Assembly (NCBI GenBank): GCA_040754075.1
Contig: JBFMDH010000033.1
Span: forward strand, 1 to 64,000
Reading direction: 5' to 3'
DNA from: Acidobacteriota bacterium
GTDB taxonomy: Bacteria; Acidobacteriota; Blastocatellia; UBA7656
DNA length: 64,000 nt
The position numbers and the translations under genes were made by a program. How positions within the stretch are numbered: the first letter of the stretch is position 1; every line of letters begins with the position of its first letter. The notes under the pieces were generated by a model, which was not told the origin of the DNA, did not search any database, and saw only the letters and a program-made list of their open reading frames with translations. Below are positions 1 to 64,000 of this stretch, piece after piece.

Positions 1-529
1 TTTATTGATCGCGTCTATTCACGAAGTTGGCTTGGGTTGTGGAATACCATCCAACTCAAGCTCATCAGCTATCAGTTGCGTCACAGCGGCATCCTTGCTG
101 CCTGATTCAACTCAATACTCAGGTTAACTAATAAGCCGTCAGTCTAGCACCCTGACTTTTTGAGCGTCAATTTTCCTGCTTGTACCCAATTAGCCGAAAG
201 TACGCAATCAAACGATGCGGTCTTGGCATAAGAACGGGCAACCATACGAAAAGGAATAAATTATTTCCAAATGCGTCGCTCAATGCGTTTCGCCATAAAC
301 CAACGACTCCGCCTAATCCGCATCTATTCGCCCAATCCGGGAGCAAAGTTTAGCTTTCACGAGTGGGCATTTAATTTTATGTGCGACAACTGAATGGCTC
401 CTGTACAGCCTTTTGCCTTGTTCGCGTACAGGTTTTCAAGGGGCAACTTCAAGCAATTTTTCAGGCATCATTTTTTCAGATGCGTGGCATCGATTTTGCA
501 CAATCAAAGAATTATCAGAAGGAGGAATT
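1..529. other. 5' edge region with no supported gene
   Basis: No convincing coding region was found in these 529 bases. A minus-strand stretch near 10-95 reads as a short protein-like tail (ends in PQPKPTS then stop), but it is bounded upstream by an in-frame stop after about 29 codons and has no good start, so it may only be a remnant. The last part is the leader of the small secreted protein that follows. Confidence 0.5.
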
Positions 530-832
530 ATGAAAAAAATATACAGTTTGTTAGCAATTTTGGTGATGGTGTTTTCTCTGGCGACGATAACTCAAGCACA
601 CGATTATCGCGCAGGGCAAAGCCATTATCAGGGAAGAAGTCGCAGCGCGCTGGCGCGGCATCAACTTGCCGAACGACGGGCGTTGCAAAGACACCAGCTA
701 CTCGAACGTCAGCGAGCGCGTTACACACGCACCAATAGGGGTTGGTTGATGCGTCATCAACGCGAAGAATGGCGCAGGCTGATGGCACATCAAGCGGCTG
801 AACGTCGAAACTTAATCGGTTGGCATCGCTGA
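530..832 (+). CDS. Small secreted Arg/His-rich protein, function unknown
   Basis: A 100-residue protein. Residues 1-23 form a clear Sec signal peptide (basic MKK, hydrophobic core, cleavage after TQA). The mature part is strongly basic, rich in Arg, His and Gln, with recurring RHQ/ERR motifs (ARHQLAERRALQRHQ, LMRHQREEWRRLMAHQAAERR), so it is probably helical. The start is fixed by a strong GGAGG at 521-525; longer upstream starts in this frame lack a site and would bury the signal peptide. I do not recognise a family. Binding of metal or of an acidic polymer is conceivable from composition only. It converges on the DUF1501 gene through a shared terminator. Confidence 0.75.
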   Translation: MKKIYSLLAILVMVFSLATITQAHDYRAGQSHYQGRSRSALARHQLAERRALQRHQLLERQRARYTRTNRGWLMRHQREEWRRLMAHQAAERRNLIGWHR

Positions 833-850
833 TTAAAAATCAGTTCAAGC

Positions 851-899
851 AAAAAAAATCAGCCCAACTTTGGAAATTAAAGTCGGGCTGATTTTTTTT
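851..899. terminator. Bidirectional Rho-independent terminator
   Basis: An A-run, a 15-bp stem (AATCAGCCC arm, one internal mismatch) with a 7-nt loop, then a T-run. The A and T runs flank the stem symmetrically, so it should stop transcription from both convergent genes (530-832 plus strand and 916-2277 minus strand). Confidence 0.85.
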
Positions 900-915
900 A
901 GGAACAGACAAATCA

Positions 916-2277
916 TTAAACAACAAAGCCCAAATCACGCACAGCAAAAGCCGGTAGCGTCGGGAAGAGCGAATCGAGTTGCGCGTCGGTTGCGCCAAAC
1001 CATTTCGCCAGCGTCGCGCCATATTGCGCAAGCGACAATCCTGGCAACATCACGCCGCGATTATCGGCATAATCATCATTCGTCGAATTGAAATTCGCGA
1101 AGTTGGTCATCAACGGAAATGTGCCATAAATTCTTCCGCCATTGACCGCGCCACCGACAATCAGATGATGATTACCCCAACCGTGGTCTGAACCGGAACC
1201 GCTCGGTTGCAAGGTGCGACCGAAATCCGACATCGTGAAAGTCGTCACTTGATTTGCCACACCCATCTGCGCCGTCGCATCGTAAAATGCCGCCATCGCC
1301 TGGCTCACCTGTCTCAATAAATCCCATTGTTGATAGCCTTGCCCGCTGTGCGTATCAAATCCACCAAGCGAACAGAAAAACACCTGGCGACCGACGCCGA
1401 GTTGCGCGCGCAAGCCAATGACCCGCGCCACTTCTTTGAGTTGATTGCCAAGCGAAGTCGAAGGAAATACTGTCGTGAATGGCGGATTGCCCGCCGCAGC
1501 TTTCAACAAAGGATTAAGCGCCAAGGCATCGACCATCGATTTATTCGCTGCATCGATTATCAGATTGCCGCTCGATTGCGAAACGATCTGTTGTTGTGCC
1601 GCCGCGCGCGCTTGCGCTGCCGTCGCGGGCCACAACGACATGGCATTCTGGTCGAGGTAATTGCCCGGTTGCAGAGCCGCCGCCTGATTGACATTGCCAA
1701 CGCAAAACAGCGCGGGACTATTCATTGAAATCGACACCGGAAAACTCGTCCCGGCATTTCTTGCCTGCATCGCATCGACGGTGCGCCCGCCCCAACCGGT
1801 GCTGCCGGATGAACTGGGCACAGCGGTTTGCATTTGCGCGACCTGGTCTGAATGCGAACGCAATTGCACAGGCAATTGAGTAGCCGCTTGATAATCGGCA
1901 TAGGAAGTGGGTCTGACGAGATTGCCGACATTGGCGACCACCGCGCAACGGCTTTGTTGAAACAGGCTTTGTATTTCGGGCATTCCATAATGAAAGCCGA
2001 ATGCGCCGAGCGTCGAATCATTCACGCTCAGCAATTGATTGATTGGTAAAGCCAGTGACCCGCGCGCCGTGGTATAGGCGCTGTATTGCGGCGAAGCCAG
2101 TGGCACAATCAAGTTATGCCCATCATTGCCGCCAAACATAAACACGCAGACCAAGGCTTTGTAATCGGGGGCTTGCGCAGCTTCAACAAAATTAAAACGT
2201 CCGAGCGCCGCCACCATGCCGAAGCTCGCGCCGAGTTGCAGAAAATTGCGACGGGAAATCGTGTGTTGTTTATTCAT
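916..2277 (-). CDS. DUF1501 domain protein with Tat signal
   Basis: A 453-residue exported protein of the DUF1501 family (sulfatase/alkaline-phosphatase-like fold; enzymatic role not established). The N-terminus has a twin-arginine signal (SRRNFLQLG, residues 8-16) and an alanine-rich stretch. Family features include FMFGGNDGHNL after the signal, the FDTHSGQ motif and the TMSDFGRTLQPSGSGSDHGWG stretch near the C-terminus. The start has an AAGGAGG site. It lies 16 bases downstream of the DUF1800 gene in the same direction; this pair is a known conserved arrangement in Acidobacteria, Planctomycetes and Proteobacteria, and the two products probably act together at the cell surface. Confidence 0.9.
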   Translation of the reverse strand: MNKQHTISRRNFLQLGASFGMVAALGRFNFVEAAQAPDYKALVCVFMFGGNDGHNLIVPLASPQYSAYTTARGSLALPINQLLSVNDSTLGAFGFHYGMPEIQSLFQQSRCAVVANVGNLVRPTSYADYQAATQLPVQLRSHSDQVAQMQTAVPSSSGSTGWGGRTVDAMQARNAGTSFPVSISMNSPALFCVGNVNQAAALQPGNYLDQNAMSLWPATAAQARAAAQQQIVSQSSGNLIIDAANKSMVDALALNPLLKAAAGNPPFTTVFPSTSLGNQLKEVARVIGLRAQLGVGRQVFFCSLGGFDTHSGQGYQQWDLLRQVSQAMAAFYDATAQMGVANQVTTFTMSDFGRTLQPSGSGSDHGWGNHHLIVGGAVNGGRIYGTFPLMTNFANFNSTNDDYADNRGVMLPGLSLAQYGATLAKWFGATDAQLDSLFPTLPAFAVRDLGFVV

Positions 2278-2293
2278 ATCAATCCTCCTTCCT

Positions 2294-4597
2294 TTATCGT
2301 TGCACCAGGTATTCGCCGGATGTTGCCGTAAGATAAATCGCGGTCAACACCTTTTGATTGTTGTCATACATAGCCGGCATGGCATTCATCAGCGCGGTGC
2401 GGGTTTGCGGCGTCATTCTGCCGTAAAGCAAAGCGTTATCTACGGCATTAATCAGCGCAGTCGAATTGCCCGCGACGCTCACAAACGGTTGCAATGCAGG
2501 ATTGATGGGCCAGGGGTTATAGAACAATGAATAAAACCAGTTGGCGCGATTGACCGCATCGGTCGCCGAATAGATTTGAAATTCGGGACCGAACATCGTG
2601 GTTTTCGGAATGCGAAACATCGGCGAGTAATGCCCGAAAACCGACGGCGCATCGAGCAGGCTTTCGCCCATCGTGCCAAATAAATAGGCATATTGCGACG
2701 GGTCGCCGGGTGAAAGTCCAAGTGCGCGCATCAATGCAATGGTGTGTTGTACGGGAGTGCGCAGTCTGCCGAAAGTATTCGGCGGCGAATCGTTGCGCGC
2801 TTCCGCGTCAAGCAAAATAGCGCGGATGACCGCTTTCATATCGCCGCGAACGCCTGCGCCATTGTTATTGAACACCGCTGCGACACGCGAAATGTAAGCG
2901 GGCGTGGGATTGCTCGTCACCAGTGCGCGAATCAGTCGCGTGCAGATGAATGGCGCAAGATTCGGATGATTGAAAATAATATCGATTGCGCCATCGAGGT
3001 CTTGCGCGGCGGTTTGATTGGCGGGAAGCGTCTGACCAAGAATGACTTTTTGTGTGAGGTCGTGATACGACTGCACGGGTTGCATCGCTCCCGGATAATA
3101 ATTGCCTCTAAGCGAAGTGGGCAGCGTGCCCGTCGCATCGCCATACGTCCATCCGGTAAACGCGAGCGCCAGTTGGCGAACATCATTTTGCGTGTAAGTG
3201 GGAATCGGTTGCCCTTGCGCATCGAGTTGTGGCGAGCCGTTTTGATTTAACTGATAAAGCCCTATCGAAAACAGTTGCAGAATTTCCCGCGCATAATTTT
3301 CATTGGCGCCGCTTCGCGCAGTCGGTTTGGCGCTGTTGACCATATCGAGGAATTTGCCCATTGATGCATCAACGGTGATTTCTCTAAGCAAGGTTCGATA
3401 GTTGCCAAATGCGTTGCGGCTGAGAATTTGTAACCAGGGCACGATTTCATTGCCGTTGGTATTTTTGTTCATGGAAATGACGATGACTTCGCTGAGCGCG
3501 TGAATGACGCGCTGGCGCAACTGGTCTTGCCCGTTTGCGGCATTGAGGAAAAAGCTCACTACGGCGTCCGAGCGGGTTGCGGTGGCAAGCGGCGGCCAGG
3601 CGGATTCCGGCATATTGAATTGTTCATCGAGAAACGCTTGCATCCCGATTTGCTGCGCGTGAGTCATCGATTGCGCGGTTGGCCCAAAGGTCGCCTGTTC
3701 GAGAAACCTGCCGTAAGTAATCGAAGTCGGATTTTGAAAGGTGATGTTGGCAAAGCCTTGCGTGAGTGAGTCAACCGCGCTGACGGCGCTCACAGCAACA
3801 CTGACTGACGGTACAGCCGTGGGCGCGGTGTACAATCCACTTTGGGTGATTGTGCCGACCGTTGCGTTGCCGCCGGTTACGCCATTCACTTTCCAGGTGA
3901 CGGTTTGACTCGCGCTGCCGGTGACGGTCGCTTGAAACTGTTGGGTTGCGCCGAGTGTGAGATTTGCCGATGAAGGCGAAATACTGACAGCGAGGCTCGA
4001 TACCACATTGACTGTGAGTGTGGTTGAAACGGCTTCGGGTCCGGGGTTGGCAACGCTAATAAATGCGCCGCCGAGTTGTGTGGCGTTGCCTGTGGCGCGC
4101 AGTTGCGTCGATGAGATAAAGGTTGTCGTAAGCGCCTGGGTATTCCACAACACCTGTGCGCCGCTCACGAAACGGCTGCCATTAACGGTTAAGGTAAACG
4201 CCCCCGGCGACAGGGTGGTGGGGCTGACCGAAGTGATTCGGGGAATTTGATTGCGCACCGTGATGGTGCAGGTCGCAAAGGCTGTCAAAGCGACAACACT
4301 GGTGGCGCGCACCGTAACCGTCCAACCGCTTGGCGGCGTCGCAGGCGCGGTGTAGAGTCCCCTTGAATTCACAAAACCGACAGTTGCATTGCCGCCTTGA
4401 ATGCCGTTGACACTCCATTTAACCGCTTTGTTGGAGGTGCCGCTTACAGTCGCGCTCAACTGGCGGGTTCCGCCTACGGGAACGCTGGCGCTGGTCGGGC
4501 TGACAGTTACGGTGACTGCAAATGCCGGAGCGGTTGCTGAACTGATAGCGAAAATAATGAACAGCACACCTAAGCGCAAAAATACTTTTTGAAGCAC
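2294..4597 (-). CDS. DUF1800 domain protein with N-terminal Ig-like domains
   Basis: A 767-residue secreted protein. Residues 1-27 are a signal peptide. Residues about 28-115 and 204-290 are two similar bacterial Ig-like (BIG2-type) domains sharing the TVSPTSA / TWKVNGV.GGNATVG..... GLYTAP pattern; between them (about 118-200) is an IPT/TIG-like domain. The rest (about 295-767) is DUF1800, recognised by TYGRFLEQATFGPT, the RQRVIHALSEV region, GKFLDMVNSAK, ENYAREILQLFSIGLY and LALAFTGWT. The start is GTG, preceded at good spacing by GAGGAG. The Ig-like modules suggest surface attachment. It heads the DUF1800-DUF1501 operon. Confidence 0.9.
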   Translation of the reverse strand: MLQKVFLRLGVLFIIFAISSATAPAFAVTVTVSPTSASVPVGGTRQLSATVSGTSNKAVKWSVNGIQGGNATVGFVNSRGLYTAPATPPSGWTVTVRATSVVALTAFATCTITVRNQIPRITSVSPTTLSPGAFTLTVNGSRFVSGAQVLWNTQALTTTFISSTQLRATGNATQLGGAFISVANPGPEAVSTTLTVNVVSSLAVSISPSSANLTLGATQQFQATVTGSASQTVTWKVNGVTGGNATVGTITQSGLYTAPTAVPSVSVAVSAVSAVDSLTQGFANITFQNPTSITYGRFLEQATFGPTAQSMTHAQQIGMQAFLDEQFNMPESAWPPLATATRSDAVVSFFLNAANGQDQLRQRVIHALSEVIVISMNKNTNGNEIVPWLQILSRNAFGNYRTLLREITVDASMGKFLDMVNSAKPTARSGANENYAREILQLFSIGLYQLNQNGSPQLDAQGQPIPTYTQNDVRQLALAFTGWTYGDATGTLPTSLRGNYYPGAMQPVQSYHDLTQKVILGQTLPANQTAAQDLDGAIDIIFNHPNLAPFICTRLIRALVTSNPTPAYISRVAAVFNNNGAGVRGDMKAVIRAILLDAEARNDSPPNTFGRLRTPVQHTIALMRALGLSPGDPSQYAYLFGTMGESLLDAPSVFGHYSPMFRIPKTTMFGPEFQIYSATDAVNRANWFYSLFYNPWPINPALQPFVSVAGNSTALINAVDNALLYGRMTPQTRTALMNAMPAMYDNNQKVLTAIYLTATSGEYLVQR

Positions 4598-5299
4598 TTG
4601 GATTCTCCTCAGAAATAATTTCAGGTTAATAAAAGTGAGGCGTCAGTCTAAGGGTATCGGCAAAATTAGAGTGACGATGTGTGTATTTTCATCTTGCTGG
4701 GGGCAAGAACGCGCATCGCGGTTTGCAATAAAGACATTGCCAGTGAGTTACTTTTTTTTACAAAAGCTAACCGGGTTCGCCAGATATTCGATTAGCGATT
4801 ATTTATTTTTTCTCAGCCGTTTCATTAATCAACGGTTTCGTATTACTCATCTTGGTGATGCGTCCTGCAAATTGATTTTGAAAACCACAACTCGCATTGA
4901 CTTTCAAGTTGGTGAGGTGGCAATCCCTATGCCAGAGGTTTAAACGCCGGATGACTTTACACCATCGCGCTTCGATTGCTCAACATTGATTCGATGATAA
5001 AGATTGTTTAAGCCATTAAATTTTTATGACTTTGATGGCGCTTCGCAAAAGTGAATTGCCGATTGATGCAAGCGCCAGTTTTATCTTGGGATTGAGCGAA
5101 TGAATTTCATAAACCCTATCTGCCTCATTCGTTCAATCCATCCGCTCCCAAGGCGATTTTTCTATGTGCAAGAGCAACCTTGCCCTTCTGAAAAAAGCTT
5201 AACGGTTAAATATTCGGCTTAGGTTCAGGTGATGCGGGCAAATTTTATTTGCATTTTCTCAAGCCGTTCGCCTCGCTTGGAGCGGTTGACGAAAAGGCT
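4598..5299. other. Intergenic region between divergent DUF1800 and parA
   Basis: About 700 bases with no credible gene. A plus-strand open frame at 4635-4943 has no ribosome-binding site and no family-like features and is treated as spurious. The only structures seen are an imperfect palindrome at 5085-5152 and the parA promoter just beyond this interval. Confidence 0.6.
5085..5152. repeat. Imperfect palindrome upstream of parA
   Basis: Arms ATTGAGCGAATGA (5091-5103) and TCATTCGTTCAAT (5125-5137) pair with one mismatch, and the outer arms CTTGGGA (5085-5091) and TCCCAAG (5146-5152) extend the structure. There is no T-run, so it is not an obvious terminator. It could be a regulatory site or a relic of a repeat element. 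Confidence 0.55.
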
Positions 5300-5329
5300 T
5301 TGTTGTTTTTTTGATTTATGGTTTACAAT
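5300..5329 (+). promoter_or_regulatory. Probable sigma70-type promoter of parAB
   Basis: TTGTTG (5300-5305), an 18-bp spacer and TACAAT (5324-5329), about 100 bases upstream of the parA start. The -10 match is good and the -35 moderate. Confidence 0.45.
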
Positions 5330-5427
5330 GCGGGTCACAGTTGGGGCACAACAGGCAAAACAACAGTCTCAACTTGTCTGCACCAGGCTAATGGTTTCGC
5401 CAGGCAGAAAGCAGGAAATCTAAATCT

Positions 5428-6228
5428 ATGGCGAAGATTATTGCGATCACGAACCAAAAAGGCGGGGTAGGAAAAACCACCACGACGATTAATCTGGGCG
5501 CCAGCCTTGCAGTTGCCGATATGCGGGTACTGATTATTGATTCCGACCCGCAAGGCAACAGTTCAAGCGGACTTGGACTGCGCGGCACCTTTCGCAAAAG
5601 CCTCTACCACTCGCTGCTGCTTGATGAACCGTTGCAAAATTTATTCTTAAATACCGAGCTTCCCAACCTCAGAGTGGTGCCTGCGGAAAAAATTCTGGCT
5701 GCCGCCGAAGTCGAACTCGTTGATGTCGAAGAACGCGAGTTCCGCCTGAGAAAATTGCTTGCCGCTGTTGAACAGCACTTTGATTACATTTTGATTGATT
5801 GCCCGCCAAGTTTGGGAATGTTGACCTTGAATGCGCTGGCGGCGGCGCAATCGGTGTTGATTCCCATTCAATGTGAATATTTCGCGCTCGAAGGGGTATC
5901 GGAACTCTGGGACACGCTGGTTAAAATTCGCCGTTCGTTAAATCCCGGACTGACGATTGAAGGCTTTTTGCTCACCATGTTTGATGAGCGCACCAATCTC
6001 TCGAATCAGGTGGTATCGGATTTAAGGGATTTTTTAGGTTCGCAGGTTTTTGCAACGGTTATTCCGCGCAATGTGCGACTCGCGGAAGCGCCAAGTCACG
6101 GCAAGCCGGTCATTCTTTACGACATTCGCTCGAAAGGCGCGGAAAGTTATCTCAAGCTTGCCAAAGAAGTCATTAACAAAGAGGTGATGAACAATAATGT
6201 CAAAGAAAGCACTGGGCAGGGGGCTTAG
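5428..6228 (+). CDS. parA: Chromosome-partitioning ATPase ParA (Soj)
   Basis: A 266-residue ParA/MinD-family ATPase. The deviant Walker A motif KGGVGKTTT is at residues 11-19, the A' segment IDSDPQGN follows, and the Walker B region is DYILIDCPPSLG. The C-terminal segment (TVIPRNVRLAEAPSHGKP) is the usual chromosomal ParA signature. It should bind nucleoid DNA in an ATP-dependent way and move ParB-parS complexes. Its 3' end overlaps parB by 32 bases, indicating translational coupling. No rsmG, mnmG or dnaA lies beside it, unlike many oriC-proximal parAB loci. Confidence 0.95.
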   Translation: MAKIIAITNQKGGVGKTTTTINLGASLAVADMRVLIIDSDPQGNSSSGLGLRGTFRKSLYHSLLLDEPLQNLFLNTELPNLRVVPAEKILAAAEVELVDVEEREFRLRKLLAAVEQHFDYILIDCPPSLGMLTLNALAAAQSVLIPIQCEYFALEGVSELWDTLVKIRRSLNPGLTIEGFLLTMFDERTNLSNQVVSDLRDFLGSQVFATVIPRNVRLAEAPSHGKPVILYDIRSKGAESYLKLAKEVINKEVMNNNVKESTGQGA

Positions 6229-7075
6229 TGCGCTCTTTAGCCCCACAACCGCGATTGAGAGCGACCTGCTTGAACTCGGCATTGACCAGATCGAACCGAA
6301 CCCTTCGCAACCCCGCAAATTTTTCGCCGAAGACAAACTCGAAGAGTTGGCGCAATCGATTCGCGCCAACGGCTTGATTCAGCCCTTGGTGGTGCGGCGC
6401 GCCGGCGAGAGTTTTCAAATCATCGCCGGCGAACGGCGCTGGCGCGCGGCGCAACGCGCCGGACTGATGAAAGTCCCCTGCGTCATTAAAGAGGTTCGCG
6501 AAGATGAAGTGCTCACCCTCTCTTTGATTGAAAACATTCAACGCGAAGAACTCAATCCCATCGAAGAAGCCAACGCTTATAAAAGCCTGGTCGAACAACT
6601 GGGCGTCACCCAGGAAGAGATTGCCCGGCAGGTCGGCAAAGACCGCGCTTCGATTGCCAATTTCATGCGGCTGTTGAAATTGCCCGCCGAAATTCAACGC
6701 CTGGTCGAGGATGAAAAACTGTCGATGGGACATGCGCGCGCTTTGCTGCCGATTGAACACGCTGACAAACAGATTAAACTCGCCCAGCAAATCATCGAAC
6801 AGGATTTGTCGGTGCGCGAAACCGAACGTTTAGTCAAACACCACCTTGAAGGTAAACCCGCCAAAGTCAAACCCGCGCCAGACCCGGCTATCGAACGCGA
6901 ACAGGCGAATATCAAAGCCGCTGAAATGAAGTTAAGTAAAAAACTCGCCGCTCCCGTGAAGATAAAATTTTCCGAAAAAGGCGGGGCGATTGAAATCAAA
7001 TTCATTTCGATGGACGATTTAATGCGCGTTTATGATTTGCTCGACGAAACCGCAAAGCAAAGTTCAGCAATGTAA
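6197..7075 (+). CDS. parB: Chromosome-partitioning protein ParB (Spo0J)
   Basis: A 292-residue ParB/Spo0J CTPase and parS-binding protein. The N-terminal ParA-activating segment (KKALGRGLSALF) is followed by the ParB nuclease-fold domain with PNPSQPRK, the GERRWRAA motif (box II) and LIENIQREELNPIEEA. A helix-turn-helix region follows (TQEEIARQVGKDRASIANFMRLLKLP, cited in part) and then a C-terminal dimerisation domain. The start codon lies inside the end of parA. No parS-like palindrome (GTTTCACGTGAAAC) was seen in this window. Confidence 0.95.
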   Translation: MSKKALGRGLSALFSPTTAIESDLLELGIDQIEPNPSQPRKFFAEDKLEELAQSIRANGLIQPLVVRRAGESFQIIAGERRWRAAQRAGLMKVPCVIKEVREDEVLTLSLIENIQREELNPIEEANAYKSLVEQLGVTQEEIARQVGKDRASIANFMRLLKLPAEIQRLVEDEKLSMGHARALLPIEHADKQIKLAQQIIEQDLSVRETERLVKHHLEGKPAKVKPAPDPAIEREQANIKAAEMKLSKKLAAPVKIKFSEKGGAIEIKFISMDDLMRVYDLLDETAKQSSAM

Positions 7076-7299
7076 CAGACACAGTTTATTGTACTAAATC
7101 GAAGCTTATGAGATTGGGATAAAGGTCAATTGTGAACTCTGCAAAACCGCCAAAAAATTTGCGTTAGATTGATAGGTAACATCATGTGAACAGTGTACCA
7201 ATCTCTTGCGATCTGATTTCGTCGTTCGTTAGCAACAGCACTGATAAAATTTTGCCGGGATAGACGGAAGAAGGTAACATTCGAGTCGAGGTAAATTTC

Positions 7300-7536
7300 A
7301 TGGAAAACATCACGTTACGCGCTCATTATGATGGGACACAGATAAAACTTGATGAGCCGTTTGAACTTGAACCGAATACCAGGTTATTGGTGACGATACT
7401 TTCATCATCCGATAGCGACGATGAAGTTTGGCACAATTTTTCGGCTCAAGGATTGAATTCGGCATATAGCGATGATGAACCGGAATATTCGATAAGCCTT
7501 ATTAAAGAGCAGAATCCTGACTATGAAAGAAGGTGA
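7300..7536 (+). CDS. Putative antitoxin partner (AF2212/DUF104-like)
   Basis: A 78-residue acidic protein. The N-terminal half (LRAHYDGTQIKLDEPFELEPNTRL) resembles the short beta-strand DNA-binding segment seen in AF2212/DUF104-type antitoxins; the C-terminal half is acidic and Ser/Asp/Glu-rich, suitable for wrapping a toxin. A GAGG site lies 7 bases before the ATG. Its end overlaps the downstream MazF-like gene by 14 bases, the standard antitoxin-then-toxin layout. The family assignment is by similarity of pattern only. Confidence 0.6.
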   Translation: MENITLRAHYDGTQIKLDEPFELEPNTRLLVTILSSSDSDDEVWHNFSAQGLNSAYSDDEPEYSISLIKEQNPDYERR

Positions 7537-7858
7537 CATTATTCTTACGCCTGTGCCGCAGTCCGACGGGCAAATTAAAAATCGACCCGCTTTGTTTTTA
7601 CGGGAATTGCCGCCTTTTAATGACGCGCTGGTTTGCGGCATCAGCACACAAGTACAACAGCAAGTTATCGGCTTTGATGAAATCATCGAACAATCGGACG
7701 GCGATTTTTCATCAAGCGGATTGATGGCAAACTCGCTGATTCGCCTTGGTTTTCTGGCAGTCATACCACGTCCAAAAATTATTGGAAGCATCGGTTCAAT
7801 CGCAACTGACCGACATAAACGCTTACTCAAAAATTTAAGCGATTACTTAATCAAGTAA
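7523..7858 (+). CDS. MazF/PemK-like toxin
   Basis: A 111-residue protein of the PemK/MazF type, an RNA-cleaving toxin fold. The features are the opening KEGDIILTPVPQSDGQIKNRPALFL (family pattern GDI.L...P..G..K.RPAL; cited in part), a conserved CGISTQ strand, the SGLMANSLIRLGFLAVIP segment and a closing helix. It overlaps the upstream antitoxin candidate, so the two are co-translated. Which RNA it cleaves cannot be read from sequence. Confidence 0.75.
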   Translation: MKEGDIILTPVPQSDGQIKNRPALFLRELPPFNDALVCGISTQVQQQVIGFDEIIEQSDGDFSSSGLMANSLIRLGFLAVIPRPKIIGSIGSIATDRHKRLLKNLSDYLIK

Positions 7859-7906
7859 CTCGCTTGATAATCTCCTGTGGTAGGCTCCTTACGAAATGAG
7901 TCTCTG

Positions 7907-8338
7907 ATGAACCATTCAGCAACCTGCAAATCCTTATTCATTGTCGTCATATTGGTGATGTCTATGCTTTTATCGGAAACCATTGTTTCCGGTCGCAAAA
8001 ATCCTGTACAGGGTGAGGCGCAGATCATCGGGGTGTGGACGGGCGAATCGATTTGTCAGGTGAAAAATTCGCCGTGTAAAGATGAACACGCAAGCTACCG
8101 CATCTCGAAAGGCAAAAGCGCCGGAAAAGTCACCGTTGATTTAGGCAAAATCGTCAACGGCAAAGTTGAAAGCATGGTGGTTTTGGATTTCGATTATGAC
8201 GCCAAAAGCCAGACCTTGATTTCCACCTATCAACATGGGGTCTGGAAATTCACGGTCAAAGGCAACACCCTGGAAGGCACATTGACGACACCTGAAAACA
8301 TCGTTTATCGCAAAGTCTCATTGAAAAAAGCCGAATAA
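7907..8338 (+). CDS. Exported protein of unknown function
   Basis: 143 residues from the ATG at 7907 (a GTG ten codons upstream is possible). Residues about 10-30 are a hydrophobic signal/anchor segment. The mature part begins IIGVWTGESICQVKNSPCKDEH, followed by beta-rich sequence with alternating polar and hydrophobic residues (MVVLDFDYDAKSQTLISTY), a layout like small lipocalin-like or calycin barrels. Two cysteines nine residues apart could form a disulfide. No family is claimed. Confidence 0.65.
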   Translation: MNHSATCKSLFIVVILVMSMLLSETIVSGRKNPVQGEAQIIGVWTGESICQVKNSPCKDEHASYRISKGKSAGKVTVDLGKIVNGKVESMVVLDFDYDAKSQTLISTYQHGVWKFTVKGNTLEGTLTTPENIVYRKVSLKKAE

Positions 8339-8451
8339 ACCGCTCGCCCGCAATCCTATATCCCGGCTCTTTCATTCTTGAAAAATCTTCCGGGTTTGCC
8401 TGTATCGTTTTAAAGGAAGTTGGGCTGACCCTTTGCGCGTGAGCCGCGCGA

Positions 8452-9336
8452 TTAAATCGCCGCCTCCGATTTCGCAGTTTCTTCGCTAACCAAAGCCAGC
8501 GCCGCCAGGTCTTTGTCCGCGAAGCCAAGCGCGACGGCATGCTGTAGACGTTGCGCTAAAAGTTCAGCGGTCGGCATCTGTGCGCCGAATGATTCGGCGG
8601 CGGCGAGCGCCAACCGCACATCTTTCAAGCCAAGCGCCAGACGAAACCCCGGCTCGTATTTTTCCTGCAACATCATCGCCGAATAATTTTGATAAACCGG
8701 CGACGCAAATAAGGTCGTCGTCAGCGCCTCAAGGCAAACCTTCGGGTCGGTGCCGGATTTTTTGAGCAAGGCTATCGCTTCACTTAAACTTTCAACCGCT
8801 GAAGCCAATAAAAAATTGCCGGTGAGTTTTACCATCGCGGCAGCGGTTGGATCTTCACCAACCTTGATGATGCGTTGTCCCATCGCTTCAAAAAGCGGTT
8901 GACACTCATTGATGGCATTTGCCTCGCCGCCTGCAACAATCAGTAATTTCGCCGCCGCCGCCGCATCGGGACGCCCGAATACCGGAGCCGCAATGAATCG
9001 CTGACGGCGTTTGCGATGAATGGCTTTGAGTTGTTCAACCTGATGAACGCTCAGCGTGCTCATCGAAAGGTGAATCGCGCCATCAGTGAGTCCCTCGGCA
9101 ATTCCCGTTTCACCCGAAACCACCTGGGTCACGGCTTCATCATCTGCAAGACAGGTGATGACCGCTTCACCTTTGCAAACTTCAGCAGGCGTTTGCGCAA
9201 CCCGCGCGCCTGCGCTTTGCAATTCTTTGGCGCGTTCCGGTGTGCGATTGAACACTGTAACTTCGTGACCGGCTCTGATGAGATTGCGCGCCATCGCGCT
9301 TCCCATTTTTCCAAGACCGATAAATCCGACATTCAT
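8452..9336 (-). CDS. NAD(P)-dependent 3-hydroxyisobutyrate dehydrogenase family oxidoreductase
   Basis: A 294-residue beta-hydroxyacid dehydrogenase. The Rossmann motif GFIGLGKMGSAMARNL opens the protein, with NRT at the end of beta-2 pointing to NADP preference. The catalytic lysine is K170 in MVKLTGN. The start chosen is the ATG at 9336, 5 bases after an AGAGAGG site; the longer frame to 9420 would cover a dispersed palindromic repeat (9395-9409), so it is rejected. Substrates in this family include 3-hydroxyisobutyrate, tartronate semialdehyde and succinic semialdehyde; which applies here is unknown. It is the last gene of the minus-strand cluster starting with the MerR-type regulator. Confidence 0.85.
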   Translation of the reverse strand: MNVGFIGLGKMGSAMARNLIRAGHEVTVFNRTPERAKELQSAGARVAQTPAEVCKGEAVITCLADDEAVTQVVSGETGIAEGLTDGAIHLSMSTLSVHQVEQLKAIHRKRRQRFIAAPVFGRPDAAAAAKLLIVAGGEANAINECQPLFEAMGQRIIKVGEDPTAAAMVKLTGNFLLASAVESLSEAIALLKKSGTDPKVCLEALTTTLFASPVYQNYSAMMLQEKYEPGFRLALGLKDVRLALAAAESFGAQMPTAELLAQRLQHAVALGFADKDLAALALVSEETAKSEAAI

Positions 9337-9394
9337 GATGCCTCTCTCTTTCGCTTCAGGGTGGATGGCGCAAAGCCATTTACTAAAGCGCCTC

Positions 9395-9409
9395 GCGGTC
9401 AAAGACCGC
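9395..9409. repeat. Dispersed palindromic repeat, core copy 1
   Basis: Perfect core palindrome GCGGTCAAAGACCGC followed by TCTCTCAAC. One of several copies in this window (see 16278, 40618, 56867, 60026). Confidence 0.8.
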
Positions 9410-9456
9410 TCTCTCAACATTTTTATTTGAGCAAAAACAGTCGCAGACGGCTCAGG

Positions 9457-9855
9457 TTAATCGTTGACCACGGCGATGGCTTCGACCTCAATCAAATAGG
9501 CTTCGCGCACCAGTTGTTTGACAACAACCAGAGTGCTCGCCGGCGGGTTGTCGGTATTGATATAGCGATTGCGAATCTCGCGAACCGCGAGCAAATCCGA
9601 AGCGTCCGTCAAATAATAATTGAGTTTGATTACCTCTTGAAAAGTTGCACCGACTTCTTCGAGTCGTAATTTGAGGTTTGCGAAAACCTGTTCAACCTGG
9701 GCGCGAAAATCGCCTTCACCGACGAGGTTGCCTTGTTTATCGAGCGCCAGTTGCCCGGCGATGTAAAGCGTGCGCCCGCCGCGCACTTCGACAATATGCG
9801 AATAGCCGAGCGGCGCGCGATTGATAAAACGAACGTTGGCAGTTGATTGGGTCAT
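9457..9855 (-). CDS. RidA/YjgF-family protein lacking the catalytic Arg
   Basis: A 132-residue RidA-fold protein (IVEVRGGRTLYIAGQLALDKQGNLVGEGDF, cited in part; QVEQVFANLKLRLEEVGA; IEVEAIAVV). Classical RidA proteins hydrolyse reactive enamine/imine intermediates using an Arg in the P-A-R-S motif near residue 105. Here the motif reads NPPASTLVVV, with Ala in that place, as in the less-studied Rid subfamilies. Imine deaminase activity is therefore doubtful. The gene sits between an EthD-domain gene and a dehydrogenase, so a role in handling a catabolic intermediate is possible. A GGAG site precedes the start. Confidence 0.85.
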   Translation of the reverse strand: MTQSTANVRFINRAPLGYSHIVEVRGGRTLYIAGQLALDKQGNLVGEGDFRAQVEQVFANLKLRLEEVGATFQEVIKLNYYLTDASDLLAVREIRNRYINTDNPPASTLVVVKQLVREAYLIEVEAIAVVND

Positions 9856-9921
9856 TGATGTTTCTCCTTCTAATTTTCTTTCGCAGAATTTTGCCTGGGG
9901 TTTAACCGGTTGGATTAATCG

Positions 9922-10287
9922 TTAAATAATTTCCACTTCTTCAGAAACCCAAAACCTTGAGTTTTCCTGGTCAACAAATTGCGCTTCATCTTTCACCAGA
10001 GCAAGCAATGCGTTTCGCGACCCTTCATCCTGACCCAGTGCGCGCAAATCATCCAGAGAATTGAACCAGGCTTCGCCGATGCCATCGTACATTTCCAGAC
10101 CGCCACGCGCGCGTCGGAAATTTTCGCTCACCTCATTATCCAGCGAATGCGATTGCACATATCTGACGATGCGCAAGGCGTCTTTATATTGTTTGACCAA
10201 TGCGCCATGTTGATGTTGCCAGTAGTCGAGAAAGGCTTCCCGGCTCATACCGGGTTTTCGTTTCGCGCAGACAATCGTCTTTACCAT
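9922..10287 (-). CDS. EthD-domain (dimeric alpha/beta barrel) protein
   Basis: A 121-residue protein with the EthD pattern KRKPGMSREAFLDYWQHQHG at the N-terminus, then a ferredoxin-like alpha/beta fold ending in DENSRFWVSEE-type sequence (QENSRFWVSEEVEII). EthD-like proteins are small dimeric barrels found in degradation pathways; most have no proven chemistry. A very strong AAAGGAGG site precedes the ATG. It lies 64 bases downstream of the MerR-type regulator and upstream of the RidA-like gene, so it is likely part of the same regulated operon. Confidence 0.85.
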   Translation of the reverse strand: MVKTIVCAKRKPGMSREAFLDYWQHQHGALVKQYKDALRIVRYVQSHSLDNEVSENFRRARGGLEMYDGIGEAWFNSLDDLRALGQDEGSRNALLALVKDEAQFVDQENSRFWVSEEVEII

Positions 10288-10351
10288 TGCAAACCTCCTT
10301 TGTTAGCAAAGCTGTTCAAGTATTTTGAAAATATGCAAAGCGAGCAAACGG

Positions 10352-11179
10352 TCAATAATGCGCAGAAGTACCGGGCGGTGATTTGAGAATCGGATATTGA
10401 ATTTCCGTGATGCCAAAATTTGCATTTTGCGTGACATTGCCGTGCCAGTAGATTTCGCGATTCGCGCCGTCAATCCTGTAGCCTTGATGTGTTATCCATT
10501 TTCTCACCGCGCCATAAGCTTCGGGAATCGTCTCATCGCTGCCGTGATGAATCAGGCTGGCATTGACAGTTGCAGGTAATTGATAAACCTTGATGCGGTT
10601 GCTTGCGGGTACGTAGTCGTTCAACAAAATCAACGCTTCGCAATCAATCGGTTGCGCCTGTCCCTGACACACATGCCAGATTGCCGCCTGCTGCCCCGTG
10701 ACCTGGCGTTTCTTCAAATAGTGATTGAGTTCGGCAAATAATTCGGTGGCATCGTCATAGGAATTTAAAAGCCCGCGCATTGAGGCGACCCATTGCGGCT
10801 TGATCTGTTTCAAGCGGATTTCATAATTGAGCGCGGCTTCTGCTTTTTCGATTTGCGTAAGCCAACTGTCAACCTGCACGAGGCGTTCCTGTTCTTCGGC
10901 AATCCGTCGAGCAAGTTCTTCGCGCTTGTTTTGCAAAGCGTCGCGCACCTCACCGACCAATAAATCTTCTTTTAAGAGAACGGCAATTTCATCAAGCGAA
11001 AAGCCTAACTCTTTAAACAACAGGATGCGATTGATGCGTGTGAGCAGATGCGGCGCATAGTAACGATAGCCGGTGAAGCGGTCGACATAAGTGGGTTTGA
11101 GCAGGCCGATTTCATCGTAAAACCGCAGGGTTTTGATGGACACGCGGCTGACTCTCGAAAAATCTCCGATTTTAAACAT
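10352..11179 (-). CDS. MerR-family regulator with GyrI-like effector domain
   Basis: A 275-residue transcription regulator. The N-terminal MerR winged helix (FKIGDFSRVSRVSIKTLRFYDEIGLL, cited in part; TGYRYY) is followed by a long dimerisation coiled coil (LQNKREELARRIAEEQERLVQV) and a C-terminal GyrI/AraC-effector-like domain (ending WHGNVTQNANFGITEIQYPI), the BmrR-type arrangement that senses small, often cationic or hydrophobic, ligands. The ATG at 11179 follows GGAGGAG and sits just downstream of a promoter with a 19-bp spacer (11203-11233), which argues for autoregulation. A divergent ABC exporter lies 216 bases away and may share the control. Confidence 0.9.
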   Translation of the reverse strand: MFKIGDFSRVSRVSIKTLRFYDEIGLLKPTYVDRFTGYRYYAPHLLTRINRILLFKELGFSLDEIAVLLKEDLLVGEVRDALQNKREELARRIAEEQERLVQVDSWLTQIEKAEAALNYEIRLKQIKPQWVASMRGLLNSYDDATELFAELNHYLKKRQVTGQQAAIWHVCQGQAQPIDCEALILLNDYVPASNRIKVYQLPATVNASLIHHGSDETIPEAYGAVRKWITHQGYRIDGANREIYWHGNVTQNANFGITEIQYPILKSPPGTSAHY

Positions 11180-11202
11180 CTGGTCTCCTCCGATTGATGA
11201 GA

Positions 11203-11233
11203 AGTCTAAGCCCTCCCCTAACCGGAGAGTCAA
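11203..11233 (-). promoter_or_regulatory. MerR-type promoter/operator with 19-bp spacer
   Basis: On the minus strand TTGACT (11233-11228) and TAGACT (11208-11203) are separated by exactly 19 bp, and the spacer carries the dyad CTCTCC-N5-GGGGAG. Over-long 19-bp spacers with a dyad are the hallmark of promoters that MerR-family activators untwist. It lies 24 bases upstream of the merR-type start codon. Confidence 0.75.
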
Positions 11234-11395
11234 TCGGAATATAACAAAAATATTTTTTTCAGGCTCTAACCTTTTCCAACCGCGCAAGTCTCTATACAGT
11301 TGAATAGCAAATCGTTAAATTCAGGTCAGTCACCGACAAAATCAACTTTGCCAAGAAAGCAGGTGAATTTGAGGGAGCGAAAAGAAATAGCCGCA

Positions 11396-13210
11396 ATGCC
11401 TAAACAAGATAATAAAGACCCGCAAGAGAAAAAGAAGCAACGCGGCTCGCCGCGCGATTTGCTGCGGCTGATGGTTTACGCCAAACCTTATCGTCTGCGG
11501 CTAACTATCGCTTTGGCGAGTCTGTTTATCGGCAATTTAATCGGACTGGCATTTCCCAAACTCGTGCAATACCTGATTGACGCGGCATTCATTGACCGCG
11601 ATTACGCCAAACTCAATCGCATCGGGTTGGTGATTATGGCATCGTTTGCGGTGCAGGCGATTTTCGGATTTGCGCGGGCTTACCTGTTCGCTTTCGTCAG
11701 CGAACGCATCCTCGCAGACATTCGCACACAAATTTACAATCACCTGATTCATTTGCCGCTCACCTTTTTCGACAACCGCCGCACGGGCGAACTGGTATCG
11801 CGTGTGAGTTCCGATGTCACAGTCATTCAAACCGCGACAACCACGAGCCTTTCGGAACTGCTCAGACAAACCTTGATTTTAGTCGGCGGCATCGCCATCA
11901 TCGCCATCACCAATCCGAAACTCACAGCCGTGATGCTCGCCATCATTCCCGTTGTGGTTTTGCTCACGGTCTTTTATGGTCGTTACGTTCGCCGCATGAG
12001 CACCAAAGTGCAAGACAAACTCGCCGATGCCAATTCCGTTCTCGAAGAGACGCTCGCGGCAATCCGCATCGTGCAATCGTTTGCCAGGGAAGCTTATGAA
12101 CAGGGGCGTTATCGTTTGAAAATCATGGAAGCCTTGCAGACCGCCATGCGACGGGCGACGGCAACCGGCGGTTTCATCGCGTTCATTATTTTTGTGGTGT
12201 ACAGCGCGATTGCGACGATTCTCTGGTTCGGCAGCCGCATGGTGATTGCCGGAGAGATTACCGCAGGCGAATTGACCGCCTTCGTGCTTTATACATTCGT
12301 CGTGGCGTTTACCATTGGCGGCATGGCTGAGCTTTATACACAGTTTCAACAGGCGATTGGCGCAACCCGGCGGGTGTTTGAAATTTTGGATACCAGACCA
12401 GCGATTCAGGACACAGCGGATGCCAAATCGCTTGCTCTGCCCGAAGGTCGCGTTGAACTGCGCGATGTGCGCTTCACTTATGCGGACGAGCGCAATCAAG
12501 AAGTGTTAAAAGGCGTAAGCATCGAAGCGCGCGCCGGTGAAATCATCGCTTTGGTTGGCCCATCGGGCGCGGGCAAATCAACTCTGGTATCACTGGTTCC
12601 GCGTTTTTACGAAGTCACAGCAGGGGCACTCTTGGTTGATGGCATAGATGTGCGCGATATAAAAGTGAGCGATTTGCGCGAGGCAATTGGCATGGTGCCG
12701 CAAGAGACGATTTTATTTAGCGGCACGGTTAAAGAGAACATCGCTTACGGGCGACTCGATGCCACAGACGAAGCGATAGAAAATGCCGCTCGCGCCGCGC
12801 ACGCCCACGAATTCGTTTCCGAATTTCCCGAAGGTTACAACACCATTGTCGGCGAACGCGGCGTGAAACTTTCGGGCGGGCAACGTCAACGCATCGCGAT
12901 TGCGCGGGCGCTCTTGAAAAACCCCGCGATTTTAATTTTGGATGAAGCGACCAGTTCGCTCGATTCCGAATCCGAACGTTTGGTTCAAGATGCGCTTGAA
13001 CATTTAATGCAGGGGCGCACGACTTTTGTGATTGCCCACAGGCTTTCGACGGTGCGCCGCGCCGATAGAATTATTGTGTTGAACGAAGGTCGCATCGTCG
13101 AAGAAGGTACACACGAAGCACTGCTCGCCAGCGGCGGCTTGTACAAACAACTGCACGACATTCAATTCAGAGATATGCCAACACAGGAAAAAGCTATATC
13201 AGAATTATGA
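11396..13210 (+). CDS. ABC-type multidrug/lipid exporter, half-transporter (MsbA/BmrA-like)
   Basis: 604 residues from the ATG at 11396. A six-helix exporter membrane domain (about 25-325, with the SFAREAYEQGRY coupling region) is fused to an ATPase domain: Walker A GPSGAGKST near residue 387, signature LSGGQRQRIAIARALL near 491, Walker B ILILDEATSSLD, and the H-loop in FVIAHRLSTV. It should work as a homodimer exporting hydrophobic compounds or lipids. The start is uncertain: upstream in-frame TTG (11300) and GTG codons exist, and no start has an ideal ribosome-binding site. Its stop overlaps the following small membrane gene by 4 bases. It is divergent from the BmrR-like regulator. Confidence 0.9.
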   Translation: MPKQDNKDPQEKKKQRGSPRDLLRLMVYAKPYRLRLTIALASLFIGNLIGLAFPKLVQYLIDAAFIDRDYAKLNRIGLVIMASFAVQAIFGFARAYLFAFVSERILADIRTQIYNHLIHLPLTFFDNRRTGELVSRVSSDVTVIQTATTTSLSELLRQTLILVGGIAIIAITNPKLTAVMLAIIPVVVLLTVFYGRYVRRMSTKVQDKLADANSVLEETLAAIRIVQSFAREAYEQGRYRLKIMEALQTAMRRATATGGFIAFIIFVVYSAIATILWFGSRMVIAGEITAGELTAFVLYTFVVAFTIGGMAELYTQFQQAIGATRRVFEILDTRPAIQDTADAKSLALPEGRVELRDVRFTYADERNQEVLKGVSIEARAGEIIALVGPSGAGKSTLVSLVPRFYEVTAGALLVDGIDVRDIKVSDLREAIGMVPQETILFSGTVKENIAYGRLDATDEAIENAARAAHAHEFVSEFPEGYNTIVGERGVKLSGGQRQRIAIARALLKNPAILILDEATSSLDSESERLVQDALEHLMQGRTTFVIAHRLSTVRRADRIIVLNEGRIVEEGTHEALLASGGLYKQLHDIQFRDMPTQEKAISEL

Positions 13211-13569
13211 ATTTTACGAGATTGTCCCTTTGGGTAATAAATTTATTTTGTATCTTGTGGTTGGTCGTAATATTGCCCGTGTTGGGGATTCTGCCTTTGT
13301 ATTGTTTGAATGAGAAAAATTCTTTATTGGTGTCAAAAAATAATGTTGTATGCAGAATGGAAGCGGCTGCGCTTGTTGACGTTTGGGCAATTTTTCATCC
13401 AACAGAAACGGTTGGCGCAGATGAATGGCCTCCTATCTCAAAAAAACAGTGGGTTGTTATTTATTTTTTTGTCTTTAGCATATCAGGATTGTGCATCATT
13501 TATTTTTATCGTATGAGGATGAGAAAACACCCAACCAGAAATGAGTCTCAAAATGTTGATATGCATTAG
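13207..13569 (+). CDS. Small two-helix membrane protein, unknown
   Basis: 120 residues. Hydrophobic segments at about 8-31 and 83-101 flank a 50-residue loop with two Cys and Trp-rich sequence (VDVWAIFHPTETVGADEWPP), and a short Arg-rich tail follows. It starts in an ATGA overlap with the ABC exporter stop, so it is co-translated with it and could be an accessory protein. It is noticeably A+T-richer than its neighbours, hinting at recent acquisition. No family recognised. Confidence 0.6.
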   Translation: MNFTRLSLWVINLFCILWLVVILPVLGILPLYCLNEKNSLLVSKNNVVCRMEAAALVDVWAIFHPTETVGADEWPPISKKQWVVIYFFVFSISGLCIIYFYRMRMRKHPTRNESQNVDMH

Positions 13570-13912
13570 CATTAACAACGCAGAGCATTATACCTGGGGC
13601 GAAGGTTGCGACGGCTGGCATCTGCTCAAACGCGACGATCTGAGCATCATTCAGGAGCGCGTACCGCCCGGCAAATTTGAAGTCAGGCATTTGCATCACC
13701 AGGCGCGGCAATTTTTTTATATTTTAAGCGGCGAAGCGACGATGATTGCGGACGACGAACGCATCACGTTGCAAGCCGGTGAAGGTATCGAAATCCCGCC
13801 CGGCACGCGGCATCAATTCAGAAACGATTCCAGTGCAGAAGTCAATTTTCTGGTCATCTCTTGTCCGAAAAGCCACGGCGATAGAGAGAATGTTGAAAGC
13901 GAACCTCAGTAA
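13541..13912 (+). CDS. Single-domain cupin protein
   Basis: 123 residues. The cupin motif 1 region is EVRHLHHQARQFFYILSGEATM (His-rich metal-binding pattern) and motif 2 is GEGIEIPPGTRHQFRNDSSAEVNFLVIS. Such small metal-binding barrels include isomerases, dioxygenases and sensors; the substrate is unknown. The start overlaps the previous gene by 29 bases; an alternative ATG at 13553 would shorten it by 4 residues. Its TAA/ATG junction with the next gene overlaps by 1 base, so translation is probably coupled. Confidence 0.8.
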   Translation: MSLKMLICISINNAEHYTWGEGCDGWHLLKRDDLSIIQERVPPGKFEVRHLHHQARQFFYILSGEATMIADDERITLQAGEGIEIPPGTRHQFRNDSSAEVNFLVISCPKSHGDRENVESEPQ

Positions 13913-14331
13913 TGAATTACCAATTTGACCGCAGTAAAAGTTTGCAGGAATTAGAAGGCAAGGATTGGAGTGAGCCGACCTACAGTTCTTATCTGGTCAC
14001 GACCTGTCACGCCTTGCGAAGAAAACCGCTCAATCAATTTTCAGTTGAAGATTTGCGAATCTTGATTGGGCAAAGTATCGGGTTGGGATTCTTAATCCCG
14101 CTCGCGCTCGAAATACTGGCTGAAAACCCTATGACTGGCGGCGATTATTATCCTGGCGATTTATTGAAAAATGTTTTGCGCATTAATTCTTTCTTCTGGC
14201 AAGAAAACCCGGAGCTTCATCAGAAAATGAGAGCCATAATTTTTGAGGTTGAGTCTTTGAAAAAGACAATAGAAGATGAAATTTTACCAGCGGCAGAAAA
14301 ATTCAAAAACTTGGATATCTTCTCCCAATAA
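13912..14331 (+). CDS. Probable CdiI-type contact-dependent inhibition immunity protein
   Basis: 139 residues, soluble and acidic. The pattern LQELEGKDWSEPTYSSYLV, TTCHALRRKPLNQFSVEDLR, GQSIGLGFLIPLALEILAENP and GGDYYPGDLL is characteristic, as I recall it, of the CdiI_3-like immunity family that protects cells from CdiA or other polymorphic toxins. No CdiA, CdiB or Rhs gene lies in the window, so it would be an orphan immunity gene. The name rests on remembered family pattern, not on a search. Confidence 0.6.
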   Translation: MNYQFDRSKSLQELEGKDWSEPTYSSYLVTTCHALRRKPLNQFSVEDLRILIGQSIGLGFLIPLALEILAENPMTGGDYYPGDLLKNVLRINSFFWQENPELHQKMRAIIFEVESLKKTIEDEILPAAEKFKNLDIFSQ

Positions 14332-14372
14332 TTTTTAGAGTAGAACTCATTTATACAAACGGATTGTCAATT

Positions 14373-14759
14373 ATGAATGACGCTAAGATTCAGAAAAAAT
14401 TAGAGCAAATGGATACGCCCGATATGCACGAAACCTTGCTGCGCGGGCAGTGGAAAAATTATGCGCGGTTTGCCTATGAGCATTACTTGCAAGAAGGGCG
14501 CGGCGCAATTTTGATTGACTTGAAACGCGCAAGCTTTAAAGGCAAACAATTGCAACTGCCATCGCATTATGTTGCCGACGCCAGCGACAAACTTGCGAAA
14601 CTCGGCGGCTGGCCAAGCCCGGAAATTGCCGCCGTCGTTCGTGATTACGACCCCGAACTTGACCTCATCTTTTTAGTCTGGCGGCTTGATGATGAAATTA
14701 TCTATTATGTGGCGACCGATGATTTCACGCCCAAACAGGCTTATGAAGCGCGGCGTTAA
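14373..14759 (+). CDS. Conserved-looking soluble protein, unknown
   Basis: 128 residues from the ATG at 14373 (a TTG three codons upstream also opens the frame). It is soluble with mixed alpha/beta character and no signal peptide; notable segments are AYEHYLQEGRGAILIDLKRA, DYDPELDLIFLVWRLDDEIIYYVAT and a C-terminal TPKQAYEARR. Codon use matches its neighbours. I do not recognise the family. It follows the putative immunity gene by 41 bases and precedes the Uma2 pair, in a run of small accessory genes. Confidence 0.65.
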   Translation: MNDAKIQKKLEQMDTPDMHETLLRGQWKNYARFAYEHYLQEGRGAILIDLKRASFKGKQLQLPSHYVADASDKLAKLGGWPSPEIAAVVRDYDPELDLIFLVWRLDDEIIYYVATDDFTPKQAYEARR

Positions 14760-14810
14760 ATGATTTCACCATAGATAATGAATCGCAGGACGCGGAAAGC
14801 GAAGGTGATT

Positions 14811-15365
14811 ATGAGTACCAAAGTCAAAGCAACCATCGAAGACCTTTACGAGGAAAAAGGTAAAGCCGAACTCATTGATGGGGAGATTCAGAAATTTATG
14901 CCGACAGGAAGAAGACCCAGCAGAGCGAGTTTTAATATAGCCCTTAGCCTGATGGAACACGAAAGAACACATGGCGGAGGCGTCGCTGTAGCTGATAATG
15001 CAGGCTTCATTGTTGATTTACCCAAGCGTGAATCCTTCAGCCCCGATGCCGCATGGTTTGCTGGTGCAATGGACACAAATGACGATATGGATTTTTTTGA
15101 TGGCGCTCCGGTCTTCGCAGTTGAAGTGAGAAGTAAAAACGATTATGGCGCGAAAGCTGAACGCGAAATGGCGGAAAAACGCCGCGATTATTTTGCCGCC
15201 GGAACCCTGGTGGTCTGGGATGTCGATTTGCTCGGCGAAGAGATTATCAAGGCTTATAAAGCCGACACCCCTGAGCGCCCCGTCATTTTCAAACGCGGCG
15301 AAACGGCAAATGCCGAACCCGCTGTACCCGGCTGGCAAATGCCGGTCGATGATTTATTTCGTTAA
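14811..15365 (+). CDS. Uma2-family (DUF820) putative nuclease, copy 1
   Basis: 184 residues of the Uma2 family, a PD-(D/E)XK-like fold that is widespread in cyanobacteria and Acidobacteria; its biological role is not established. Visible family elements are ELIDGEIQKFMPTG, the FIVDLP..ESFSPDAAW strand with the catalytic-type Asp, FAVEVRSKNDYG (E-V-R/K part of the active site) and the VVWDVDLL strand. The ATG at 14811 follows GAAGGTG. It is duplicated immediately downstream (15455-16000); the last 225 bases of the two copies are identical. Confidence 0.85.
   Translation: MSTKVKATIEDLYEEKGKAELIDGEIQKFMPTGRRPSRASFNIALSLMEHERTHGGGVAVADNAGFIVDLPKRESFSPDAAWFAGAMDTNDDMDFFDGAPVFAVEVRSKNDYGAKAEREMAEKRRDYFAAGTLVVWDVDLLGEEIIKAYKADTPERPVIFKRGETANAEPAVPGWQMPVDDLFR
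15141..15365 (+). repeat. 225-bp exact duplicated segment, first copy
   Basis: Identical, by direct reading, to 15776-16000 (offset 635). It covers the 3' end of each Uma2 gene through the stop codon. The gene halves upstream of it differ much more. Confidence 0.95.
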
Positions 15366-15454
15366 GTGCGGCGCATAGGCTCAATCGCGTGAATGAAGAT
15401 TTCGCAACGGAGATTTTTTGCAAATTCAAGAACACTCGAAAAGCGAAGGTGATT

Positions 15455-16000
15455 ATGAGTACCAAAGTTAAAGCAACCATCGAAGACCTGTATGAGGAAC
15501 CCGGCAAAGCCGAACTCATTGATGGGGAGATTCAGAAATTTATGCCGACAGGAGATAGACCCGCACGAGCCAGTGGAGCAATTTATGTAAGTTTATATTT
15601 ATATGAACGCCAAACCGGATTGGGACGCGCTTACCCGGACAATACGGGCTTCATTGTCGATTTACCGAACCGCGAATCGTTCAGCCCCGATGCCGCCTGG
15701 TTTGTCGGCGAACCTTCGGGTATGAAATTTCTCGACGGCGCGCCCGCTTTTGCGGTTGAGGTGCGTAGCGAACATGATTATGGCGCGAAAGCTGAACGCG
15801 AAATGGCGGAAAAACGCCGCGATTATTTTGCCGCCGGAACCCTGGTGGTCTGGGATGTCGATTTGCTCGGCGAAGAGATTATCAAGGCTTATAAAGCCGA
15901 CACCCCTGAGCGCCCCGTCATTTTCAAACGCGGCGAAACGGCAAATGCCGAACCCGCTGTACCCGGCTGGCAAATGCCGGTCGATGATTTATTTCGTTAA
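15455..16000 (+). CDS. Uma2-family (DUF820) putative nuclease, copy 2
   Basis: 181 residues, tandem paralogue of the gene at 14811. Residues 1-36 are nearly identical to copy 1. Residues about 37-105 are diverged (GDRPARASGAIYVSLYLYER against GRRPSRASFNIALSLMEHER), with conserved islands such as GFIVDLP and ESFSPDAAWF. The last 74 or so residues are identical. The same leader sequence (AAAGCGAAGGTGATT) precedes the ATG in both copies. A recent duplication with partial gene conversion explains this pattern. The function is as uncertain as for copy 1. Confidence 0.85.
   Translation: MSTKVKATIEDLYEEPGKAELIDGEIQKFMPTGDRPARASGAIYVSLYLYERQTGLGRAYPDNTGFIVDLPNRESFSPDAAWFVGEPSGMKFLDGAPAFAVEVRSEHDYGAKAEREMAEKRRDYFAAGTLVVWDVDLLGEEIIKAYKADTPERPVIFKRGETANAEPAVPGWQMPVDDLFR
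15776..16000 (+). repeat. 225-bp exact duplicated segment, second copy
   Basis: Identical to 15141-15365, ending at the stop codon of the second Uma2 gene. Sequence identity stops right after the stop codon. Confidence 0.95.
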
Positions 16001-16031
16001 ACATTTTGAAAAACTCACTGGAGGATACTGA

Positions 16032-16253
16032 TTGATTGTGATTGCCTCGCTCGTCGGTTTTGCCGCAGGATTTATAACCTGGTTCATCGGCTCGTATTTC
16101 ATCGCTTTGTTTATCAATTGGGGCGCAAATCGCCAGCCGCCCGTAAGCGAAAATGCCTTGAAAGCTTATGAAATTATTTTATGCGGCGTGTGGTTTGTCG
16201 TAAGCGTCGGCGTGCTCTACATCGTCACGCGCGCGATGTGGCCGCAGGATTAA
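16032..16253 (+). CDS. Small two-helix membrane protein, unknown
   Basis: 73 residues from a TTG start at 16032, which is 7 bases after a good GGAGG (an alternative GTG lies two codons in). Transmembrane segments are at about 2-28 and 49-67, with a short polar loop (NWGANRQPPVSENALKAYE) between them. No family is recognised. It lies 31 bases behind the second Uma2 gene and may be co-transcribed with it. Confidence 0.6.
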   Translation: MIVIASLVGFAAGFITWFIGSYFIALFINWGANRQPPVSENALKAYEIILCGVWFVVSVGVLYIVTRAMWPQD

Positions 16254-16277
16254 TTTATAAATTGCCAGCTAAACGAC

Positions 16278-16292
16278 GCGGTCAAAGACCGC
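16278..16292. repeat. Dispersed palindromic repeat, core copy 2
   Basis: Core GCGGTCAAAGACCGC within ACGACGCGGTCAAAGACCGC, followed by TTGCTCAACCGC. The 5' flank is shared with the copy at 40618. It sits between convergent genes. Confidence 0.8.
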
Positions 16293-16337
16293 TTGCTCAA
16301 CCGCAGTCAATGGTTTGCCCTGCTGTTTCGGTTTGTC

Positions 16338-17900
16338 TCATTTCAACATCTCGCGCAACTCTTTTTTCAACAACTTCCCGGTTGGCCCTTTGGGAATGTC
16401 TTCGAGAAACGCCACGCTTTTCGGGCATTTGAAATCGGCAAGTTGTTCGCGGCAAAACGCCATGATTTCATCTTCGGTTGCCTGTTCGCCTTCCCGCAAA
16501 ACAATAAACGATTTTACTTCTTCGCCGTAAAGCGCGTGCGGCACACCAATCGTCGCCGCGTCTTTGACTTTCGGATGCTGGTAGAGCACTTCATCGATTT
16601 CACGCGGATAAATATTTTCGCCGCCGCGAATAATCATGTCGCTTTTGCGGTCAACGATGTAATAGAAACCCTCTTCATCGCGGTATCCCAAATCGCCCGA
16701 ATGAAACCATCCCGAACGAAAAGCTTCGGCATTTGCCGCATCATTTTTGTAATACCCTCCGGTGACATTCGCGCCGCGTATGACGATTTCACCGACTTGA
16801 CCGGCAGGCAATTCTCTATCTTTCTCATCAAACACGTTCATCTGGTTGCCGATGGGAAGTCCTACGGAACCGACTTTGCGCCCTTCATCAACCGGGTTGA
16901 ATGTCGAACGGCAACTGGTTTCCGAAAGCCCGTACCCTTCGATGACCGTGCAACCGAACAACGCTTCATAGGTTTTCATCACTTCAATCGGAACCGGCGC
17001 GGAACCACAGAGCGCAAACCGCAACGATGAAATATCGCACTTGGCGGACACCCCTTGCGGATAAGTTTGATTGAGTAGCGAAAGCATGGTCGCAACCGAA
17101 CCGAAATAAGTCACGCCATATTTACTCACAATTTCCCAATGACGCGAGGCGCTGAATTTTTCCGCAAGCACGATGCTCCCGCCAGCCATAAGCGCCGCAA
17201 GCCCTGTGGTCATCAAGGCATTCACATGAAAAAGCGGCATAATCATCAGCGACCTGTCCGCTTCCGTGAGGCGCAACCAATCGGCAATCTCTCTGGCGTT
17301 CACCAATAAATTTCCGTGCGTCAGCAACACGCCTTTCGGTTTTCCAGTAGTCCCCGAGGTGTAAATAATCATCGCCACATCTTCCAATTGCGGATTGCGG
17401 ATTGCGGATTGCGGATTGTTTTCTGCTGAGGGTTTCTTCTTTCTATTTTCTGCTGAATCCTGAATCCCGAATCCTGAATCCTCGACAACAACAATGTGTT
17501 GCAAACTCGGAATGGCGGCGCGGGCTTCTTCGATGCGCGGCAGTAAATCCGTTTGAGTAATGACGACGGTGGCTTCGGAATTTGCGATGATGAATTCGAT
17601 TTCGTGGGCTTTCAGGTGTGAATTGACCGGACCTGCCCACGCGCCGAGTTTGAAACAGGCGAAATAGGCAATCAGATATTCGGCGGAGTTCGTCAGGTAC
17701 AGACTCACCCGCGAGCCGTGTTCGATGCCAAGCGCAGCGAGCCTTGCGGCGGCGCGATTGACTGCGTCATCAAAGGCGCGATAAGTAAAAACCCGTTCGT
17801 CGCATTCTGAAAAGAGAAAATCTTTTTCGGGAAACCGGGCGACGCGGCTTTCAAGAAGTTCTTTGATACTGGAAAAACTCTGCTCGGACATGAGGCTCAT
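16338..17900 (-). CDS. Acyl-CoA synthetase (AMP-forming, fatty-acid/aromatic acid CoA ligase family)
   Basis: 520 residues of the ANL adenylating superfamily. The P-loop-like motif YTSGTTGKPKGV is at 180-191, YGLSETSC is the adenine-binding A5 motif, GWFHSGDLGYRDEEGFYYIVDRKSDMIIRGGENIYP covers A7/A8 (cited in part), and the C-terminal catalytic lysine is in GPTGKLLKKELR. It should activate a carboxylic acid, probably a fatty acid, to its CoA thioester. Odd point: residues about 141-171 (encoded by 17388-17480) are a low-complexity insert made of translated heptanucleotide repeats (reading ...NNPQSAIRNPQ...). It lies on the surface side just before the P-loop, in a place where homologues have a short linker. 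Start at 17900 or the ATG at 17891. Confidence 0.88.
   Translation of the reverse strand: MSLMSEQSFSSIKELLESRVARFPEKDFLFSECDERVFTYRAFDDAVNRAAARLAALGIEHGSRVSLYLTNSAEYLIAYFACFKLGAWAGPVNSHLKAHEIEFIIANSEATVVITQTDLLPRIEEARAAIPSLQHIVVVEDSGFGIQDSAENRKKKPSAENNPQSAIRNPQLEDVAMIIYTSGTTGKPKGVLLTHGNLLVNAREIADWLRLTEADRSLMIMPLFHVNALMTTGLAALMAGGSIVLAEKFSASRHWEIVSKYGVTYFGSVATMLSLLNQTYPQGVSAKCDISSLRFALCGSAPVPIEVMKTYEALFGCTVIEGYGLSETSCRSTFNPVDEGRKVGSVGLPIGNQMNVFDEKDRELPAGQVGEIVIRGANVTGGYYKNDAANAEAFRSGWFHSGDLGYRDEEGFYYIVDRKSDMIIRGGENIYPREIDEVLYQHPKVKDAATIGVPHALYGEEVKSFIVLREGEQATEDEIMAFCREQLADFKCPKSVAFLEDIPKGPTGKLLKKELREMLK
17388..17480. repeat. Heptanucleotide repeat array inside a coding sequence
   Basis: On the plus strand it has about four units of the heptamer ATTGCGG (near 17397-17418) and then four units of GAATCCT/GAATCCC (near 17455-17480). 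It stays in frame with the acyl-CoA ligase gene on the minus strand and encodes its extra linker. The same ATTGCGG unit recurs between kdpA and kdpB. Confidence 0.8.
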
Positions 17901-18119
17901 CTTAGCGAAAACTGAAGCGGTCGCAAAGCGCCAGACGAACAGGTAAAAGCGCTTTTTTAACTTCGTCCGGGCACTTAAATATTTTTATCTTCAAGCTGAC
18001 CGGTTTTTATCAACCCATCCTTCGCGTGATTGACAAATGCTTCACCAATCAATCAAAGTTTCCCACGCCGTAAAAGCAATCCCCGTATTTATAAAATCAT
18101 TACATAAGGAGTTTTGAAC

Positions 18120-19553
18120 ATGGCTCTCGGAGATCAATTCACCAATTTAGACGCCACGGCTCAGGCAGAACTGGTGCGCAAAAAAGAGGTCAAACCGCTT
18201 GAACTGGTCGAAGCGACCATTGAACGCATTGAAAAAGTGAACCCGCAAATCAATGCCATCGTCACCAAAATGTATACGGAAGCGCGCGCCGCGGCGAACG
18301 CCCCAATCACGGATGCGCCTTTCGCGGGTGTGCCGTTTTTACTGAAAGATTTGCTTGCCGCCTACCAGGGCGTGCCCATGTCATCGGGGTCAAAATATCT
18401 TAAAGATTTCAAACCCAATGAAGACAGCGAACTCGTAGCCCGTTACAAACGCGCAGGCTTGATTGTCGTCGCCAAAACCAACACCCCGGAATTCGGTATC
18501 TTGCCAACCACCGAACCCGATTTATTTGGCGCGGCGCGCAATCCCTGGAATACCAATCACATCACAGGGGGTTCGTCGGGCGGTTCGGCAGCGGCGGTTG
18601 CCGCAGGCATTGTGCCCATCGCCCACGCCAATGATGGCGGCGGTTCGATTCGCATTCCGGCTTCATGCTGCGGCGTGTTTGGCTTAAAACCGACGCGCGC
18701 CCGTAATCCTCTGGGACCAAATTTCGGCGATATGTTCAGCGGCTTGATCGCCGAACACGCCGTGTCGCGCACGGTTCGCGATAGCGCCGCCTTGCTTGAT
18801 GCGACATCCGGCGCGGCGCTTGGCGACCCGTACTGCGCGCCCACGCCTGCGCGTCCGTTTGTTGAGGAAGTCGGCGCGGACACCGGGAAACTAAGAATCG
18901 CATTTACGACCACAGCGCCGCTGGGCACGCCCGTTCACCCGGACTCAGTTGCCGCTGTCGAAGACGCCGCGAAATTGCTCACCGATCTGGGACACTACGT
19001 CGTCGAAGCCGCGCCGGCGATTAACGGCGAAATGCTGGTGAAAAGTTTTATGGCAATCTGGGCAGCAGGACTGACCTGGACGATTCAAAGTCTGAGTTAC
19101 GCAGTCGGGCGTATGCCTGTTGAAGGCGAACTCGAACCGGGTACGATGGCGCTTAATGAGATGGGCAAAAAAGTCACGGCGTCGGATTATTTGCTCTCTG
19201 TGCAATATATTCAAATACTCGGACGCCAGATTGCCGCGTTTATGCAAGATTATGATGTGTTGCTGACGCCGACGCTGGGGTCGCCGCCGCTCGCGCTCGG
19301 CTCGTTTGCGGCAACCGAAGAAGACGCGATGGCAGGTATGCGGGTTGCGACAGCCTTTGTACCGTTTACGCCGATTTGCAATGCGACGGGACAACCGGCG
19401 ATGTCTGTGCCGCTTTACTGGAACGCCGAAGGTTTACCGGTCGGCACTCATTTCGTTGGTCGCTTCGGCGACGAAGCAACCCTTTTCAGACTGGCGGCAC
19501 AACTGGAAACCGCCAGACCTTGGGCAAACCGACGCCCGCCAGTGAGCGCATAG
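18120..19553 (+). CDS. Amidase-signature family hydrolase
   Basis: 477 residues. The Ser-cisSer-Lys triad is visible: K76 in [11 protein letters not shown]152 in [14 protein letters not shown] and the nucleophile S176 in [15 protein letters not shown]; the spacing matches GatA and other amidase-signature enzymes. It has no GatB/GatC partners here and the C-terminal half ([27 protein letters not shown]) resembles stand-alone amidases, so a small-molecule amide, peptide or carbamate substrate is more likely than Glu-tRNA. The ATG at 18120 follows AAGGAG. Confidence 0.9.
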
Positions 19554-19555
19554 AT

Positions 19556-19704
19556 AGTGATGAGTGATGAGTGATGAGTGATGAGTGTTGGAAAGGCTAG
19601 AGTTCTGAGGGCAGAATAATGAAGCGTGAATTCTTAATAATTCCAGGGTTCATCGTTCATCGTTCATCGTTCATCCTTCATCGTTTTACTCATCACTCAT
19701 CACT
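19556..19704. repeat. Heptanucleotide tandem arrays forming a long hairpin
   Basis: About four units of GTGATGA start right after the amidase stop. A 35-nt array of five TTCATCG units (one variant) lies at 19649-19683, then ACTCATCACTCATCACT at 19688-19704. The outer 17 bases (19556-19572 and 19688-19704) are perfectly complementary. No gene overlaps it. Confidence 0.85.
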
Positions 19705-19814
19705 TTAAAAAGAGCTATCGCGCAAAATCAGGCGCATCTGTATAATCAGCAGGTCTAAATTTAAGTTCGCGGTTCTATTTCATTATCAATCAAAAAACCT
19801 AAGGAGTTTTCATC

Positions 19815-21020
19815 GTGTCACAGGAACGTCCGCTGAATATTGTTTGTGTTACCAGTTATGAAAAAGGGCAGGAGTTCATGCGCGAAGCCAAACGTCAGGG
19901 ATGCCGCGTGTTTTTAATCACTGTGCAATCGCTTGAACATGCCAACTGGCCTCGCGAAGCCTTAGCCGACATCTTTTATATGCCCGATCAATATCAGCGC
20001 GACGACATCATCAAAGGCATCAGCTACCTGGCGCGCACGTTAAAAATCGACCGCATTGTGGCGCTCGATGATTTTGAAATTGAAACCGCTGCCGCGCTTC
20101 GCGAACATTTGCGCGTGCCCGGAATGGGCGACACCACGGCGCGTTATTTCCGCGATAAACTCGCCATGCGCGTCAAAGCTAAAAATGAAGGCATACGGGT
20201 TCCCGAATTCGTTCACGCGCTGAATTACGAATCCCTACAGGAGTATATGGAGCGTGTGCCGCCGCCTTATGTGTTAAAGCCACGTTCGGAAGCCTCGGCA
20301 ATCGGTATCAGAAAAGTCAATCACCCGGATGAACTGTGGCCGATACTCGATTCGCTCGGTGATAAGCAATCTTACTATGTGTTGGAAAAATATGTGCCGG
20401 GCGAAGTTTTCCATGTCGATTCCATTGTTTCCGAACGCCAGGTGGTGTTTTCAGTAAAGAGCAAATATGGCGCGCCGCCGATGGATGTGGCGCACGATGG
20501 CGGCGTCTTTATTACCCGCGTCGTGCCGCATGAATCCGACGATTCAAAAGCCTTGGATGAACACAACAAGACATTGATTCAGGCGCTTGGACTGGTGCGC
20601 GGCGTCACCCACGCCGAGTTCATCAAGGGGCGCGATGACCGGCAGTTTTATTTTCTCGAAATCGCAGCGCGGGTCGGCGGCGCAAACATTGCTGAAATGG
20701 TCGAAGCCGCAACCGATATCAACCTGTGGGCGGAATGGGCAAGGGTTGAAATCGGGCTGGATGAAAAGCCTTACCGTTTGCCGCCGCATCGCGACGATTA
20801 CGCGGGGATTGTGATTTCGCTCGCCAAACAGGAACATCCCGACACCTCGGCTTATGATGACCCGGAAATCGTCTGGCGCATGAACAAAAAACATCACGCC
20901 GGGTTGATTGTCACCTCGCCCGATGATCAGCGCGTCGAAGATTTGCTCAACCGTTATGCCGAACGTTTTGTGCATGATTTCCTGGCGGTTGCGCCCTTGC
21001 CCGATAAACCCTGGGCATAA
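19815..21020 (+). CDS. ATP-grasp domain enzyme (carbamoyl-phosphate-synthase-like ligase)
   Basis: 401 residues with an N-terminal Rossmann-like pre-ATP-grasp domain and a central ATP-grasp fold: the lysine-containing [18 protein letters not shown] strand, the [16 protein letters not shown] strand, and the metal/phosphate site [19 protein letters not shown]. Such enzymes join a carboxylate to an amine or thiol through an acyl phosphate; the substrates are not predictable. The GTG start at 19815 follows AAGGAG, and a TATAAT sequence lies at 19741-19746. It is followed after 49 bases by an AAA ATPase gene. Confidence 0.85.
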
Positions 21021-21069
21021 CCTTTAGTTTTGCAAGTTTGGTAATTTTATATCCGATTGGAGATTTGCA

Positions 21070-22266
21070 ATGCAGCCTGAAGCAAGTCCATTTACTCCCG
21101 GTCAACCTGTTCCTCCGGAATTTTTTGTCGGGCGGGTTACAGAAATAGAGCGGTTACGAAATATGGTTCGCGCTTCCATTCGTGGGCGGTTTAAGGTCGG
21201 ATTCGTAACCGGCGAACGTGGTATTGGGAAAAGTTCGCTGGTCGCTTTTGTTCGTCGTCTGGGCGAGTTGGAGGATGCAATCGTTGGGACGCACGTCTTT
21301 TTAGGCGGGGCAACCGATTTGAAAGATCTGGCGCGACGTACTTTCGATAGGATATTGAAGGAAAGCATTGATAAGGCATGGTATGAAAAAATCAAAACTC
21401 TGTTTGGCGACCATGTACGCAAAGTTGGTCTATTTGGCGCATCAATCGAACTCAACGTAAGCGCGGACGACCTGGATGCGCTGGTGCGTGATTTTGTTCC
21501 GTCGTTGCGTCGTTTGCTGCAACAACTGAAAGGAGAGCGAAAAGCCTTGCTGTTGATTTTCGATGACATCAACGGCTTGGCAGATTCGTTAGAGTTCGCC
21601 AACTGGTTAAAAAGTACGGTTGATCAGATTGCCACCGAAAATCAGCCTTTCCCGGTTGCATTGTTCGTTGTCGGGCTTGAAGAAAGATGGCAAAGCCTGA
21701 TCAAATTGCAACCCTCGCTTGCCAGGATCTTTGATGTCGTCGAAATCAAGCCTTGGAGTGATAGCGAAACCGAAAAGTTCTATCAGGATTCTTTTCAAAA
21801 AACTGCGGTTGTAAAATTGCAGGACAACGCCTTGAAAATGATGGTTGGTTATACCGGCGGCTTTCCGGTAATTGCCCATGAGATAGGCGATGCAGTTTGG
21901 CGCGTGGCCGAAGGCAAGGAGATAACTGAGGATAACGCTTCCGAAGGTATCGCTTATGCGGCTGAAATAATCGGCAGAAAATTTCTTGAGCCACAGGTTC
22001 TGCAAGCCTTACGCAGTGAACGCTATCGTTCCATACTTCGCAAACTGATGGATGACCCATTATTTTCTTCATTTCAACGCAGTGATATTCGCAAAATGTT
22101 ATCTCCCGAAGAGAACAAAGTGTTTGGCAATTTTCTCAATCGAATGAAAAAACTTGGTGTAATAAAGACGGACAATGATGCCAAGCAAGGCAGCTATCGC
22201 TTTACCAATCAACTCTATCATTTTTACTTCTTTATGGAATCTATGAGCAGAGGTGAAAAACAATAG
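21070..22266 (+). CDS. AAA/STAND-like ATPase with C-terminal winged-helix segment
   Basis: 398 residues. It begins with the PPEFFVGRVTEIERL box typical of AAA_16/Orc1-Cdc6-like and MalT-type ATPases, then Walker A GERGIGKSS (48-56) and Walker B ALLLIFDDIN (159-168). GYTGGFPVIAHEIGDAVW is a sensor-2-like helix region. The C-terminal 90 residues (MLSPEENKVFGNFLNRMKKL, GSYRFTNQLYHFYFFMES) look like a winged helix. Proteins of this build act as regulated switches in DNA-bound or signalling complexes. No fused effector domain is present and no partner is obvious next door. Confidence 0.75.
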   Translation: MQPEASPFTPGQPVPPEFFVGRVTEIERLRNMVRASIRGRFKVGFVTGERGIGKSSLVAFVRRLGELEDAIVGTHVFLGGATDLKDLARRTFDRILKESIDKAWYEKIKTLFGDHVRKVGLFGASIELNVSADDLDALVRDFVPSLRRLLQQLKGERKALLLIFDDINGLADSLEFANWLKSTVDQIATENQPFPVALFVVGLEERWQSLIKLQPSLARIFDVVEIKPWSDSETEKFYQDSFQKTAVVKLQDNALKMMVGYTGGFPVIAHEIGDAVWRVAEGKEITEDNASEGIAYAAEIIGRKFLEPQVLQALRSERYRSILRKLMDDPLFSSFQRSDIRKMLSPEENKVFGNFLNRMKKLGVIKTDNDAKQGSYRFTNQLYHFYFFMESMSRGEKQ

Positions 22267-22276
22267 ACCGGAAACG

Positions 22277-22302
22277 GAAGTTCATTTCAGGATCTGAACT
22301 TC
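22277..22302 (+). terminator. Possible terminator hairpin
   Basis: An 8-bp perfect stem GAAGTTCA / TGAACTTC with a 10-nt loop, 10 bases after the ATPase stop and followed by a short pyrimidine-rich TTTCTC. The tail is weak, so the call is tentative. Confidence 0.4.
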
Positions 22303-22404
22303 TTTCTCAATAGGGTTATCCACCCAAAGTTGGCAGCCGGAGCTTGCCCTGAAAAAGTTTCTCTGTAAGGCAAATTCTGCGGTTCTGTCAGGAGGTTTTT
22401 ATTC

Positions 22405-25400
22405 ATGTATTTTTCGCGTTTTGGCTCGAAATTTCTTTTCCTTGCGCTGCTCTCTGCAATGGTTATCGCTATCTTAATCTCAAGCGGTTCGTTCAAATCG
22501 ACCGCCAATATTCAAACCAATGAACCGGCTTCGCAAGGCAGAATCATTACCCCGGCAGGCGCTTTGATTTTGGATATGACCACGCGCCTGCCTGCCGTCG
22601 GTTCGCTCACGGTTGATTTCGTTCGCAGTCCCGATGAATATGGCACGGATAAAAAAGGTCGCTATTTGATTGCCGTCAACAGCGGTTTCGGCATTCAATT
22701 CAACTCGGCAACCAATCGCGCTCAACAATCGCTGGCGGTCATTGATTTGCTTGCCAAACCCGTACCGGCAGTCATTCAAAATGTCTATTTCCCGGTGCCG
22801 CAAAGCGTCAATGTGGGCATCGCTTTTTCATCGCTACCGGAAATTGACGGCGCGTACACGCTCTACGCATCAGGCGGCTTTGAAAACAAAATCTGGATAT
22901 TTAAATTCAAACCGAACACCGCCAATCCCATCACGCCAACTTCACACGGGCCGAATACCTCGATCACCGCACAGGCGATTGACGTGAGCGGCTTTACCCC
23001 CGAAAAACCGACGCCGCGTTATAACGATGAGCATGCGCCGGTTTATCCGACTGGCATTGCCCTCAGCTCCGATAACAACACCTTGTTTGTCGCCAACAAC
23101 CTCGACGATTCGCTCGGCATCGTCACCAACGCGCGCGCCGAACGCAAACTCTCGCGCATCGATTTACACCGCGAAAATCAAAGCGAAAATATTTACCCTT
23201 ATGACGTTCTCGCTTTGCCTGCGCGCAACGCCGCGACCGCCGAGAAAGTTTATGTATCGTGCTGGGCGACCGGAACCGTCGCCGTGGTTGACCCGAACAA
23301 CCCGCAAAAAAGCGTCGCCCACATTACCGTTGATCGCCACCCGACGGCGATGATTTTCAATGCGACGAAGACGCGGCTTTATGTTGTCAATTCCAATGCT
23401 GACACCGTGTCGGTTATCAACACTGCAAGCGATAAAGAAATCGAACGCATCAATGTCAAACTTTCGGAAGGTGAGCCTATCGGCGCAAGCCCCGAAAGTT
23501 TAGCCCTCAGCGCCGACGGCGAAACCCTCTATGTCGCCAATGCCCATAGCAATTCCGTAGCCGTCGTGGCGCTTGCAAACGCCTCTCAGGGCAAAGGCGA
23601 AAACCAGCGGGAAAAAGAGAAAGATGAACGCAGCAAAGTTCGCGGCTTCATTCCCACAGGGCAATACCCTTCGGCAGTTGGGGTTGTCAGTGGAATGCTA
23701 TTTGTCGGCAATGGCAAAGGCACAGGGTTTAAAAATTCTTCGCTTGAGGTAGACAATTCCGGTCGCGTTCCCAATATGGCGAACGACCGTTATCCGACCA
23801 GCACAGACCGCAGAGGACGCGGCGGTCAGTACAGTGTTTCACTGGTTGCCGGAAACATCAGCTTGATTAGCGAACCCGATGAACGCAAACTCGTCAGCTA
23901 CACACAACAGGTGATGCGCAATAACAACCTGCTCGGACAACGTAAAACCAAACTCTTCGCGGGCGCGTCGCCGATTAAACACGTCATCTACATCATCAAA
24001 GAAAATCGCACCTACGACCAGGTATTTGGCGACATCGAAGCCGCAGGCAACGGACAAGCCGCTGATGGTGAAGCGGCGCTCGCCATTTTCGGTTCGGGCG
24101 ACGCGGCGCAGATTCATCAAAGCCCTTATCCGAATTCCTCGAACACCGTTCAAGGTTCGCCGAAACAAAATATCACCCCCAATCATCACGCCCTCGCCAT
24201 GCGCTTTGGACTCCTCGACCGTTTCTTCGTCAATGCCGAAGCGAGTCCCGACGGTCACAACTGGTCAACCGCAGCCTTCTCGAATGATTATGTTGATAAA
24301 GCCTATCGCTGGGATTATTCGGGACGCGGGCGCACCTATGATTATGAAGGTTTCAATCGGCTGCCGAATTATGGACCGCGCAGAGGCACGCCGCCGGTCT
24401 TTGATAAACCGATAGCCGCAGATGACCTGGCGAATTATATTCGGCGCTACATTCCTTATCTGCAAGGGGCGCGCGATGTCGGCGAACCGGAAACGCTTTA
24501 TCTCTGGGACGCCGTGAAAAAAGCCGGACTCACCTATCGCAACTACGGCGAATTTATCGTCACCCTGTCGAAAGCCGATGTTGATGAAGTCAATCAAAAT
24601 CGCGCCAAAGCTTACCCGGACACGACGCCGACGATTTCGACATTTCCGACGAAACAATCCCTCGAAGGCAATCACAGCAAGACCTTTCGCAATTTCGATA
24701 TGGAAACGCCCGACGCCATGACCATTGATTCCTATACCTCGTCAATCACTTCAAACGGGCGCATCGACCCGGTGATTAGCCGCAGTAATCCTTACGAACC
24801 GTTTCGCGGTTCATCACGGTTGGGTGATTGGCTCGAAGAGTTTGAGCAATATGTCAAAGATTTGCAGGAAGGCAAAGGCGACCATTTGCCGAATTTTTCC
24901 ATGCTCAGATTTTCCAACGACCACACCTCAGGGCTTACAGTGGGCAAACCGACGCCGCAGTTTTACGTAGCCGACAATGATTATGCCATCGGGCGACTGG
25001 TTGAAGCCGTATCGCAAAGTCCTTACTGGAAAGACACCGCGATTTTCGTGGTTGAAGACGACGCCCAGGATGGCCCAGACCATGTTGACGCGCATCGTTC
25101 ACCGGCACTCGTCATCAGCGCCTATAACAAACCCGGCGTGCTCGTTCACGATTTTCATAATACCGTGAGTTTGATTCGCACGATGGAAATGCTGCTTGGG
25201 CTGGAGCCGATGAATTTACTCGATGCCACGGCGACACCGATTGATATTTTCCGCGACACTGCCGATATGCGCCCTTACAGAGCTTTGCTGCCGGAGGTAT
25301 CGCTCAACAATCTGGTGGTGCCGCCGCCTGTAAGTACAGCGATGCTGGAGTGGGTGAAGCGCACCGGCGAACAAGACCTCGAACACGCAGATATGGCGAA

Positions 25401-25593
25401 TCCCCGGGTGTTGAATGAAATCATCTGGTATTCGGTGCGCGGCGCGAATTCGCCTATGCCACAAATTTCAAGGCTTCCGGCATTTGACGCCATGCGCGAA
25501 GGTTTGCTCGAAGATGACGATGAGGAAGAAGCGAACGAGGAAGCGCGCGAACCGCGTATTGCCTCGCGCGCCGGCAAGAAATTCAATCGATAA
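22405..25593 (+). CDS. Large exported YncE-type beta-propeller/phosphoesterase protein
   Basis: 1062 residues. A signal-anchor (about 7-28) is followed by a YVTN/YncE-like beta-propeller (about 50-450) with repeated blades such as TLFVANNLDDSLGIV, TRLYVVNSNADTVSVINT and ETLYVANAHSNSVAVV. A phosphoesterase-family domain (alkaline-phosphatase fold, PF04185 type) begins at about 523 with HVIYIIKENRTYDQVFGDI and contains DGHNWSTAA, LPNFSMLRFSNDHTSG and VEDDAQDGPDHVDAHRSP, the metal-ligand regions. The C-terminus is highly acidic (EDDDEEEANEEAREP). It is probably a periplasmic or surface phosphodi/monoesterase. A GGAGG site precedes the ATG. It is monocistronic as far as visible. Confidence 0.88.
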   Translation: MYFSRFGSKFLFLALLSAMVIAILISSGSFKSTANIQTNEPASQGRIITPAGALILDMTTRLPAVGSLTVDFVRSPDEYGTDKKGRYLIAVNSGFGIQFNSATNRAQQSLAVIDLLAKPVPAVIQNVYFPVPQSVNVGIAFSSLPEIDGAYTLYASGGFENKIWIFKFKPNTANPITPTSHGPNTSITAQAIDVSGFTPEKPTPRYNDEHAPVYPTGIALSSDNNTLFVANNLDDSLGIVTNARAERKLSRIDLHRENQSENIYPYDVLALPARNAATAEKVYVSCWATGTVAVVDPNNPQKSVAHITVDRHPTAMIFNATKTRLYVVNSNADTVSVINTASDKEIERINVKLSEGEPIGASPESLALSADGETLYVANAHSNSVAVVALANASQGKGENQREKEKDERSKVRGFIPTGQYPSAVGVVSGMLFVGNGKGTGFKNSSLEVDNSGRVPNMANDRYPTSTDRRGRGGQYSVSLVAGNISLISEPDERKLVSYTQQVMRNNNLLGQRKTKLFAGASPIKHVIYIIKENRTYDQVFGDIEAAGNGQAADGEAALAIFGSGDAAQIHQSPYPNSSNTVQGSPKQNITPNHHALAMRFGLLDRFFVNAEASPDGHNWSTAAFSNDYVDKAYRWDYSGRGRTYDYEGFNRLPNYGPRRGTPPVFDKPIAADDLANYIRRYIPYLQGARDVGEPETLYLWDAVKKAGLTYRNYGEFIVTLSKADVDEVNQNRAKAYPDTTPTISTFPTKQSLEGNHSKTFRNFDMETPDAMTIDSYTSSITSNGRIDPVISRSNPYEPFRGSSRLGDWLEEFEQYVKDLQEGKGDHLPNFSMLRFSNDHTSGLTVGKPTPQFYVADNDYAIGRLVEAVSQSPYWKDTAIFVVEDDAQDGPDHVDAHRSPALVISAYNKPGVLVHDFHNTVSLIRTMEMLLGLEPMNLLDATATPIDIFRDTADMRPYRALLPEVSLNNLVVPPPVSTAMLEWVKRTGEQDLEHADMANPRVLNEIIWYSVRGANSPMPQISRLPAFDAMREGLLEDDDEEEANEEAREPRIASRAGKKFNR

Positions 25594-25655
25594 ACCCCGA
25601 CTTGACTCAACCAGCCAATCGGTTTTTATAGCGCCGAAAATGTATCGGGTAAGGT

Positions 25656-25692
25656 AGCGGGCTTTGATTGCAGGCATCAATCAAAGCCCGCT
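25656..25692. repeat. Perfect 15-bp inverted repeat
   Basis: AGCGGGCTTTGATTG and its exact complement are separated by 7 bases (CAGGCAT). It lies between convergent genes, where a terminator is expected, but there is no T-run on either strand. A second, imperfect inverted repeat with arms AGCGGTTT/AAACCGCT follows at 25727-25772. Confidence 0.7.
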
Positions 25693-25798
25693 TCAGTTAT
25701 CGAAAACACCTGAGTTGCGACACCAGAGCGGTTTACGAATGGGGTTACTTTGAATTCGTTGAGCAAACCGCTTCACTCAAAGAATAGATGTCGTCAAA

Positions 25799-26770
25799 TC
25801 ACGCAGACCAGCTTGTCGGGCGGCGCACCCAGCGATGTTTGCGAAGTTCTGCAAGCAAGTCCGGCGCAAGCTCTACGCCATCACTTGTGGCAATGTTGGC
25901 TTCGACATTTTTGATTTTGCGCATGCCGGGAATAATCGTGCTCACGGTTTTATTGTGGAGGATGAATCGCAAAGCCATCTCAGGCATGGTCATGCCTTCA
26001 GGGATAAGCGGACGCAGAGCGTCGGCGCGTTCGACGCTCGCCGTCAAATTTTCCGGCACGAAATAGAGATTGCGCCAATCGCCTTCGGGCCAAGTGCTCT
26101 CTTTCGTCAGCGTCCCCGTGAGCGTCCCTTCATCAAACGGCACACGCGCAATCACCGCGACATCCATTTCGTCGCAAGCCGGAAACAGTTCATCTTCGGG
26201 GTTCTGGTCAAAGATGTTGTAGATGACCTGCACCGCGTCAATCATCCGGCTGCGCACTGCCGCGATGCCGTTTTCCGGCTCCCAGCGATTGATGCTGATG
26301 CCGATGGCATTGATGAGTCCCTGCCGTTTGATTGCATCAAGCGTTTTAAACCAGCGGTCATCGGCTACCCAACCATCTTCCCAGACGTGAAATTGCATGA
26401 GGTCAAAGCTTGGCAGTTTGGCATTCTCTAAACTGCTATGAACATATTTTTCGATGTAATCGGGCGGGAAACAATCATCCAGAGTGAATTCGCGGCGACT
26501 GGGCCAGCGGCGATTTTTCGGCGGAATTTTGGTTGCTGTGTAAAGCTTTTTATCCTCATTGGCGCGCGCGATTTCGCCAAGAAACCCTTCGCTTTTGCCT
26601 TCACCGTAAGCCCACGCGGCATCGAAAAAATTGCAGCCCAAATCGACCGCGCGTTGCAATGCGGCAAGCGATTCTTCATCGTTCGACTGAGTCCAGCCGC
26701 CCATTCCCCACATGCCGTAACCGATTTCGCTGACCTGCCAACCGGTTCGACCAAATTTTCGGTATTGCAT
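25799..26770 (-). CDS. Aldo/keto reductase
   Basis: 323 residues of the AKR superfamily (TIM barrel, NADPH-dependent carbonyl reduction). The catalytic tetrad is complete: D50 and Y55 in FFDAAWAYGEGKSEGFLGE, K81 in TATKIPPK and H128 in LMQFHVWEDGW. The C-terminal NADPH-binding part is TVSTIIPGMRKIKNVEANIA. The cellular substrate is unknown. The ATG at 26770 follows a GGAGAAT-type site. The gene stands alone. Confidence 0.92.
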   Translation of the reverse strand: MQYRKFGRTGWQVSEIGYGMWGMGGWTQSNDEESLAALQRAVDLGCNFFDAAWAYGEGKSEGFLGEIARANEDKKLYTATKIPPKNRRWPSRREFTLDDCFPPDYIEKYVHSSLENAKLPSFDLMQFHVWEDGWVADDRWFKTLDAIKRQGLINAIGISINRWEPENGIAAVRSRMIDAVQVIYNIFDQNPEDELFPACDEMDVAVIARVPFDEGTLTGTLTKESTWPEGDWRNLYFVPENLTASVERADALRPLIPEGMTMPEMALRFILHNKTVSTIIPGMRKIKNVEANIATSDGVELAPDLLAELRKHRWVRRPTSWSA

Positions 26771-26908
26771 AGATTCTCCAATTTTTTATTTATTTGTCGG
26801 CGAGCATCATTATAACTATCGGCGTCAGTTTTTGAACCAGGACACGCAAGACAAACGGACGAAACGTTTTTCAGGCAATACCTTCAGACCCATTAAAAAG
26901 AGAATTCA

Positions 26909-26990
26909 GAACAAACGGAATAAACGGAATAAACGGAATTTTTTTGTATCAGCGTTTTTCCGTCTGTTCCGCTATTTCTGTTTGTTCCGT
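26909..26990. repeat. Nonanucleotide tandem repeat with degenerate inverted partner
   Basis: Three perfect units of AAACGGAAT (26913-26939), then a T-run, then a degenerate inverted counterpart (TTTTTCCGTCTGTTCCG, GTTTGTTCCGT at 26980-26990). The region 26771-27065 between two minus-strand genes contains nothing else recognised. Confidence 0.65.
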
Positions 26991-27065
26991 ACTCTCTTTC
27001 AACCTCAGCGAATGCTGCCTGCAAGCTTTAGCTGATGGTTTGGGCAGCGATTCTCTGCGAAAGGC

Positions 27066-27764
27066 TCAGGGCAAATCAATCAAGATGATTTCGCTGTCAC
27101 CCGATGCCTGCAAATCGAGGTTCGCGGTTTCGGTAATGCGCGCCTGGTCGCCGCTATGCAGAGCTTCGCCATTGACGGAAACTTCACCTTCAATGACATA
27201 CAAAAAGGCTTTGCGATTGTCGCCCAGCGCGTGCGCGACCGCATCGCCTTGATTGAGGCGCGACACATAAAAGGTTACATCCTGATTGATGCTGAGCGCG
27301 CCGTTTGCGCTTCTGCCCGAAGCAATCGGCAGCAAACGCCCGGTACGCTCCTCGATGGAAAACTTTTTCTGCTCGTAGCCCGGTTCAAGTCCGGTTTGAC
27401 TGGGCAGCACCCACATCTGCAAGAGTTTCACCGCCTGCGCTTTCGATGAGTTGAATTCCGAGTGATAAATGCCGCGTCCTGCCGTCATGCGCTGCACTTC
27501 GCCGGCGCTGATGTGCCCGATGCCGCCGGTGCTGTCTTTGTGGTCAAGCGTGCCTTCCAAAACATAGGTGACGATTTCCATGTTTTTGTGCGGGTGCATG
27601 CCGAAACCGGAATCGGGTTGAATGGTGTCGTGATTGAATACCCGCAACGGGCCAAAAGCCGTATTTTCGGGGTCATAATAGAAATCGAAACTGAACAGCC
27701 AGTACGCCGACAGCCAGTCATTGGTCGCATTAAATCGTTCGTTTGCTCTTATGGTTTGTATCAT
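27066..27764 (-). CDS. Pirin family protein (YhhW-type)
   Basis: 232 residues, bicupin fold. The N-terminal cupin holds the metal ligands H57, H59, H101 and E103 (GFGMHPHKNMEIVTYVLEG; GRGIYHSEFN). The order and spacing match bacterial pirins such as E. coli YhhW, which has quercetinase activity in vitro; the cellular role is uncertain, possibly redox or stress related. A MarR-type regulator lies 100 bases upstream in the same direction with operator-like A+T-rich repeats in both leaders, so it is likely the regulated target. Confidence 0.92.
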   Translation of the reverse strand: MIQTIRANERFNATNDWLSAYWLFSFDFYYDPENTAFGPLRVFNHDTIQPDSGFGMHPHKNMEIVTYVLEGTLDHKDSTGGIGHISAGEVQRMTAGRGIYHSEFNSSKAQAVKLLQMWVLPSQTGLEPGYEQKKFSIEERTGRLLPIASGRSANGALSINQDVTFYVSRLNQGDAVAHALGDNRKAFLYVIEGEVSVNGEALHSGDQARITETANLDLQASGDSEIILIDLP

Positions 27765-27807
27765 TGTCTTAATCTCCTCAATGCTTTCATTCGTTCACCT
27801 ATTAACT

Positions 27808-27821
27808 GTTAATCAATTAAC
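27808..27821. promoter_or_regulatory. Probable MarR operator upstream of pirin gene
   Basis: The palindrome GTTAAT-CA-ATTAAC lies 44 bases before the pirin start. The TTAACAA half is shared with the two repeats upstream of the MarR gene (28337-28366), as expected for one regulator controlling itself and its neighbour. Confidence 0.55.
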
Positions 27822-27864
27822 AATTTAAATAAAAAATTTTACGCTTAGCGGAAAACCGCGCCGG

Positions 27865-28305
27865 TTATTCCTGTAAGAGTTTGCCAAGCAGTTCGTAAAG
27901 CGTCTTTTGCTCTTTACGGGTAAGCGGTCTGAGGGACTCCTCGGCAAAGCCGATCACTTCGTCAGCCGTGTCCTGCAAAAATTTTGCGCCCTCCGGCGTG
28001 AGTTCCACCAGATTGACGCGGCGGTCGCCACAGGCAAGCCGCTTGACCAGTTTGCGGGCTTCGAGGGCGTCAACCAGTTTGGTGACAATCGCCCGCGTCG
28101 ATAACATGCGCCGCCCGATTTCCACCTGCGGAATGGGTTCGCCTGCGCCGTTTAAGATTCTCAGGACGTTGTAATGGTTATCGGTCATCTGCCAGCGCGA
28201 AAACCGCTCGTCGGAATTGCGCCACAGCCTGTCGCCGACGCGCATCACCCGGATGAGCGCCCGTTCCGCTTCCGATGCGGGAATTTTAACAATTTGCTTT
28301 TTCAC
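27865..28305 (-). CDS. MarR-family transcriptional regulator
   Basis: 146 residues with the MarR winged-helix layout: dimerisation helix 1, helix-turn-helix IPQVEIGRRMLSTRAIVTKLVDALEARKLV (cited in part), the wing RLACGDRRVNLVELTPEGAKFL with the conserved D-R-R, and a C-terminal dimerisation helix. There is one cysteine in the wing (LACGD), which could give redox sensitivity. It precedes the pirin gene; palindromic A+T-rich repeats in both leaders suggest autorepression and control of pirin. Confidence 0.92.
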   Translation of the reverse strand: MKKQIVKIPASEAERALIRVMRVGDRLWRNSDERFSRWQMTDNHYNVLRILNGAGEPIPQVEIGRRMLSTRAIVTKLVDALEARKLVKRLACGDRRVNLVELTPEGAKFLQDTADEVIGFAEESLRPLTRKEQKTLYELLGKLLQE

Positions 28306-28336
28306 GGCTTCACTATAATCCTTATTTTTTATTTTG

Positions 28337-28366
28337 TCAACTGGTAAACAATCAACTGATTAACAA
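28337..28366. promoter_or_regulatory. Two adjacent direct repeats, probable MarR operators
   Basis: TCAACTGGTAAACAA (28337-28351) and TCAACTGATTAACAA (28352-28366) are contiguous 15-bp direct repeats differing at two positions, 32 bases upstream of the MarR gene start. The TTAACAA part matches the palindrome in front of the pirin gene. Confidence 0.6.
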
Positions 28367-28412
28367 CAAAGCGGTGTGCATTGGACTCATTGTCTTTGAC
28401 CGCGCCGGGCAC

Positions 28413-28760
28413 TCAGGGAAGCCATTCAACGACCGCATAAGTTACGAGGCTTGAAAGAATCGATAACCCCGGTAGCAAACTTGCCCACATCGCCGCGCGG
28501 TAGCGTTTTTTGAAATAGAGCGCCCACGAAGCGAGGATGGAAATCGTCGCGATGACGGGAAAGCTGATGAGCGCAATCATAAAAGCGATGAGGCGCGGAT
28601 TGGTTTTTGAAGTTTCAGGAGTAAAAACCAGCGGCGAAGCGATAATTGCGCCGATGCCGGGAATGATTAACAGCCCGAAAATTATGGTTGTAATGATTAA
28701 AATAACCCGACTGCGTTTTTTGAGCGCGTCAGTTGCGATTGGCTGAGAGGCATCGGGCAT
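28413..28760 (-). CDS. Small membrane protein with three hydrophobic segments
   Basis: 115 residues. After a basic N-terminus (KKRSR) come hydrophobic stretches at about 18-46, 56-84 and 90-113, separated by short polar loops (TPETSKTNPR, KKRYRAAM). There is no known family signature. Codon use and G+C resemble the neighbours. It stands alone between the MarR gene and the RDD gene. Confidence 0.6.
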   Translation of the reverse strand: MPDASQPIATDALKKRSRVILIITTIIFGLLIIPGIGAIIASPLVFTPETSKTNPRLIAFMIALISFPVIATISILASWALYFKKRYRAAMWASLLPGLSILSSLVTYAVVEWLP

Positions 28761-28834
28761 GGAATATCAGGCTAGCCGAAAAAGCGAAGAGATAAACACA
28801 ACGATATGCCGCGTTCATCTCTTCGCCTGACAAC

Positions 28835-29443
28835 TTAAGCGTTATAGACGTTCGAGTTTGAGACCTTATCCCATAACCCTTGTTTGTTCGGGTCCCACAT
28901 CGGCCACAATAAAAGAATGATACAGATGCCGCCGAGAAAACCTTTCACCAGTTCGCGTAAAAACGCTTTGCCGAAACCGAGCGGTTGACCGTTCTGGTCT
29001 AAAACTTTAATCTTCATCCATTTTTTACCCAAGGTTGCGCCGTCGCGTCCCAGTCGATAAATCTGATACAGCGCCCAACCGATTGCCCCGACAAAGATCA
29101 ACGCATAACCCAGCAACATGAAAATGACCGCCACGCCTTCCATATCGCGTCCGCCGTTTGCTCCGGCGGCTATGGCGATGAAAAAAAGGATATATCCGGG
29201 AAGCATCATCAACCCGCCGAGAAACCCGTCAATAATGACCGCAAAGATGCGTTTACCAATGTCCGCATTTTGCATACCGTAACCGCCGCCGCCACCGTAG
29301 CCATATTGTTGCGGTGGGGGAAAGCCGCCGCCTTGTGGTGGATAACCGCCCTGTGGTGGTGGATAGCCGCCGCCTTGCGGATAGCCTCCGCCCTGCTGTG
29401 GTGGATAACCGCCGCCCTGATAACCGCCGCCGCCGTAAGACAT
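28835..29443 (-). CDS. RDD-family membrane protein with Gly/Tyr/Gln/Pro-rich N-terminus
   Basis: 202 residues. The first 60 residues are a low-complexity tail of GGGYPPQQGG-type repeats, likely disordered. The rest is an RDD domain with four membrane segments: the first conserved Arg/Asp region is DIGKRIFAVIIDGFLGGL, and the later GATLGKKWMKIKVLDQNGQPLGF is the family's other hallmark. RDD proteins are poorly understood; some act as Na+ or Li+/H+ transporters. The start at 29443 puts the AAGGAGG site at a 7-base distance; the ATG two codons upstream would be too close. Confidence 0.85.
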   Translation of the reverse strand: MSYGGGGYQGGGYPPQQGGGYPQGGGYPPPQGGYPPQGGGFPPPQQYGYGGGGGYGMQNADIGKRIFAVIIDGFLGGLMMLPGYILFFIAIAAGANGGRDMEGVAVIFMLLGYALIFVGAIGWALYQIYRLGRDGATLGKKWMKIKVLDQNGQPLGFGKAFLRELVKGFLGGICIILLLWPMWDPNKQGLWDKVSNSNVYNA

Positions 29444-29574
29444 AATCATTCCTCCTTAATCAATTGATGAAATTTTTACTGATAAATGCCGGAAGATAAA
29501 AAACGCTTGTTCGTAAAAGCAATTAAAACGCGGCGGAGTATAGCACCGACAGGCGCTTCCTGCAATTTTGCAAC

Positions 29575-30864
29575 TCAGCATTTCGCCATTTCGCGCCGGT
29601 CAATCACGACGCGCCCTTTTTTCACCACCACCTGCGCGTGATTGATGCCAAACAGATAAGGTATCTGCCGGAAGTTCGGGCAATCGAAAATCACTGCGTC
29701 AGCCTGTTTGCCAATTTCGAGTGAACCGAGGCGCGCGCCGCGATTTAAACTATAAGCGGCGTTGATGGTCGCCGCGGTAATCGCTTCGGCAGGCGTCATC
29801 TTCATTTGCGTGCAGGCAATCGACAGCATCATCTGCATCGACGGTGTAGGCGAACTGCCGGGGTTGAAATCGGTTGCAATAACGACCGCGACACCCGATT
29901 CAATCAATTTACGCGCCGGCGGGTAATGCGTCAGTCCCAGATTGAAGACCGCGCCGGGAAGCAAGACTGCCGCAACTTTCGCCCGCAGCAATGCGGCAAT
30001 CCCCGCATCATCTATCCATTCGAGATGATCAGCGGAGGCGGCTTCGAGTTCGGCGGCAAGCAAGCCGCCGCCGCTCAAGGTCAACTGATCTGCATGAAAA
30101 CGTATGCCCAGTCCAATCGCTTTCGCCCGCAACAGTATGCGCCGCGTCTCTTCAATATTAAAAACGTGTGATTCACAAAACACATCGCAATACTCAGCGA
30201 GTTTTTCTTCGACGACGCGCGGCAACATCTCATCAATCACTAAACGAATATAGGTTTCGCGGGATTTCGCGGGGTCATCGGCGCTACGATACTCATCGGG
30301 GATTTCGTGCGCCCCCAAAAACGTCGGCACACATTCAAGCGGCGTCTCCTGATTTATCCGGCGAATGACGCGCAAAATTTTCAATTCATCTTCAAGCGTG
30401 AGTCCGTAACCGCTCTTGGTTTCAATCGTGGTGGTGCCGTGTTCGAGCAACCGGCGCACGCGCGGCAAAGCCAACTCGAACAGTTCATTTTCGCTGGCGA
30501 GTCGGGTTTTTCTAACCGTTGAACGAATGCCGCCGCCACGCGCGGCAATCTCCTGATAGGTGAACCCGGCGGCGCGCATTTCATATTCATCTTCGCGGGT
30601 GCCGGCAAAAACCGTGTGAGTATGGGCATCGACAAAACCCGGCAAGACGGCTGCGCCCTTTGCGTCTATGCGCATCGCGTCGCTGTTTACTTGATTGAAT
30701 AAATCTTCGCTTTTGCCGATTGCCACGATGATGCCGTCACGCGCCAGCATCGCGCCGTTTTCAATAATCGCGAGGTCGCCCATTTCATCTTTGCGGCGCG
30801 GGCGCGCGACCCCTGCAAGGGTGACCAATTGTCCGGCGTTATAAATGAGAAGTTCGTCCGTCAT
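29575..30864 (-). CDS. hutI: Imidazolonepropionase (HutI)
   Basis: 429 residues of the amidohydrolase superfamily. It converts 4-imidazolone-5-propanoate to N-formimino-L-glutamate in histidine degradation. Diagnostic segments are the metal-binding DAHTHTVFAGTREDEYEMR, the ARGGGIRSTV loop, TIETKSGYGLTLE, the HADQLTLSGGGLLAAEL region and the DFNPGSSPTPSMQ motif. hutH, hutU and hutG are not in this window, so the pathway is dispersed. It reads away from the unknown exported gene at 31075. Confidence 0.93.
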   Translation of the reverse strand: MTDELLIYNAGQLVTLAGVARPRRKDEMGDLAIIENGAMLARDGIIVAIGKSEDLFNQVNSDAMRIDAKGAAVLPGFVDAHTHTVFAGTREDEYEMRAAGFTYQEIAARGGGIRSTVRKTRLASENELFELALPRVRRLLEHGTTTIETKSGYGLTLEDELKILRVIRRINQETPLECVPTFLGAHEIPDEYRSADDPAKSRETYIRLVIDEMLPRVVEEKLAEYCDVFCESHVFNIEETRRILLRAKAIGLGIRFHADQLTLSGGGLLAAELEAASADHLEWIDDAGIAALLRAKVAAVLLPGAVFNLGLTHYPPARKLIESGVAVVIATDFNPGSSPTPSMQMMLSIACTQMKMTPAEAITAATINAAYSLNRGARLGSLEIGKQADAVIFDCPNFRQIPYLFGINHAQVVVKKGRVVIDRREMAKC

Positions 30865-31074
30865 GACTTAAAATTTCTTCGTTGACAGCTTTTCATTCAA
30901 GCTGAGAGATAATAATCTTGAACCTCGCAAAAAGAAAATCAAGGATTCGCAACGTCCGAGCGCGTTCAAGCACTTGAAACGAAAACTTTGATATAAGAAG
31001 CGGTTGGTAAATCTTTCCGATACTCGCCAACCCTGCAACTGACAATATTTTTAAAAATTCAGGGAGGATAAATT

Positions 31075-31788
31075 ATGAACGCTGCGCATAAGGTGAAAAT
31101 TTTTGGCGTCATCGCTTTACTTGGTCTGTTTATTTTGAGCGTCCCGGCGCAATGGGACAAAAAACCTTACACCGAATGGTCTGAGAAAGACGCCACCAAA
31201 CTATTAAATGATTCGCCCTGGGGACAGACGCAAACCGCAACCGATACATCGGGTATGACCGGGGTTGCCCGCGCCGATTCATCGCAAAGTCGCATTTCGG
31301 ATGTCACGCAGGTTCAATATCGCATTCGTCTTTTTTCATCCAAACCGATTCGTCAGGCAATCAGCCGAACCATTGAATTACAGTTAAAAGATAAACTCAC
31401 CGATGATATGAAAGGGCGATTGAAAGCACTCGCCAGCGCAGATTTTCCCGATTACGTGGTAGTCACAGTGGTTTGTGAATCGCCCACAGCCAACAGCAAA
31501 ATCCAGGAAGCGACCGCCGCTTTGTACAAATTTGCAACCGCCGATTTGAAGAATAATACTTACCTCTTAACCAAAGGCGGCAATCGGGTTTTCTTGCAGG
31601 AATATCAAGCGCCGCGAAACGACGGGTTTGGCGCGCGGTTTATCTTCCCGCGACTGGTTAATGGTGAAGCCTATGTCACCGCAAATAGCGGCGAGTTGTT
31701 ATTCCATTCGGAACTTCCCAAACTCGTTGAATTGAATATGCGCTTCAAAGTGAAAGAGATGATGTTCGGCGGAAAGCTTGAGTATTGA
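31075..31788 (+). CDS. Exported protein of unknown function
   Basis: 237 residues with a signal peptide (about 8-25, cleavage near VPA-QWD). The mature N-terminus is KPYTEWSEKDATKLLNDSPWGQT, which I associate with a family of acidobacterial exported proteins without assigned function. The remainder is mixed alpha/beta with a basic C-terminus (MRFKVKEMMFGGKLEY). A GGGAGG site lies before the ATG. The next gene (TonB/TPR) starts 25 bases after its stop, so the two and the following beta-barrel gene could form an envelope operon. Confidence 0.7.
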   Translation: MNAAHKVKIFGVIALLGLFILSVPAQWDKKPYTEWSEKDATKLLNDSPWGQTQTATDTSGMTGVARADSSQSRISDVTQVQYRIRLFSSKPIRQAISRTIELQLKDKLTDDMKGRLKALASADFPDYVVVTVVCESPTANSKIQEATAALYKFATADLKNNTYLLTKGGNRVFLQEYQAPRNDGFGARFIFPRLVNGEAYVTANSGELLFHSELPKLVELNMRFKVKEMMFGGKLEY

Positions 31789-31813
31789 TACATTCACAGA
31801 CCGGGAGAAAGCT

Positions 31814-32857
31814 ATGAATAAAATCGCAATCATTCTCCTTTTTGCCTTTGCGTTTTTCATCTCAGGCAATCCTCAAACAGCGGCTTCACAAAATGAACCG
31901 GGGAAAACCGCACAAGACTCACCCGCATTGCAGGAAGCGCACAAACTGAGCGCACAGGCAATCAAATTTTATAACGCAGGCAAATTTGATGACGCTGTCC
32001 CTTTAGCAAAACGCGCGCTTGAGTTGAGAAAACAGGCATTAGGAGATAAGGATAAACTGGTCGCTGATGCTTATAACAATCTCGGCGCAATTTACAAAGG
32101 CAAGAATGCTTACCGCGATGCGGAAACAGCGTTCAAAAAAGCGTTGGAGATTTACGAAGCGACCTTGGGCAAAGATAGCCCGCAACTCCTGTTTACGATT
32201 AACCATCTTGCCTGGATGGTTTATGCCAATGGAGACAGCATTGGGGCTGAAGGGCTTTTTAAGCGTTCGTTGACCATCAGCGAAAAAGCTATAGGGAAAG
32301 AGAGTGCCGTCATTCAATCGCTTTATAATTTGGCAGAGTTTCATCAACGAACCGGACGGTATGAATCCGCTGTCTCTTATTACAAACGCGCCATAGAGGT
32401 ATTGGAGAAAATCGCCGGGCCTGAAAATAAAGAGATTGCCGATGTCGCAGAAAAATGCGGTTGTGTGTTGAATATCAGTAAAAAAGGAGCGGAAGCAATC
32501 GCGTTTTATGCGCGCGCCAGAATGATACGCGGGAAAGGCAACGCCAGCGGGTCAGCAACCGCTGAAGGAGCGAAGATAGGCAGTAATTTAGGTAATCTCA
32601 TCGCCGGGAAAGCAACCTATCGGGAAGAACCAATATATCCGGCTGCGGCTAAACAGGCACGCCTTTCCGGTTCGGTCATTATTGAAGTAACCATCAACGA
32701 AGACGGAAAAGTGATTCAATCCCGTGTTCTCTGTGGGCATGATATATTTGCCTGGGCTGCTGAAGAAGCGGCTCGCAAATGGCGCTTTGCGCCGACCTTA
32801 CTGAGCGGAAATCCTGTAAAGGTCATTGGCACGATAACTTTCAATTTTAATATCTAG
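31814..32857 (+). CDS. TPR protein with C-terminal TonB domain
   Basis: 347 residues. A signal peptide (about 1-25) is followed by tetratricopeptide repeats (about 40-225; AQAIKFYNAGKFDDAVPLAKRALELRKQ and similar, cited in part). A TonB C-terminal domain (about 270-347; EPIYPAAAKQARLSGSVIIEV, ARKWRFAPTL) closes the protein. Unlike classical TonB there is no Pro-rich spanning linker; TPR-TonB fusions like this are common in Acidobacteria and may tether energised or scaffold complexes in the periplasm. The ATG at 31814, after GGGAG, is preferred over the longer frame. Confidence 0.85.
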   Translation: MNKIAIILLFAFAFFISGNPQTAASQNEPGKTAQDSPALQEAHKLSAQAIKFYNAGKFDDAVPLAKRALELRKQALGDKDKLVADAYNNLGAIYKGKNAYRDAETAFKKALEIYEATLGKDSPQLLFTINHLAWMVYANGDSIGAEGLFKRSLTISEKAIGKESAVIQSLYNLAEFHQRTGRYESAVSYYKRAIEVLEKIAGPENKEIADVAEKCGCVLNISKKGAEAIAFYARARMIRGKGNASGSATAEGAKIGSNLGNLIAGKATYREEPIYPAAAKQARLSGSVIIEVTINEDGKVIQSRVLCGHDIFAWAAEEAARKWRFAPTLLSGNPVKVIGTITFNFNI

Positions 32858-32894
32858 CGAAAGCAGCTTTTCTAAAAATCAGATGGAGAAAATC

Positions 32895-33509
32895 ATGAAG
32901 TTAAAATTTTTGTTGAGTGTGGCAATCATCATTTTTACGGCGACCGTAGTAAACGCGCAAAAGCATGAAATTGCGTTCACTTCCGGCGGGTTAAAAGTCG
33001 GCGAACGCGGATTCAATCTGCCGCAACCCGGCATTTTAAAATTCAAAACCGGCTTTACCTATCAATTCAATTACGCCCAGCGCCTGGTCGATGCCAAAAT
33101 CGCTTCGCTGTACTGGGAAATTCCGGTTGCCGTAACCCCGAAAACCAAAGTCAGCGGAACCAACGCGCTGTCGCCGAGCAGCTATTCATCGCTCTTTATT
33201 TCGCCGGGACTCAAACTCAAACTTTTTCCAGTCGGCAAATTTTCGCCCTACGCCGCGCTGGGGTTTAATGTGTCGCGGTTTAATCAAGGCTCGCGGCTTC
33301 TCAACAATCAACCGAATCCCAATGAGTCTTCGGAAACCAGCGCCGGACTCACGATTGCCGGGGGCGTCGATATCAAGGTGATTTCCAAATTGAGCATTCG
33401 CGGCGAAGTGCGCGATTTTTACGCCGAGGTGCCGCCGCTCAACATCAATGCCTTGCGTTCGCGTCAACACAATGCGCTGATTTCCGCAGGCTTCGTGGTG
33501 CGGTTTTAA
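32895..33509 (+). CDS. Outer-membrane beta-barrel protein
   Basis: 204 residues. A signal peptide (MKLKFLLSVAIIIFTATVVNA) is followed by amphipathic strands alternating with short turns (FKTGFTYQFNYAQRL, FISPGLKLKLFPVG, FSPYAALGFNVSRF) and a C-terminal strand ending in phenylalanine (ALISAGFVVRF), as needed for BAM-dependent insertion. The size fits an 8-stranded OmpA-like barrel. It lies 37 bases behind the TonB/TPR gene. The ligand is unknown. Confidence 0.78.
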   Translation: MKLKFLLSVAIIIFTATVVNAQKHEIAFTSGGLKVGERGFNLPQPGILKFKTGFTYQFNYAQRLVDAKIASLYWEIPVAVTPKTKVSGTNALSPSSYSSLFISPGLKLKLFPVGKFSPYAALGFNVSRFNQGSRLLNNQPNPNESSETSAGLTIAGGVDIKVISKLSIRGEVRDFYAEVPPLNINALRSRQHNALISAGFVVRF

Positions 33510-33617
33510 TCATCATTCATTATTCTGCAAAAAGTCAGGCAAATCGATTTTTTTGATTTGCCAAGTTGGCGTTTCCCTGATTGACTTACACCTGATTTTT
33601 TCGCGGAGAAAACCATC

Positions 33618-35147
33618 TTGCTCGACAATAACATTGCAACGGGAGTTCCGCTTCCCCAACTCACGCCCGCCGAGGAACGCTTTGAAGCGATTCGGCAAAA
33701 ACTCGGCTACATCATCGCGCCTTTGTTATTTATCACGTTGCTGCTGATTCCGATGCCCGGACTCAAACCCGAAGCCCATCGTCTGGCAGCGATTATGGCG
33801 GCAATCATCACGCTGTGGATTACCGAAGCTTTGCCGATGCCGGTGACGGCGCTGCTTGGCGCAACCGCCTGTGTGGTGCTGCGTGTGGCTCCCGCCAAAG
33901 AGGTCTTTGCGCCGTTTGCCGACCCGTTGATGTTTCTCTTCATCGGTTCATTCATCATTGCCCGGGCGATTTTTCTGCATCATCTCGACCGCAGGTTGGC
34001 TTTCGGGGTGCTCTCCATCAAAGCGGTTGGCGCGCGTCCGGCGCGCATTCTCTTTGCCTTCGGCGCAGTCACGGCGTTTATTTCCGCGTGGATTTCCAAT
34101 ACCGCAACCACTGCGATGATGTTTGCGATTGGCATGTCCATCCTCGCTTTCCTGTTTGAAAAAGGCAAAGAGACCGGCAAGGAGTTAAGTTACCGCTATG
34201 CCACAGGCTTGATGCTGATGACTTCGTTTTCCGCATCAATCGGCGGACTTGCGACTCCCATCGGCACGCCGCCCAATGTCATCGGTCTTGGGTTTATCAA
34301 ACAACTGCTCGGCATCGAATTCCCGTTTTTCAAATGGATGACCATTGGTGCGCCTGTCGTTACTGTGCTTTTTCTGTTTCTCTTTTTTTACTTGAATAAA
34401 TTGTGCAAAGCCGGAGTCAAAGAGATTGACGGCAGTGTCGAGTTGATTACCCGCGAAAAAGAGAAACTCGGCGCGTGGACGACCGGGCAAAAATCCACGC
34501 TGACGGCTTTTTGTGTCACCGTGGTGTTGTGGGTAGTGCCGGGGTTGATTGCGCTGTTTGCCGGCGATTCGAGCAATACTTATAAATTCATCAACGGCAG
34601 TGTGCCCGAAGCGGTTGCGGCGCTCACCGGCGCAGTCCTGCTCTTTTTCTTACCGGGAAACGCTGGCGAAAGAGCCATCAACTGGCATCAGGCAGTGGAA
34701 ATTGACTGGGGCGTGGTCTTGCTTTACGGCGGCGGGTTTGCGCTTGGCGTGCTGTCGTTTCAGACCGGGCTTGCCGAAGCGGTCGGCAAAGGGTTGACGG
34801 GAATGCTGCCGATTAGCGGAAATTTCGGCTTGCTCGTGGCTTCAACGGTCATCGCGGTTATCGTTTCGGAAACCACCTCGAACACGGCGTCGGCGAACAT
34901 GGTGGTGCCGGTGGTGATTGCCATTGCCAAAGCCGCAGGCAGCGACCCGCTGGAACCGGCTCTGGGAGCCACTTTCGGGGCAAGCCTCGGATTTATGCTG
35001 CCGGTTTCGACGCCCTGCAATGCGATTGTTTACGGTTCGGGCTATATACCGCTCGGCAAAATGGTGCGCTACGGCATCTTGCTTGATGTTGTGGGAACCG
35101 TCGTGATTATCGCGCTGGTCAAATTTCTGGTTCCTTTTTTGCGCTAA
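33618..35147 (+). CDS. Sodium:dicarboxylate symporter, DASS/SLC13 family
   Basis: 509 residues, polytopic. The two Ser-Asn-Thr substrate/sodium motifs are present: ISNTATTAMM in the first half and SETTSNTASANMVVP in the second, plus the SIGGLATPIGTPPNVIGLG segment typical of SLC13-type carriers. It should move C4-dicarboxylates, citrate or sulfate-like anions with Na+. The start codon appears to be TTG at 33618 with GGAG 9 bases upstream; there is no ATG in a sensible position before the first helix. Confidence 0.9.
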   Translation: MLDNNIATGVPLPQLTPAEERFEAIRQKLGYIIAPLLFITLLLIPMPGLKPEAHRLAAIMAAIITLWITEALPMPVTALLGATACVVLRVAPAKEVFAPFADPLMFLFIGSFIIARAIFLHHLDRRLAFGVLSIKAVGARPARILFAFGAVTAFISAWISNTATTAMMFAIGMSILAFLFEKGKETGKELSYRYATGLMLMTSFSASIGGLATPIGTPPNVIGLGFIKQLLGIEFPFFKWMTIGAPVVTVLFLFLFFYLNKLCKAGVKEIDGSVELITREKEKLGAWTTGQKSTLTAFCVTVVLWVVPGLIALFAGDSSNTYKFINGSVPEAVAALTGAVLLFFLPGNAGERAINWHQAVEIDWGVVLLYGGGFALGVLSFQTGLAEAVGKGLTGMLPISGNFGLLVASTVIAVIVSETTSNTASANMVVPVVIAIAKAAGSDPLEPALGATFGASLGFMLPVSTPCNAIVYGSGYIPLGKMVRYGILLDVVGTVVIIALVKFLVPFLR

Positions 35148-35282
35148 ATAATCAAGGTTTAACTGTTTTTTTAATCGCCATTACCCTTTTGCCGACGGAT
35201 TTGACCGCCCGGATTGAAGGCGCGATCATCATTTATCGTCGCAAACGACTTTTCATTCCCTGAATTTGTGAGTTATGAATTA

Positions 35283-35311
35283 TTGACAAGCAAAAAGTGC
35301 TGCGGGATAAT
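35283..35311 (+). promoter_or_regulatory. Strong sigma70-type promoter
   Basis: A perfect TTGACA (35283-35288), an optimal 17-bp spacer and GATAAT (35306-35311), about 75 bases upstream of the GTG start of the Pro/Glu/Trp-rich protein gene. Confidence 0.75.
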
Positions 35312-35386
35312 CGGGCGAGCGAGAAGGAATCTGGCCCTCTTTATTTCCCGCAAACCCTTGAGAGTAATTTTTAGGAGGCAATCAAA

Positions 35387-37033
35387 GTGGAAAACGAGCG
35401 TGAGAACAGACTCCGCCAGCAAATTGAAGAGCTTGTGCGCTCTCGCGTGGGCGTCTTAGAGCAAGATGTCAGCAGTTTGCAAAGGGAATTCAATGATGCG
35501 TTCACCAGACTTTTGGAACGCACGGACGCGGCTGCCAATCTATCGGATAACGACCCACTCATCGGACAAATCACCGCCGAAATTACTGCGCAAATCGATC
35601 AGGCGAGCACCTCAAGCGTCAAACTCGGCGCTGACCTTGCGCTCCTGCGCGATTCGGTTGTCGAACTCGACCAGCAGCGCAATCAAGCCGAAGTCCTAAA
35701 CACCCTGGTAGCGCGGGCTGCCAATTTTGCGCCGCGTGTGGTGTTGTTTGTCGTCAAAGGCACCAATGCGCTGGCATGGGCTGCCAGAGGCTTCGATGAT
35801 TCGGTGGGCAACAGTTCGATTCGTGGACTATCGGTTGCCCTGCAATCCGATACCGCTTTGCGGGCTGCCGTAACCGCTTCGCAAACCTGTTATGGCGCGC
35901 CCGATCAGCAAGCTGAAAACCACTTGATTTTCGGCAGGCTCGGCAATGTTCAGCCGCAGCGGGTTCTCGTTGTTCCTTTGAAAGTGCGCGGGAAATCCGC
36001 CGCCGTCTTCTATGCAGACTCCGCAGATCGCGGCGAATCGGCGGTTAATGTCGAAGCCATCGAATTGCTGGTCAGCACCGCAGGGTTAGTTGTTGAACTC
36101 GTGTCACTGAGATCAAGACTCGGTGAAGTCGCGCAACCCGCTGCGCAGCAGCCAACCGCTGCGCCGGTGGTCAGAACCCCGACAGCGGAAATCAAGCAGG
36201 AACCCGCACCGGTCGCAACCCCTGCGCCACCACCAAGCGCCGTCTCAGCGCCGGAACCGCAACCCGAAGCCGTCACTCCTTCAGCGCCGGAACCGGTCGC
36301 GCCGCCAGCCGCCGAAGTAAAAGTCGAAGAAGCGCCACAACCGGCAAGCAGTTGGTCAGCGCCAAGCGCACCGGAACCGCAACAACCTTCCTGGGCAAGC
36401 GAACCGGAACCGCAACCGCCCGCGTGGGCGAGCGAACCTGCACCGGAACCATCCTGGGCAAATGCGCCGCCGCAACCGGAACCGTCATGGACGACCCCGG
36501 AACCGCAGCCAACCGCTTTTGAATTTTCTACAGGACAGCCGGAAACCTACACCCAACCGGCAAGTGAATCGTTCTACACCCCATCGGAGCCGCAAACTTT
36601 TGCGCCGCCCGCGAGTTTTACAGAACCGGCGTATGCTGAAACCGCGCCTGCCGAAACCCAAGGTTTTGAATTTACTTCTGCGCCGGTTGCGCCGGAACCG
36701 CCGCCGCCTGCGCCGGTCGTTGCCGCGCCGCCGGTGGCAGCCAGTGAAGAAGAAGAAAAGCAGCATAATGACGCGCGCCGCTTTGCGCGTTTGTTGGTGA
36801 GCGAAATCAAACTTTATAACGAGCACAAAGTTACCGAAGGCAGAGTCAACAAAGACCTTTATGACCGCTTGAAAGACGATATTGACCGCAGCCGTCAGAT
36901 GTACGAAAAACGTGTCGCGCCGACGGTGTCGTCAAAATTCGATTATTTCTATGATGAACTGGTCAACACGCTTGCCGAAGGCGACCCCAATAAACTCGGT
37001 TCGGATTACCCGCGACCTTCGGTTGCCATGTAA
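35387..37033 (+). CDS. Coiled-coil / GAF-like / Pro-Glu-Trp-rich cytoplasmic protein
   Basis: 548 residues, GTG start behind GGAGG. Order: an N-terminal coiled coil (about 1-105, heptads such as LEQDVSSLQREFNDAFTRLL); a GAF-like domain (about 105-245, VLNTLVARAANFAPRVVLFV, LVVPLKVRGKSAAVFYAD); a long disordered segment (about 250-455) rich in Pro, Glu and Ala with spaced Trp in PSWA/PAWA repeats; and a compact helical C-terminal domain (about 458-540: ARRFARLLVSEIKLYNEHKV, DLYDRLKDDIDRSRQMYEKRV). The terminal domain recurs, as I recall, in acidobacterial and myxobacterial proteins but has no assigned role. No signal peptide. A hub or scaffold function is plausible. It has its own strong promoter and terminator. 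Confidence 0.75.
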   Translation: MENERENRLRQQIEELVRSRVGVLEQDVSSLQREFNDAFTRLLERTDAAANLSDNDPLIGQITAEITAQIDQASTSSVKLGADLALLRDSVVELDQQRNQAEVLNTLVARAANFAPRVVLFVVKGTNALAWAARGFDDSVGNSSIRGLSVALQSDTALRAAVTASQTCYGAPDQQAENHLIFGRLGNVQPQRVLVVPLKVRGKSAAVFYADSADRGESAVNVEAIELLVSTAGLVVELVSLRSRLGEVAQPAAQQPTAAPVVRTPTAEIKQEPAPVATPAPPPSAVSAPEPQPEAVTPSAPEPVAPPAAEVKVEEAPQPASSWSAPSAPEPQQPSWASEPEPQPPAWASEPAPEPSWANAPPQPEPSWTTPEPQPTAFEFSTGQPETYTQPASESFYTPSEPQTFAPPASFTEPAYAETAPAETQGFEFTSAPVAPEPPPPAPVVAAPPVAASEEEEKQHNDARRFARLLVSEIKLYNEHKVTEGRVNKDLYDRLKDDIDRSRQMYEKRVAPTVSSKFDYFYDELVNTLAEGDPNKLGSDYPRPSVAM

Positions 37034-37064
37034 TGCGATTTCTCATCCTCACCGTTTAACATTG

Positions 37065-37096
37065 GAAAATAGCCCGAATTTACGGGCTATTTTCAC
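37065..37096 (+). terminator. Rho-independent terminator
   Basis: Stem AAAATAGCCCG / CGGGCTATTTT (11 bp, perfect) with a 6-nt loop AATTTA, ending in a T-run, 32 bases after the stop of the Pro/Glu/Trp-rich protein gene. Confidence 0.9.
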
Positions 37097-37134
37097 TTTC
37101 CGGTTAAAATTTTTCTGCACCGCGTAGAAAGTTC

Positions 37135-37164
37135 TTGTTTCCGGTAAACCAATTCGCGGATAAT
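37135..37164 (+). promoter_or_regulatory. Possible promoter of the transglycosylase gene
   Basis: TTGTTT (37135-37140), an 18-bp spacer and GATAAT (37159-37164), 56 bases before the start codon at 37221 and just after a terminator. Confidence 0.45.
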
Positions 37165-37220
37165 TCGCATCAGCCCTTTACAAGCATCCGCAGCAATTTG
37201 AATGGAGTTAGCCCAAATTT

Positions 37221-39443
37221 ATGTCGCAGTTCAAAATTAAAAATCTCATCAACCGTCGCCTGATTTCTTTTACTTTGCAAAGCCTGCTGGCTTTTGTTTG
37301 CGCGGTCACGCCGATGACCGCTTCTTGTCAGCGCGCCGGCAATCCCGAACAGGCGATGCAGGCGCTGGGCGAGTTGCTTGAAAGCAAAGCCGGTAAACCG
37401 AGTTCGACCGATTTAGCGCAAATCGAATCGCGCTATCCGCAAACCCGCGCCGCCTCGCTGGCGCGTTTCCTGCGCGGCTATCTCGCTTACACCTCGCAAA
37501 ACTATTCGGCGGCGGTTGACGCTTTCGATGCGCGAGTCATCGGCGCAAACACTGCGCTTGGTGATTACACCTATTTCTTCCGCGCCGAAAGCGAAGCCGC
37601 GAGTGGCGCGCGCAAAGAAGCGCTGCGCGATTACACGCAACTCTTTACGAAAATTGCCGATTCATTGAAAGCCCGCGAAGCCAGACTTCGCGCAGCCGAA
37701 ATGATGATTGGACTGAACGACGCGAAAGGCGCAATCAAAGAACTCACAGAAATGGTCGAAGCTAATGACGCCGAAGCGATATTCATTACCGGGCAAGCCT
37801 ATGAAACGCTCAATCAAACCAACAAAGCTGCTGACCTCTATCGCGTCATCTATTACGATATTGCCGCAACCCCTGTAGCCAGCAAAGCCGAAGACCGCTT
37901 GAATGCGCTGGGACTCGCGCCGAAAACCAACCCTGCGGGATTTGATAGCGAGAAAAAACGCGCCGATAAATTTTTTGAAGCCCGGCAGTATTGGGATGCC
38001 GCTCAAGCTTATGAAAATCTGGTTAAGACTTACCCGGACGGCGAACGCCTTGATGAAGTGCAACTCCGTCGCGGCATCAGTCTCGTAGAAAGCAAACAAC
38101 CCGCGCAAGCCGTTTTGCCTTTAACTAAAGTCACCAATCGCAACGCCGACCAGCAAGCCGACGCCTGGTTTTATCTGGCGCGGGCTTTGCGCTCATCAAA
38201 TCGCGCGGGCGAATCGGCAGTCACGGTTGACCGCCTGATTACGCAATTCCCGAAATATCGTCGCAACCCTGAAGCCTTGAATGAAATGGCGAATTATCTG
38301 GATAAAGCCTCACGCGCGGCAGAAGCGGCAGCGGCAAAACGCAAACTCGTCGGTTTATTTTCTAAGAGTGAATTTGCCGCCGAAGCCTCTTATGAACTCG
38401 GCGCATATGCCTATCAACTGAAAAACTATGCCGAAGCGGCGCGCCTGCTCGAACAACACTTGATGAATTATCGCTACCCGGAAACCAAGTTCATCGGTGA
38501 AGCCTGTTTTCTTGTCGCCAAATCTCAGGAAAAACTCGGCAATCGCGCGCGCGCCCTGGCGTTTTATGAAATCGCCGCCCAACGTTATCAGTATGGTTAT
38601 GACGGCATTATCTCGAACCGTCGGGCGGCGGCTATTCGCGCGGCGGGCGTTGGCAAAGCCGAGCAATCGGCGGACATTGACCGCATACGCCGCAATGCCA
38701 CTTATGTTGAAACGCTTAAAGAAACCTCTGAAGATGCAGATGCCATTCGCATTGCGCGATTTGATGATTTAACCGCCATCTGGATTGATGAGTTGGGCTT
38801 GAAAGAGTTGAACAAGGCGCTGGAAAACGCCCCGACTTCGCCGCGACTCAATTTGCGACTTGCCGAACATTACGCAAAGCGCGGCGATAATTTTCAGGCG
38901 ACGATTATTTTGCGGCGCGGCTACCCGGATATTTATTCATACAAAGATGGCGATATTCCCCAAGCCGCCTGGGAAATCATGTTCCCACTGTTCCACTGGG
39001 AAACCATCAAACAGGAAGCGCGACGTTATGGTATTGACCCGTACCTTGCCGCCGCTTTAATTCGACAAGAGAGCGTTTTCAATCCCAATGCAATTTCGCG
39101 GGTCGGCGCGCGCGGCTTGATGCAGTTGATGCCGGCAACCGGGCAATTGGTTTCCAAACAGCAAGGCAATGGTTCGATAACCGCAAACGACCTGCTCAAT
39201 CCCGATCTCAATATTAAACTGGGAATGAATTATCTGGCGCAGATGATTGGCCAACTCGGACGTTTTGAATATGCGGCTGCCGGATACAACGCCGGCCCCG
39301 GTCGCGCCAAACGTTGGGTAGCCGAACGCGGGTCATTAGACATGGAAGACTGGATTGAATCGATTCCCTTCTCTGAAACACGCGGTTATGTCAAAAGCAT
39401 TTTGCGATATGCTGCCAACTATCGCCGGTTTTATAAACAGTAA
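37221..39443 (+). CDS. Soluble lytic murein transglycosylase (Slt70-like) with TPR superhelix
   Basis: 740 residues. The N-terminal signal segment (about 18-36) ends near a Cys (TASCQRAGNP), which could make it a lipoprotein. Residues about 45-570 are helical TPR/Slt-type repeats forming a superhelical ring. The C-terminal SLT catalytic domain (about 595-740) holds the catalytic Glu in ALIRQESVFNPNAISRVGA, then GLMQLMPATGQ and the YNAGPGRAKRW motif. It should cleave peptidoglycan glycan strands to 1,6-anhydro products. A TPR gene follows 25 bases later on the same strand. Confidence 0.9.
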   Translation: MSQFKIKNLINRRLISFTLQSLLAFVCAVTPMTASCQRAGNPEQAMQALGELLESKAGKPSSTDLAQIESRYPQTRAASLARFLRGYLAYTSQNYSAAVDAFDARVIGANTALGDYTYFFRAESEAASGARKEALRDYTQLFTKIADSLKAREARLRAAEMMIGLNDAKGAIKELTEMVEANDAEAIFITGQAYETLNQTNKAADLYRVIYYDIAATPVASKAEDRLNALGLAPKTNPAGFDSEKKRADKFFEARQYWDAAQAYENLVKTYPDGERLDEVQLRRGISLVESKQPAQAVLPLTKVTNRNADQQADAWFYLARALRSSNRAGESAVTVDRLITQFPKYRRNPEALNEMANYLDKASRAAEAAAAKRKLVGLFSKSEFAAEASYELGAYAYQLKNYAEAARLLEQHLMNYRYPETKFIGEACFLVAKSQEKLGNRARALAFYEIAAQRYQYGYDGIISNRRAAAIRAAGVGKAEQSADIDRIRRNATYVETLKETSEDADAIRIARFDDLTAIWIDELGLKELNKALENAPTSPRLNLRLAEHYAKRGDNFQATIILRRGYPDIYSYKDGDIPQAAWEIMFPLFHWETIKQEARRYGIDPYLAAALIRQESVFNPNAISRVGARGLMQLMPATGQLVSKQQGNGSITANDLLNPDLNIKLGMNYLAQMIGQLGRFEYAAAGYNAGPGRAKRWVAERGSLDMEDWIESIPFSETRGYVKSILRYAANYRRFYKQ

Positions 39444-39489
39444 TCAAGTCGCTATCGGAGTTGTCATATGTTAAAGGCTTTTCAAATAA

Positions 39490-39612
39490 CCACAGAGACA
39501 CCGAGACACCGGGAACAAGAAAGGGAGAAAGGGAGAGAGGGAGAAAGGGAAGTTTTGATTGCTTCCCTTCTCCCTTTCTCCCTTTCTCCCCTTCTTGTTG
39601 ATGTCTCTGTGG
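39490..39612. repeat. 123-bp hairpin element abutting a start codon
   Basis: Ends CCACAGAGAC... / ...GTCTCTGTGG form terminal inverted repeats; the interior is a long purine arm (GGGAGAAAGGGAG-type units) and its pyrimidine complement around a loop with TTTTGATTG. A clearly related element lies at 63168-63264. Its last base is the G of the GTG codon that probably starts the next gene. Confidence 0.8.
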
Positions 39613-40520
39613 TGAAAAAATTCTTCTTCAAAAGCATATTGGTTTATTGTTTACTCGCTCTATTTGTTTCTTCAACATTCGCGCAACGCAAATCGACAAG
39701 CGCGGCGCGCGCCGCAGGGTCGCTTACCGTAACTACAGGTCAACCGAAATCGGTCATCTTCATCAACGGTGTGCGCCACGGCGTCACCAATGAACAAGGG
39801 GTTGCCGAAATCAAGCGGGTGTGGGCAGGCGCGTTTACTGCGCGTGTGCGAAGCATCGGCTTTACCGATTGGACGGGCAGAGTCGTGATTGTCGCCAACA
39901 AAGCGAATACGTTGAAAGTCACGCAGAAACCGACGACCGATGAGGCATTGACTCATTATCAAAAAGGCGAAGATTTGCGCGATAGCGGTAAAAACGCCGA
40001 TGCCATGAAAGAATTTCAACAGGCTGTCGCCTTGCGTCCGGTGTTTCCCGAAGCGCGCATTGCGATGGTGCGCTCAGCGATGGCTTTGCAGGATTATCAG
40101 GAAGCCGAAAAGCAGATTGAACTGGCGAAGAAAAATTATGGTCGCCCACACCCGGAAGCTTACGTGGTGCTTGGCAACCTGCGCCGCAATCAAGGGCTGG
40201 TTGATGAAGCCATCGCGGCTTACAAACGAGCGATCACCCTGGCGTTTGGCAAGTCTTTTGAAGCCCATATCGGTTTAGGCATTGCGCTTGATGAACAGGA
40301 AGATTTCGATGGCGCAATCAAAGCTTACCGCACAGGCATTATGCAGGACATGGAAACCGAGCCGATTCTCTATTATCAACTCGCAGAGATTTGTGAAAAA
40401 GCCGAGCGCACCAAAGAAGCCATCGAAGCTTATCAAAAATATATTCAACTCGACCCCGAAGGCGAATTCGCTTCTGCCGCCGAATCGGTCATCAAACAAT
40501 TAAAAGAAGCCAAGCAGTAA
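39612..40520 (+). CDS. Exported TPR protein with N-terminal PEGA-like domain
   Basis: 302 residues from the GTG at 39612, chosen because it places a normal signal peptide first (KKFFFKSILVYCLLALFVSSTFAQ). Then comes a beta-rich PEGA-like segment (about 30-100; GSLTVTTGQPKSVIFINGVRHGVTN, cited in part), then four to five TPR units to the C-terminus (EALTHYQKGEDLRDSGKNAD; EAYVVLGNLRRNQGLVDEAI). The frame is open upstream to an ATG at 39468 with a modest site, but those 48 codons are almost entirely translated hairpin repeat. The element may therefore have landed inside the original 5' end and changed the start. It follows the transglycosylase gene, so a cell-wall link is possible. Confidence 0.75.
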   Translation: MKKFFFKSILVYCLLALFVSSTFAQRKSTSAARAAGSLTVTTGQPKSVIFINGVRHGVTNEQGVAEIKRVWAGAFTARVRSIGFTDWTGRVVIVANKANTLKVTQKPTTDEALTHYQKGEDLRDSGKNADAMKEFQQAVALRPVFPEARIAMVRSAMALQDYQEAEKQIELAKKNYGRPHPEAYVVLGNLRRNQGLVDEAIAAYKRAITLAFGKSFEAHIGLGIALDEQEDFDGAIKAYRTGIMQDMETEPILYYQLAEICEKAERTKEAIEAYQKYIQLDPEGEFASAAESVIKQLKEAKQ

Positions 40521-40549
40521 ATCCGGTTTGTGGCGTTGAATCATTAGAG

Positions 40550-40682
40550 CAGTTTGCGATTGAGTTTACTTTGAAGCGGTTGAATCAGAGTCTAAAGACC
40601 GCGCTTCAACCAACGACGCGGTCAAAGACCGCCTGGTCAACTCCCGTAAATCGGTTTGCAAAGTAAACCGTCTTGCAAACTG
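40550..40682. repeat. Extended 133-bp palindromic element containing core copy 3
   Basis: Outer arms CAGTTTGC...GTTTACTTTG and CAAAGTAAAC...GCAAACTG pair imperfectly; the exact core GCGGTCAAAGACCGC sits inside at 40618-40632, with a degenerate TCTAAAGACCGC at 40591-40602. It is the longest version of this repeat family in the window. Most of the spacer 40521-40861 is this element. Confidence 0.75.
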
Positions 40683-40746
40683 CAATAGCGGTTCAAATCT
40701 TTCCTGGCGTTTGCCCTGCCGCTCAAAGGCGGCTCTTTCTTATCCA

Positions 40747-40815
40747 TTTTTTATACTTCCTTTATAACCTTTTTAGCTTCTCTTTATGCCTTTTTTATGC
40801 CTTTCCGAATATAGT
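40747..40815 (+). promoter_or_regulatory. T-rich repeated region, candidate KdpE-controlled promoter
   Basis: TTTTTATACTTCCTTTATA is followed by related TTTATGCC units (near 40783 and 40795) and a TATAGT -10-like hexamer (40810-40815) without a -35. E. coli KdpE binds a T-rich box beginning TTTATACTT, and activator-dependent promoters often lack a -35. It lies 47 bases before the first gene of the kdp locus. The assignment is an inference from likeness and position. Confidence 0.45.
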
Positions 40816-40861
40816 CCTCTATGCCGAAACAGCAACTCAACCGAAGGCAAAGAGGACTTCC

Positions 40862-41746
40862 ATGTTTCATAAAATCGTTATCTTCGGCTTTTATCTCTTC
40901 CTGACATTTTTATTGCTGTGGATCAGGAGTTTGATTTTTAAATCTGCCAAACCGAAAACAAATGCTCGATTGGTGGTTTTGCAGGATAAAAAGGTCAAGC
41001 GCCATCTCAGACTGGTAAAAAAATCCGTCAATCGCCAAATCAAGTTCGTAGCCGCAGGGATGTTTTTAATTTACCTGATGGCGCATCACGCTCAGGCGCA
41101 GCAAACCATTTTCAATGTGCCTTCGGGCGATGTGCTCGACAAAGGCAAGGTTTACAGTGAACTCGATGTCACCTTCAAACCCAACAAAGACCCGAATAAT
41201 GTGGTTCAACGCTTTTCGTCATTCGTGCCGCGTGTAGTCATTGGCGTCGGGGGGCGCGTTGAAGTCGGGTTAAACATTACGGGCAATATTCAACCCGGCG
41301 ATGACGCCACCACACTGGTTCCGGCAATCAAGTACAAACTCTACGATGGCGGCGCGAACGGTTGGGCATTCATCGTTGGCGATAATTTATTCATTCCGGT
41401 TCGCAATAAAACTTATGACCTGGGCAACTATGTCTATGGACAGCTCAGCAAAACGTTGAAAACTCAGACTCGATTGAGCGCAGGCGTTCATCATTTCAGT
41501 CCTGATGTTGTGCATCCGAAAAGCCGCGCCGGCGGACAATTCGCGATAGAGCAGCCGATAACCTCGAAATTCGGATTGGCTGCCGACTGGTTCACTCACA
41601 AAAGCGCGACCGGCTATATAACGGCAGGCGTCAATTTCAAACCCCATCCCAAAATAACCGGTTACGCTGCTTATTCACTGGGCAATGAGAATGTCCGTCG
41701 GGGCAATCATTTTTTCTATATGGCGATTGGCATCAATTTCAATTAG
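40862..41746 (+). CDS. Beta-barrel-like envelope protein at the head of the kdp locus
   Basis: 294 residues. The N-terminus has a hydrophobic helix (about 5-22), a basic stretch rich in Lys/Arg (about 30-60), then a second hydrophobic signal-like segment (about 65-80, ending HHAQAQQ). The rest (about 82-294) is beta-strand rich with Gly turns and aromatic ends (VVIGVGGRVEVGLNITGNI, HFFYMAIGINFN with terminal aromatic/Asn), like an outer-membrane barrel. Translation could also begin at the internal ATG near 41057, giving just the signal peptide plus barrel. The ATG at 40862 follows AGAGGA. It leads the kdp genes and could be a porin for K+ uptake; that is inference. Confidence 0.65.
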   Translation: MFHKIVIFGFYLFLTFLLLWIRSLIFKSAKPKTNARLVVLQDKKVKRHLRLVKKSVNRQIKFVAAGMFLIYLMAHHAQAQQTIFNVPSGDVLDKGKVYSELDVTFKPNKDPNNVVQRFSSFVPRVVIGVGGRVEVGLNITGNIQPGDDATTLVPAIKYKLYDGGANGWAFIVGDNLFIPVRNKTYDLGNYVYGQLSKTLKTQTRLSAGVHHFSPDVVHPKSRAGGQFAIEQPITSKFGLAADWFTHKSATGYITAGVNFKPHPKITGYAAYSLGNENVRRGNHFFYMAIGINFN

Positions 41747-41794
41747 CGGAAGCCTCGGCAAGTTTTTTGAGGATGGGTGATGGAAAGGATGTGA

Positions 41795-42070
41795 ATGCTG
41801 ATGAAAGAAAAGCCCGATTACCTAAGCGTCAATGAATGGTTACGTCGTCTGAAAGAGGCGCAAAAACGGGCGGCTGTGAGGGAGTACGACAAGATGATTC
41901 ACGCAAAAAATTTTGCAGCGACGTTTGGCGAAATCCGGCGAGCGCGAAAAATCAGCGCCAAACACATGCTAAAACGTCGGTGGCTGATTTTTCTCAGAGA
42001 CCTCGATTATTTTATCGATTTCTGTATTGCCCGCTTCATTATGTGGCGCGCCATGCGGCGCAAAAATTAA
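41795..42070 (+). CDS. Small basic protein of the kdp locus, unknown
   Basis: 91 residues, very rich in Arg and Lys (LRRLKEAQKRAAVREYDKM, IRRARKISAKHMLKRRW), with one weakly hydrophobic helical stretch near the C-terminus (LIFLRDLDYFIDFCIARFIMW), so perhaps membrane-associated. No family is recognised. It is 48 bases downstream of the barrel gene and 11 bases upstream of the first microprotein, so it is in the same transcript. The start could also be the ATG at 41801. Confidence 0.6.
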   Translation: MLMKEKPDYLSVNEWLRRLKEAQKRAAVREYDKMIHAKNFAATFGEIRRARKISAKHMLKRRWLIFLRDLDYFIDFCIARFIMWRAMRRKN

Positions 42071-42081
42071 GGAGTGCTTTC

Positions 42082-42165
42082 ATGCTGGACATTATTTTCA
42101 TCGCTTTAATTTTGCTTTTTTTCGCAGTGTCAATCTGGTACGCGCGTTTTTGCGAACGCGCATAA
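42082..42165 (+). CDS. 27-residue membrane microprotein of the kdp locus
   Basis: MLDIIFIALILLFFAVSIWY is the single transmembrane helix, followed by the tail ARFCERA. A perfect AAGGAG site lies 6 bases before the ATG. Small genes of this type (hydrophobic helix then Y-x-x-x-C-[DE]-R) often precede kdpF in non-enterobacterial kdp operons; no function is established. It is too short for most gene callers. KdpF follows after 13 bases. Confidence 0.7.
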   Translation: MLDIIFIALILLFFAVSIWYARFCERA

Positions 42166-42178
42166 TGAGGGTAAGGCT

Positions 42179-42268
42179 ATGAATATCGAATACGCCATCA
42201 GTGCAGTAATCGCGGTAGGGTTGTTGATTTATCTGCTCTACGCCTTACTCAAACCTGAAAAGTTCTAA
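42179..42268 (+). CDS. kdpF: KdpF, small subunit of the K+-transporting ATPase
   Basis: 29 residues: one membrane helix ending in the diagnostic YALLKPEKF, nearly the same ending as known KdpF (Y-L-[IV]-x-A-L-[IL]-x-P-E-[KR]-F). KdpF stabilises the KdpFABC complex in the inner membrane by lying between KdpA and KdpB. GTAAGG precedes the ATG. kdpA begins 9 bases after the stop. Confidence 0.9.
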   Translation: MNIEYAISAVIAVGLLIYLLYALLKPEKF

Positions 42269-42277
42269 CGAAGGTGA

Positions 42278-44071
42278 ATGATGACCATCAATGGGCTATT
42301 ACAATTTCTAATTTTTTTCCTGGCGCTGCTGGCGGTGACCAAACCGTTGGGCGTTTATATGGCGAGAGTCTTTTCCGGCGAATCCACTTTTCCAGGTAAA
42401 GTTTTTTTTCCTCTCGAACGGTTGATTTATCGGCTCTGTCGGATTGACGAAAAGCGTGAACAAAGCTGGGTGACCTACACCGTCGCCATGCTGCTCTTTA
42501 ACCTTGCAGGCTTGTTGCTCACCTACCTGATTCAACGCCTGCAATATTATCTGCCGTTGAATCCGCAAGGACTCTCAGGGGTTCCGGCAGACCTCGCCTT
42601 CAACACGGCTGTGAGTTTTACGACCAACACCAACTGGCAAGCTTATGGCGGCGAATCGACCATGAGCTACTTCACACAGATGGCGGGGCTTGCTTTTCAT
42701 AATTTTGTTTCGGCAGCGACAGGCATTGTCCTCGCCATCGCCTTTGTTCGCGGCATCGCCAGACGTGAAGCCCGGACGCTCGGTAATTTCTGGGTAGATG
42801 TGACGCGCGCCACGCTTTACCTGCTGTTGCCGCTGTCGTTCATCGGCGCGCTGGTTTTTGTTTCGCAAGGTGTAGTGCAAAATTTCAGCCCTTACACTAA
42901 AGCCGCGCTTGTCGAACCACAACCAATCGAAAACCCAAACGAAGACGGCACCACTTCAAACGCAACCATCACCGAACAAACCATCGCGCAGGGACCGGTG
43001 GCTTCGCAGGAAGCCATCAAACAAATTGGCACCAACGGCGGCGGATTTTTTAATGCCAATGCCGCGCATCCTTTTGAAAACCCAACACCGCTATCGAACT
43101 TCTTTTCGATGTTTGCGATATTCGCGATTCCTGCGGGACTCACTTACACGCTTGGACGCCTGACCGGCAATCAAAAACATGGTTGGGCGGTGTTTGCGGC
43201 GATGGCGATTTTATTTGTTGTGGGGTTCTTTGTCACTTATCACTTCGAGGCGCAAGGCAATCCGATTTTCAGTCAACACAACATCACACAAGCGACGGTT
43301 GAACAAAGCGGCGTCGAACAAGCGGGCGGCAATATGGAAGGCAAAGAGGTGCGGTTCGGGATTATGAATTCGGCGCTCTATGCTACGGCAACTACTGATG
43401 CGTCATGCGGCGCGGTCAATTCCATGCACGATTCCTACACCCCGCTTGGCGGCATGATGCCGCTGGTCAATATTATGCTCGGTGAAGTGATTTTTGGCGG
43501 CGTCGGCGCGGGACTCTACGGCATTCTGGTGATGGTCGTGCTTACGGTGTTTATCGCGGGACTGATGGTCGGGCGCACGCCGGAATATCTCGGTAAAAAA
43601 ATCGAAGCCAAAGATGTGAAGATGGCGATGCTCTATACGTTGGTCTTTGCGCTATCCATCCTGGCGTTTTCGGCGTGGGCAAGTGTTGCGTCTTATGGGG
43701 CATCGACAATCAACAATGCGGGCCCGCACGGACTTTCGGAAATCGTTTACGCCTATTCGTCAGCGACCGGTAATAACGGTTCGGCATTTGCAGGCATCAC
43801 GGTCAACACGTTCTGGTACAACACGACATTGGGACTGGCAATGTTGATTGGGCGATTTTTGATGATTATTCCGATGATGGCAATTGCCGGAAATCTGGCA
43901 GCCAAAAAAATCACGCCTTCATCGGCGGGGAGTTTTCCGGTTCATACACCGCTGTTCGTTTCTCTGCTGATTGGTGTGATTATCATCGTCGGCGCATTGA
44001 CCTTTTTCCCGATGCTATCGCTTGGTCCCATCGTCGAACACTTCCTGATGCATGGAGGAACCACATTTTGA
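42278..44071 (+). CDS. kdpA: KdpA, potassium-binding/translocating subunit
   Basis: 597 residues, about 40 longer than E. coli KdpA, with ten or so membrane segments. The four selectivity-filter-like loops are seen: [39 protein letters not shown] (cited in part), [17 protein letters not shown] and [13 protein letters not shown]. KdpA is a K+-channel-like (SKT family) protein that selects K+ and passes it through the tunnel to KdpB. The extra length is partly in a periplasmic loop ([20 protein letters not shown]). The start is the first of two adjacent ATGs after GAAGGTG. Confidence 0.95.
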
Positions 44072-44138
44072 TTGCGGATTGCGGGAGAGGCTCAAGCCTG
44101 CTGCGGCTTTCAATCCGCAATCCGCAATTGGAGGAGTT
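44072..44138. repeat. Heptanucleotide inverted array between kdpA and kdpB
   Basis: ATTGCGGATTGCGG just after the kdpA stop and CAATCCGCAATCCGCAAT before kdpB are inverted copies of the same heptamer, able to fold into a hairpin. The unit equals the one inside the acyl-CoA ligase gene at 17397. kdpA and kdpB are usually close together or overlapping, so this 67-base spacer looks like an insertion. Confidence 0.8.
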
Positions 44139-46265
44139 ATGTCAGACAAAGCACAAAAAAGACCTTTATTCGACCCGGCGATTGTTAAACGGGCAATCAA
44201 GGATTCATTCATCAAATTGAATCCCAAGTTAGTAGCCAAAAATCCTGTGATGTTCGTTGTTGAAATCGGCAGCATTCTGACGACCGTTTTGATTATTCGC
44301 GACATTGCTGTCGGCAATACCGCCAATCTTTTGTTTACCATTCAAGTCGCCTTGTGGTTGTGGTTCACCGTGCTGTTTGCCAATTTCGCCGAAGCGATGG
44401 CAGAAGGGCGCGGCAAAGCACAGGCGGATACCTTGCGCAAAGCCAAGACCGAAACTATCGCTCACCGCATTGTCAAAGATGTAAGTGATGGCGGCATCAA
44501 TGATATTCAAACCGAAGCCGTGCCCGCGCCTAAGTTGAAAAAAGGTGATCTGGTTTTGGTTCGCGCCGGTGAGTTTATTCCCGGCGATGGCGAAGTCGTT
44601 GAAGGCGTCGCCTCCGTCGATGAATCGGCAATCACAGGGGAAAGCGCGCCGGTCATTCGCGAATCGGGCGGCGACCGTTCATCGGTCACCGGTGGCACTC
44701 GTGTGCTGTCGGACTGGATAAAAATCCGCATCACTTCAAATCCCGGCGAAACTTTTCTCGACCGCATGATTGCGCTTGTCGAAGGCGCAGAGCGACAAAA
44801 AACCCCGAATGAAATTGCCTTAAACATTCTGCTCGCGGGATTGACGATTATTTTTATCTTAGCGGTCGTCACCCTTTTGCCTTATGCGATTTATAGTGTC
44901 GATCAATCGAACGCCGCAGGAATTTTTAAACCCGCCGAGCCGCCAACCATCACCGTGTTGGTTGCCTTGTTAGTTTGCCTGATACCGACGACTATCGGCG
45001 GCTTGCTTTCAGCAATCGGTATCGCGGGAATGGACAGAGTCATTCAACACAATGTGCTGGCAATGTCCGGGCGTGCCGTCGAAGCTGCGGGCGATGTGAA
45101 TACCTTATTGCTCGATAAAACCGGAACCATTACGCTCGGCAATCGTCAGGCTACGGAATTCATCCCGGTGCCGGGCGTTAATGAACAACAACTGGCAGAC
45201 GCCGCGCAACTTTCGAGCCTTTCGGATGAGACCCCCGAAGGTCGGTCAATCGTGGTGCTGGCAAAAACCAAATATGGTTTGCGAGGTCGCGAGCTTGCCG
45301 CGCACGAAGCCGAGTTTATTCCCTTCACCGCGCAGACGCGCATGTCGGGCGTCGATTTCGATGGTCGTTCGATTCGCAAAGGCGCGGCAGATACCGTGAG
45401 CGCCTTTGTTAAAGAAAAAGGCGGCAACATCCCTGCGGAACTTCAGCAAGTCATTGAACGCATCGCCAGCGCCGGAGGTACGCCGCTCGTGGTTGCCGAT
45501 AATCATCGCGCCCTCGGCGTCATTTATCTGAAAGACATTGTCAAAGGCGGTATGCGCGAACGTTTTGAACAACTCAGAAAAATGGGCATTAAAACCATTA
45601 TGATTACCGGCGATAATCCGCTCACTGCCGCAGCCATTGCCCGCGAAGCCGGGGTTGATGATTTTCTTGCCGAAGCCAAACCGCAAGACAAAATGGATTT
45701 AATCAAACGCGAACAGGCGGCAGGCAAACTCGTCGCAATGACCGGCGATGGCACCAATGACGCGCCCGCGCTGGCGCAATCGGATGTTGGCGTGGCGATG
45801 AATTCAGGGACGATGGCAGCAAAAGAAGCGGGCAACATGGTTGACCTCGATTCCAACCCGACGAAGTTGATTGAAATCGTTGAGATTGGCAAACAGTTAT
45901 TGATGACGCGCGGCGCGCTCACGACCTTTTCGATTGCCAATGATGTAGCGAAATATTTTGCGATTATCCCGGCGATGTTTTCGACGCTTTATGCGTTGAC
46001 GGGCGCAAAAGCGGGACCGCTGGCGGCGCTCAATATCATGAAATTGGCAACCCCGGAATCGGCAATTTTATCGGCGGTGATTTTCAACGCGCTGATTATC
46101 ATTGCCCTGGTGCCGCTGGCGCTCAAAGGCATCAAGTATCGTCCGCTCGGCGCAGCGGCAGTTTTAAGACGCAATCTGTTAATTTATGGCGCGGGCGGCA
46201 TCGTCATTCCGTTTATCGGCATTAAATTGATTGATTTGATTATCACGGCGATTGGCTTGGCTTAA
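44139..46265 (+). CDS. kdpB: KdpB, P-type ATPase catalytic subunit
   Basis: 708 residues (E. coli KdpB has 682). The phosphorylated Asp is D326 in LLLDKTGT; the actuator motif TGES is at 167-170, its Ser being the regulatory phosphorylation site described for E. coli Kdp[15 protein letters not shown] and [21 protein letters not shown] complete the ATPase (the latter cited in part). It drives K+ uptake at low external K+. The ATG at 44139 follows GGAGGAG; the longer open frame to 44052 would translate the repeat array (giving FNPQSAIGG) and is rejected. Confidence 0.96.
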
Positions 46266-46270
46266 AAAGA

Positions 46271-46331
46271 AACGATGAAGTATGAACGATGAACGATGAA
46301 CCAAAACACACCCAGATACTTCCTGGTTCAT
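46271..46331. repeat. GATGAAC heptamer array between kdpB and kdpC
   Basis: GATGAAGTATGAACGATGAA and further GATGAAC units (46274-46302), then an inverted GGTTCAT (46325-46331) complementary to ATGAACC (46296-46302). It enlarges the kdpB-kdpC spacer to 119 bases. Related to the arrays at 19556-19704. Confidence 0.75.
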
Positions 46332-46384
46332 TTCATTGAGTGAGTTTGACTGGCAGGCGAATCGTCAAATCTTTTGAGGTAGTT

Positions 46385-46963
46385 ATGGAAATCACGAAAC
46401 AAATTTTTCCGGCAATGATGTTGACAGTGGTTTTAACCGTGATTGTCGGCGTCATCTATCCGTTGGCGGTTACAGGCGTCGCGCAACTTTTTTTTAGGGA
46501 GAAAGCCCAGGGCAGCCTGATTGTAAAAAACGGCAAAGTCATTGGTTCGCGACTGATCGGGCAACCGTTTTCCGGTGCGGGATATTTTCATTCGCGTCCA
46601 TCGGCTGCGGGCAATGGATATGATGCGGGCGCATCGGGCGGCACCAATCTTTCGTCAACAAGCGCGAAATTGCTGGATGAAAAAATCAAGCCCCTGGCGC
46701 AAAGATTAAGTGAACAAAATCACGGCAAAGCGATTCCGGTTGATCTGGTTACGTCATCGGCTTCGGGACTCGACCCGCATATCACACCCGCAGCGGCAGA
46801 ATTTCAAGTGCCGCGAGTTGCTCGCGAACGCGGCATAAGCGAAAGCGAAATTCGCAAACTGGTTCTATCCTATACTGAACATCGCACCTTCGGACTGTTA
46901 GGCGAACCCCGCGTCAATGTACTGCTACTGAATCTCGCGCTCGATGATTTAAGCAAACGATGA
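46385..46963 (+). CDS. kdpC: KdpC, accessory subunit of the K+-transporting ATPase
   Basis: 192 residues. One N-terminal membrane helix (about 10-32, ending in VTGVAQLFF), then the periplasmic domain with the family motifs GSRLIGQPF, GYFHSRPSAAG, DLVTSSASGLDPHITPAAAEFQ (cited in part) and the C-terminal VNVLLLNLALD. KdpC helps raise the K+ affinity and assemble the complex. The ATG at 46385 after GAGGTAG is preferred to the frame opening at 46340. Its stop overlaps the next gene by 4 bases (ATGA). Confidence 0.95.
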   Translation: MEITKQIFPAMMLTVVLTVIVGVIYPLAVTGVAQLFFREKAQGSLIVKNGKVIGSRLIGQPFSGAGYFHSRPSAAGNGYDAGASGGTNLSSTSAKLLDEKIKPLAQRLSEQNHGKAIPVDLVTSSASGLDPHITPAAAEFQVPRVARERGISESEIRKLVLSYTEHRTFGLLGEPRVNVLLLNLALDDLSKR

Positions 46964-48837
46964 AGCGGCTCAAACAAAAACTGATTTCCAGCTACGGACT
47001 GCTGATTGCGCTGATTTTAGCGGTAAGCGTGTGGGGAATTTATCATCTGGTCAGTCTGGGGCGGGCAATCGATGTCATCCTGGTAAATAATTATAAAAGC
47101 ATTATCGCGGCTGAACGTATGAAAGATGCCCTCGAACGTCTGGATTCGTCGGCGCTTTTCGCCATTTCCGGGCAGACCGCTAAAGCACAAAATCAATTTG
47201 CTGAAAATGTCAGTAAATTTGCTGATGAATTGCGGGTTGCTGCAAGCAATATCACCGAAAAGGATGAAGATAAAATCATTGCCGATATCGAAAGGCAATT
47301 TTCGAGCTATCGTCAGACGATTGAAACATTCATCGGCAGCGAGGTGGCGGAGGCGAAAAATGACCAAACCTCATCGACAAAATCGGGAAAATATTTCGCG
47401 CAACTGGAGCCGGATTTCGTGGCGCTCAGAAACCGCCTCGATGATTTGTTAAAGCTCAATCAACAAGCCATGCTGGCGGCAAACGAGCGGGCGATTTCGC
47501 GGTCATGGGAAGCCGAAGTTTCGATGGCAATGCTCGCCCTGGTTGCTTTAATTGCCGCTTTAGCGTTTGCCTGGCGATTCACCAATTATGTGGTTGAACC
47601 GATCAACGTGTTGACCGCCAAAGCCAAGCTCATCGGTGAAGGCGATTTCGAGCAACACATCAGCATCACCTCAAAAGATGAAATCGGCGAACTTGCCACC
47701 GAGTTTAACCGCATGGCGGTGCGCTTGCGCGACCTCAGACAGTCCGAACAATGGCAGTTATTGCTCGAAAAGAAAAAATCCGATGCAGTTCTGGATTCCA
47801 TTTATGAACCGGTGATTGTCACCGACGCGCAAGGGCATGTCACGCAAATCAACAAATCGGCAAGGGATTTTTTCTTACGCGCCCAGGATAACGAAGCCGG
47901 TGATATTGATTACTCATTGTCGCGATTTAGCGCCGGTGAATTGATTCTCAAAGCCGTGCGTGATGCCATGTCTTTGCAAAAACCGGTTGCCCAGGAAGGC
48001 GACGCCGCGATTGTGCCGGTAAAAATCGGCGCTCACGAACGCAGCTATCGACTGCGCACCACGCCTGTGCGCGACGGCGATGGGCGGTTGATTGGCGCGG
48101 TAACCCTGCTTGAAGACATCACGGAAATGCGCGAAGTTGATCGCCTGAAAACCGATTTTATCGCTATCGCTTCAAACAAACTGCGCGACCCGCTCAGGGC
48201 TTTGCAACTGGCGCTGCATGCAGTGATTCAAGGTTACACCGGCGAATTGAACGCTCAACAAGCCGCTATGCTCACAGACGCCCGCGACCAATCCGAACGC
48301 CTGAGAGAAATCATTGATGACTTACTGGAACTTTCAAAAATCGAATCGGGAACCCGCAAACTGTCAATGGAACGATTGCGACCGATAGACATCACCCGCC
48401 CGGTCATTGAACATTTTCAAAGCGCCGCGGATGCCAAACGGATAAAATTAATCGCGGATGTTGCCCCCGATTTAGCCTGGGTAGTCGCTGATGGTGAAGC
48501 ATTGCGCCGGATTTTTGATAATCTCTTATCGAATGCCATTCGCCATACGCCGATGGGCGGCGAAATTAAAATCGAAGCCAAAGAGCGTGTAGACCGCGTG
48601 ATGTTTGCCATAAGCGACACCGGCGAAGGCATCCCGGAAGATGAGTTACCAACATTGTTCAATCGTTTTGCGCAGGTTAAAAAAACCACCAGCGGCGGCA
48701 CGGGACTCGGACTCGCGCTGACCAAACAATTAGTGGAAGCGCAAAGCGGACAGATTGCCGTCAGCAGTCGTGTGGGCGAAGGCACAACCTTTACCTTTAC
48801 GTTGCCCATCGGCGGTTATTCGAGCGCCCGAAATTAA
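46960..48837 (+). CDS. HAMP-PAS sensor histidine kinase lacking the phospho-acceptor His
   Basis: 625 residues: helix 1 (about 9-32), a periplasmic four-helix-bundle-like sensor (about 35-185), helix 2 (186-207), HAMP (about 208-262), PAS (about 272-390), a HisKA-like dimerisation domain (about 398-462) and a HATPase domain (about 485-622). The ATP-binding motifs look intact: N-box RRIFDNLLSNAIRHTP, G1 SDTGEGIP, F-box LFNRFAQ, G2 GGTGLGLAL. The H-box, normally S-H-E-L-R-x-P-L, reads ASNKLRDPL: N406 (codon AAC, 48175-48177) replaces the histidine. It therefore cannot autophosphorylate in the usual way and may work as a regulatory partner, phosphatase or co-sensor. It is translationally coupled to kdpC and shares one base with the KdpD-like gene. 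Confidence 0.9.
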   Translation: MKRLKQKLISSYGLLIALILAVSVWGIYHLVSLGRAIDVILVNNYKSIIAAERMKDALERLDSSALFAISGQTAKAQNQFAENVSKFADELRVAASNITEKDEDKIIADIERQFSSYRQTIETFIGSEVAEAKNDQTSSTKSGKYFAQLEPDFVALRNRLDDLLKLNQQAMLAANERAISRSWEAEVSMAMLALVALIAALAFAWRFTNYVVEPINVLTAKAKLIGEGDFEQHISITSKDEIGELATEFNRMAVRLRDLRQSEQWQLLLEKKKSDAVLDSIYEPVIVTDAQGHVTQINKSARDFFLRAQDNEAGDIDYSLSRFSAGELILKAVRDAMSLQKPVAQEGDAAIVPVKIGAHERSYRLRTTPVRDGDGRLIGAVTLLEDITEMREVDRLKTDFIAIASNKLRDPLRALQLALHAVIQGYTGELNAQQAAMLTDARDQSERLREIIDDLLELSKIESGTRKLSMERLRPIDITRPVIEHFQSAADAKRIKLIADVAPDLAWVVADGEALRRIFDNLLSNAIRHTPMGGEIKIEAKERVDRVMFAISDTGEGIPEDELPTLFNRFAQVKKTTSGGTGLGLALTKQLVEAQSGQIAVSSRVGEGTTFTFTLPIGGYSSARN

Positions 48838-49976
48838 TGCCTGATCAATCCAACAATCGACCTACTGCCGAAGCCTTGCTTGCGAAATTAAACCAATCGC
48901 AACACGCGCGCTTGCGTGTATACATCGGCGCAGCGCCGGGTGTCGGCAAAACTTATCAAATGCTTGAAGACGCCCACCTGCTCAAGCGTCAGGGATTTGA
49001 TGTGGTCATCGGATTGGTTGAAACCTATGGTCGCCGCGATACCGAAGCGAAAATCGCTGACCTTGAAAGCATTCCGCGAAAACGCATTGAATATCGCGGC
49101 GTCATCATCGAAGAGATGAATCTTGAAGCCATCCTCGAACGCAAACCGGAAATCTGTCTGGTGGATGAACTGGCGCACACCAATGCCCCCGGCTCGAAAA
49201 ATTATAAACGTTATGAAGATGTATTGGATTTACTTGATGCAGGCATTCATGTGATGACCGCCGTGAATGTTCAGCATCTGGAAACCTTGAATGATGCGGT
49301 GGCGCGGTCATCGGGCGTGCGGGTGCGCGAAACCGTGCCCGATAGTTTTCTCAAACGCGCTGATGAAGTGGTGAATGTCGATGTCACGATTGACGAACTG
49401 CGAACCCGTATTAAACAGGGCAAGGTCTATAAACCGGAAAAGATTGAACAATCACTCACCAATTTTTTTCGCAAAGGCAATCTGTCGACCTTGCGCGAAC
49501 TTGCTTTGAGAACCGTCGCCGAAGATGTGGCGTCAAAATCCGCGCAGTATCGCGAACGGGAAGGCTTGGAGCCTGCGCCGATTCCCGAAAAGGTGATGGT
49601 CTGTATGTCATCCGGCGCAACCGCAAAAAAATTACTCAGAGCCGGAGCGCGCATCGCCGGGCGTATAGGCGCGGTCTGGTACGCGGTCTATGTGGAAACC
49701 CCAAAAGAAAATCCTTCTGCTAACTCTCCCGAACTGGCGCAACAGATTGCCGAAAATCTGGCTTTTGCCGAAAGCCTGGGCGCAACCGTAGTGAAATTAA
49801 AAGCGCGGCGCGTCGCCGATGGTCTCATCGAATTCGCCAAACGCGAAGGCATCACCCATGTGATTTTCGGGCAATCGGCGCGGTCGCGTTGGGAAATTCT
49901 GCTGCACGGTTCGGTACTGAATCGGTTTCTTGCCGAGGTCAAAGATGCGGCTGTGCAAATCATTCCCGCCGATTAG
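48837..49976 (+). CDS. kdpD: KdpD N-terminal sensor protein (KdpD domain plus USP domain)
   Basis: 379 residues. The KdpD signature domain (about 20-230) has the Walker-A-like GAAPGVGKTYQML, ETYGRRDTEA, the Walker-B-like CLVDELAHTNAPGS and NVQHLETLND. It is followed by a universal-stress-protein domain (about 245-379, ending VQIIPAD). In E. coli this is the cytoplasmic N-terminal half of one 894-residue KdpD that also carries four helices and a kinase; here it ends at a natural domain boundary, and the second half is a separate gene 140 bases on. The N-domain senses ATP and, in other bacteria, c-di-AMP. Stop and start of neighbours overlap as TAATG. Confidence 0.93.
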   Translation: MPDQSNNRPTAEALLAKLNQSQHARLRVYIGAAPGVGKTYQMLEDAHLLKRQGFDVVIGLVETYGRRDTEAKIADLESIPRKRIEYRGVIIEEMNLEAILERKPEICLVDELAHTNAPGSKNYKRYEDVLDLLDAGIHVMTAVNVQHLETLNDAVARSSGVRVRETVPDSFLKRADEVVNVDVTIDELRTRIKQGKVYKPEKIEQSLTNFFRKGNLSTLRELALRTVAEDVASKSAQYREREGLEPAPIPEKVMVCMSSGATAKKLLRAGARIAGRIGAVWYAVYVETPKENPSANSPELAQQIAENLAFAESLGATVVKLKARRVADGLIEFAKREGITHVIFGQSARSRWEILLHGSVLNRFLAEVKDAAVQIIPAD

Positions 49977-50005
49977 CATTATTTGTGATTGTCATACGCC
50001 GAGGG

Positions 50006-50057
50006 GTTGAGCAAGCGCGAGGATGCAATCATCAACCGGCGTTCGATTTTGCTCAAC
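50006..50057. repeat. Degenerate palindromic element between the two kdpD halves
   Basis: GTTGAGCAA (50006-50014) and TTGCTCAAC (50049-50057) are perfect inverted arms, the same arms as in the 35-bp palindrome at 60016-60050, but the GCGGTC core is lost. It occupies the 140-base spacer at the KdpD split point. Confidence 0.55.
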
Positions 50058-50116
50058 GCCCTGAGCCAGCATTGGCAATCCTTTGCTTTGGTCTGTATCT
50101 TTCAAGCAATGCGTTT

Positions 50117-51676
50117 ATGAACAAAGCGGCAGTGCAAAATTTTTTGGGATACACCTCGGCGGTACTGAGTGTGGCAGCGGTGACGGCTTTTTACCGGCTG
50201 GTGATTGTCGATGTCAATCACACGACGGTGGCGCTCAGTTTCCTGCTGGTGGTTTTGTTGGTCGCCTCTTTTCATAAACTCAAATCGGCAATTTTTACCG
50301 CGATTACGGCAATCTTCTGTTTCAACTTTTTCTTTCTGCCGCCTTTTGGGACGCTGACCATTGAAGACCCGCAAAACTGGGTGGCGCTCTTTGCGTTTCT
50401 GATAACCGCCATCATTGCCAGTCAACTGTCAGCGATTGCCCGCCAGCGGGCGCGTGAAGCCGAGCGCCGTCGCGAAGAACTGTTCAAGTTGTATCAACTC
50501 AGTCAATCCATCATCATCACGCCTGACTCGAAAGCGGTTATGCCTTCGCTGGTTCGACAAATCGTTACCGAATTCGATGTTTCGTTTTGCACCTTGTTTA
50601 TTAAATCGGAAGACGGCGACTGGCATCAGTTGAATGTCGCCACCAGAAGTGAGTATGGGCGATTCATTGAACCGAATGCTTCAATCCTGGATGAAAGTTT
50701 TGCAAGCGGTGAAATCATCGAAGCGGATTTACCGGAAAAACGTCGGCAGGATTTGCAGTCACAACATATTTACTATGCGCCTTTAAAAATCGGCGTCAAA
50801 TCCATCGGCGTGATGGTGGTTACGGTATCAACGCTGGAGCGCGGAACCATCGAAGCCATCGCCGGACTCGTGGCGCTGGCGATGGAACGCACGGCGATGC
50901 TCAAGGAGTTGAGTTATACGGAAGCCCTCAAACAAAGCGATGAATTAAAATCGGCGTTGCTGGCTTCCGTTTCACATGATTTACGCACGCCGCTCACCTC
51001 GATGCGCGCGGCAATCGATAACCTTTTGCAAAAAGATGTTGAGTGGGATAAAGAGGCGCTCAGCGAATTTCATTTGATTATCAGTGAAGATGTGCAAAGG
51101 CTCACGCGGTTGGTGCAGAATTTACTGGAGATGGCGCGCATCGAAGCGGGCGAGTTACATCTTGCAAAAGAGTGGGCAGCGGTTGCAGAAATTATCAGCA
51201 ATACGGTTGAGCGATGCGCCGATGCGACCCGCAATCACAAAATCGTTGTCGATGCCGATGAATTTTTACCGTTTGTCAAAGTTGACTCGCTGTTACTCAC
51301 ACAGGCTTTGAGTTATGTGGTTGAAAACGCCGCCAAGTATTCGCCAACCGACCGTGTCATCACCATTCGCGCGCGTGTAGGCAAAGACCGACTTAGCCTC
51401 AGCGTCGAAGATAAGGGCGAAGGAATCAGTGCTGAAGAGATTGCCCATATTTTTGACAGGTTTTATCGCAGCGCCTCAAAAAGCGTCCAGCAAAGAAGTG
51501 GGACGGGAATGGGACTCAGTATCGCTCGCGGTATCATAGAGGCGCACGGCGGCAGAATTTCCGTTGAAAGCGAATTGGGGCGCGGCTCAACCTTCACCTT
51601 TGAAATTCCCACGGCAACCAAATCGGTTGCGGCAATGCGAATCGAACAGGAGAACAACGAGGCAGTTTATGAATGA
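50117..51676 (+). CDS. DUF4118-GAF-histidine kinase (C-terminal half of KdpD)
   Basis: 519 residues. Four short membrane helices of the DUF4118 type (about 7-105; FNFFFLPPFGTLTIEDPQNW is the signature loop), a linker helix (RQRAREAERRREELFKLYQL), a GAF domain (about 130-262), HisKA with the intact H-box SVSHDLRTPLTSM (H287) and HATPase with VVENAAKYSP, DKGEGIS and GTGMGLSIARGI. It matches the second half of E. coli KdpD. The ATG at 50117 has no strong ribosome-binding site; a frame open from 49889 overlaps the previous gene, but its extra sequence is repeat-derived. It overlaps kdpE by 8 bases. With the upstream protein it should form a two-chain KdpD. Confidence 0.92.
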   Translation: MNKAAVQNFLGYTSAVLSVAAVTAFYRLVIVDVNHTTVALSFLLVVLLVASFHKLKSAIFTAITAIFCFNFFFLPPFGTLTIEDPQNWVALFAFLITAIIASQLSAIARQRAREAERRREELFKLYQLSQSIIITPDSKAVMPSLVRQIVTEFDVSFCTLFIKSEDGDWHQLNVATRSEYGRFIEPNASILDESFASGEIIEADLPEKRRQDLQSQHIYYAPLKIGVKSIGVMVVTVSTLERGTIEAIAGLVALAMERTAMLKELSYTEALKQSDELKSALLASVSHDLRTPLTSMRAAIDNLLQKDVEWDKEALSEFHLIISEDVQRLTRLVQNLLEMARIEAGELHLAKEWAAVAEIISNTVERCADATRNHKIVVDADEFLPFVKVDSLLLTQALSYVVENAAKYSPTDRVITIRARVGKDRLSLSVEDKGEGISAEEIAHIFDRFYRSASKSVQQRSGTGMGLSIARGIIEAHGGRISVESELGRGSTFTFEIPTATKSVAAMRIEQENNEAVYE

Positions 51677-52379
51677 ACAGTCGAAATCCAAAAAGCCGGT
51701 CATTCTGGTGGTTGATGATGAATTGCAAATCCTGCGCGTGATGCGCGCCAGTCTGCCGGCGCGAGGTTATGAAATTCGCACTGCACAGGGCGGCAAAGAA
51801 GCGCTCGATGAAATGCACAAACAGATGCCCGATTTGCTTATCCTTGATTTGATGATGCCGGACATGAACGGACTTGAGGTCTGTCGCCGGGTGCGCGAAT
51901 TTTCCGAAGTGCCCATCATCGTGCTCTCTGCAAAAGGCGAAGAACGCAACAAAGTCGCGGCGCTCGATGCGGGCGCCGATGATTATGTGACGAAACCATT
52001 TGGCATGGAAGAACTATTGGCGCGTGTGCGCGCCATTTTGCGGCGGCAACATATCGCCGAAGCGCAGACTTCGGTTATCACGGTCGGTGATGTGTCGATT
52101 GACATTGACGAACGTCGGGTTACGGTTGCCGGGCAGGAAATCAAACTGACCCCCAAAGAATTCGATGTGCTCAAGTACCTGTTGACCAATGCGGGCAAAG
52201 TCGTCACCCACAGAGCCTTGCTGCAAGCCGTCTGGGGTTCGGAATCATCGGAACAGACGGAATACCTGCGCGTCTTCATCAATCAATTGCGCCGTAAAAT
52301 CGAACCCGACACCCAACATCCGCGCTATATCATCACCGAACCGTGGGTTGGTTATCGCTTCACGCTTCACGAAGCTTAA
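51669..52379 (+). CDS. kdpE: KdpE, OmpR/PhoB-type response regulator
   Basis: 236 residues. Receiver domain with the acidic pocket VVDDE, phospho-acceptor D60 in LLILDLMMPDMNGLEV and the KPF lysine, then an OmpR winged-helix domain (IKLTPKEFDVLKYLLTN, HRALLQAVWG, LRVFINQLRRKIEPD, YIITEPWVGYRF). It should activate the kdp promoter upon phosphorylation by the KdpD kinase half. The ATG at 51669 lies within the end of the kinase gene, so translation is coupled. Confidence 0.95.
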   Translation: MNEQSKSKKPVILVVDDELQILRVMRASLPARGYEIRTAQGGKEALDEMHKQMPDLLILDLMMPDMNGLEVCRRVREFSEVPIIVLSAKGEERNKVAALDAGADDYVTKPFGMEELLARVRAILRRQHIAEAQTSVITVGDVSIDIDERRVTVAGQEIKLTPKEFDVLKYLLTNAGKVVTHRALLQAVWGSESSEQTEYLRVFINQLRRKIEPDTQHPRYIITEPWVGYRFTLHEA

Positions 52380-52491
52380 TTGTCACCCGACATGGGTGCG
52401 ATGTTAGTTGTTATTGGCATTCCATATTTTTTTCGCTACGCTTTGCCTGTAAAATAAAAACCGATAACTCATGACTAAGGACAAATAACCA

Positions 52492-53715
52492 ATGACTTCT
52501 ACAAACCCGGAACTATCGAACCATCTCACCGCCACAATGAAAAAAATTATTTCCAACAAAGCCGATTTGTTTACCGAATCGGTCATCCGCGAGATGACCC
52601 GGCAGGCAAACCTTTACGGCGCTATTAATTTGTCGCAGGGCTTCCCGGATTTCGCGGCTCCGGCGGAAATCAAACAGGCAGCCTGTGATGCTATCAATGC
52701 GGACATCAATCAATATGCGATTACCTGGGGGGCAAAAAATTTCCGCGACGCGATTGTCGAAAAATCCAAATGGTATTTAGGTCTCGACGTAGACCCGGAA
52801 CGCGAAATCACCGTGACCTGCGGTTCAACCGAAGCGATGATGGCAGCAATGATGGCTATCACCAATCCCGGCGATGAAGTGATTGTCTTTGAACCATTCT
52901 ATGAAAATTATGGACCGGATGCGATTTTATCGAGCGCCACGCCGCGTTATGTGACGATGTATGCGCCCGACTGGTCTTTCGATAAAGCGGAACTCGAAGC
53001 GGCATTTAACAACCATACAAAAGCCATCATCATCAACACGCCGAATAATCCGACCGGAAAAATTTTCAGTCGCGAAGAGATGGAATTCATCGCCAGCCTC
53101 TGCCAAAAATGGAATGTCATCGCTATCACTGATGAAATCTACGAGCACATTTTATTCAACGGCAAACAGCACATCGCTATGGCAAAGATTGATGGGATGC
53201 AAGACCGCACGATAACCATCAACGGTTTATCGAAAACCTATAGCGTCACCGGCTGGCGCGTTGGTTACGCGATTGCGCGCCCCGATATTACGCAGGCGAT
53301 TCGCAAAGTGCATGACTTTTTAACCGTTGGCGCGGCGGCACCGCTTCAGGAAGCGGGCGCAGTAGCCCTCAGACTTCCCAATTCTTATTATGAAAAATTG
53401 CAAGCTGTGTACACCGAAAAACGTGAGCAGGTTTTGCAAGTCTTAAAAGATGTCGGTTTCAAATGTTACGACCCGGACGGCGCTTATTACATCATGACTG
53501 ACATCAGCGCCTTCGGTTACGACAACGATGTGGAGTTCGCGAAATTCATGGTGAAAGAAATCGGTGTGGCGGTCGTCCCCGGCAGCAGTTTCTATCACGA
53601 CCCGCAACTTGGCGCGCATCAGGTGCGCTTTACCTTTTGCAAAAAAGACGAAACCCTGGCGGCAGCCGAAGCGCGGTTGCAGAAATTGAAAGCCTTTGCG
53701 AAAAACGCAGGGTAG
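52492..53715 (+). CDS. PLP-dependent class I/II aminotransferase (kynurenine/methionine aminotransferase-like)
   Basis: 407 residues, fold type I. The pattern INLSQGFPDFAAPAEIKQAA, INQYAITWGAKNFRDAI, IINTPNNPTGK, ITDEIYEHILF and the PLP lysine in INGLSKTYSVTGWRVGY place it near kynurenine-oxoglutarate/glutamine transaminase K and E. coli YbdL (methionine aminotransferase). Likely substrates are methionine, glutamine, phenylalanine or kynurenine. The first ATG (52492) lies in a heptamer-rich leader (CAATGAC); the ATG at 52537 is an alternative. Neither has a good ribosome-binding site. Confidence 0.88.
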   Translation: MTSTNPELSNHLTATMKKIISNKADLFTESVIREMTRQANLYGAINLSQGFPDFAAPAEIKQAACDAINADINQYAITWGAKNFRDAIVEKSKWYLGLDVDPEREITVTCGSTEAMMAAMMAITNPGDEVIVFEPFYENYGPDAILSSATPRYVTMYAPDWSFDKAELEAAFNNHTKAIIINTPNNPTGKIFSREEMEFIASLCQKWNVIAITDEIYEHILFNGKQHIAMAKIDGMQDRTITINGLSKTYSVTGWRVGYAIARPDITQAIRKVHDFLTVGAAAPLQEAGAVALRLPNSYYEKLQAVYTEKREQVLQVLKDVGFKCYDPDGAYYIMTDISAFGYDNDVEFAKFMVKEIGVAVVPGSSFYHDPQLGAHQVRFTFCKKDETLAAAEARLQKLKAFAKNAG

Positions 53716-53848
53716 CAGGTAGCAGGGATTATTCAAATGAGGAGCTAAACACGCTTTGCGACCTCTGCAATCATTTCCTGATTTCGGGTTCACATTCCAA
53801 CCTCGAAACATTCAAGAAAGTGATTGCAGAGGTTATATGGTTTTGCAG

Positions 53849-54340
53849 TTAAGCTTTTTTGAATTCGGTGGAAAGTGTAAAGGTTCCCCAATGCAGCAGG
53901 AACTTGCCGTCTTTGCCTTTGGCAGTCAGTGCAATCGTCAGCATTTCGGCTGACTGGTCGGATTTTTTGAAGGTCAGCGGAACTTCAACGGGCGTTTGAT
54001 TTTCAGCGGTTAAAACCAGAATCCATTTCTGGTCTTCGGCGCGTTTGGCTTGCAACACATATTTGCCTTTGGCGACCACAGTTTTGCCGAATTTCAAATC
54101 CGCATCCGCCGTCAAGGTGGTCGCCGCATTTGAACCCATACGCCAGGCAGTGCCGACCGGCAATTGTTCATTGAGCATCTTTTCAATATCGCGACCTTTG
54201 AGTGATGGGCGTCCGTATTCAACGGAAACTTTACCGCCGGAAAGCGCAAGCTCCGCAACGCCTCTATCACCGGTCATCTGGGCAAAAACGGTTACTGAAA
54301 CTATCGTCATCAAGGTAATAAGCGAAAAAAGCTTCTTCAT
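53849..54340 (-). CDS. Exported DUF2911 protein
   Basis: 163 residues. The signal peptide (MKKLFSLITLMTIVSVTVFA) precedes the DUF2911 domain: VSVEYGRPSLKGRDI, LPVGTAWRMGSNAATTL, KGKYVLQA and LLHWGTFTLSTEF. DUF2911 proteins are periplasmic and common in Acidobacteria and Bacteroidetes; their function is unknown. It is divergent from iscR and has a GAGGAG site before its start. Confidence 0.88.
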   Translation of the reverse strand: MKKLFSLITLMTIVSVTVFAQMTGDRGVAELALSGGKVSVEYGRPSLKGRDIEKMLNEQLPVGTAWRMGSNAATTLTADADLKFGKTVVAKGKYVLQAKRAEDQKWILVLTAENQTPVEVPLTFKKSDQSAEMLTIALTAKGKDGKFLLHWGTFTLSTEFKKA

Positions 54341-54475
54341 TTGTTCTCCTCTTAAAATAAATTATGGTTCTGTCGCGCAGGGGTTTCGGTAAATTGCGCG
54401 AAAATCCAATCTAACTTCTCAATTCGCTTTATGCAAATCCGTAACTTCCCAAGACAATTTGTTACATTTATCCTC

Positions 54476-54524
54476 AAACTTGACCAAAACAGTCAGGATA
54501 AACTTGACTTTTTTAGTCGGGTAT
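54476..54524 (+). promoter_or_regulatory. Two tandem IscR type-1-like binding sites
   Basis: Site A (54476-54500) contains GACC-AAAAC-AGTC and site B (54500-54524) contains GACT-TTTTT-AGTC. Both begin AAACTT and end in GGATA or GGTAT. The 25-bp layout, with GAC[CT]-N5-AGTC in the middle and A/T-rich ends, matches the type 1 sites bound by [2Fe-2S]-IscR in E. coli at most positions. Site B covers the -35 of the iscR promoter. Confidence 0.75.
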
Positions 54525-54531
54525 CTACAAT
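54504..54531 (+). promoter_or_regulatory. iscR promoter
   Basis: TTGACT (54504-54509), a 16-bp spacer and TACAAT (54526-54531), 53 bases before iscR. It is overlapped by the second IscR-like site, as expected for autorepression. Confidence 0.75.
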
Positions 54532-54584
54532 TGCAGGTGGCGAATGTAAATGAACGCAAAAGCGCATCGCCGTTGTGAGGGAAT

Positions 54585-55085
54585 ATGCAGATTTCAACCA
54601 AAGGCAAATATTCGGTGAGAGCCGTTCTGGACATTGCGCAAAATTCCAAGGGCGCTCCCGTAACTTTGAAAGCTATTTCCGAACGTGAAGGCATTTCGTT
54701 GTTGTTCCTTGAACAAATTTTTCAACAACTGCGCAAAGGTGACATTGTCAACAGCATCCGTGGACCGTTTGGCGGGTACGTTTTATCGCGCGACCCGTCG
54801 GAAATTTCGGTCGGTGAAATCGTTCGTCTGGTTGAACCGCCGCTTTATTCAAATTCCTGTTTTGATAAGGATGAATCGTCGCACGATTGCCGGATTGCCG
54901 AATCGTGCGTGAGCGGCGCAATCTGGCGACAGTTGAATGAACATATCAACAGTTTTATGGATTCCATCACGCTTGCGGATTTGGTCAATCAACCGAAAGC
55001 CGAAGTGGTTTATCACCTCAGAATGAAATCGGACAAATTGCTTTCGGATAAGAAAAAACAGACGAAAGCCGCTGAGGTAGCTTGA
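54585..55085 (+). CDS. iscR: IscR, Rrf2-family iron-sulfur regulator
   Basis: 166 residues. Rrf2 winged helix: the N-terminal STKGKYSVRAVLDIA, recognition region GISLLFLEQIFQQLRKGDIVNSIRGPFGGYVL (cited in part) and three clustered cysteines C92, C102 and C108 as cluster ligands. The C-x9-C-x5-C spacing is looser than the C-x5-C-x5-C of E. coli IscR. It should hold a [2Fe-2S] cluster and repress the isc operon when cluster supply is adequate. It is the first gene of the operon and has two matching operator sites upstream. Confidence 0.92.
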   Translation: MQISTKGKYSVRAVLDIAQNSKGAPVTLKAISEREGISLLFLEQIFQQLRKGDIVNSIRGPFGGYVLSRDPSEISVGEIVRLVEPPLYSNSCFDKDESSHDCRIAESCVSGAIWRQLNEHINSFMDSITLADLVNQPKAEVVYHLRMKSDKLLSDKKKQTKAAEVA

Positions 55086-55133
55086 AGAAATTTTGCTAAC
55101 ACGAATTTTAGTTTTGCAATTTTAGGAGAAAAA

Positions 55134-56354
55134 ATGGCGCTCAAACTTCCAATTTACATGGACTATCACGCAACCACGCCCTGCGACCCGCGTGTCTTCG
55201 AGGCGATGCGTCCGTACTTTACCGAAATGTTCGGTAATGCCGCGAGTCGCAACCACAAGTTCGGTTGGCAAGCCGAAGAAGCGGTCGAAAATTCGCGCAA
55301 ACAGATTGCCGAACTAATCGGCGCTTCACCTAAAGAAATTATCTTTACGAGCGGCGCGACCGAAAGCGACAACCTCGCAATCAAAGGTGTCGCCGAGATG
55401 TATTACGAAAAAGGCGACCACATCATCACTGCCGTCACCGAACATAAAGCGGTGCTCGACACCTGCAAAAAACTTGAAAAACGCGGCTTCAAAGTGACCT
55501 ATTTGCCGGTAGGCAGCGACGGACTGGTTACGCCCGATGATGTCAAAAATGCCATCACCGATAAAACCATTCTGGTGTCAATCATGCACGCCAACAATGA
55601 AATCGGTGTGTTACAACCGATTGCCGAAATCGGCAAAGTTTGCAAAGAGCGCGGCGTGCTGTTTCACACGGATGCCACGCAATCGGTCGGTAAAATTCCG
55701 TTCGATGTGAACGCGCTTAATGTGGATTTGGTTTCAATGTCGGCGCATAAAATTTATGGTCCGAAAGGCGTCGGCGGTCTCTATGTGCGCCGCAAAAACC
55801 CGCGCGTGATGCTGGTGCCGATGATGGATGGCGGCGGACACGAGCGTGGTATGCGTAGCGGCACTTTGAATGTCACAGGCATTGTCGGACTTGGTAAGGC
55901 TTGCGAAATTGCCCGGCAGGAAATGCACGAAGAAAACCAGAGAGTTTTCGCGCTGCGTGAAAAGCTGCGCACAGGGATTATGAACGAGATTCCCGAAGTT
56001 TATATCAACGGTCATCTCGAGCACCGCTTGCCCGGCAATTTGAATATTTCGTTCGCTTATGTTGAAGGCGAATCATTGTTGATGGGCATCAATGACATTG
56101 CCGTATCGTCAGGTTCGGCTTGCACCTCGGCGAGCCTGGAACCAAGTTACGTGTTGAAGGCTCTGGGGGTTGGCGAAGAGTTGGCGCACAGTTCGATTCG
56201 TTTCGGACTCGGACGCTTCAATACCGAAGAAGAGGTCGATTACACCATCGGCAAAGTGAACGAAGCGGTCAATAAACTGCGCGAACTGTCGCCGCTCTGG
56301 GAGATGGTGCAGGAAGGCGTTGACCTCAGCAAAGTCGCCTGGACAGGTCATTGA
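55134..56354 (+). CDS. iscS: IscS, cysteine desulfurase
   Basis: 406 residues, close in length and motifs to E. coli IscS. The PLP lysine is K206 in [20 protein letters not shown] and the mobile-loop catalytic Cys is C330 in [17 protein letters not shown]108 region [14 protein letters not shown] aligns with the PLP-stacking His. It releases sulfur from cysteine to IscU and other acceptors. AGGAG precedes the ATG; iscR ends 48 bases upstream and iscU starts 51 bases downstream. Confidence 0.96.
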
Positions 56355-56405
56355 GATTCGGCGAATTTTTATAAACGTGAAATATCATAGGATGAGGAGA
56401 TAAAA

Positions 56406-56828
56406 ATGTCATATTCGGATAAGGTCATCGATCATTACAACAACCCGCGCAACGTCGGCAGCCTTGATAAAAAAGACCCTAATGTCGGAACCGGGTTGGT
56501 TGGCGCGCCGGAATGCGGCGATGTCATGAAATTGCAGATTAAAATTGACCCGGAAACCAACATCATCGAAGAGGCGAAATTCAAAACCTTCGGTTGCGGT
56601 TCAGCTATCGCCAGTTCGAGTCTCGCGACCGAATGGTTGAAGGGTCGTTCGGTGGATGAAGCGATGGCGATTAAAAACACCGAAATCGTTAAAGAATTGA
56701 ATCTGCCGCCGGTGAAAATTCACTGCTCCGTATTGGCAGAAGACGCCATCAAAGCGGCAGTGAAAGATTATCAAACCAAACAGGCAGTGACCGAAGTAAA
56801 AGCTGAAGAAGCCACCGTCAGCGCCTAA
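56406..56828 (+). CDS. iscU: IscU, iron-sulfur cluster scaffold
   Basis: 140 residues. The cluster ligands are in place: C37 and D39 (GAPECGDVMKLQI), C64 (FGCGSAIASSS), H106 and C107. The HscA-binding motif LPPVK is at 100-104. It is a little longer than E. coli IscU (128) because of a C-terminal Glu/Ala-rich tail. GGAG precedes the ATG. Confidence 0.96.
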   Translation: MSYSDKVIDHYNNPRNVGSLDKKDPNVGTGLVGAPECGDVMKLQIKIDPETNIIEEAKFKTFGCGSAIASSSLATEWLKGRSVDEAMAIKNTEIVKELNLPPVKIHCSVLAEDAIKAAVKDYQTKQAVTEVKAEEATVSA

Positions 56829-56866
56829 GGATTACCTCGCTGACAATCAACCTGCCCGTTGAACAA

Positions 56867-56881
56867 GCGGTCTTTGACCGC
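56867..56881. repeat. Dispersed palindromic repeat, core copy 4, between iscU and iscA
   Basis: GCGGTCTTTGACCGC, the reverse orientation of the family core, preceded by GTTGAACAA. It lies inside the isc operon in the 87-base iscU-iscA spacer. Confidence 0.8.
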
Positions 56882-56915
56882 GCGGGTTTATCAAATCGTT
56901 TTGGAGTGAAGGAAA

Positions 56916-57245
56916 ATGGCAATCGAAATTACTCATCAAGCAGCCGCTAAAATTATTGAGATTATGCATGACAATAATCTAACGGAAGGCGGCTTGCGCG
57001 TCGGTATCAAAGGCGGCGGCTGTTCGGGACTGGGGTACACTCTGGCACTCGACACCGAACCGCAACCGACCGATAAGATTTTTGAAAAGGACGGAGCCAA
57101 AGTCTTCGTTGACATTAAGAGCTTTATTTATTTGAACGGATCGATTCTCGATTACAAAATGGAAGGACTGATGCAACGCGGGTTTATGTTCGTCAATCCC
57201 AATGCCACCGGCTCCTGTGGTTGTGGAGAGTCTTTTGCTGTGTAG
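56916..57245 (+). CDS. iscA: IscA, A-type iron-sulfur carrier
   Basis: 109 residues. The three conserved cysteines are C36 (GGCSGLGY), C101 and C103 (GSCGCGESF). A-type proteins bind iron or a cluster and deliver it, particularly to [4Fe-4S] enzymes. TGGAG precedes the ATG. A terminator-like hairpin follows 55 bases later. Confidence 0.95.
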   Translation: MAIEITHQAAAKIIEIMHDNNLTEGGLRVGIKGGGCSGLGYTLALDTEPQPTDKIFEKDGAKVFVDIKSFIYLNGSILDYKMEGLMQRGFMFVNPNATGSCGCGESFAV

Positions 57246-57299
57246 CGCTGCCAAACTGAAAAGCCGCTTTTTTCTTTTGACAACTTGGGAAATTCGTTT

Positions 57300-57338
57300 T
57301 GATGGTTGGGTGGCTAAAAGCTCAACCATCATTTTTTT
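57300..57338 (+). terminator. Terminator/attenuator hairpin inside the isc operon
   Basis: Stem TGATGGTTG / CAACCATCA (9 bp, extended by two inner pairs) followed directly by seven Ts (57332-57338). It lies between iscA and hscB and should reduce read-through from iscRSUA into hscBA-fdx. Confidence 0.8.
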
Positions 57339-57384
57339 GCCTAGTGAATGAAATTTAGTTTGAAAGGATGCTGACAAAACTCAA

Positions 57385-58059
57385 ATGAGCGCCGTTGCGG
57401 AAAATCAAATTTCTTGCGTGTATTGCGGCACGCAAACTCACGGGGCGCACTTCTGCCCGTCCTGTAAACGCATTCAACCGGTGGAGTCGGGCACAGATTA
57501 TTTCGCCTTTCTTGGTTTGCCGAAAAAATTAAAACTCGATGAAGCGGCGCTTGAAAAATTGTTTTACCAACTCTCACGCGAATTTCATCCCGACTATTTT
57601 ATGAACGCCACCAGCGGTGAACAACAGGCGAGCCTCGACCGTTCTTCGATGCTCAACGAAGCCTATCGCACACTGCGCGAACCCATCAAACGCGCCAGGT
57701 ATCTGCTCTCGCTTGAAGGCTACAAAGAGGCTGAAAAGAAAGCGCCGCCCGATTTGCTCGAAGAAGTCTTTGAACTAAATATGCAGGTCGAAGAGTTAAA
57801 AGCCGCGAAGCAAATGGGCGACGAAGATGAAATCGCGGAAGCCCGTTCGCAACTCGAAGAAGCGTTATCTAATTTGAATGACCAGATGAAAGCGATTGAT
57901 ATGCGGCTTTTCGCGCTTTTCGACGAATGGAATTTGAGCCTTGATAATCATCAGACCCAGGAAAATAAAAAATCCATTTTAGACCGTATGAGCGAATTGA
58001 TGTCGCATCGCTCATACATCAGCAATTTGGTCAGGGATATAAAAGAGGAGATTTTATAA
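57385..58059 (+). CDS. hscB: HscB co-chaperone with N-terminal zinc-binding motif
   Basis: 224 residues (E. coli HscB has 171). Residues 11-27 hold two Cys pairs (CVYC and CPSC), a likely zinc site like that of mitochondrial/human HSC20 and absent in E. coli HscB. The J domain (about 36-105) has the HPD motif at 68-70 (REFHPDYFM), and the C-terminal three-helix bundle (about 130-224) is the IscU-binding part. It recruits IscU to HscA and stimulates its ATPase. The next gene, hscA, begins on the base after its stop. Confidence 0.93.
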   Translation: MSAVAENQISCVYCGTQTHGAHFCPSCKRIQPVESGTDYFAFLGLPKKLKLDEAALEKLFYQLSREFHPDYFMNATSGEQQASLDRSSMLNEAYRTLREPIKRARYLLSLEGYKEAEKKAPPDLLEEVFELNMQVEELKAAKQMGDEDEIAEARSQLEEALSNLNDQMKAIDMRLFALFDEWNLSLDNHQTQENKKSILDRMSELMSHRSYISNLVRDIKEEIL

Positions 58060-59943
58060 ATGCCGGTTATTGAACTCAGCATGACAGGTCGCCCGAAATC
58101 AGGGCGCGTTGTCGGAATTGATTTAGGCACCACCAACAGCCTTGTCGCGTTTATGGATGGCGATAAACCCGTGGTGATTCGCGGCGACAATGATAATCCG
58201 CTGGTGCCGTCGATTGTTTATTACGATGCAGAAAATAGACGCCTGTTGATTGGCGAAGAAGCGCGCGAAAAACTCATTACCGAACCGCGCAAAGCCATCT
58301 ATTCGGTCAAACGCTTTATGGGCAAAGGCGCAGCCGACGTCGCGGAAGATTTGAGCCTGGTGCCCTTTCAAATCGCCAAAGGCAGCGAACAGGTCATTCG
58401 TTTTCAAATGGGCGATAAAGTTTTTACGCCACCTGAAATTTCCGCCTTCATCTTAAAAGAGCTTAAAGAACGCGCCTCAAAATTTTTCGGCGAAGAGGTT
58501 ACACGCGCCGTCATCACGGTTCCGGCATATTTCAATGATGCCCAACGTCAGGCGACAAAAGACGCGGGACACCTCGCGGGTCTTGAAGTGTTGCGCATCG
58601 TCAATGAACCGACTGCCGCATCGCTCGCTTACGGCATCGACAAACGCAATGAGGGCATGGTCGCGGTTTACGATTTAGGCGGCGGCACTTTCGATATTTC
58701 GATTTTGAAATTGCGCGATGGCATCTTTGAAGTCCTGGCGACCAACGGCGACACCCATCTTGGCGGCGATGATATTGATAATCGCTTAATCGGTTTTGTG
58801 CTCGATGAAATTGCCGCCAAAATCGGCAAGCGCGTTGAACAAGACCACAGCATTTTTCAAACCCTTCGCAAAGCCGTCATTCAAGCCAAACACGAACTCT
58901 CTGATACTGACAGCGCCACGATCAATGTCGCGCTTGGCGCAGACGGCGACTACACGCGCAAGTTTAGTCGCGCCGAATTTGACAGCCTCATCGCAGACAT
59001 CGTTGAACGCACCATTCAACCGTGTAAGCAAGCTTTGAAAGACGCGAATCTCGAGGCAAGTCAGATTGATGAAGTGGTGATGGTCGGAGGTTCGACGCGC
59101 ATTCCCCTGGTGCGCAGTCGCGTAAAAGAATTGTTCAAACGCGAACCGCACATCGAACTCAACCCCGATGAAGTTGTCGCCTTGGGTGCCGCGATTCAGG
59201 CTGATATTCTCGCGGGCGGCAATCGAGATTTGTTGTTGCTCGATGTAACGCCACTCAGTTTAGGCATTGAAACGATGGGCGGCGTGGTGACTAAACTCAT
59301 TCATCGTAACACCACGATTCCGACTTCGGCTTCGGAACAATTCACCACCTGGGTAGATAATCAAACCGGCATCGACATTCACGTGTTGCAGGGTGAACGC
59401 GAGATGGTTGACGATTGCCGCAGCCTCGCTAAATTTTCTTTGAAAGGCATATCGCCGCAACCCGCCGGGCTGCCGCGCATCGAAGTGCGTTTTATGATTG
59501 ATGCCAACGGCATCCTGACCGTGAGCGCCAAAGATTTACGCACCGGGCAACAACAATCCATCGAAGTCAAACCTTCATATGGACTCAGCGATGAACAGAT
59601 TGAAAAGATGTTGCTGGATTCTTACGAATTCGCCGAAGAGGATATTCACAAACGCCAGGTCATCGAAGCCCGCAACGAAGCCGAAACCATGCTGCGCGCA
59701 TCGGAAAAAGCCTTGAATGAACGTGCCAGCGATTTGATTGATGAAGCGGAACAAGCAGCAATTCGTCAGGTGATTGCCGAACTGAGAGCCGCGATGCAGG
59801 GCGACGATCATCAACTGATACGCGATAAAATCAAACAACTTGATGAGGTGTCGCATCATCTGGCGGAACTCATGATGAACACAGCGGTTTCCGAAGCCTT
59901 GAAAAATCGCAAAGCTTCGGAAGTCGCAGAACAGGGAAAGTGA
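58060..59943 (+). CDS. hscA: HscA, Hsp70-type chaperone for Fe-S assembly
   Basis: 627 residues. The nucleotide-binding domain opens with GRVVGIDLGTTNSLVAFM and contains NEPTAASLAYG, VYDLGGGTFDISIL and VGGSTRIPLVRSRVKELF. The substrate-binding domain (about 400-510; HRNTTIPTSASEQFTTWVDNQ, cited in part) and helical lid follow. HscA binds the LPPVK motif of IscU. The extra N-terminal 15 residues are typical of HscA against DnaK. It is directly joined to hscB (no spacer). Confidence 0.93.
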   Translation: MPVIELSMTGRPKSGRVVGIDLGTTNSLVAFMDGDKPVVIRGDNDNPLVPSIVYYDAENRRLLIGEEAREKLITEPRKAIYSVKRFMGKGAADVAEDLSLVPFQIAKGSEQVIRFQMGDKVFTPPEISAFILKELKERASKFFGEEVTRAVITVPAYFNDAQRQATKDAGHLAGLEVLRIVNEPTAASLAYGIDKRNEGMVAVYDLGGGTFDISILKLRDGIFEVLATNGDTHLGGDDIDNRLIGFVLDEIAAKIGKRVEQDHSIFQTLRKAVIQAKHELSDTDSATINVALGADGDYTRKFSRAEFDSLIADIVERTIQPCKQALKDANLEASQIDEVVMVGGSTRIPLVRSRVKELFKREPHIELNPDEVVALGAAIQADILAGGNRDLLLLDVTPLSLGIETMGGVVTKLIHRNTTIPTSASEQFTTWVDNQTGIDIHVLQGEREMVDDCRSLAKFSLKGISPQPAGLPRIEVRFMIDANGILTVSAKDLRTGQQQSIEVKPSYGLSDEQIEKMLLDSYEFAEEDIHKRQVIEARNEAETMLRASEKALNERASDLIDEAEQAAIRQVIAELRAAMQGDDHQLIRDKIKQLDEVSHHLAELMMNTAVSEALKNRKASEVAEQGK

Positions 59944-60015
59944 AGAAAGGGAGATAGGGAGAACGGGAGATTACTTCAATTTCTGCGCTCTTCCATCTTC
60001 GCGCTCCCAAGCATT

Positions 60016-60050
60016 CGTTGAGCAAGCAGTCAAAGACTGCTTGCTCAACG
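60016..60050. repeat. Perfect 35-bp palindromic element between hscA and fdx
   Basis: CGTTGAGCAAGCAGTC, AAA, then the exact complement GACTGCTTGCTCAACG: 16-bp stems with a 3-nt loop. This is core copy 5 of the dispersed family with compensating changes (GCAGTC/GACTGC in place of GCGGTC/GACCGC). Upstream at 59943-59975 lies purine-rich GGGAGATAGGGAG sequence like the arms of the hairpin elements. Confidence 0.85.
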
Positions 60051-60078
60051 ATCAATTTTTTGATGGAGTTAAACCAAG

Positions 60079-60450
60079 ATGCAAACCGAAAGTGCAGTTA
60101 TGGAACCCGCAACCGAGAAAAAAGTTTATAAAGTCACCTTCATTAAACCCGATGGCGAAATCGTGACGGTTGATTACGCGCCGGACGAGATGCCTTACCT
60201 TGAACACGGCAAAGAAGGTTCCATCTTAGACATCGCGTTAAACAACAACATTGATTTGCAACACGCTTGCGGCGGCAATTGCGCCTGCACTACCTGTCAC
60301 GTCATCGTCAAACAGGGCGAAGCGAATTTATCGGAAATGGAAGATGACGAAGAAGACCGCATCTATATGGCTGACAGCGTCACCTTGCATTCGCGGCTCG
60401 GTTGTCAGGCGGTCGTTCAAGGCGATGTGACGGTTGAGATTGTCGAGTAG
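60079..60450 (+). CDS. fdx: Isc-type [2Fe-2S] ferredoxin
   Basis: 123 residues, adrenodoxin-like. The cluster ligands are C64, C70, C73 (ACGGNCACTTCHV) and C109 (LGCQAVV), with the additional C68 also seen in E. coli Fdx. It supplies electrons during cluster assembly on IscU. The acidic helix EMEDDEEDRIYM is typical for partner docking. GGAG precedes the ATG. It ends 16 bases before the monooxygenase gene. Confidence 0.94.
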   Translation: MQTESAVMEPATEKKVYKVTFIKPDGEIVTVDYAPDEMPYLEHGKEGSILDIALNNNIDLQHACGGNCACTTCHVIVKQGEANLSEMEDDEEDRIYMADSVTLHSRLGCQAVVQGDVTVEIVE

Positions 60451-60466
60451 GTTTTAATCTGAATTT

Positions 60467-61624
60467 ATGAATACAAAGTCGAAGCAAAGAGCAATTATCA
60501 TTGGCGGGGGCATCGGCGGGCTGTGCGCGGCGATTGCTCTAAAAAGAAAGGGTATTGACGTCACGGTCTTTGAAAAAACCTGTGAATTGCAGGAAGTGGG
60601 CGCGGGGTTGTCGCTTTGGCTGAATGCGATTAAAGCTCTCGATAAAATCGGACTGACCCAAGCGTTGCAGGCGTTGAGCATTCCACAAGTGAGCGGTGGC
60701 GTGCGTAACTCAAAAGGCGCGCTGTTGTCCTCGGCTTTCAATGCTGAAACGAATGAAAAGTCGGAGCCTCTCATCATCGTGCTGCATCGCGCTGAACTCC
60801 TGGCAGCGTTGTTGAAAACGTTGGGTGAAGAAAATGTCAAACTGAACGCCCAATGCATCGGCTTTACGCAAGATGACAAGCGTGTGAAGGCGCGATTTGC
60901 CGATGGCAGCGAAGTTGTCGGCGATTTTTTAATCGGCGCGGATGGCATCAACTCAGTGGTTCGCGCGACGTTGTTTGGCAGAGCGCGTCCGAGATATTCC
61001 GGTTACACGGCGTGGCGCGGGGTTACAGAATTTAATGACCCGATTTTGCGTCAAGGCGCTTCCGAATCCTGGGGCAAAGGCGCGCGCTTCGGCATCATTC
61101 CGATGAGCCAAAATCGCGTCTATTGGTTTGCGACCAAAAACGCGCCCGCAGGCGAAAAAGATGCTGCGGCTGGTCGCAAAGGCGAATTATTGGATTTGTT
61201 TCAAGGTTGGCATGAGCCAATCGAAAGGCTGCTTGAAGCTACAGATGAAACCGCAATTTTGCGTAATGACATTATTGACCGTGAACCTTTGCGGAGTTGG
61301 ACGCAAGGGCGCGTCACCTTGCTCGGCGACGCGGCGCATCCGATGACTCCGAATCTCGGGCAGGGTGCATGTCAGGCGATTGAAGACGCCGTCGTGCTGG
61401 CTGATTCTTTGGTTGCAAACGTCGAGGTCACCGCTGCATTAAAAAATTACGAAGCCAACCGTCTCAAGCGCGCGAATAAAATCGTCACGCAATCGTGGCG
61501 CATTGGCAAAGTGATTCAAATGGAAAATGATTTCGTCTGTACGCTGCGCAATACGGTTGTGCGGTTTACACCTGCTGCAATGCAACGCAAGCAGTTGAAT
61601 TGGATAATCGAATACGCTGTATAA
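60467..61624 (+). CDS. FAD-dependent monooxygenase embedded in the isc operon
   Basis: 385 residues of the class A flavin hydroxylase type (salicylate/6-hydroxynicotinate hydroxylase, UbiH, zeaxanthin-epoxidase-like). The dinucleotide motif IIGGGIGGLCAAIALKRKG is at 11-29, the DG motif GADGINSVVRA at 158-168, and the GD motif LLGDAAHPMTPNLGQGACQA near 285-304. It should hydroxylate a small aromatic or polyene using NAD(P)H and O2. It lies only 16 bases after fdx and 14 before iscX, so it is part of the operon, which is unusual. No substrate can be named. Confidence 0.9.
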   Translation: MNTKSKQRAIIIGGGIGGLCAAIALKRKGIDVTVFEKTCELQEVGAGLSLWLNAIKALDKIGLTQALQALSIPQVSGGVRNSKGALLSSAFNAETNEKSEPLIIVLHRAELLAALLKTLGEENVKLNAQCIGFTQDDKRVKARFADGSEVVGDFLIGADGINSVVRATLFGRARPRYSGYTAWRGVTEFNDPILRQGASESWGKGARFGIIPMSQNRVYWFATKNAPAGEKDAAAGRKGELLDLFQGWHEPIERLLEATDETAILRNDIIDREPLRSWTQGRVTLLGDAAHPMTPNLGQGACQAIEDAVVLADSLVANVEVTAALKNYEANRLKRANKIVTQSWRIGKVIQMENDFVCTLRNTVVRFTPAAMQRKQLNWIIEYAV

Positions 61625-61638
61625 GTGAGGTAAATATT

Positions 61639-61854
61639 ATGCCGGAAATCGGATGGACAGATGTTGAAGAGATTGCCATCAGGCTGTTGGAAAAATACCC
61701 GGATATCGACCCCTTGACAGTTCGCTTCACGGATTTGCATCAATGGGTCATTGAACTTGATGGCTTCACCGCCGACCCCAAAGAATCGAACGAGAAAAAG
61801 CTCGAAGCCATTCAGATGGCATGGTATGAAGAGTGGCAAGAAGAGAATGAATAG
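61639..61854 (+). CDS. iscX: IscX (YfhJ), Fe-S assembly regulator
   Basis: 71 residues. WTDVEEIAIRLLEKYPDIDP, VRFTDLHQWVIELDGF and SNEKKLEAIQMAWYEEW match IscX closely. IscX is a small acidic protein that binds IscS and iron and tunes the desulfurase; in E. coli its gene directly follows fdx. The ATG at 61639 is preceded by GTGAGG. Confidence 0.93.
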   Translation: MPEIGWTDVEEIAIRLLEKYPDIDPLTVRFTDLHQWVIELDGFTADPKESNEKKLEAIQMAWYEEWQEENE

Positions 61855-61855
61855 T

Positions 61856-61937
61856 CACCGGTCATTGGTCATTTGTTCTTCAGTAATTATTGCACTGTAA
61901 ACTAAGGGCAAATGACCAATGACCAGTGACCAATGAC
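61856..61937. repeat. Heptamer inverted array upstream of the second desulfurase
   Basis: GGTCATTGGTCATTTG (61860-61875) and CAAATGACCAATGACC (61909-61924) are exact 16-bp complements, with further CAGTGAC/CAATGAC heptamers up to 61937. An in-frame ATG at 61933 lies inside the last repeat unit. Confidence 0.85.
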
Positions 61938-61941
61938 TGAA

Positions 61942-63144
61942 ATGAAAGTTTATCTAGACAACAGCGCCACCACACCGGTCGCCAAAGAAGTGATTGAGGC
62001 GATGTTGCCCTATCTTGCGGAAGATTTCGGCAACGCGCAATCGGTTCACGCTTTCGGACAGCGCGCCAAATCTGCCGTTGAGCAGGCGCGTCGCGAAGTC
62101 GCTGCTTTAATCAACGCGCAAGCCGCTGAAATCATTTTTGTATCGGGCGGCACCGAAGCCGATAATCTCGCGATTCGCGGCATTGTCGAAGCGCATCAGG
62201 ACAAAGGCAAGCATATCATCACCACACGAATTGAACATCCGGCGGTGCTTGCGACCTGTGAGGCTTTAGCGCAACGCGGATTTCAGGTCACGTATTTGCC
62301 GGTGTCGCGAGATGGATTGATTAACCTTGAAGACGTTCGGGCGGCAATCACTGATGAAACGATTTTAATTTCGGTGATGCATGCCAATAATGAAACCGGC
62401 GTCATTCAACCGCTGGAAGCGATTGCGGCAATCGTCAACCAACGCCGCGCGCAAGGACATGGGCATTTGCATTTTCATACGGACGCCGTACAAGCGGTTG
62501 GCAAAATCACCGTTGATGTCGCGCAACTCGGCGTTGATTTGCTTTCGCTTTCGGGACATAAACTTCACGCGCCGAAAGGCGTCGGGGCACTGTTTATTAA
62601 AAAAGGCGTGCGGCTCGCGAAACTGTTTTATGGCGGGCATCACGAACGCGATAAACGACCGGGAACCGAAAATGTGCCGGGGATCGTTGCGCTCGGCAAA
62701 GCCTGCGAACTCGCGCGGCGCGAATTCGGTGAACGCACAGCCCGAATGCGTGAACTGAGGGATTATCTTGAACAGCGCATCCTCAATGAAATTCCTGATG
62801 TGCAAATCAATGGCGACCGCGAACACCGTGTGCCGAATATTTGCAACTTGAGTTTCGCCGGCGTTGATGGTGAGAGTTTATTGATTGCGCTCGATTTGCA
62901 AGGCATAGCGGTGTCGACGGGTTCCGCCTGTTCATCGGGTTCTCTGGAGCCGAGTCACGTATTGACTGCGATGCAACTCAAGCGCGAAGAAGTACGCGGC
63001 AGTTTGCGATTCAGTTTAAGCGCCTACACGACTCGCGAAGAGATTGATTATGCGGTTGAGGCGTTGCGGGAAATCACTGCGCGGTTGCGCGCCATGTTGC
63101 CGTCGGATGAAGTCGAAGCATCAAGGGTTTCGTCACAAGCTTAG
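61942..63144 (+). CDS. Second cysteine desulfurase (NifS/IscS-type)
   Basis: 400 residues from the ATG at 61942 (an ATG three codons upstream lies in a repeat). It is a class I desulfurase: the PLP lysine is in SLSGHKLHAPKGVGALFI and the catalytic Cys in VSTGSACSSGSLEPSHVL, a NifS-like loop (SACSSG) rather than the SACTSA of IscS. It is clearly diverged from the iscS at 55134 in the same locus. It lies 87 bases after iscX and 140 before an IscU-like gene, so the two probably form a second sulfur-transfer/scaffold pair. No good ribosome-binding site is visible. Confidence 0.9.
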   Translation: MKVYLDNSATTPVAKEVIEAMLPYLAEDFGNAQSVHAFGQRAKSAVEQARREVAALINAQAAEIIFVSGGTEADNLAIRGIVEAHQDKGKHIITTRIEHPAVLATCEALAQRGFQVTYLPVSRDGLINLEDVRAAITDETILISVMHANNETGVIQPLEAIAAIVNQRRAQGHGHLHFHTDAVQAVGKITVDVAQLGVDLLSLSGHKLHAPKGVGALFIKKGVRLAKLFYGGHHERDKRPGTENVPGIVALGKACELARREFGERTARMRELRDYLEQRILNEIPDVQINGDREHRVPNICNLSFAGVDGESLLIALDLQGIAVSTGSACSSGSLEPSHVLTAMQLKREEVRGSLRFSLSAYTTREEIDYAVEALREITARLRAMLPSDEVEASRVSSQA

Positions 63145-63167
63145 TTTATTGAGGGAATATATTTTTC

Positions 63168-63264
63168 ACCACCGAGACGCCGAGAACAAGAAAGGGAAGC
63201 TTTGATTGTTCCCCTTCTCCCCCTCTCCTTTTCTCCCCTTCTTGTTCTCGGTGTCTCTGTGGTT
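63168..63264. repeat. 97-bp hairpin element
   Basis: CCACCGAGACGCCGAGAAC on the left and GTTCTCGGTGTCTCTGTGG on the right form a long stem (about 28 bp with four mismatches) around a loop with CTTTGATTG. It is the same family as 39490-39612. It occupies most of the spacer between the second desulfurase and the IscU-like gene. Confidence 0.85.
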
Positions 63265-63284
63265 AAGCTTTCTTTCTACCAACG

Positions 63285-63644
63285 ATGTACAGTCAAACCG
63301 TAGCAGAACATATTGCCAATCCTCGCAACGTCGGCGAGATTGCGAGTCCTTCGGGCAAAGGCGACGTGACCAACGAAGCTTGTCTTGACCGCATATTGCT
63401 GACCATAAAAATCGAAGACACCAAAATCATTGATGCGAAAGTCAAAGCGCGCGGCTGTCCGCCTACGATTGCTGCCGCTTCAATGCTCACCCAACTCATC
63501 ATCGGCAAATCAGTTATTGAAGCCGAAGACCTCACTCGTAACGACCTCGAATTGGCGCTTGAATTTTTGCCTTCCACCAAAAAACATTGTTCTCTGTTAG
63601 CGATTGACGCATTAAGAACCGCGATTGAAAACAGTCAGCGTTAA
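63285..63644 (+). CDS. IscU/NifU-N-like scaffold protein
   Basis: 119 residues. It keeps the cluster-ligand set of IscU: C33 and D35 (NEACLD), C58 (ARGCPPTIAAAS), H101 and C102 (KKHCSLLAIDAL). The canonical LPPVK HscA-binding motif is replaced by LPSTK, so it probably works without HscA. It lacks the Gly between Cys and Asp seen in IscU (CGD). It follows the second desulfurase, suggesting a dedicated partner. The start ATG lies 20 bases after the hairpin element and has no clear ribosome-binding site. Confidence 0.85.
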   Translation: MYSQTVAEHIANPRNVGEIASPSGKGDVTNEACLDRILLTIKIEDTKIIDAKVKARGCPPTIAAASMLTQLIIGKSVIEAEDLTRNDLELALEFLPSTKKHCSLLAIDALRTAIENSQR

Positions 63645-63713
63645 TAACCCGATTCATTTTTACCTAACGAATAAAAGGCGGGACTCACGGAATTCAAAGA
63701 CAGTTTCAACCGC

Positions 63714-63797
63714 TTGCTTGAGATGCTTGTGCAAAAAGGCTTAATTAGCGAAGAAGAAAAACAACAGATTACCAAGCCGAAAGATTCTGAAAATTAA
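63714..63797 (+). CDS. Possible tiny protein, start uncertain
   Basis: A frame open from 63675 to the stop at 63795-63797 reads, near its end, LLEMLVQKGLISEEEKQQI, a convincing amphipathic helix-turn-helix like SHOCT-type tails. There is no ATG before 63723; TTG at 63714 is the first common alternative. A purine-rich AAAAGGCGGG lies upstream near 63673-63682. It could be a real microprotein with an odd start or a decayed gene. Confidence 0.3.
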   Translation: MLEMLVQKGLISEEEKQQITKPKDSEN

Positions 63798-63799
63798 AC

Positions 63800-64000
63800 T
63801 CAAACCGCGGCGCCGCAAGCTAAACAAAAAATATCATCGGCTGACAAAGTGGTGCCGCACTCGCCACAGGTAGGCGCAAGGCTCGCGGTGATTTCCGACT
63901 CTTCAATAAACTCGCCGCACATAATGCAAAACAGTTCATCGCCATTGGCTTCCTGCCCGCAGGCTGAACATCGCATCACGATTTGCGGGTCAGGAATCGA
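63800..64000 (-). CDS. Double zinc-ribbon protein, partial (C-terminal 66 residues)
   Basis: Reading the minus strand from the window edge, the frame is open for 66 codons to the TGA at 63802-63800. It has two zinc ribbons: CSAC...CIMC and CGEC...CLAC, in the pattern C-x2-C-x14-C-x2-C for the first. Tandem ribbons at a C-terminus occur in many bacterial regulatory or adaptor proteins; the N-terminal part is outside the window. It converges on the iscU-like gene. Confidence 0.75.
   Translation of the reverse strand, partial: SIPDPQIVMRCSACGQEANGDELFCIMCGEFIEESEITASLAPTCGECGTTLSADDIFCLACGAAV

Follow-up and report, generated by a model that had tools for sequence, protein, structure and literature searches.

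The 64,000-nucleotide stretch of acidobacterial DNA analysed here (the window) encodes, beside its potassium pump genes, a sensor histidine kinase without a phospho-acceptor histidine. This protein, hereafter the pseudo-HK, belongs to a conserved pseudo-histidine kinase family whose members, judging by their sequences, would have lost autophosphorylation. Its constant partner is a KdpD_N-Usp protein, rather than the DUF4118 kinase encoded further downstream, and among homologues the presence of the histidine tracks the kinase's own response-regulator gene. The chances are evenly balanced that the pseudo-HK controls the stand-alone KdpD_N serine kinase through an action resembling that of DivL or NifL.

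All genes of the locus lie on the forward strand. The pump is encoded by kdpA (42278-44071; the K+ channel-like subunit; TIGR00680, 749.5 bits against a cut-off of 387.7), kdpB (44052-46265; the P-type ATPase subunit; TIGR01497, 1080 bits against 527.9) and kdpC (46388-46963; PF02669, 240.3 bits). These are followed by the gene for the 625-residue pseudo-HK (46960-48837), by that for KdpD_N-Usp (48837-49976), by a DUF4118-HisKA-HATPase kinase corresponding to the C-terminal part of KdpD (50117-51676), and by a KdpE-like response regulator of the OmpR/PhoB type (51672-52379; best match PRK10529 KdpE, 235.1 bits, below the cut-off of 325), which lies 2.8 kb downstream of the pseudo-HK with two genes between. 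The initial annotation placed the pseudo-HK between kdpC and kdpD; the kdpC side of this stands, but the 'kdpD' that follows is only the KdpD_N-Usp part. The end of kdpC and the start of the pseudo-HK gene overlap in an ATGA (46960-46963), and at the next junction, TAATG at 48835-48839, the stop codon and the following ATG share one base. These overlaps suggest that in the window the pseudo-HK is co-produced with the pump, as the initial annotation had expected.

The pseudo-HK consists of 4HB_MCP_1 (residues 4-169), HAMP (207-258), PAS_4 (278-391), HisKA (397-464; 44 bits against a Pfam cut-off of 26.9) and HATPase_c (511-617, encoded at 48490-48810; 104.9 bits) domains. The H-box, FIAIASNKLRDPL (48157-48195), has Asn406 (AAC, 48175-48177) at the phospho-acceptor site, with Lys407 and Asp410 one and four positions beyond it. 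The N, G1, F and G2 boxes of the ATP-binding domain are kept, including N525, D553, G555, G557 and G582. Both the substitution and the good ATP-binding motifs had been reported in the initial annotation, and are confirmed here. An AF2 model (mean pLDDT 87.2) predicts that the histidine kinase fold is retained.

Homologues were compared in an alignment of 65 rows, comprising the window and 64 homologous loci (45 His-less and 19 His-bearing). The acceptor residue is not histidine in 46 of the 65 rows, being Q, R, E, S, A, N, D or L (eight residue types; Ala in three rows, Tyr in none), and N525, D553, G555, G557 and G582 are invariant in all 46, although other ATP-box positions vary (N521 and G580 are kept in 43 rows each, G584 in 44). 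The residue immediately following the acceptor is Lys or Arg in 43/46 His-less rows, as against Glu or Gln in all 19 His-bearing ones, and the residue at +4 is Asp or Glu in 39/46, as against Thr in 19/19. The alignment of orthologues that had been proposed as a check finds no histidine in any of the 43 rows of the window's clade; only more distant homologues possess it. A local mutation or sequencing error can be rejected, as the histidine is missing across 45 further loci, and the earlier suggestion of a pseudokinase is supported as the property of a conserved family with an intact ATP site. Family f15 of the phylum includes 48 genomes with a pseudo-HK, of which flanking sequences were taken for 40. 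In G463, G532 and G564 only the H-box was inspected, and it has no histidine in any of them; the H-box counts leave out five further f15 genomes (G410, G478, G522, G531 and G563). Scanning contigs with the window protein alone returned 21 loci of 25-33% identity, which represent distant kinases and matches to the N-terminal part only.

The distribution of the histidine on the tree requires two changes, and a test of a single loss does not reject it (p 0.324). The associations described here consequently trace to one or two evolutionary events, and the counts are not independent. Within this limit, the genomic neighbourhoods of the two groups differ sharply. A KdpD_N-Usp gene is found within 300 bp of the pseudo-HK at 45/45 His-less loci outside the window, compared with 5/19 His-bearing loci, while a response-regulator gene within the same distance is found at 0/45 and 19/19 respectively. 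KdpD_N follows the pseudo-HK at 42 of the 45 loci and precedes it at the remaining three, all in family f6. The pair stays intact despite differing gene order, its upstream neighbour being kdpC in family f1 and often a ClC channel gene in f15. Some of the distant His-bearing homologues also sit at kdp loci, each with a response-regulator gene of its own. At those in family f3 the order is kdpABC, KdpD_N, histidine kinase and receiver gene. As these f3 genomes also have a DUF4118 kinase and KdpE, the idea that the presence of a DUF4118 kinase always goes with loss of the histidine is rejected.

In the window, and likewise in genomes G251, G570, G283 and G574, no more than 6 kb separates the pair from kdp genes. 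KdpC was detected in 28 of 30 pseudo-HK genomes searched, the misses being G570, where a fragment of kdpA adjoins the pair on its contig, and G394, which is 99% complete and holds the pair but matches neither KdpC nor DUF4118 and lacks a KdpB orthologue. Retention of the pair by G394 without a detectable pump makes it unlikely that KdpB is the sole target. In f15, kdpABC, the DUF4118 kinase and KdpE remain at their own separate locus, and the KdpD_N beside the pseudo-HK groups with the lineage of the window's class instead of the resident f15 lineage. It is the only copy above the Pfam cut-off in 24/24 genomes; in a wider f15 sample, extra copies above the cut-off occur in three of 36 pseudo-HK genomes (G410, G483 and G511). 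In this other family of the phylum, a KdpD_N of the window's lineage takes the place of the resident copy.

In 2024 KdpD_N was established as an inhibitor of the Kdp pump, acting as a serine kinase, and the serine that it phosphorylates in E. coli KdpB, Ser162, lies in the TGES motif (PMC11018627). The same source reports that KdpD chains are split in Acidobacteriota, and attributes the regulation of the short form to its Usp domain; the terms 'HAMP' and 'PAS domain' do not occur in its main text. TGES forms residues 195-198 of the window's kdpB reading frame as called, and is present at all eight other loci inspected. The residues of KdpD_N equivalent to the Walker A GK, D109, E110 and R190 are conserved in 46/46 sequences, and the position of W39 is occupied by another aromatic residue (Tyr in 38, Phe in eight). 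The window protein, with a Walker A GVGKT, a Walker B DE and the arginine equivalent to E. coli R190, is accordingly named as a candidate stand-alone atypical serine kinase acting on the TGES serine. The NCBIfam model for a KdpD-like non-kinase potassium sensor, NF038185, matches it at 442.6 bits, below the cut-off of 550.

As the pseudo-HK adjoins a KdpD_N of this pump-inhibiting type, it may act on the pump directly rather than on genes. The proposed route begins with an ancestral histidine kinase that would have lost autophosphorylation and its response regulator, keeping its membrane-HAMP-PAS input and ATP-binding domain. Its output would then be direct conformational control, presumably through physical contact, of the adjoining KdpD_N-Usp, which would phosphorylate KdpB in the TGES motif and shut the K+ pump. 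The pseudo-HK would thereby supply a membrane input, as full-length KdpD does through its own transmembrane part, with a putative stimulus sensed there and switching that may depend on ATP. The whole proposal, in which the ATP-bound pseudo-HK is both a membrane sensor and an allosteric switch of a P-loop serine kinase, placing the pump under post-translational control, with a histidine kinase body repurposed after response-regulator loss and a pair that moves between genomes replacing the resident KdpD_N, is held tentatively, at somewhat short of an even chance. Against it can be set that the Usp domain may itself serve as the input, since KdpD_N-Usp of D. geothermalis is stimulated by c-di-AMP (PMC11018627). 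The locus offers a concrete second partner for KdpD_N, and the question is open to an existing assay, the phosphorylation of KdpB in vitro. If the proposal is true, pseudo-histidine kinases gain a new type of output, a serine kinase acting on a transporter. A targeted search of the literature on KdpD, on Kdp in Acidobacteria and on pseudo-histidine kinases brought up no description of KdpD_N adjoining a His-less kinase.

A lack of c-di-AMP offers at most a partial explanation for the pseudo-HK. A diadenylate cyclase is encoded in the genome of the window, as it is in f1 and f6. On the assumption that two identically specified samples drew the same 150 f15 genomes, a cyclase was detected in only one of 36 f15 pseudo-HK genomes, and 31 of the 84 f15 genomes that have KdpD_N but no pseudo-HK also have no cyclase match; lack of c-di-AMP alone therefore does not demand a pseudo-HK. 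Many f15 genomes with no cyclase match use the classic arrangement. The c-di-AMP motif of the Firmicutes-type KdpD Usp domain, (A/G/C)XSXSX2N(Y/F) (PMC8214093), is found in none of 98 sequences, but this is uninformative, as the motif was defined in Firmicutes and the comparison includes no D. geothermalis control; these domains may still bind c-di-AMP.

The initial annotation proposed heterodimerisation with the DUF4118 kinase; on this reading the pseudo-HK would dimerise with that kinase, or otherwise control it, and so tune KdpE and kdp transcription. In the window the genes form one run, and the acceptor histidine of the DUF4118 kinase is intact both there (H287, as previously noted) and in 20/20 aligned loci; a protein of this family is also present in 23 of 24 f15 genomes and all six f1 and f6 pseudo-HK genomes searched, and in G251, G283 and G574 its gene lies upstream of kdpA, at a distance of approximately 9-11 kb from the pseudo-HK. 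DivL provides a precedent for a pseudo-histidine kinase controlling another kinase (PMC4211667). However, a DUF4118 gene is found in 0/45 of the other His-less stretches, G394 has the pair without any such match, and the His-bearing f3 relatives coexist with the same kinase and KdpE yet have their own response-regulator gene. This partnership is consequently weakly supported, and considered unlikely. A low probability is likewise given to the serine kinase being controlled as proposed but having a main target other than KdpB, for instance the chloride channel whose gene lies upstream in f15, or a different transporter. G394 fits such a scheme, and a same-strand ClC gene lies upstream at 21/45 His-less loci (one product scoring 301.7 bits against Pfam Voltage_CLC) but at none of 19 His-bearing or 40 classic KdpD_N loci; all 21 cases, though, are confined to f15, and the near-universal presence of KdpC, the kdpA fragment in G570 and the proximity of the pair to kdp genes in five genomes tie it to the pump.

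HisKA kinases often have a phosphatase activity that is independent of the histidine, a reaction served by an acidic residue at +1 and Thr or Asn at +4. The retention of the kinase fold in the predicted model is compatible with the pseudo-HK acting as a KdpE phosphatase or phosphate sink, as the initial annotation also suggested, but the replacement of both these residues in most His-less rows disfavours that role, as does the encoding of the f15 KdpE at a different locus, and it appears extremely unlikely. Activity as a kinase through another residue would accord with the intact ATP site and with H420 of the window, which had been put forward as an alternative acceptor. That column, however, contains Tyr in 38/46 His-less rows, so H420 is rejected as a conserved feature; the only other column between residues 385 and 479 with at least five histidines, 426, has them in just 14 of 46, and none of the 45 loci has a response regulator within 300 bp. 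Continued kinase activity is therefore regarded as highly improbable. Decay into a functionless relic might be read from the shortened N-terminal parts of 17/40 f15 members, the periplasmic part being missing from all four short proteins aligned, and from the two rows with an altered G584 in the G2 box. Yet dN/dS from the HAMP domain to the end of the gene is 0.05-0.12 in the seven computable pairs of eight, indicating purifying selection, and constraint on the HisKA and HATPase domains mostly equals that on the remainder; these pairs were hand-picked among near relatives, and saturation blocked one whole-region comparison and several single domains. The family is moreover spread across 16 of 79 f15 genera, and a relic on its way out is very unlikely.

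Four known systems bear comparison with the pseudo-HK and its serine kinase partner. NifL of Azotobacter controls its partner by contact and without phosphotransfer, using a PAS domain and a histidine-kinase-like core, but it has no membrane part, and its partner is a sigma-54 activator where here it is a putative serine kinase. The NifL-NifA structure 9qq6 ranks 40th among the structural matches of the pseudo-HK model. The DivL structure 4q20 ranks 14th and 17th, at 30% identity, and DivL is absent from the 25 NCBIfam models listed, all of which fall below their cut-offs. DivL of Caulobacter shares the PAS-DHp-CA arrangement, a conserved non-histidine residue at the phosphorylation site (Tyr, or Ala in one homologue, where the window has Asn) and retention of the other boxes, and it acts by binding; it differs in reading a phosphorylated response regulator and controlling the kinase CckA (PMC4211667). 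By contrast, the pseudo-HK has no adjoining response-regulator gene, its constant partner is a serine-kinase domain, and its acceptor site is variable, with +1 and +4 changed as well. In full-length KdpD, too, a KdpD_N serine kinase is linked to a histidine kinase body in the membrane (PMC11018627), but here that body is a separate HAMP-PAS protein lacking both the histidine and DUF4118, and a third protein, the DUF4118 kinase, represents the KdpD-like body. The His-bearing f3 homologues (39-43% identity to the window protein) have an identical domain order and an adjoining KdpD_N at 5/5 loci, and differ in their intact H-box, SHELRTPL (SHQLKTPL or SHQLRTPL in some other families), and in a response-regulator gene within 300 bp. 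Set against the His-less loci without such a gene, they provide a clear natural example of the possible repurposing of a two-component kinase.

In the window, kdpA (42278-44071), kdpB (44052-46265), kdpC (46388-46963), the His-less kinase-like protein (pseudo-HK, 46960-48837), KdpD_N-Usp (48837-49976), a DUF4118-HisKA-HATPase kinase (50117-51676) and a KdpE-like regulator (51672-52379) form a single gene run on the + strand. This order and the domains of the products indicate that KdpD is encoded here as two chains, an N-terminal protein and a C-terminal kinase, and that an additional kinase-like protein with HAMP and PAS domains sits between kdpC and KdpD_N. Genes overlap at the kdpC/pseudo-HK (ATGA), pseudo-HK/KdpD_N (TAATG) and DUF4118 kinase/KdpE junctions. 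The initial annotation placed the pseudo-HK between kdpC and kdpD with overlapping start and stop codons; the overlaps are as described, but the adjoining kdpD gene is the KdpD_N-Usp part alone, the kinase part being separate. The Asn codon at 48175-48177 was confirmed in the window sequence, as was the presence of the His in the DUF4118 kinase. KdpE lies 2.8 kb downstream of the pseudo-HK, beyond both KdpD_N and the DUF4118 kinase. Upstream of the kdp genes, a 357-aa ORF (40673-41746) has no Pfam match at E 0.001.

Relatives were sought in 396 genomes across the phylum (24 of them gave 25 matches at E <= 1e-60, window counted), in 98 genomes of close relatives (10 matched, including the window's) and, using an f15 query, in 200 genomes from f15, a family with no rank below phylum in common with the window's genome (48 matched). 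Flanks were examined at 64 loci and 65 proteins were aligned. The initial annotation proposed checking orthologues for the Asn; what they conserve is the loss of His, common to 46 of the 65 (the window, two others from its own family f1, three from f6 and 40 from f15), while Asn itself occurs once; the position is otherwise Q (20), R (13), E (4), S (3), A (3), D (1) or L (1). At +1 the His-less rows have K 39, R 4, A 2 and Q 1, against E 11 and Q 8 in the His-bearing ones; the +4 position is D in 30, E in 9, N in 2, Q in 2 and S, G or T in one each, and all 19 His-bearing rows have T there. Pro at +5 is invariant. The ATP-site residues N525, D553, G555, G557 and G582 are present in all 46 His-less rows, with N521 and G580 (43/46 each) and G584 (44/46) less strict. 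Amino-acid change is strongly selected against: of eight pairs, seven give a dN/dS of 0.05-0.12 over the region from HAMP to the end and one is saturated; a single HisKA-domain value exceeds that range, at 0.28 (L076/L155). An AF2 model has high per-residue confidence (mean pLDDT 87.2) and a modest pTM, 0.52; its predicted kinase core resembles solved kinases, DivL included. That the window protein is a pseudo-histidine kinase, a kind already known, is well supported.

The loss of His is tracked by the neighbouring genes. With the window excluded, KdpD_N lies within 300 bp of the His-less kinase at 45/45 loci and a response regulator at 0/45, the nearest being at 1.4 kb in L158 and 4.6 kb in L081. 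By contrast, among the His-bearing loci a response regulator is within 300 bp in all 19 and KdpD_N in five; in seven more KdpD_N is 0.7-4.8 kb off, and none was seen in the fetched stretch of the remaining seven, three of which end at a contig edge. Hence the His goes with a dedicated response-regulator gene and KdpD_N with the His-less forms, although these counts reflect few independent evolutionary events. In a kinase tree built without the H-box columns, the 43 rows from the window, f1 and f15 cluster as one clade (support 100/100), while the three f6 rows form a separate clade (99/98) amid His-bearing relatives from f3, f77 and f50 (88/93). Two changes of His state are needed on this tree; one suffices in 12% of bootstrap trees, and the single-loss topology is not rejected (AU p 0.324). 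KdpD_N precedes the kinase in f6 and f3 and follows it in f1 and f15, which fits two losses. Beside His-bearing relatives, the regulators at L077 9858-10778, L157 9575-10690 and L088 10180-10911 have a receiver and no DNA-binding domain in Pfam. Opposite-strand ORFs of 274-277 aa adjoining KdpD_N (L090 16509-17342, L091 1058-1882) resemble the kinase's sensor half only. In the Bacteroidota-titled L060, L061, L063 and L075, ORFs of 259-272 aa match only the query's N-terminal sensor part (4HB_MCP_1 alone in a Pfam scan of L060), and kdp matches are absent from the stretches fetched.

The pseudo-HK and KdpD_N also seem to have spread jointly and displaced the resident KdpD_N of f15. The classic f15 arrangement was taken from 40 KdpD_N stretches, 39 from genomes without a pseudo-HK match plus the second KdpD_N of G410; the DUF4118 kinase gene adjoins KdpD_N in 38, as a rule divergently, while 36 have an OmpR-type regulator and 25 include kdpA or kdpB. 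Twenty stretches around DUF4118 kinases were fetched, 16 from His-less genomes (12 of f15); KdpD_N is absent from all 20, and kdpA shares the stretch in 15 of the 16. In 24 f15 genomes the only KdpD_N over the cut-off follows the pseudo-HK, and in a wider f15 sample extra copies occur in 3/36 pseudo-HK genomes (G410, G483, G511). In a quick tree the 40 pseudo-HK-linked f15 KdpD_N fall together with KdpD_N from the window's class (support 99), separate from 39 of the 40 classic ones (support 99), the remaining one falling with L080. Joint spread with replacement is expected if the two proteins work together.

The constant pairing strongly suggests that the partner of the pseudo-HK is the KdpD_N serine kinase. 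PMC11018627 describes E. coli KdpD_N as an atypical serine kinase whose phosphorylation of KdpB Ser162 turns the pump off, reports that c-di-AMP stimulates a short KdpD_N-Usp from Deinococcus geothermalis, and states that separate chains are commonest in Acidobacteriota and Chloroflexota. Equivalents of the Walker A GK, D109, E110 and R190, mapped from the E. coli K-12 sequence, are found in KdpD_N beside His-less kinases (46/46), at His-bearing loci (12/12) and at classic f15 loci (40/40); of these 98 sequences all except one have Tyr or Phe at the W39 position. The window and 8/8 other loci examined have the KdpB TGES serine. The chances that the pseudo-HK directly controls this serine kinase are about even; no description of such a protein beside KdpD_N with this proposed output was found in the literature searched. 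Duplicate KdpD_N genes about 1 kb apart occur at L280 5597-7818 and L080 11026-13235, and in G241, G436, G459, G465, G483 and G485; the first copy is the more divergent (36% identity to the window's KdpD_N in L280, 34% in L080).

The initial annotation instead proposed the DUF4118 kinase as a partner of the pseudo-HK. This is less likely, but may hold in G251, G283 and G574, where that kinase lies just ~9-11 kb from the pseudo-HK. Some results count against the preferred reading. In G586 the pair and the kdp genes are on different contigs, and G394 (99% complete) keeps the pair (L083 7779-10775) but matches neither KdpC nor DUF4118 and lacks a KdpB orthologue (its best P-type ATPase match is 34% identical), which suggests a second target. 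KdpD_N might alternatively answer to c-di-AMP. The diadenylate cyclase family was found in 0/24 pair-bearing genomes of f15 and in 14/14 other genomes searched; it is present in 75/150 of the wider f15 sample and, among 120 f15 genomes with KdpD_N, in 1/36 with the pseudo-HK versus 53/84 without (Fisher 7e-11, ignoring kinship). Home-made c-di-AMP can therefore hardly drive KdpD_N in the pair-bearing f15 genomes, and the obvious candidate for the other input needed is the pseudo-HK; against this, the cyclase match is also missing in 31/84 f15 genomes that have KdpD_N but no pseudo-HK. Both inputs may act in f1 and f6, where the cyclase is present, including in the window's genome.

A ClC-type chloride channel gene lies upstream of the pseudo-HK on the same strand (as at L143 10371-12554) at 21/40 f15 loci, or 21/45 His-less loci; four f15 loci without it have <3 kb of upstream sequence. 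Short pseudo-HKs (ORFs of 472-509 aa) occur at 17/40 f15 loci, including L084 and L135-L141; those aligned (L084, L136, L138, L140) miss the periplasmic part, but visual inspection shows that two hydrophobic stretches, HAMP, PAS and the kinase core are retained. The f15 pseudo-HKs carry a C-terminal tail like RHPVEVG, ending E-x-G in 40/40. Directly 5' of KdpD_N, the tail codons contain the Shine-Dalgarno-like GAGG, GGAG or AGGA in 35/40 by raw count. The tail could therefore act as a ribosome-binding site for KdpD_N, or else as a binding peptide.
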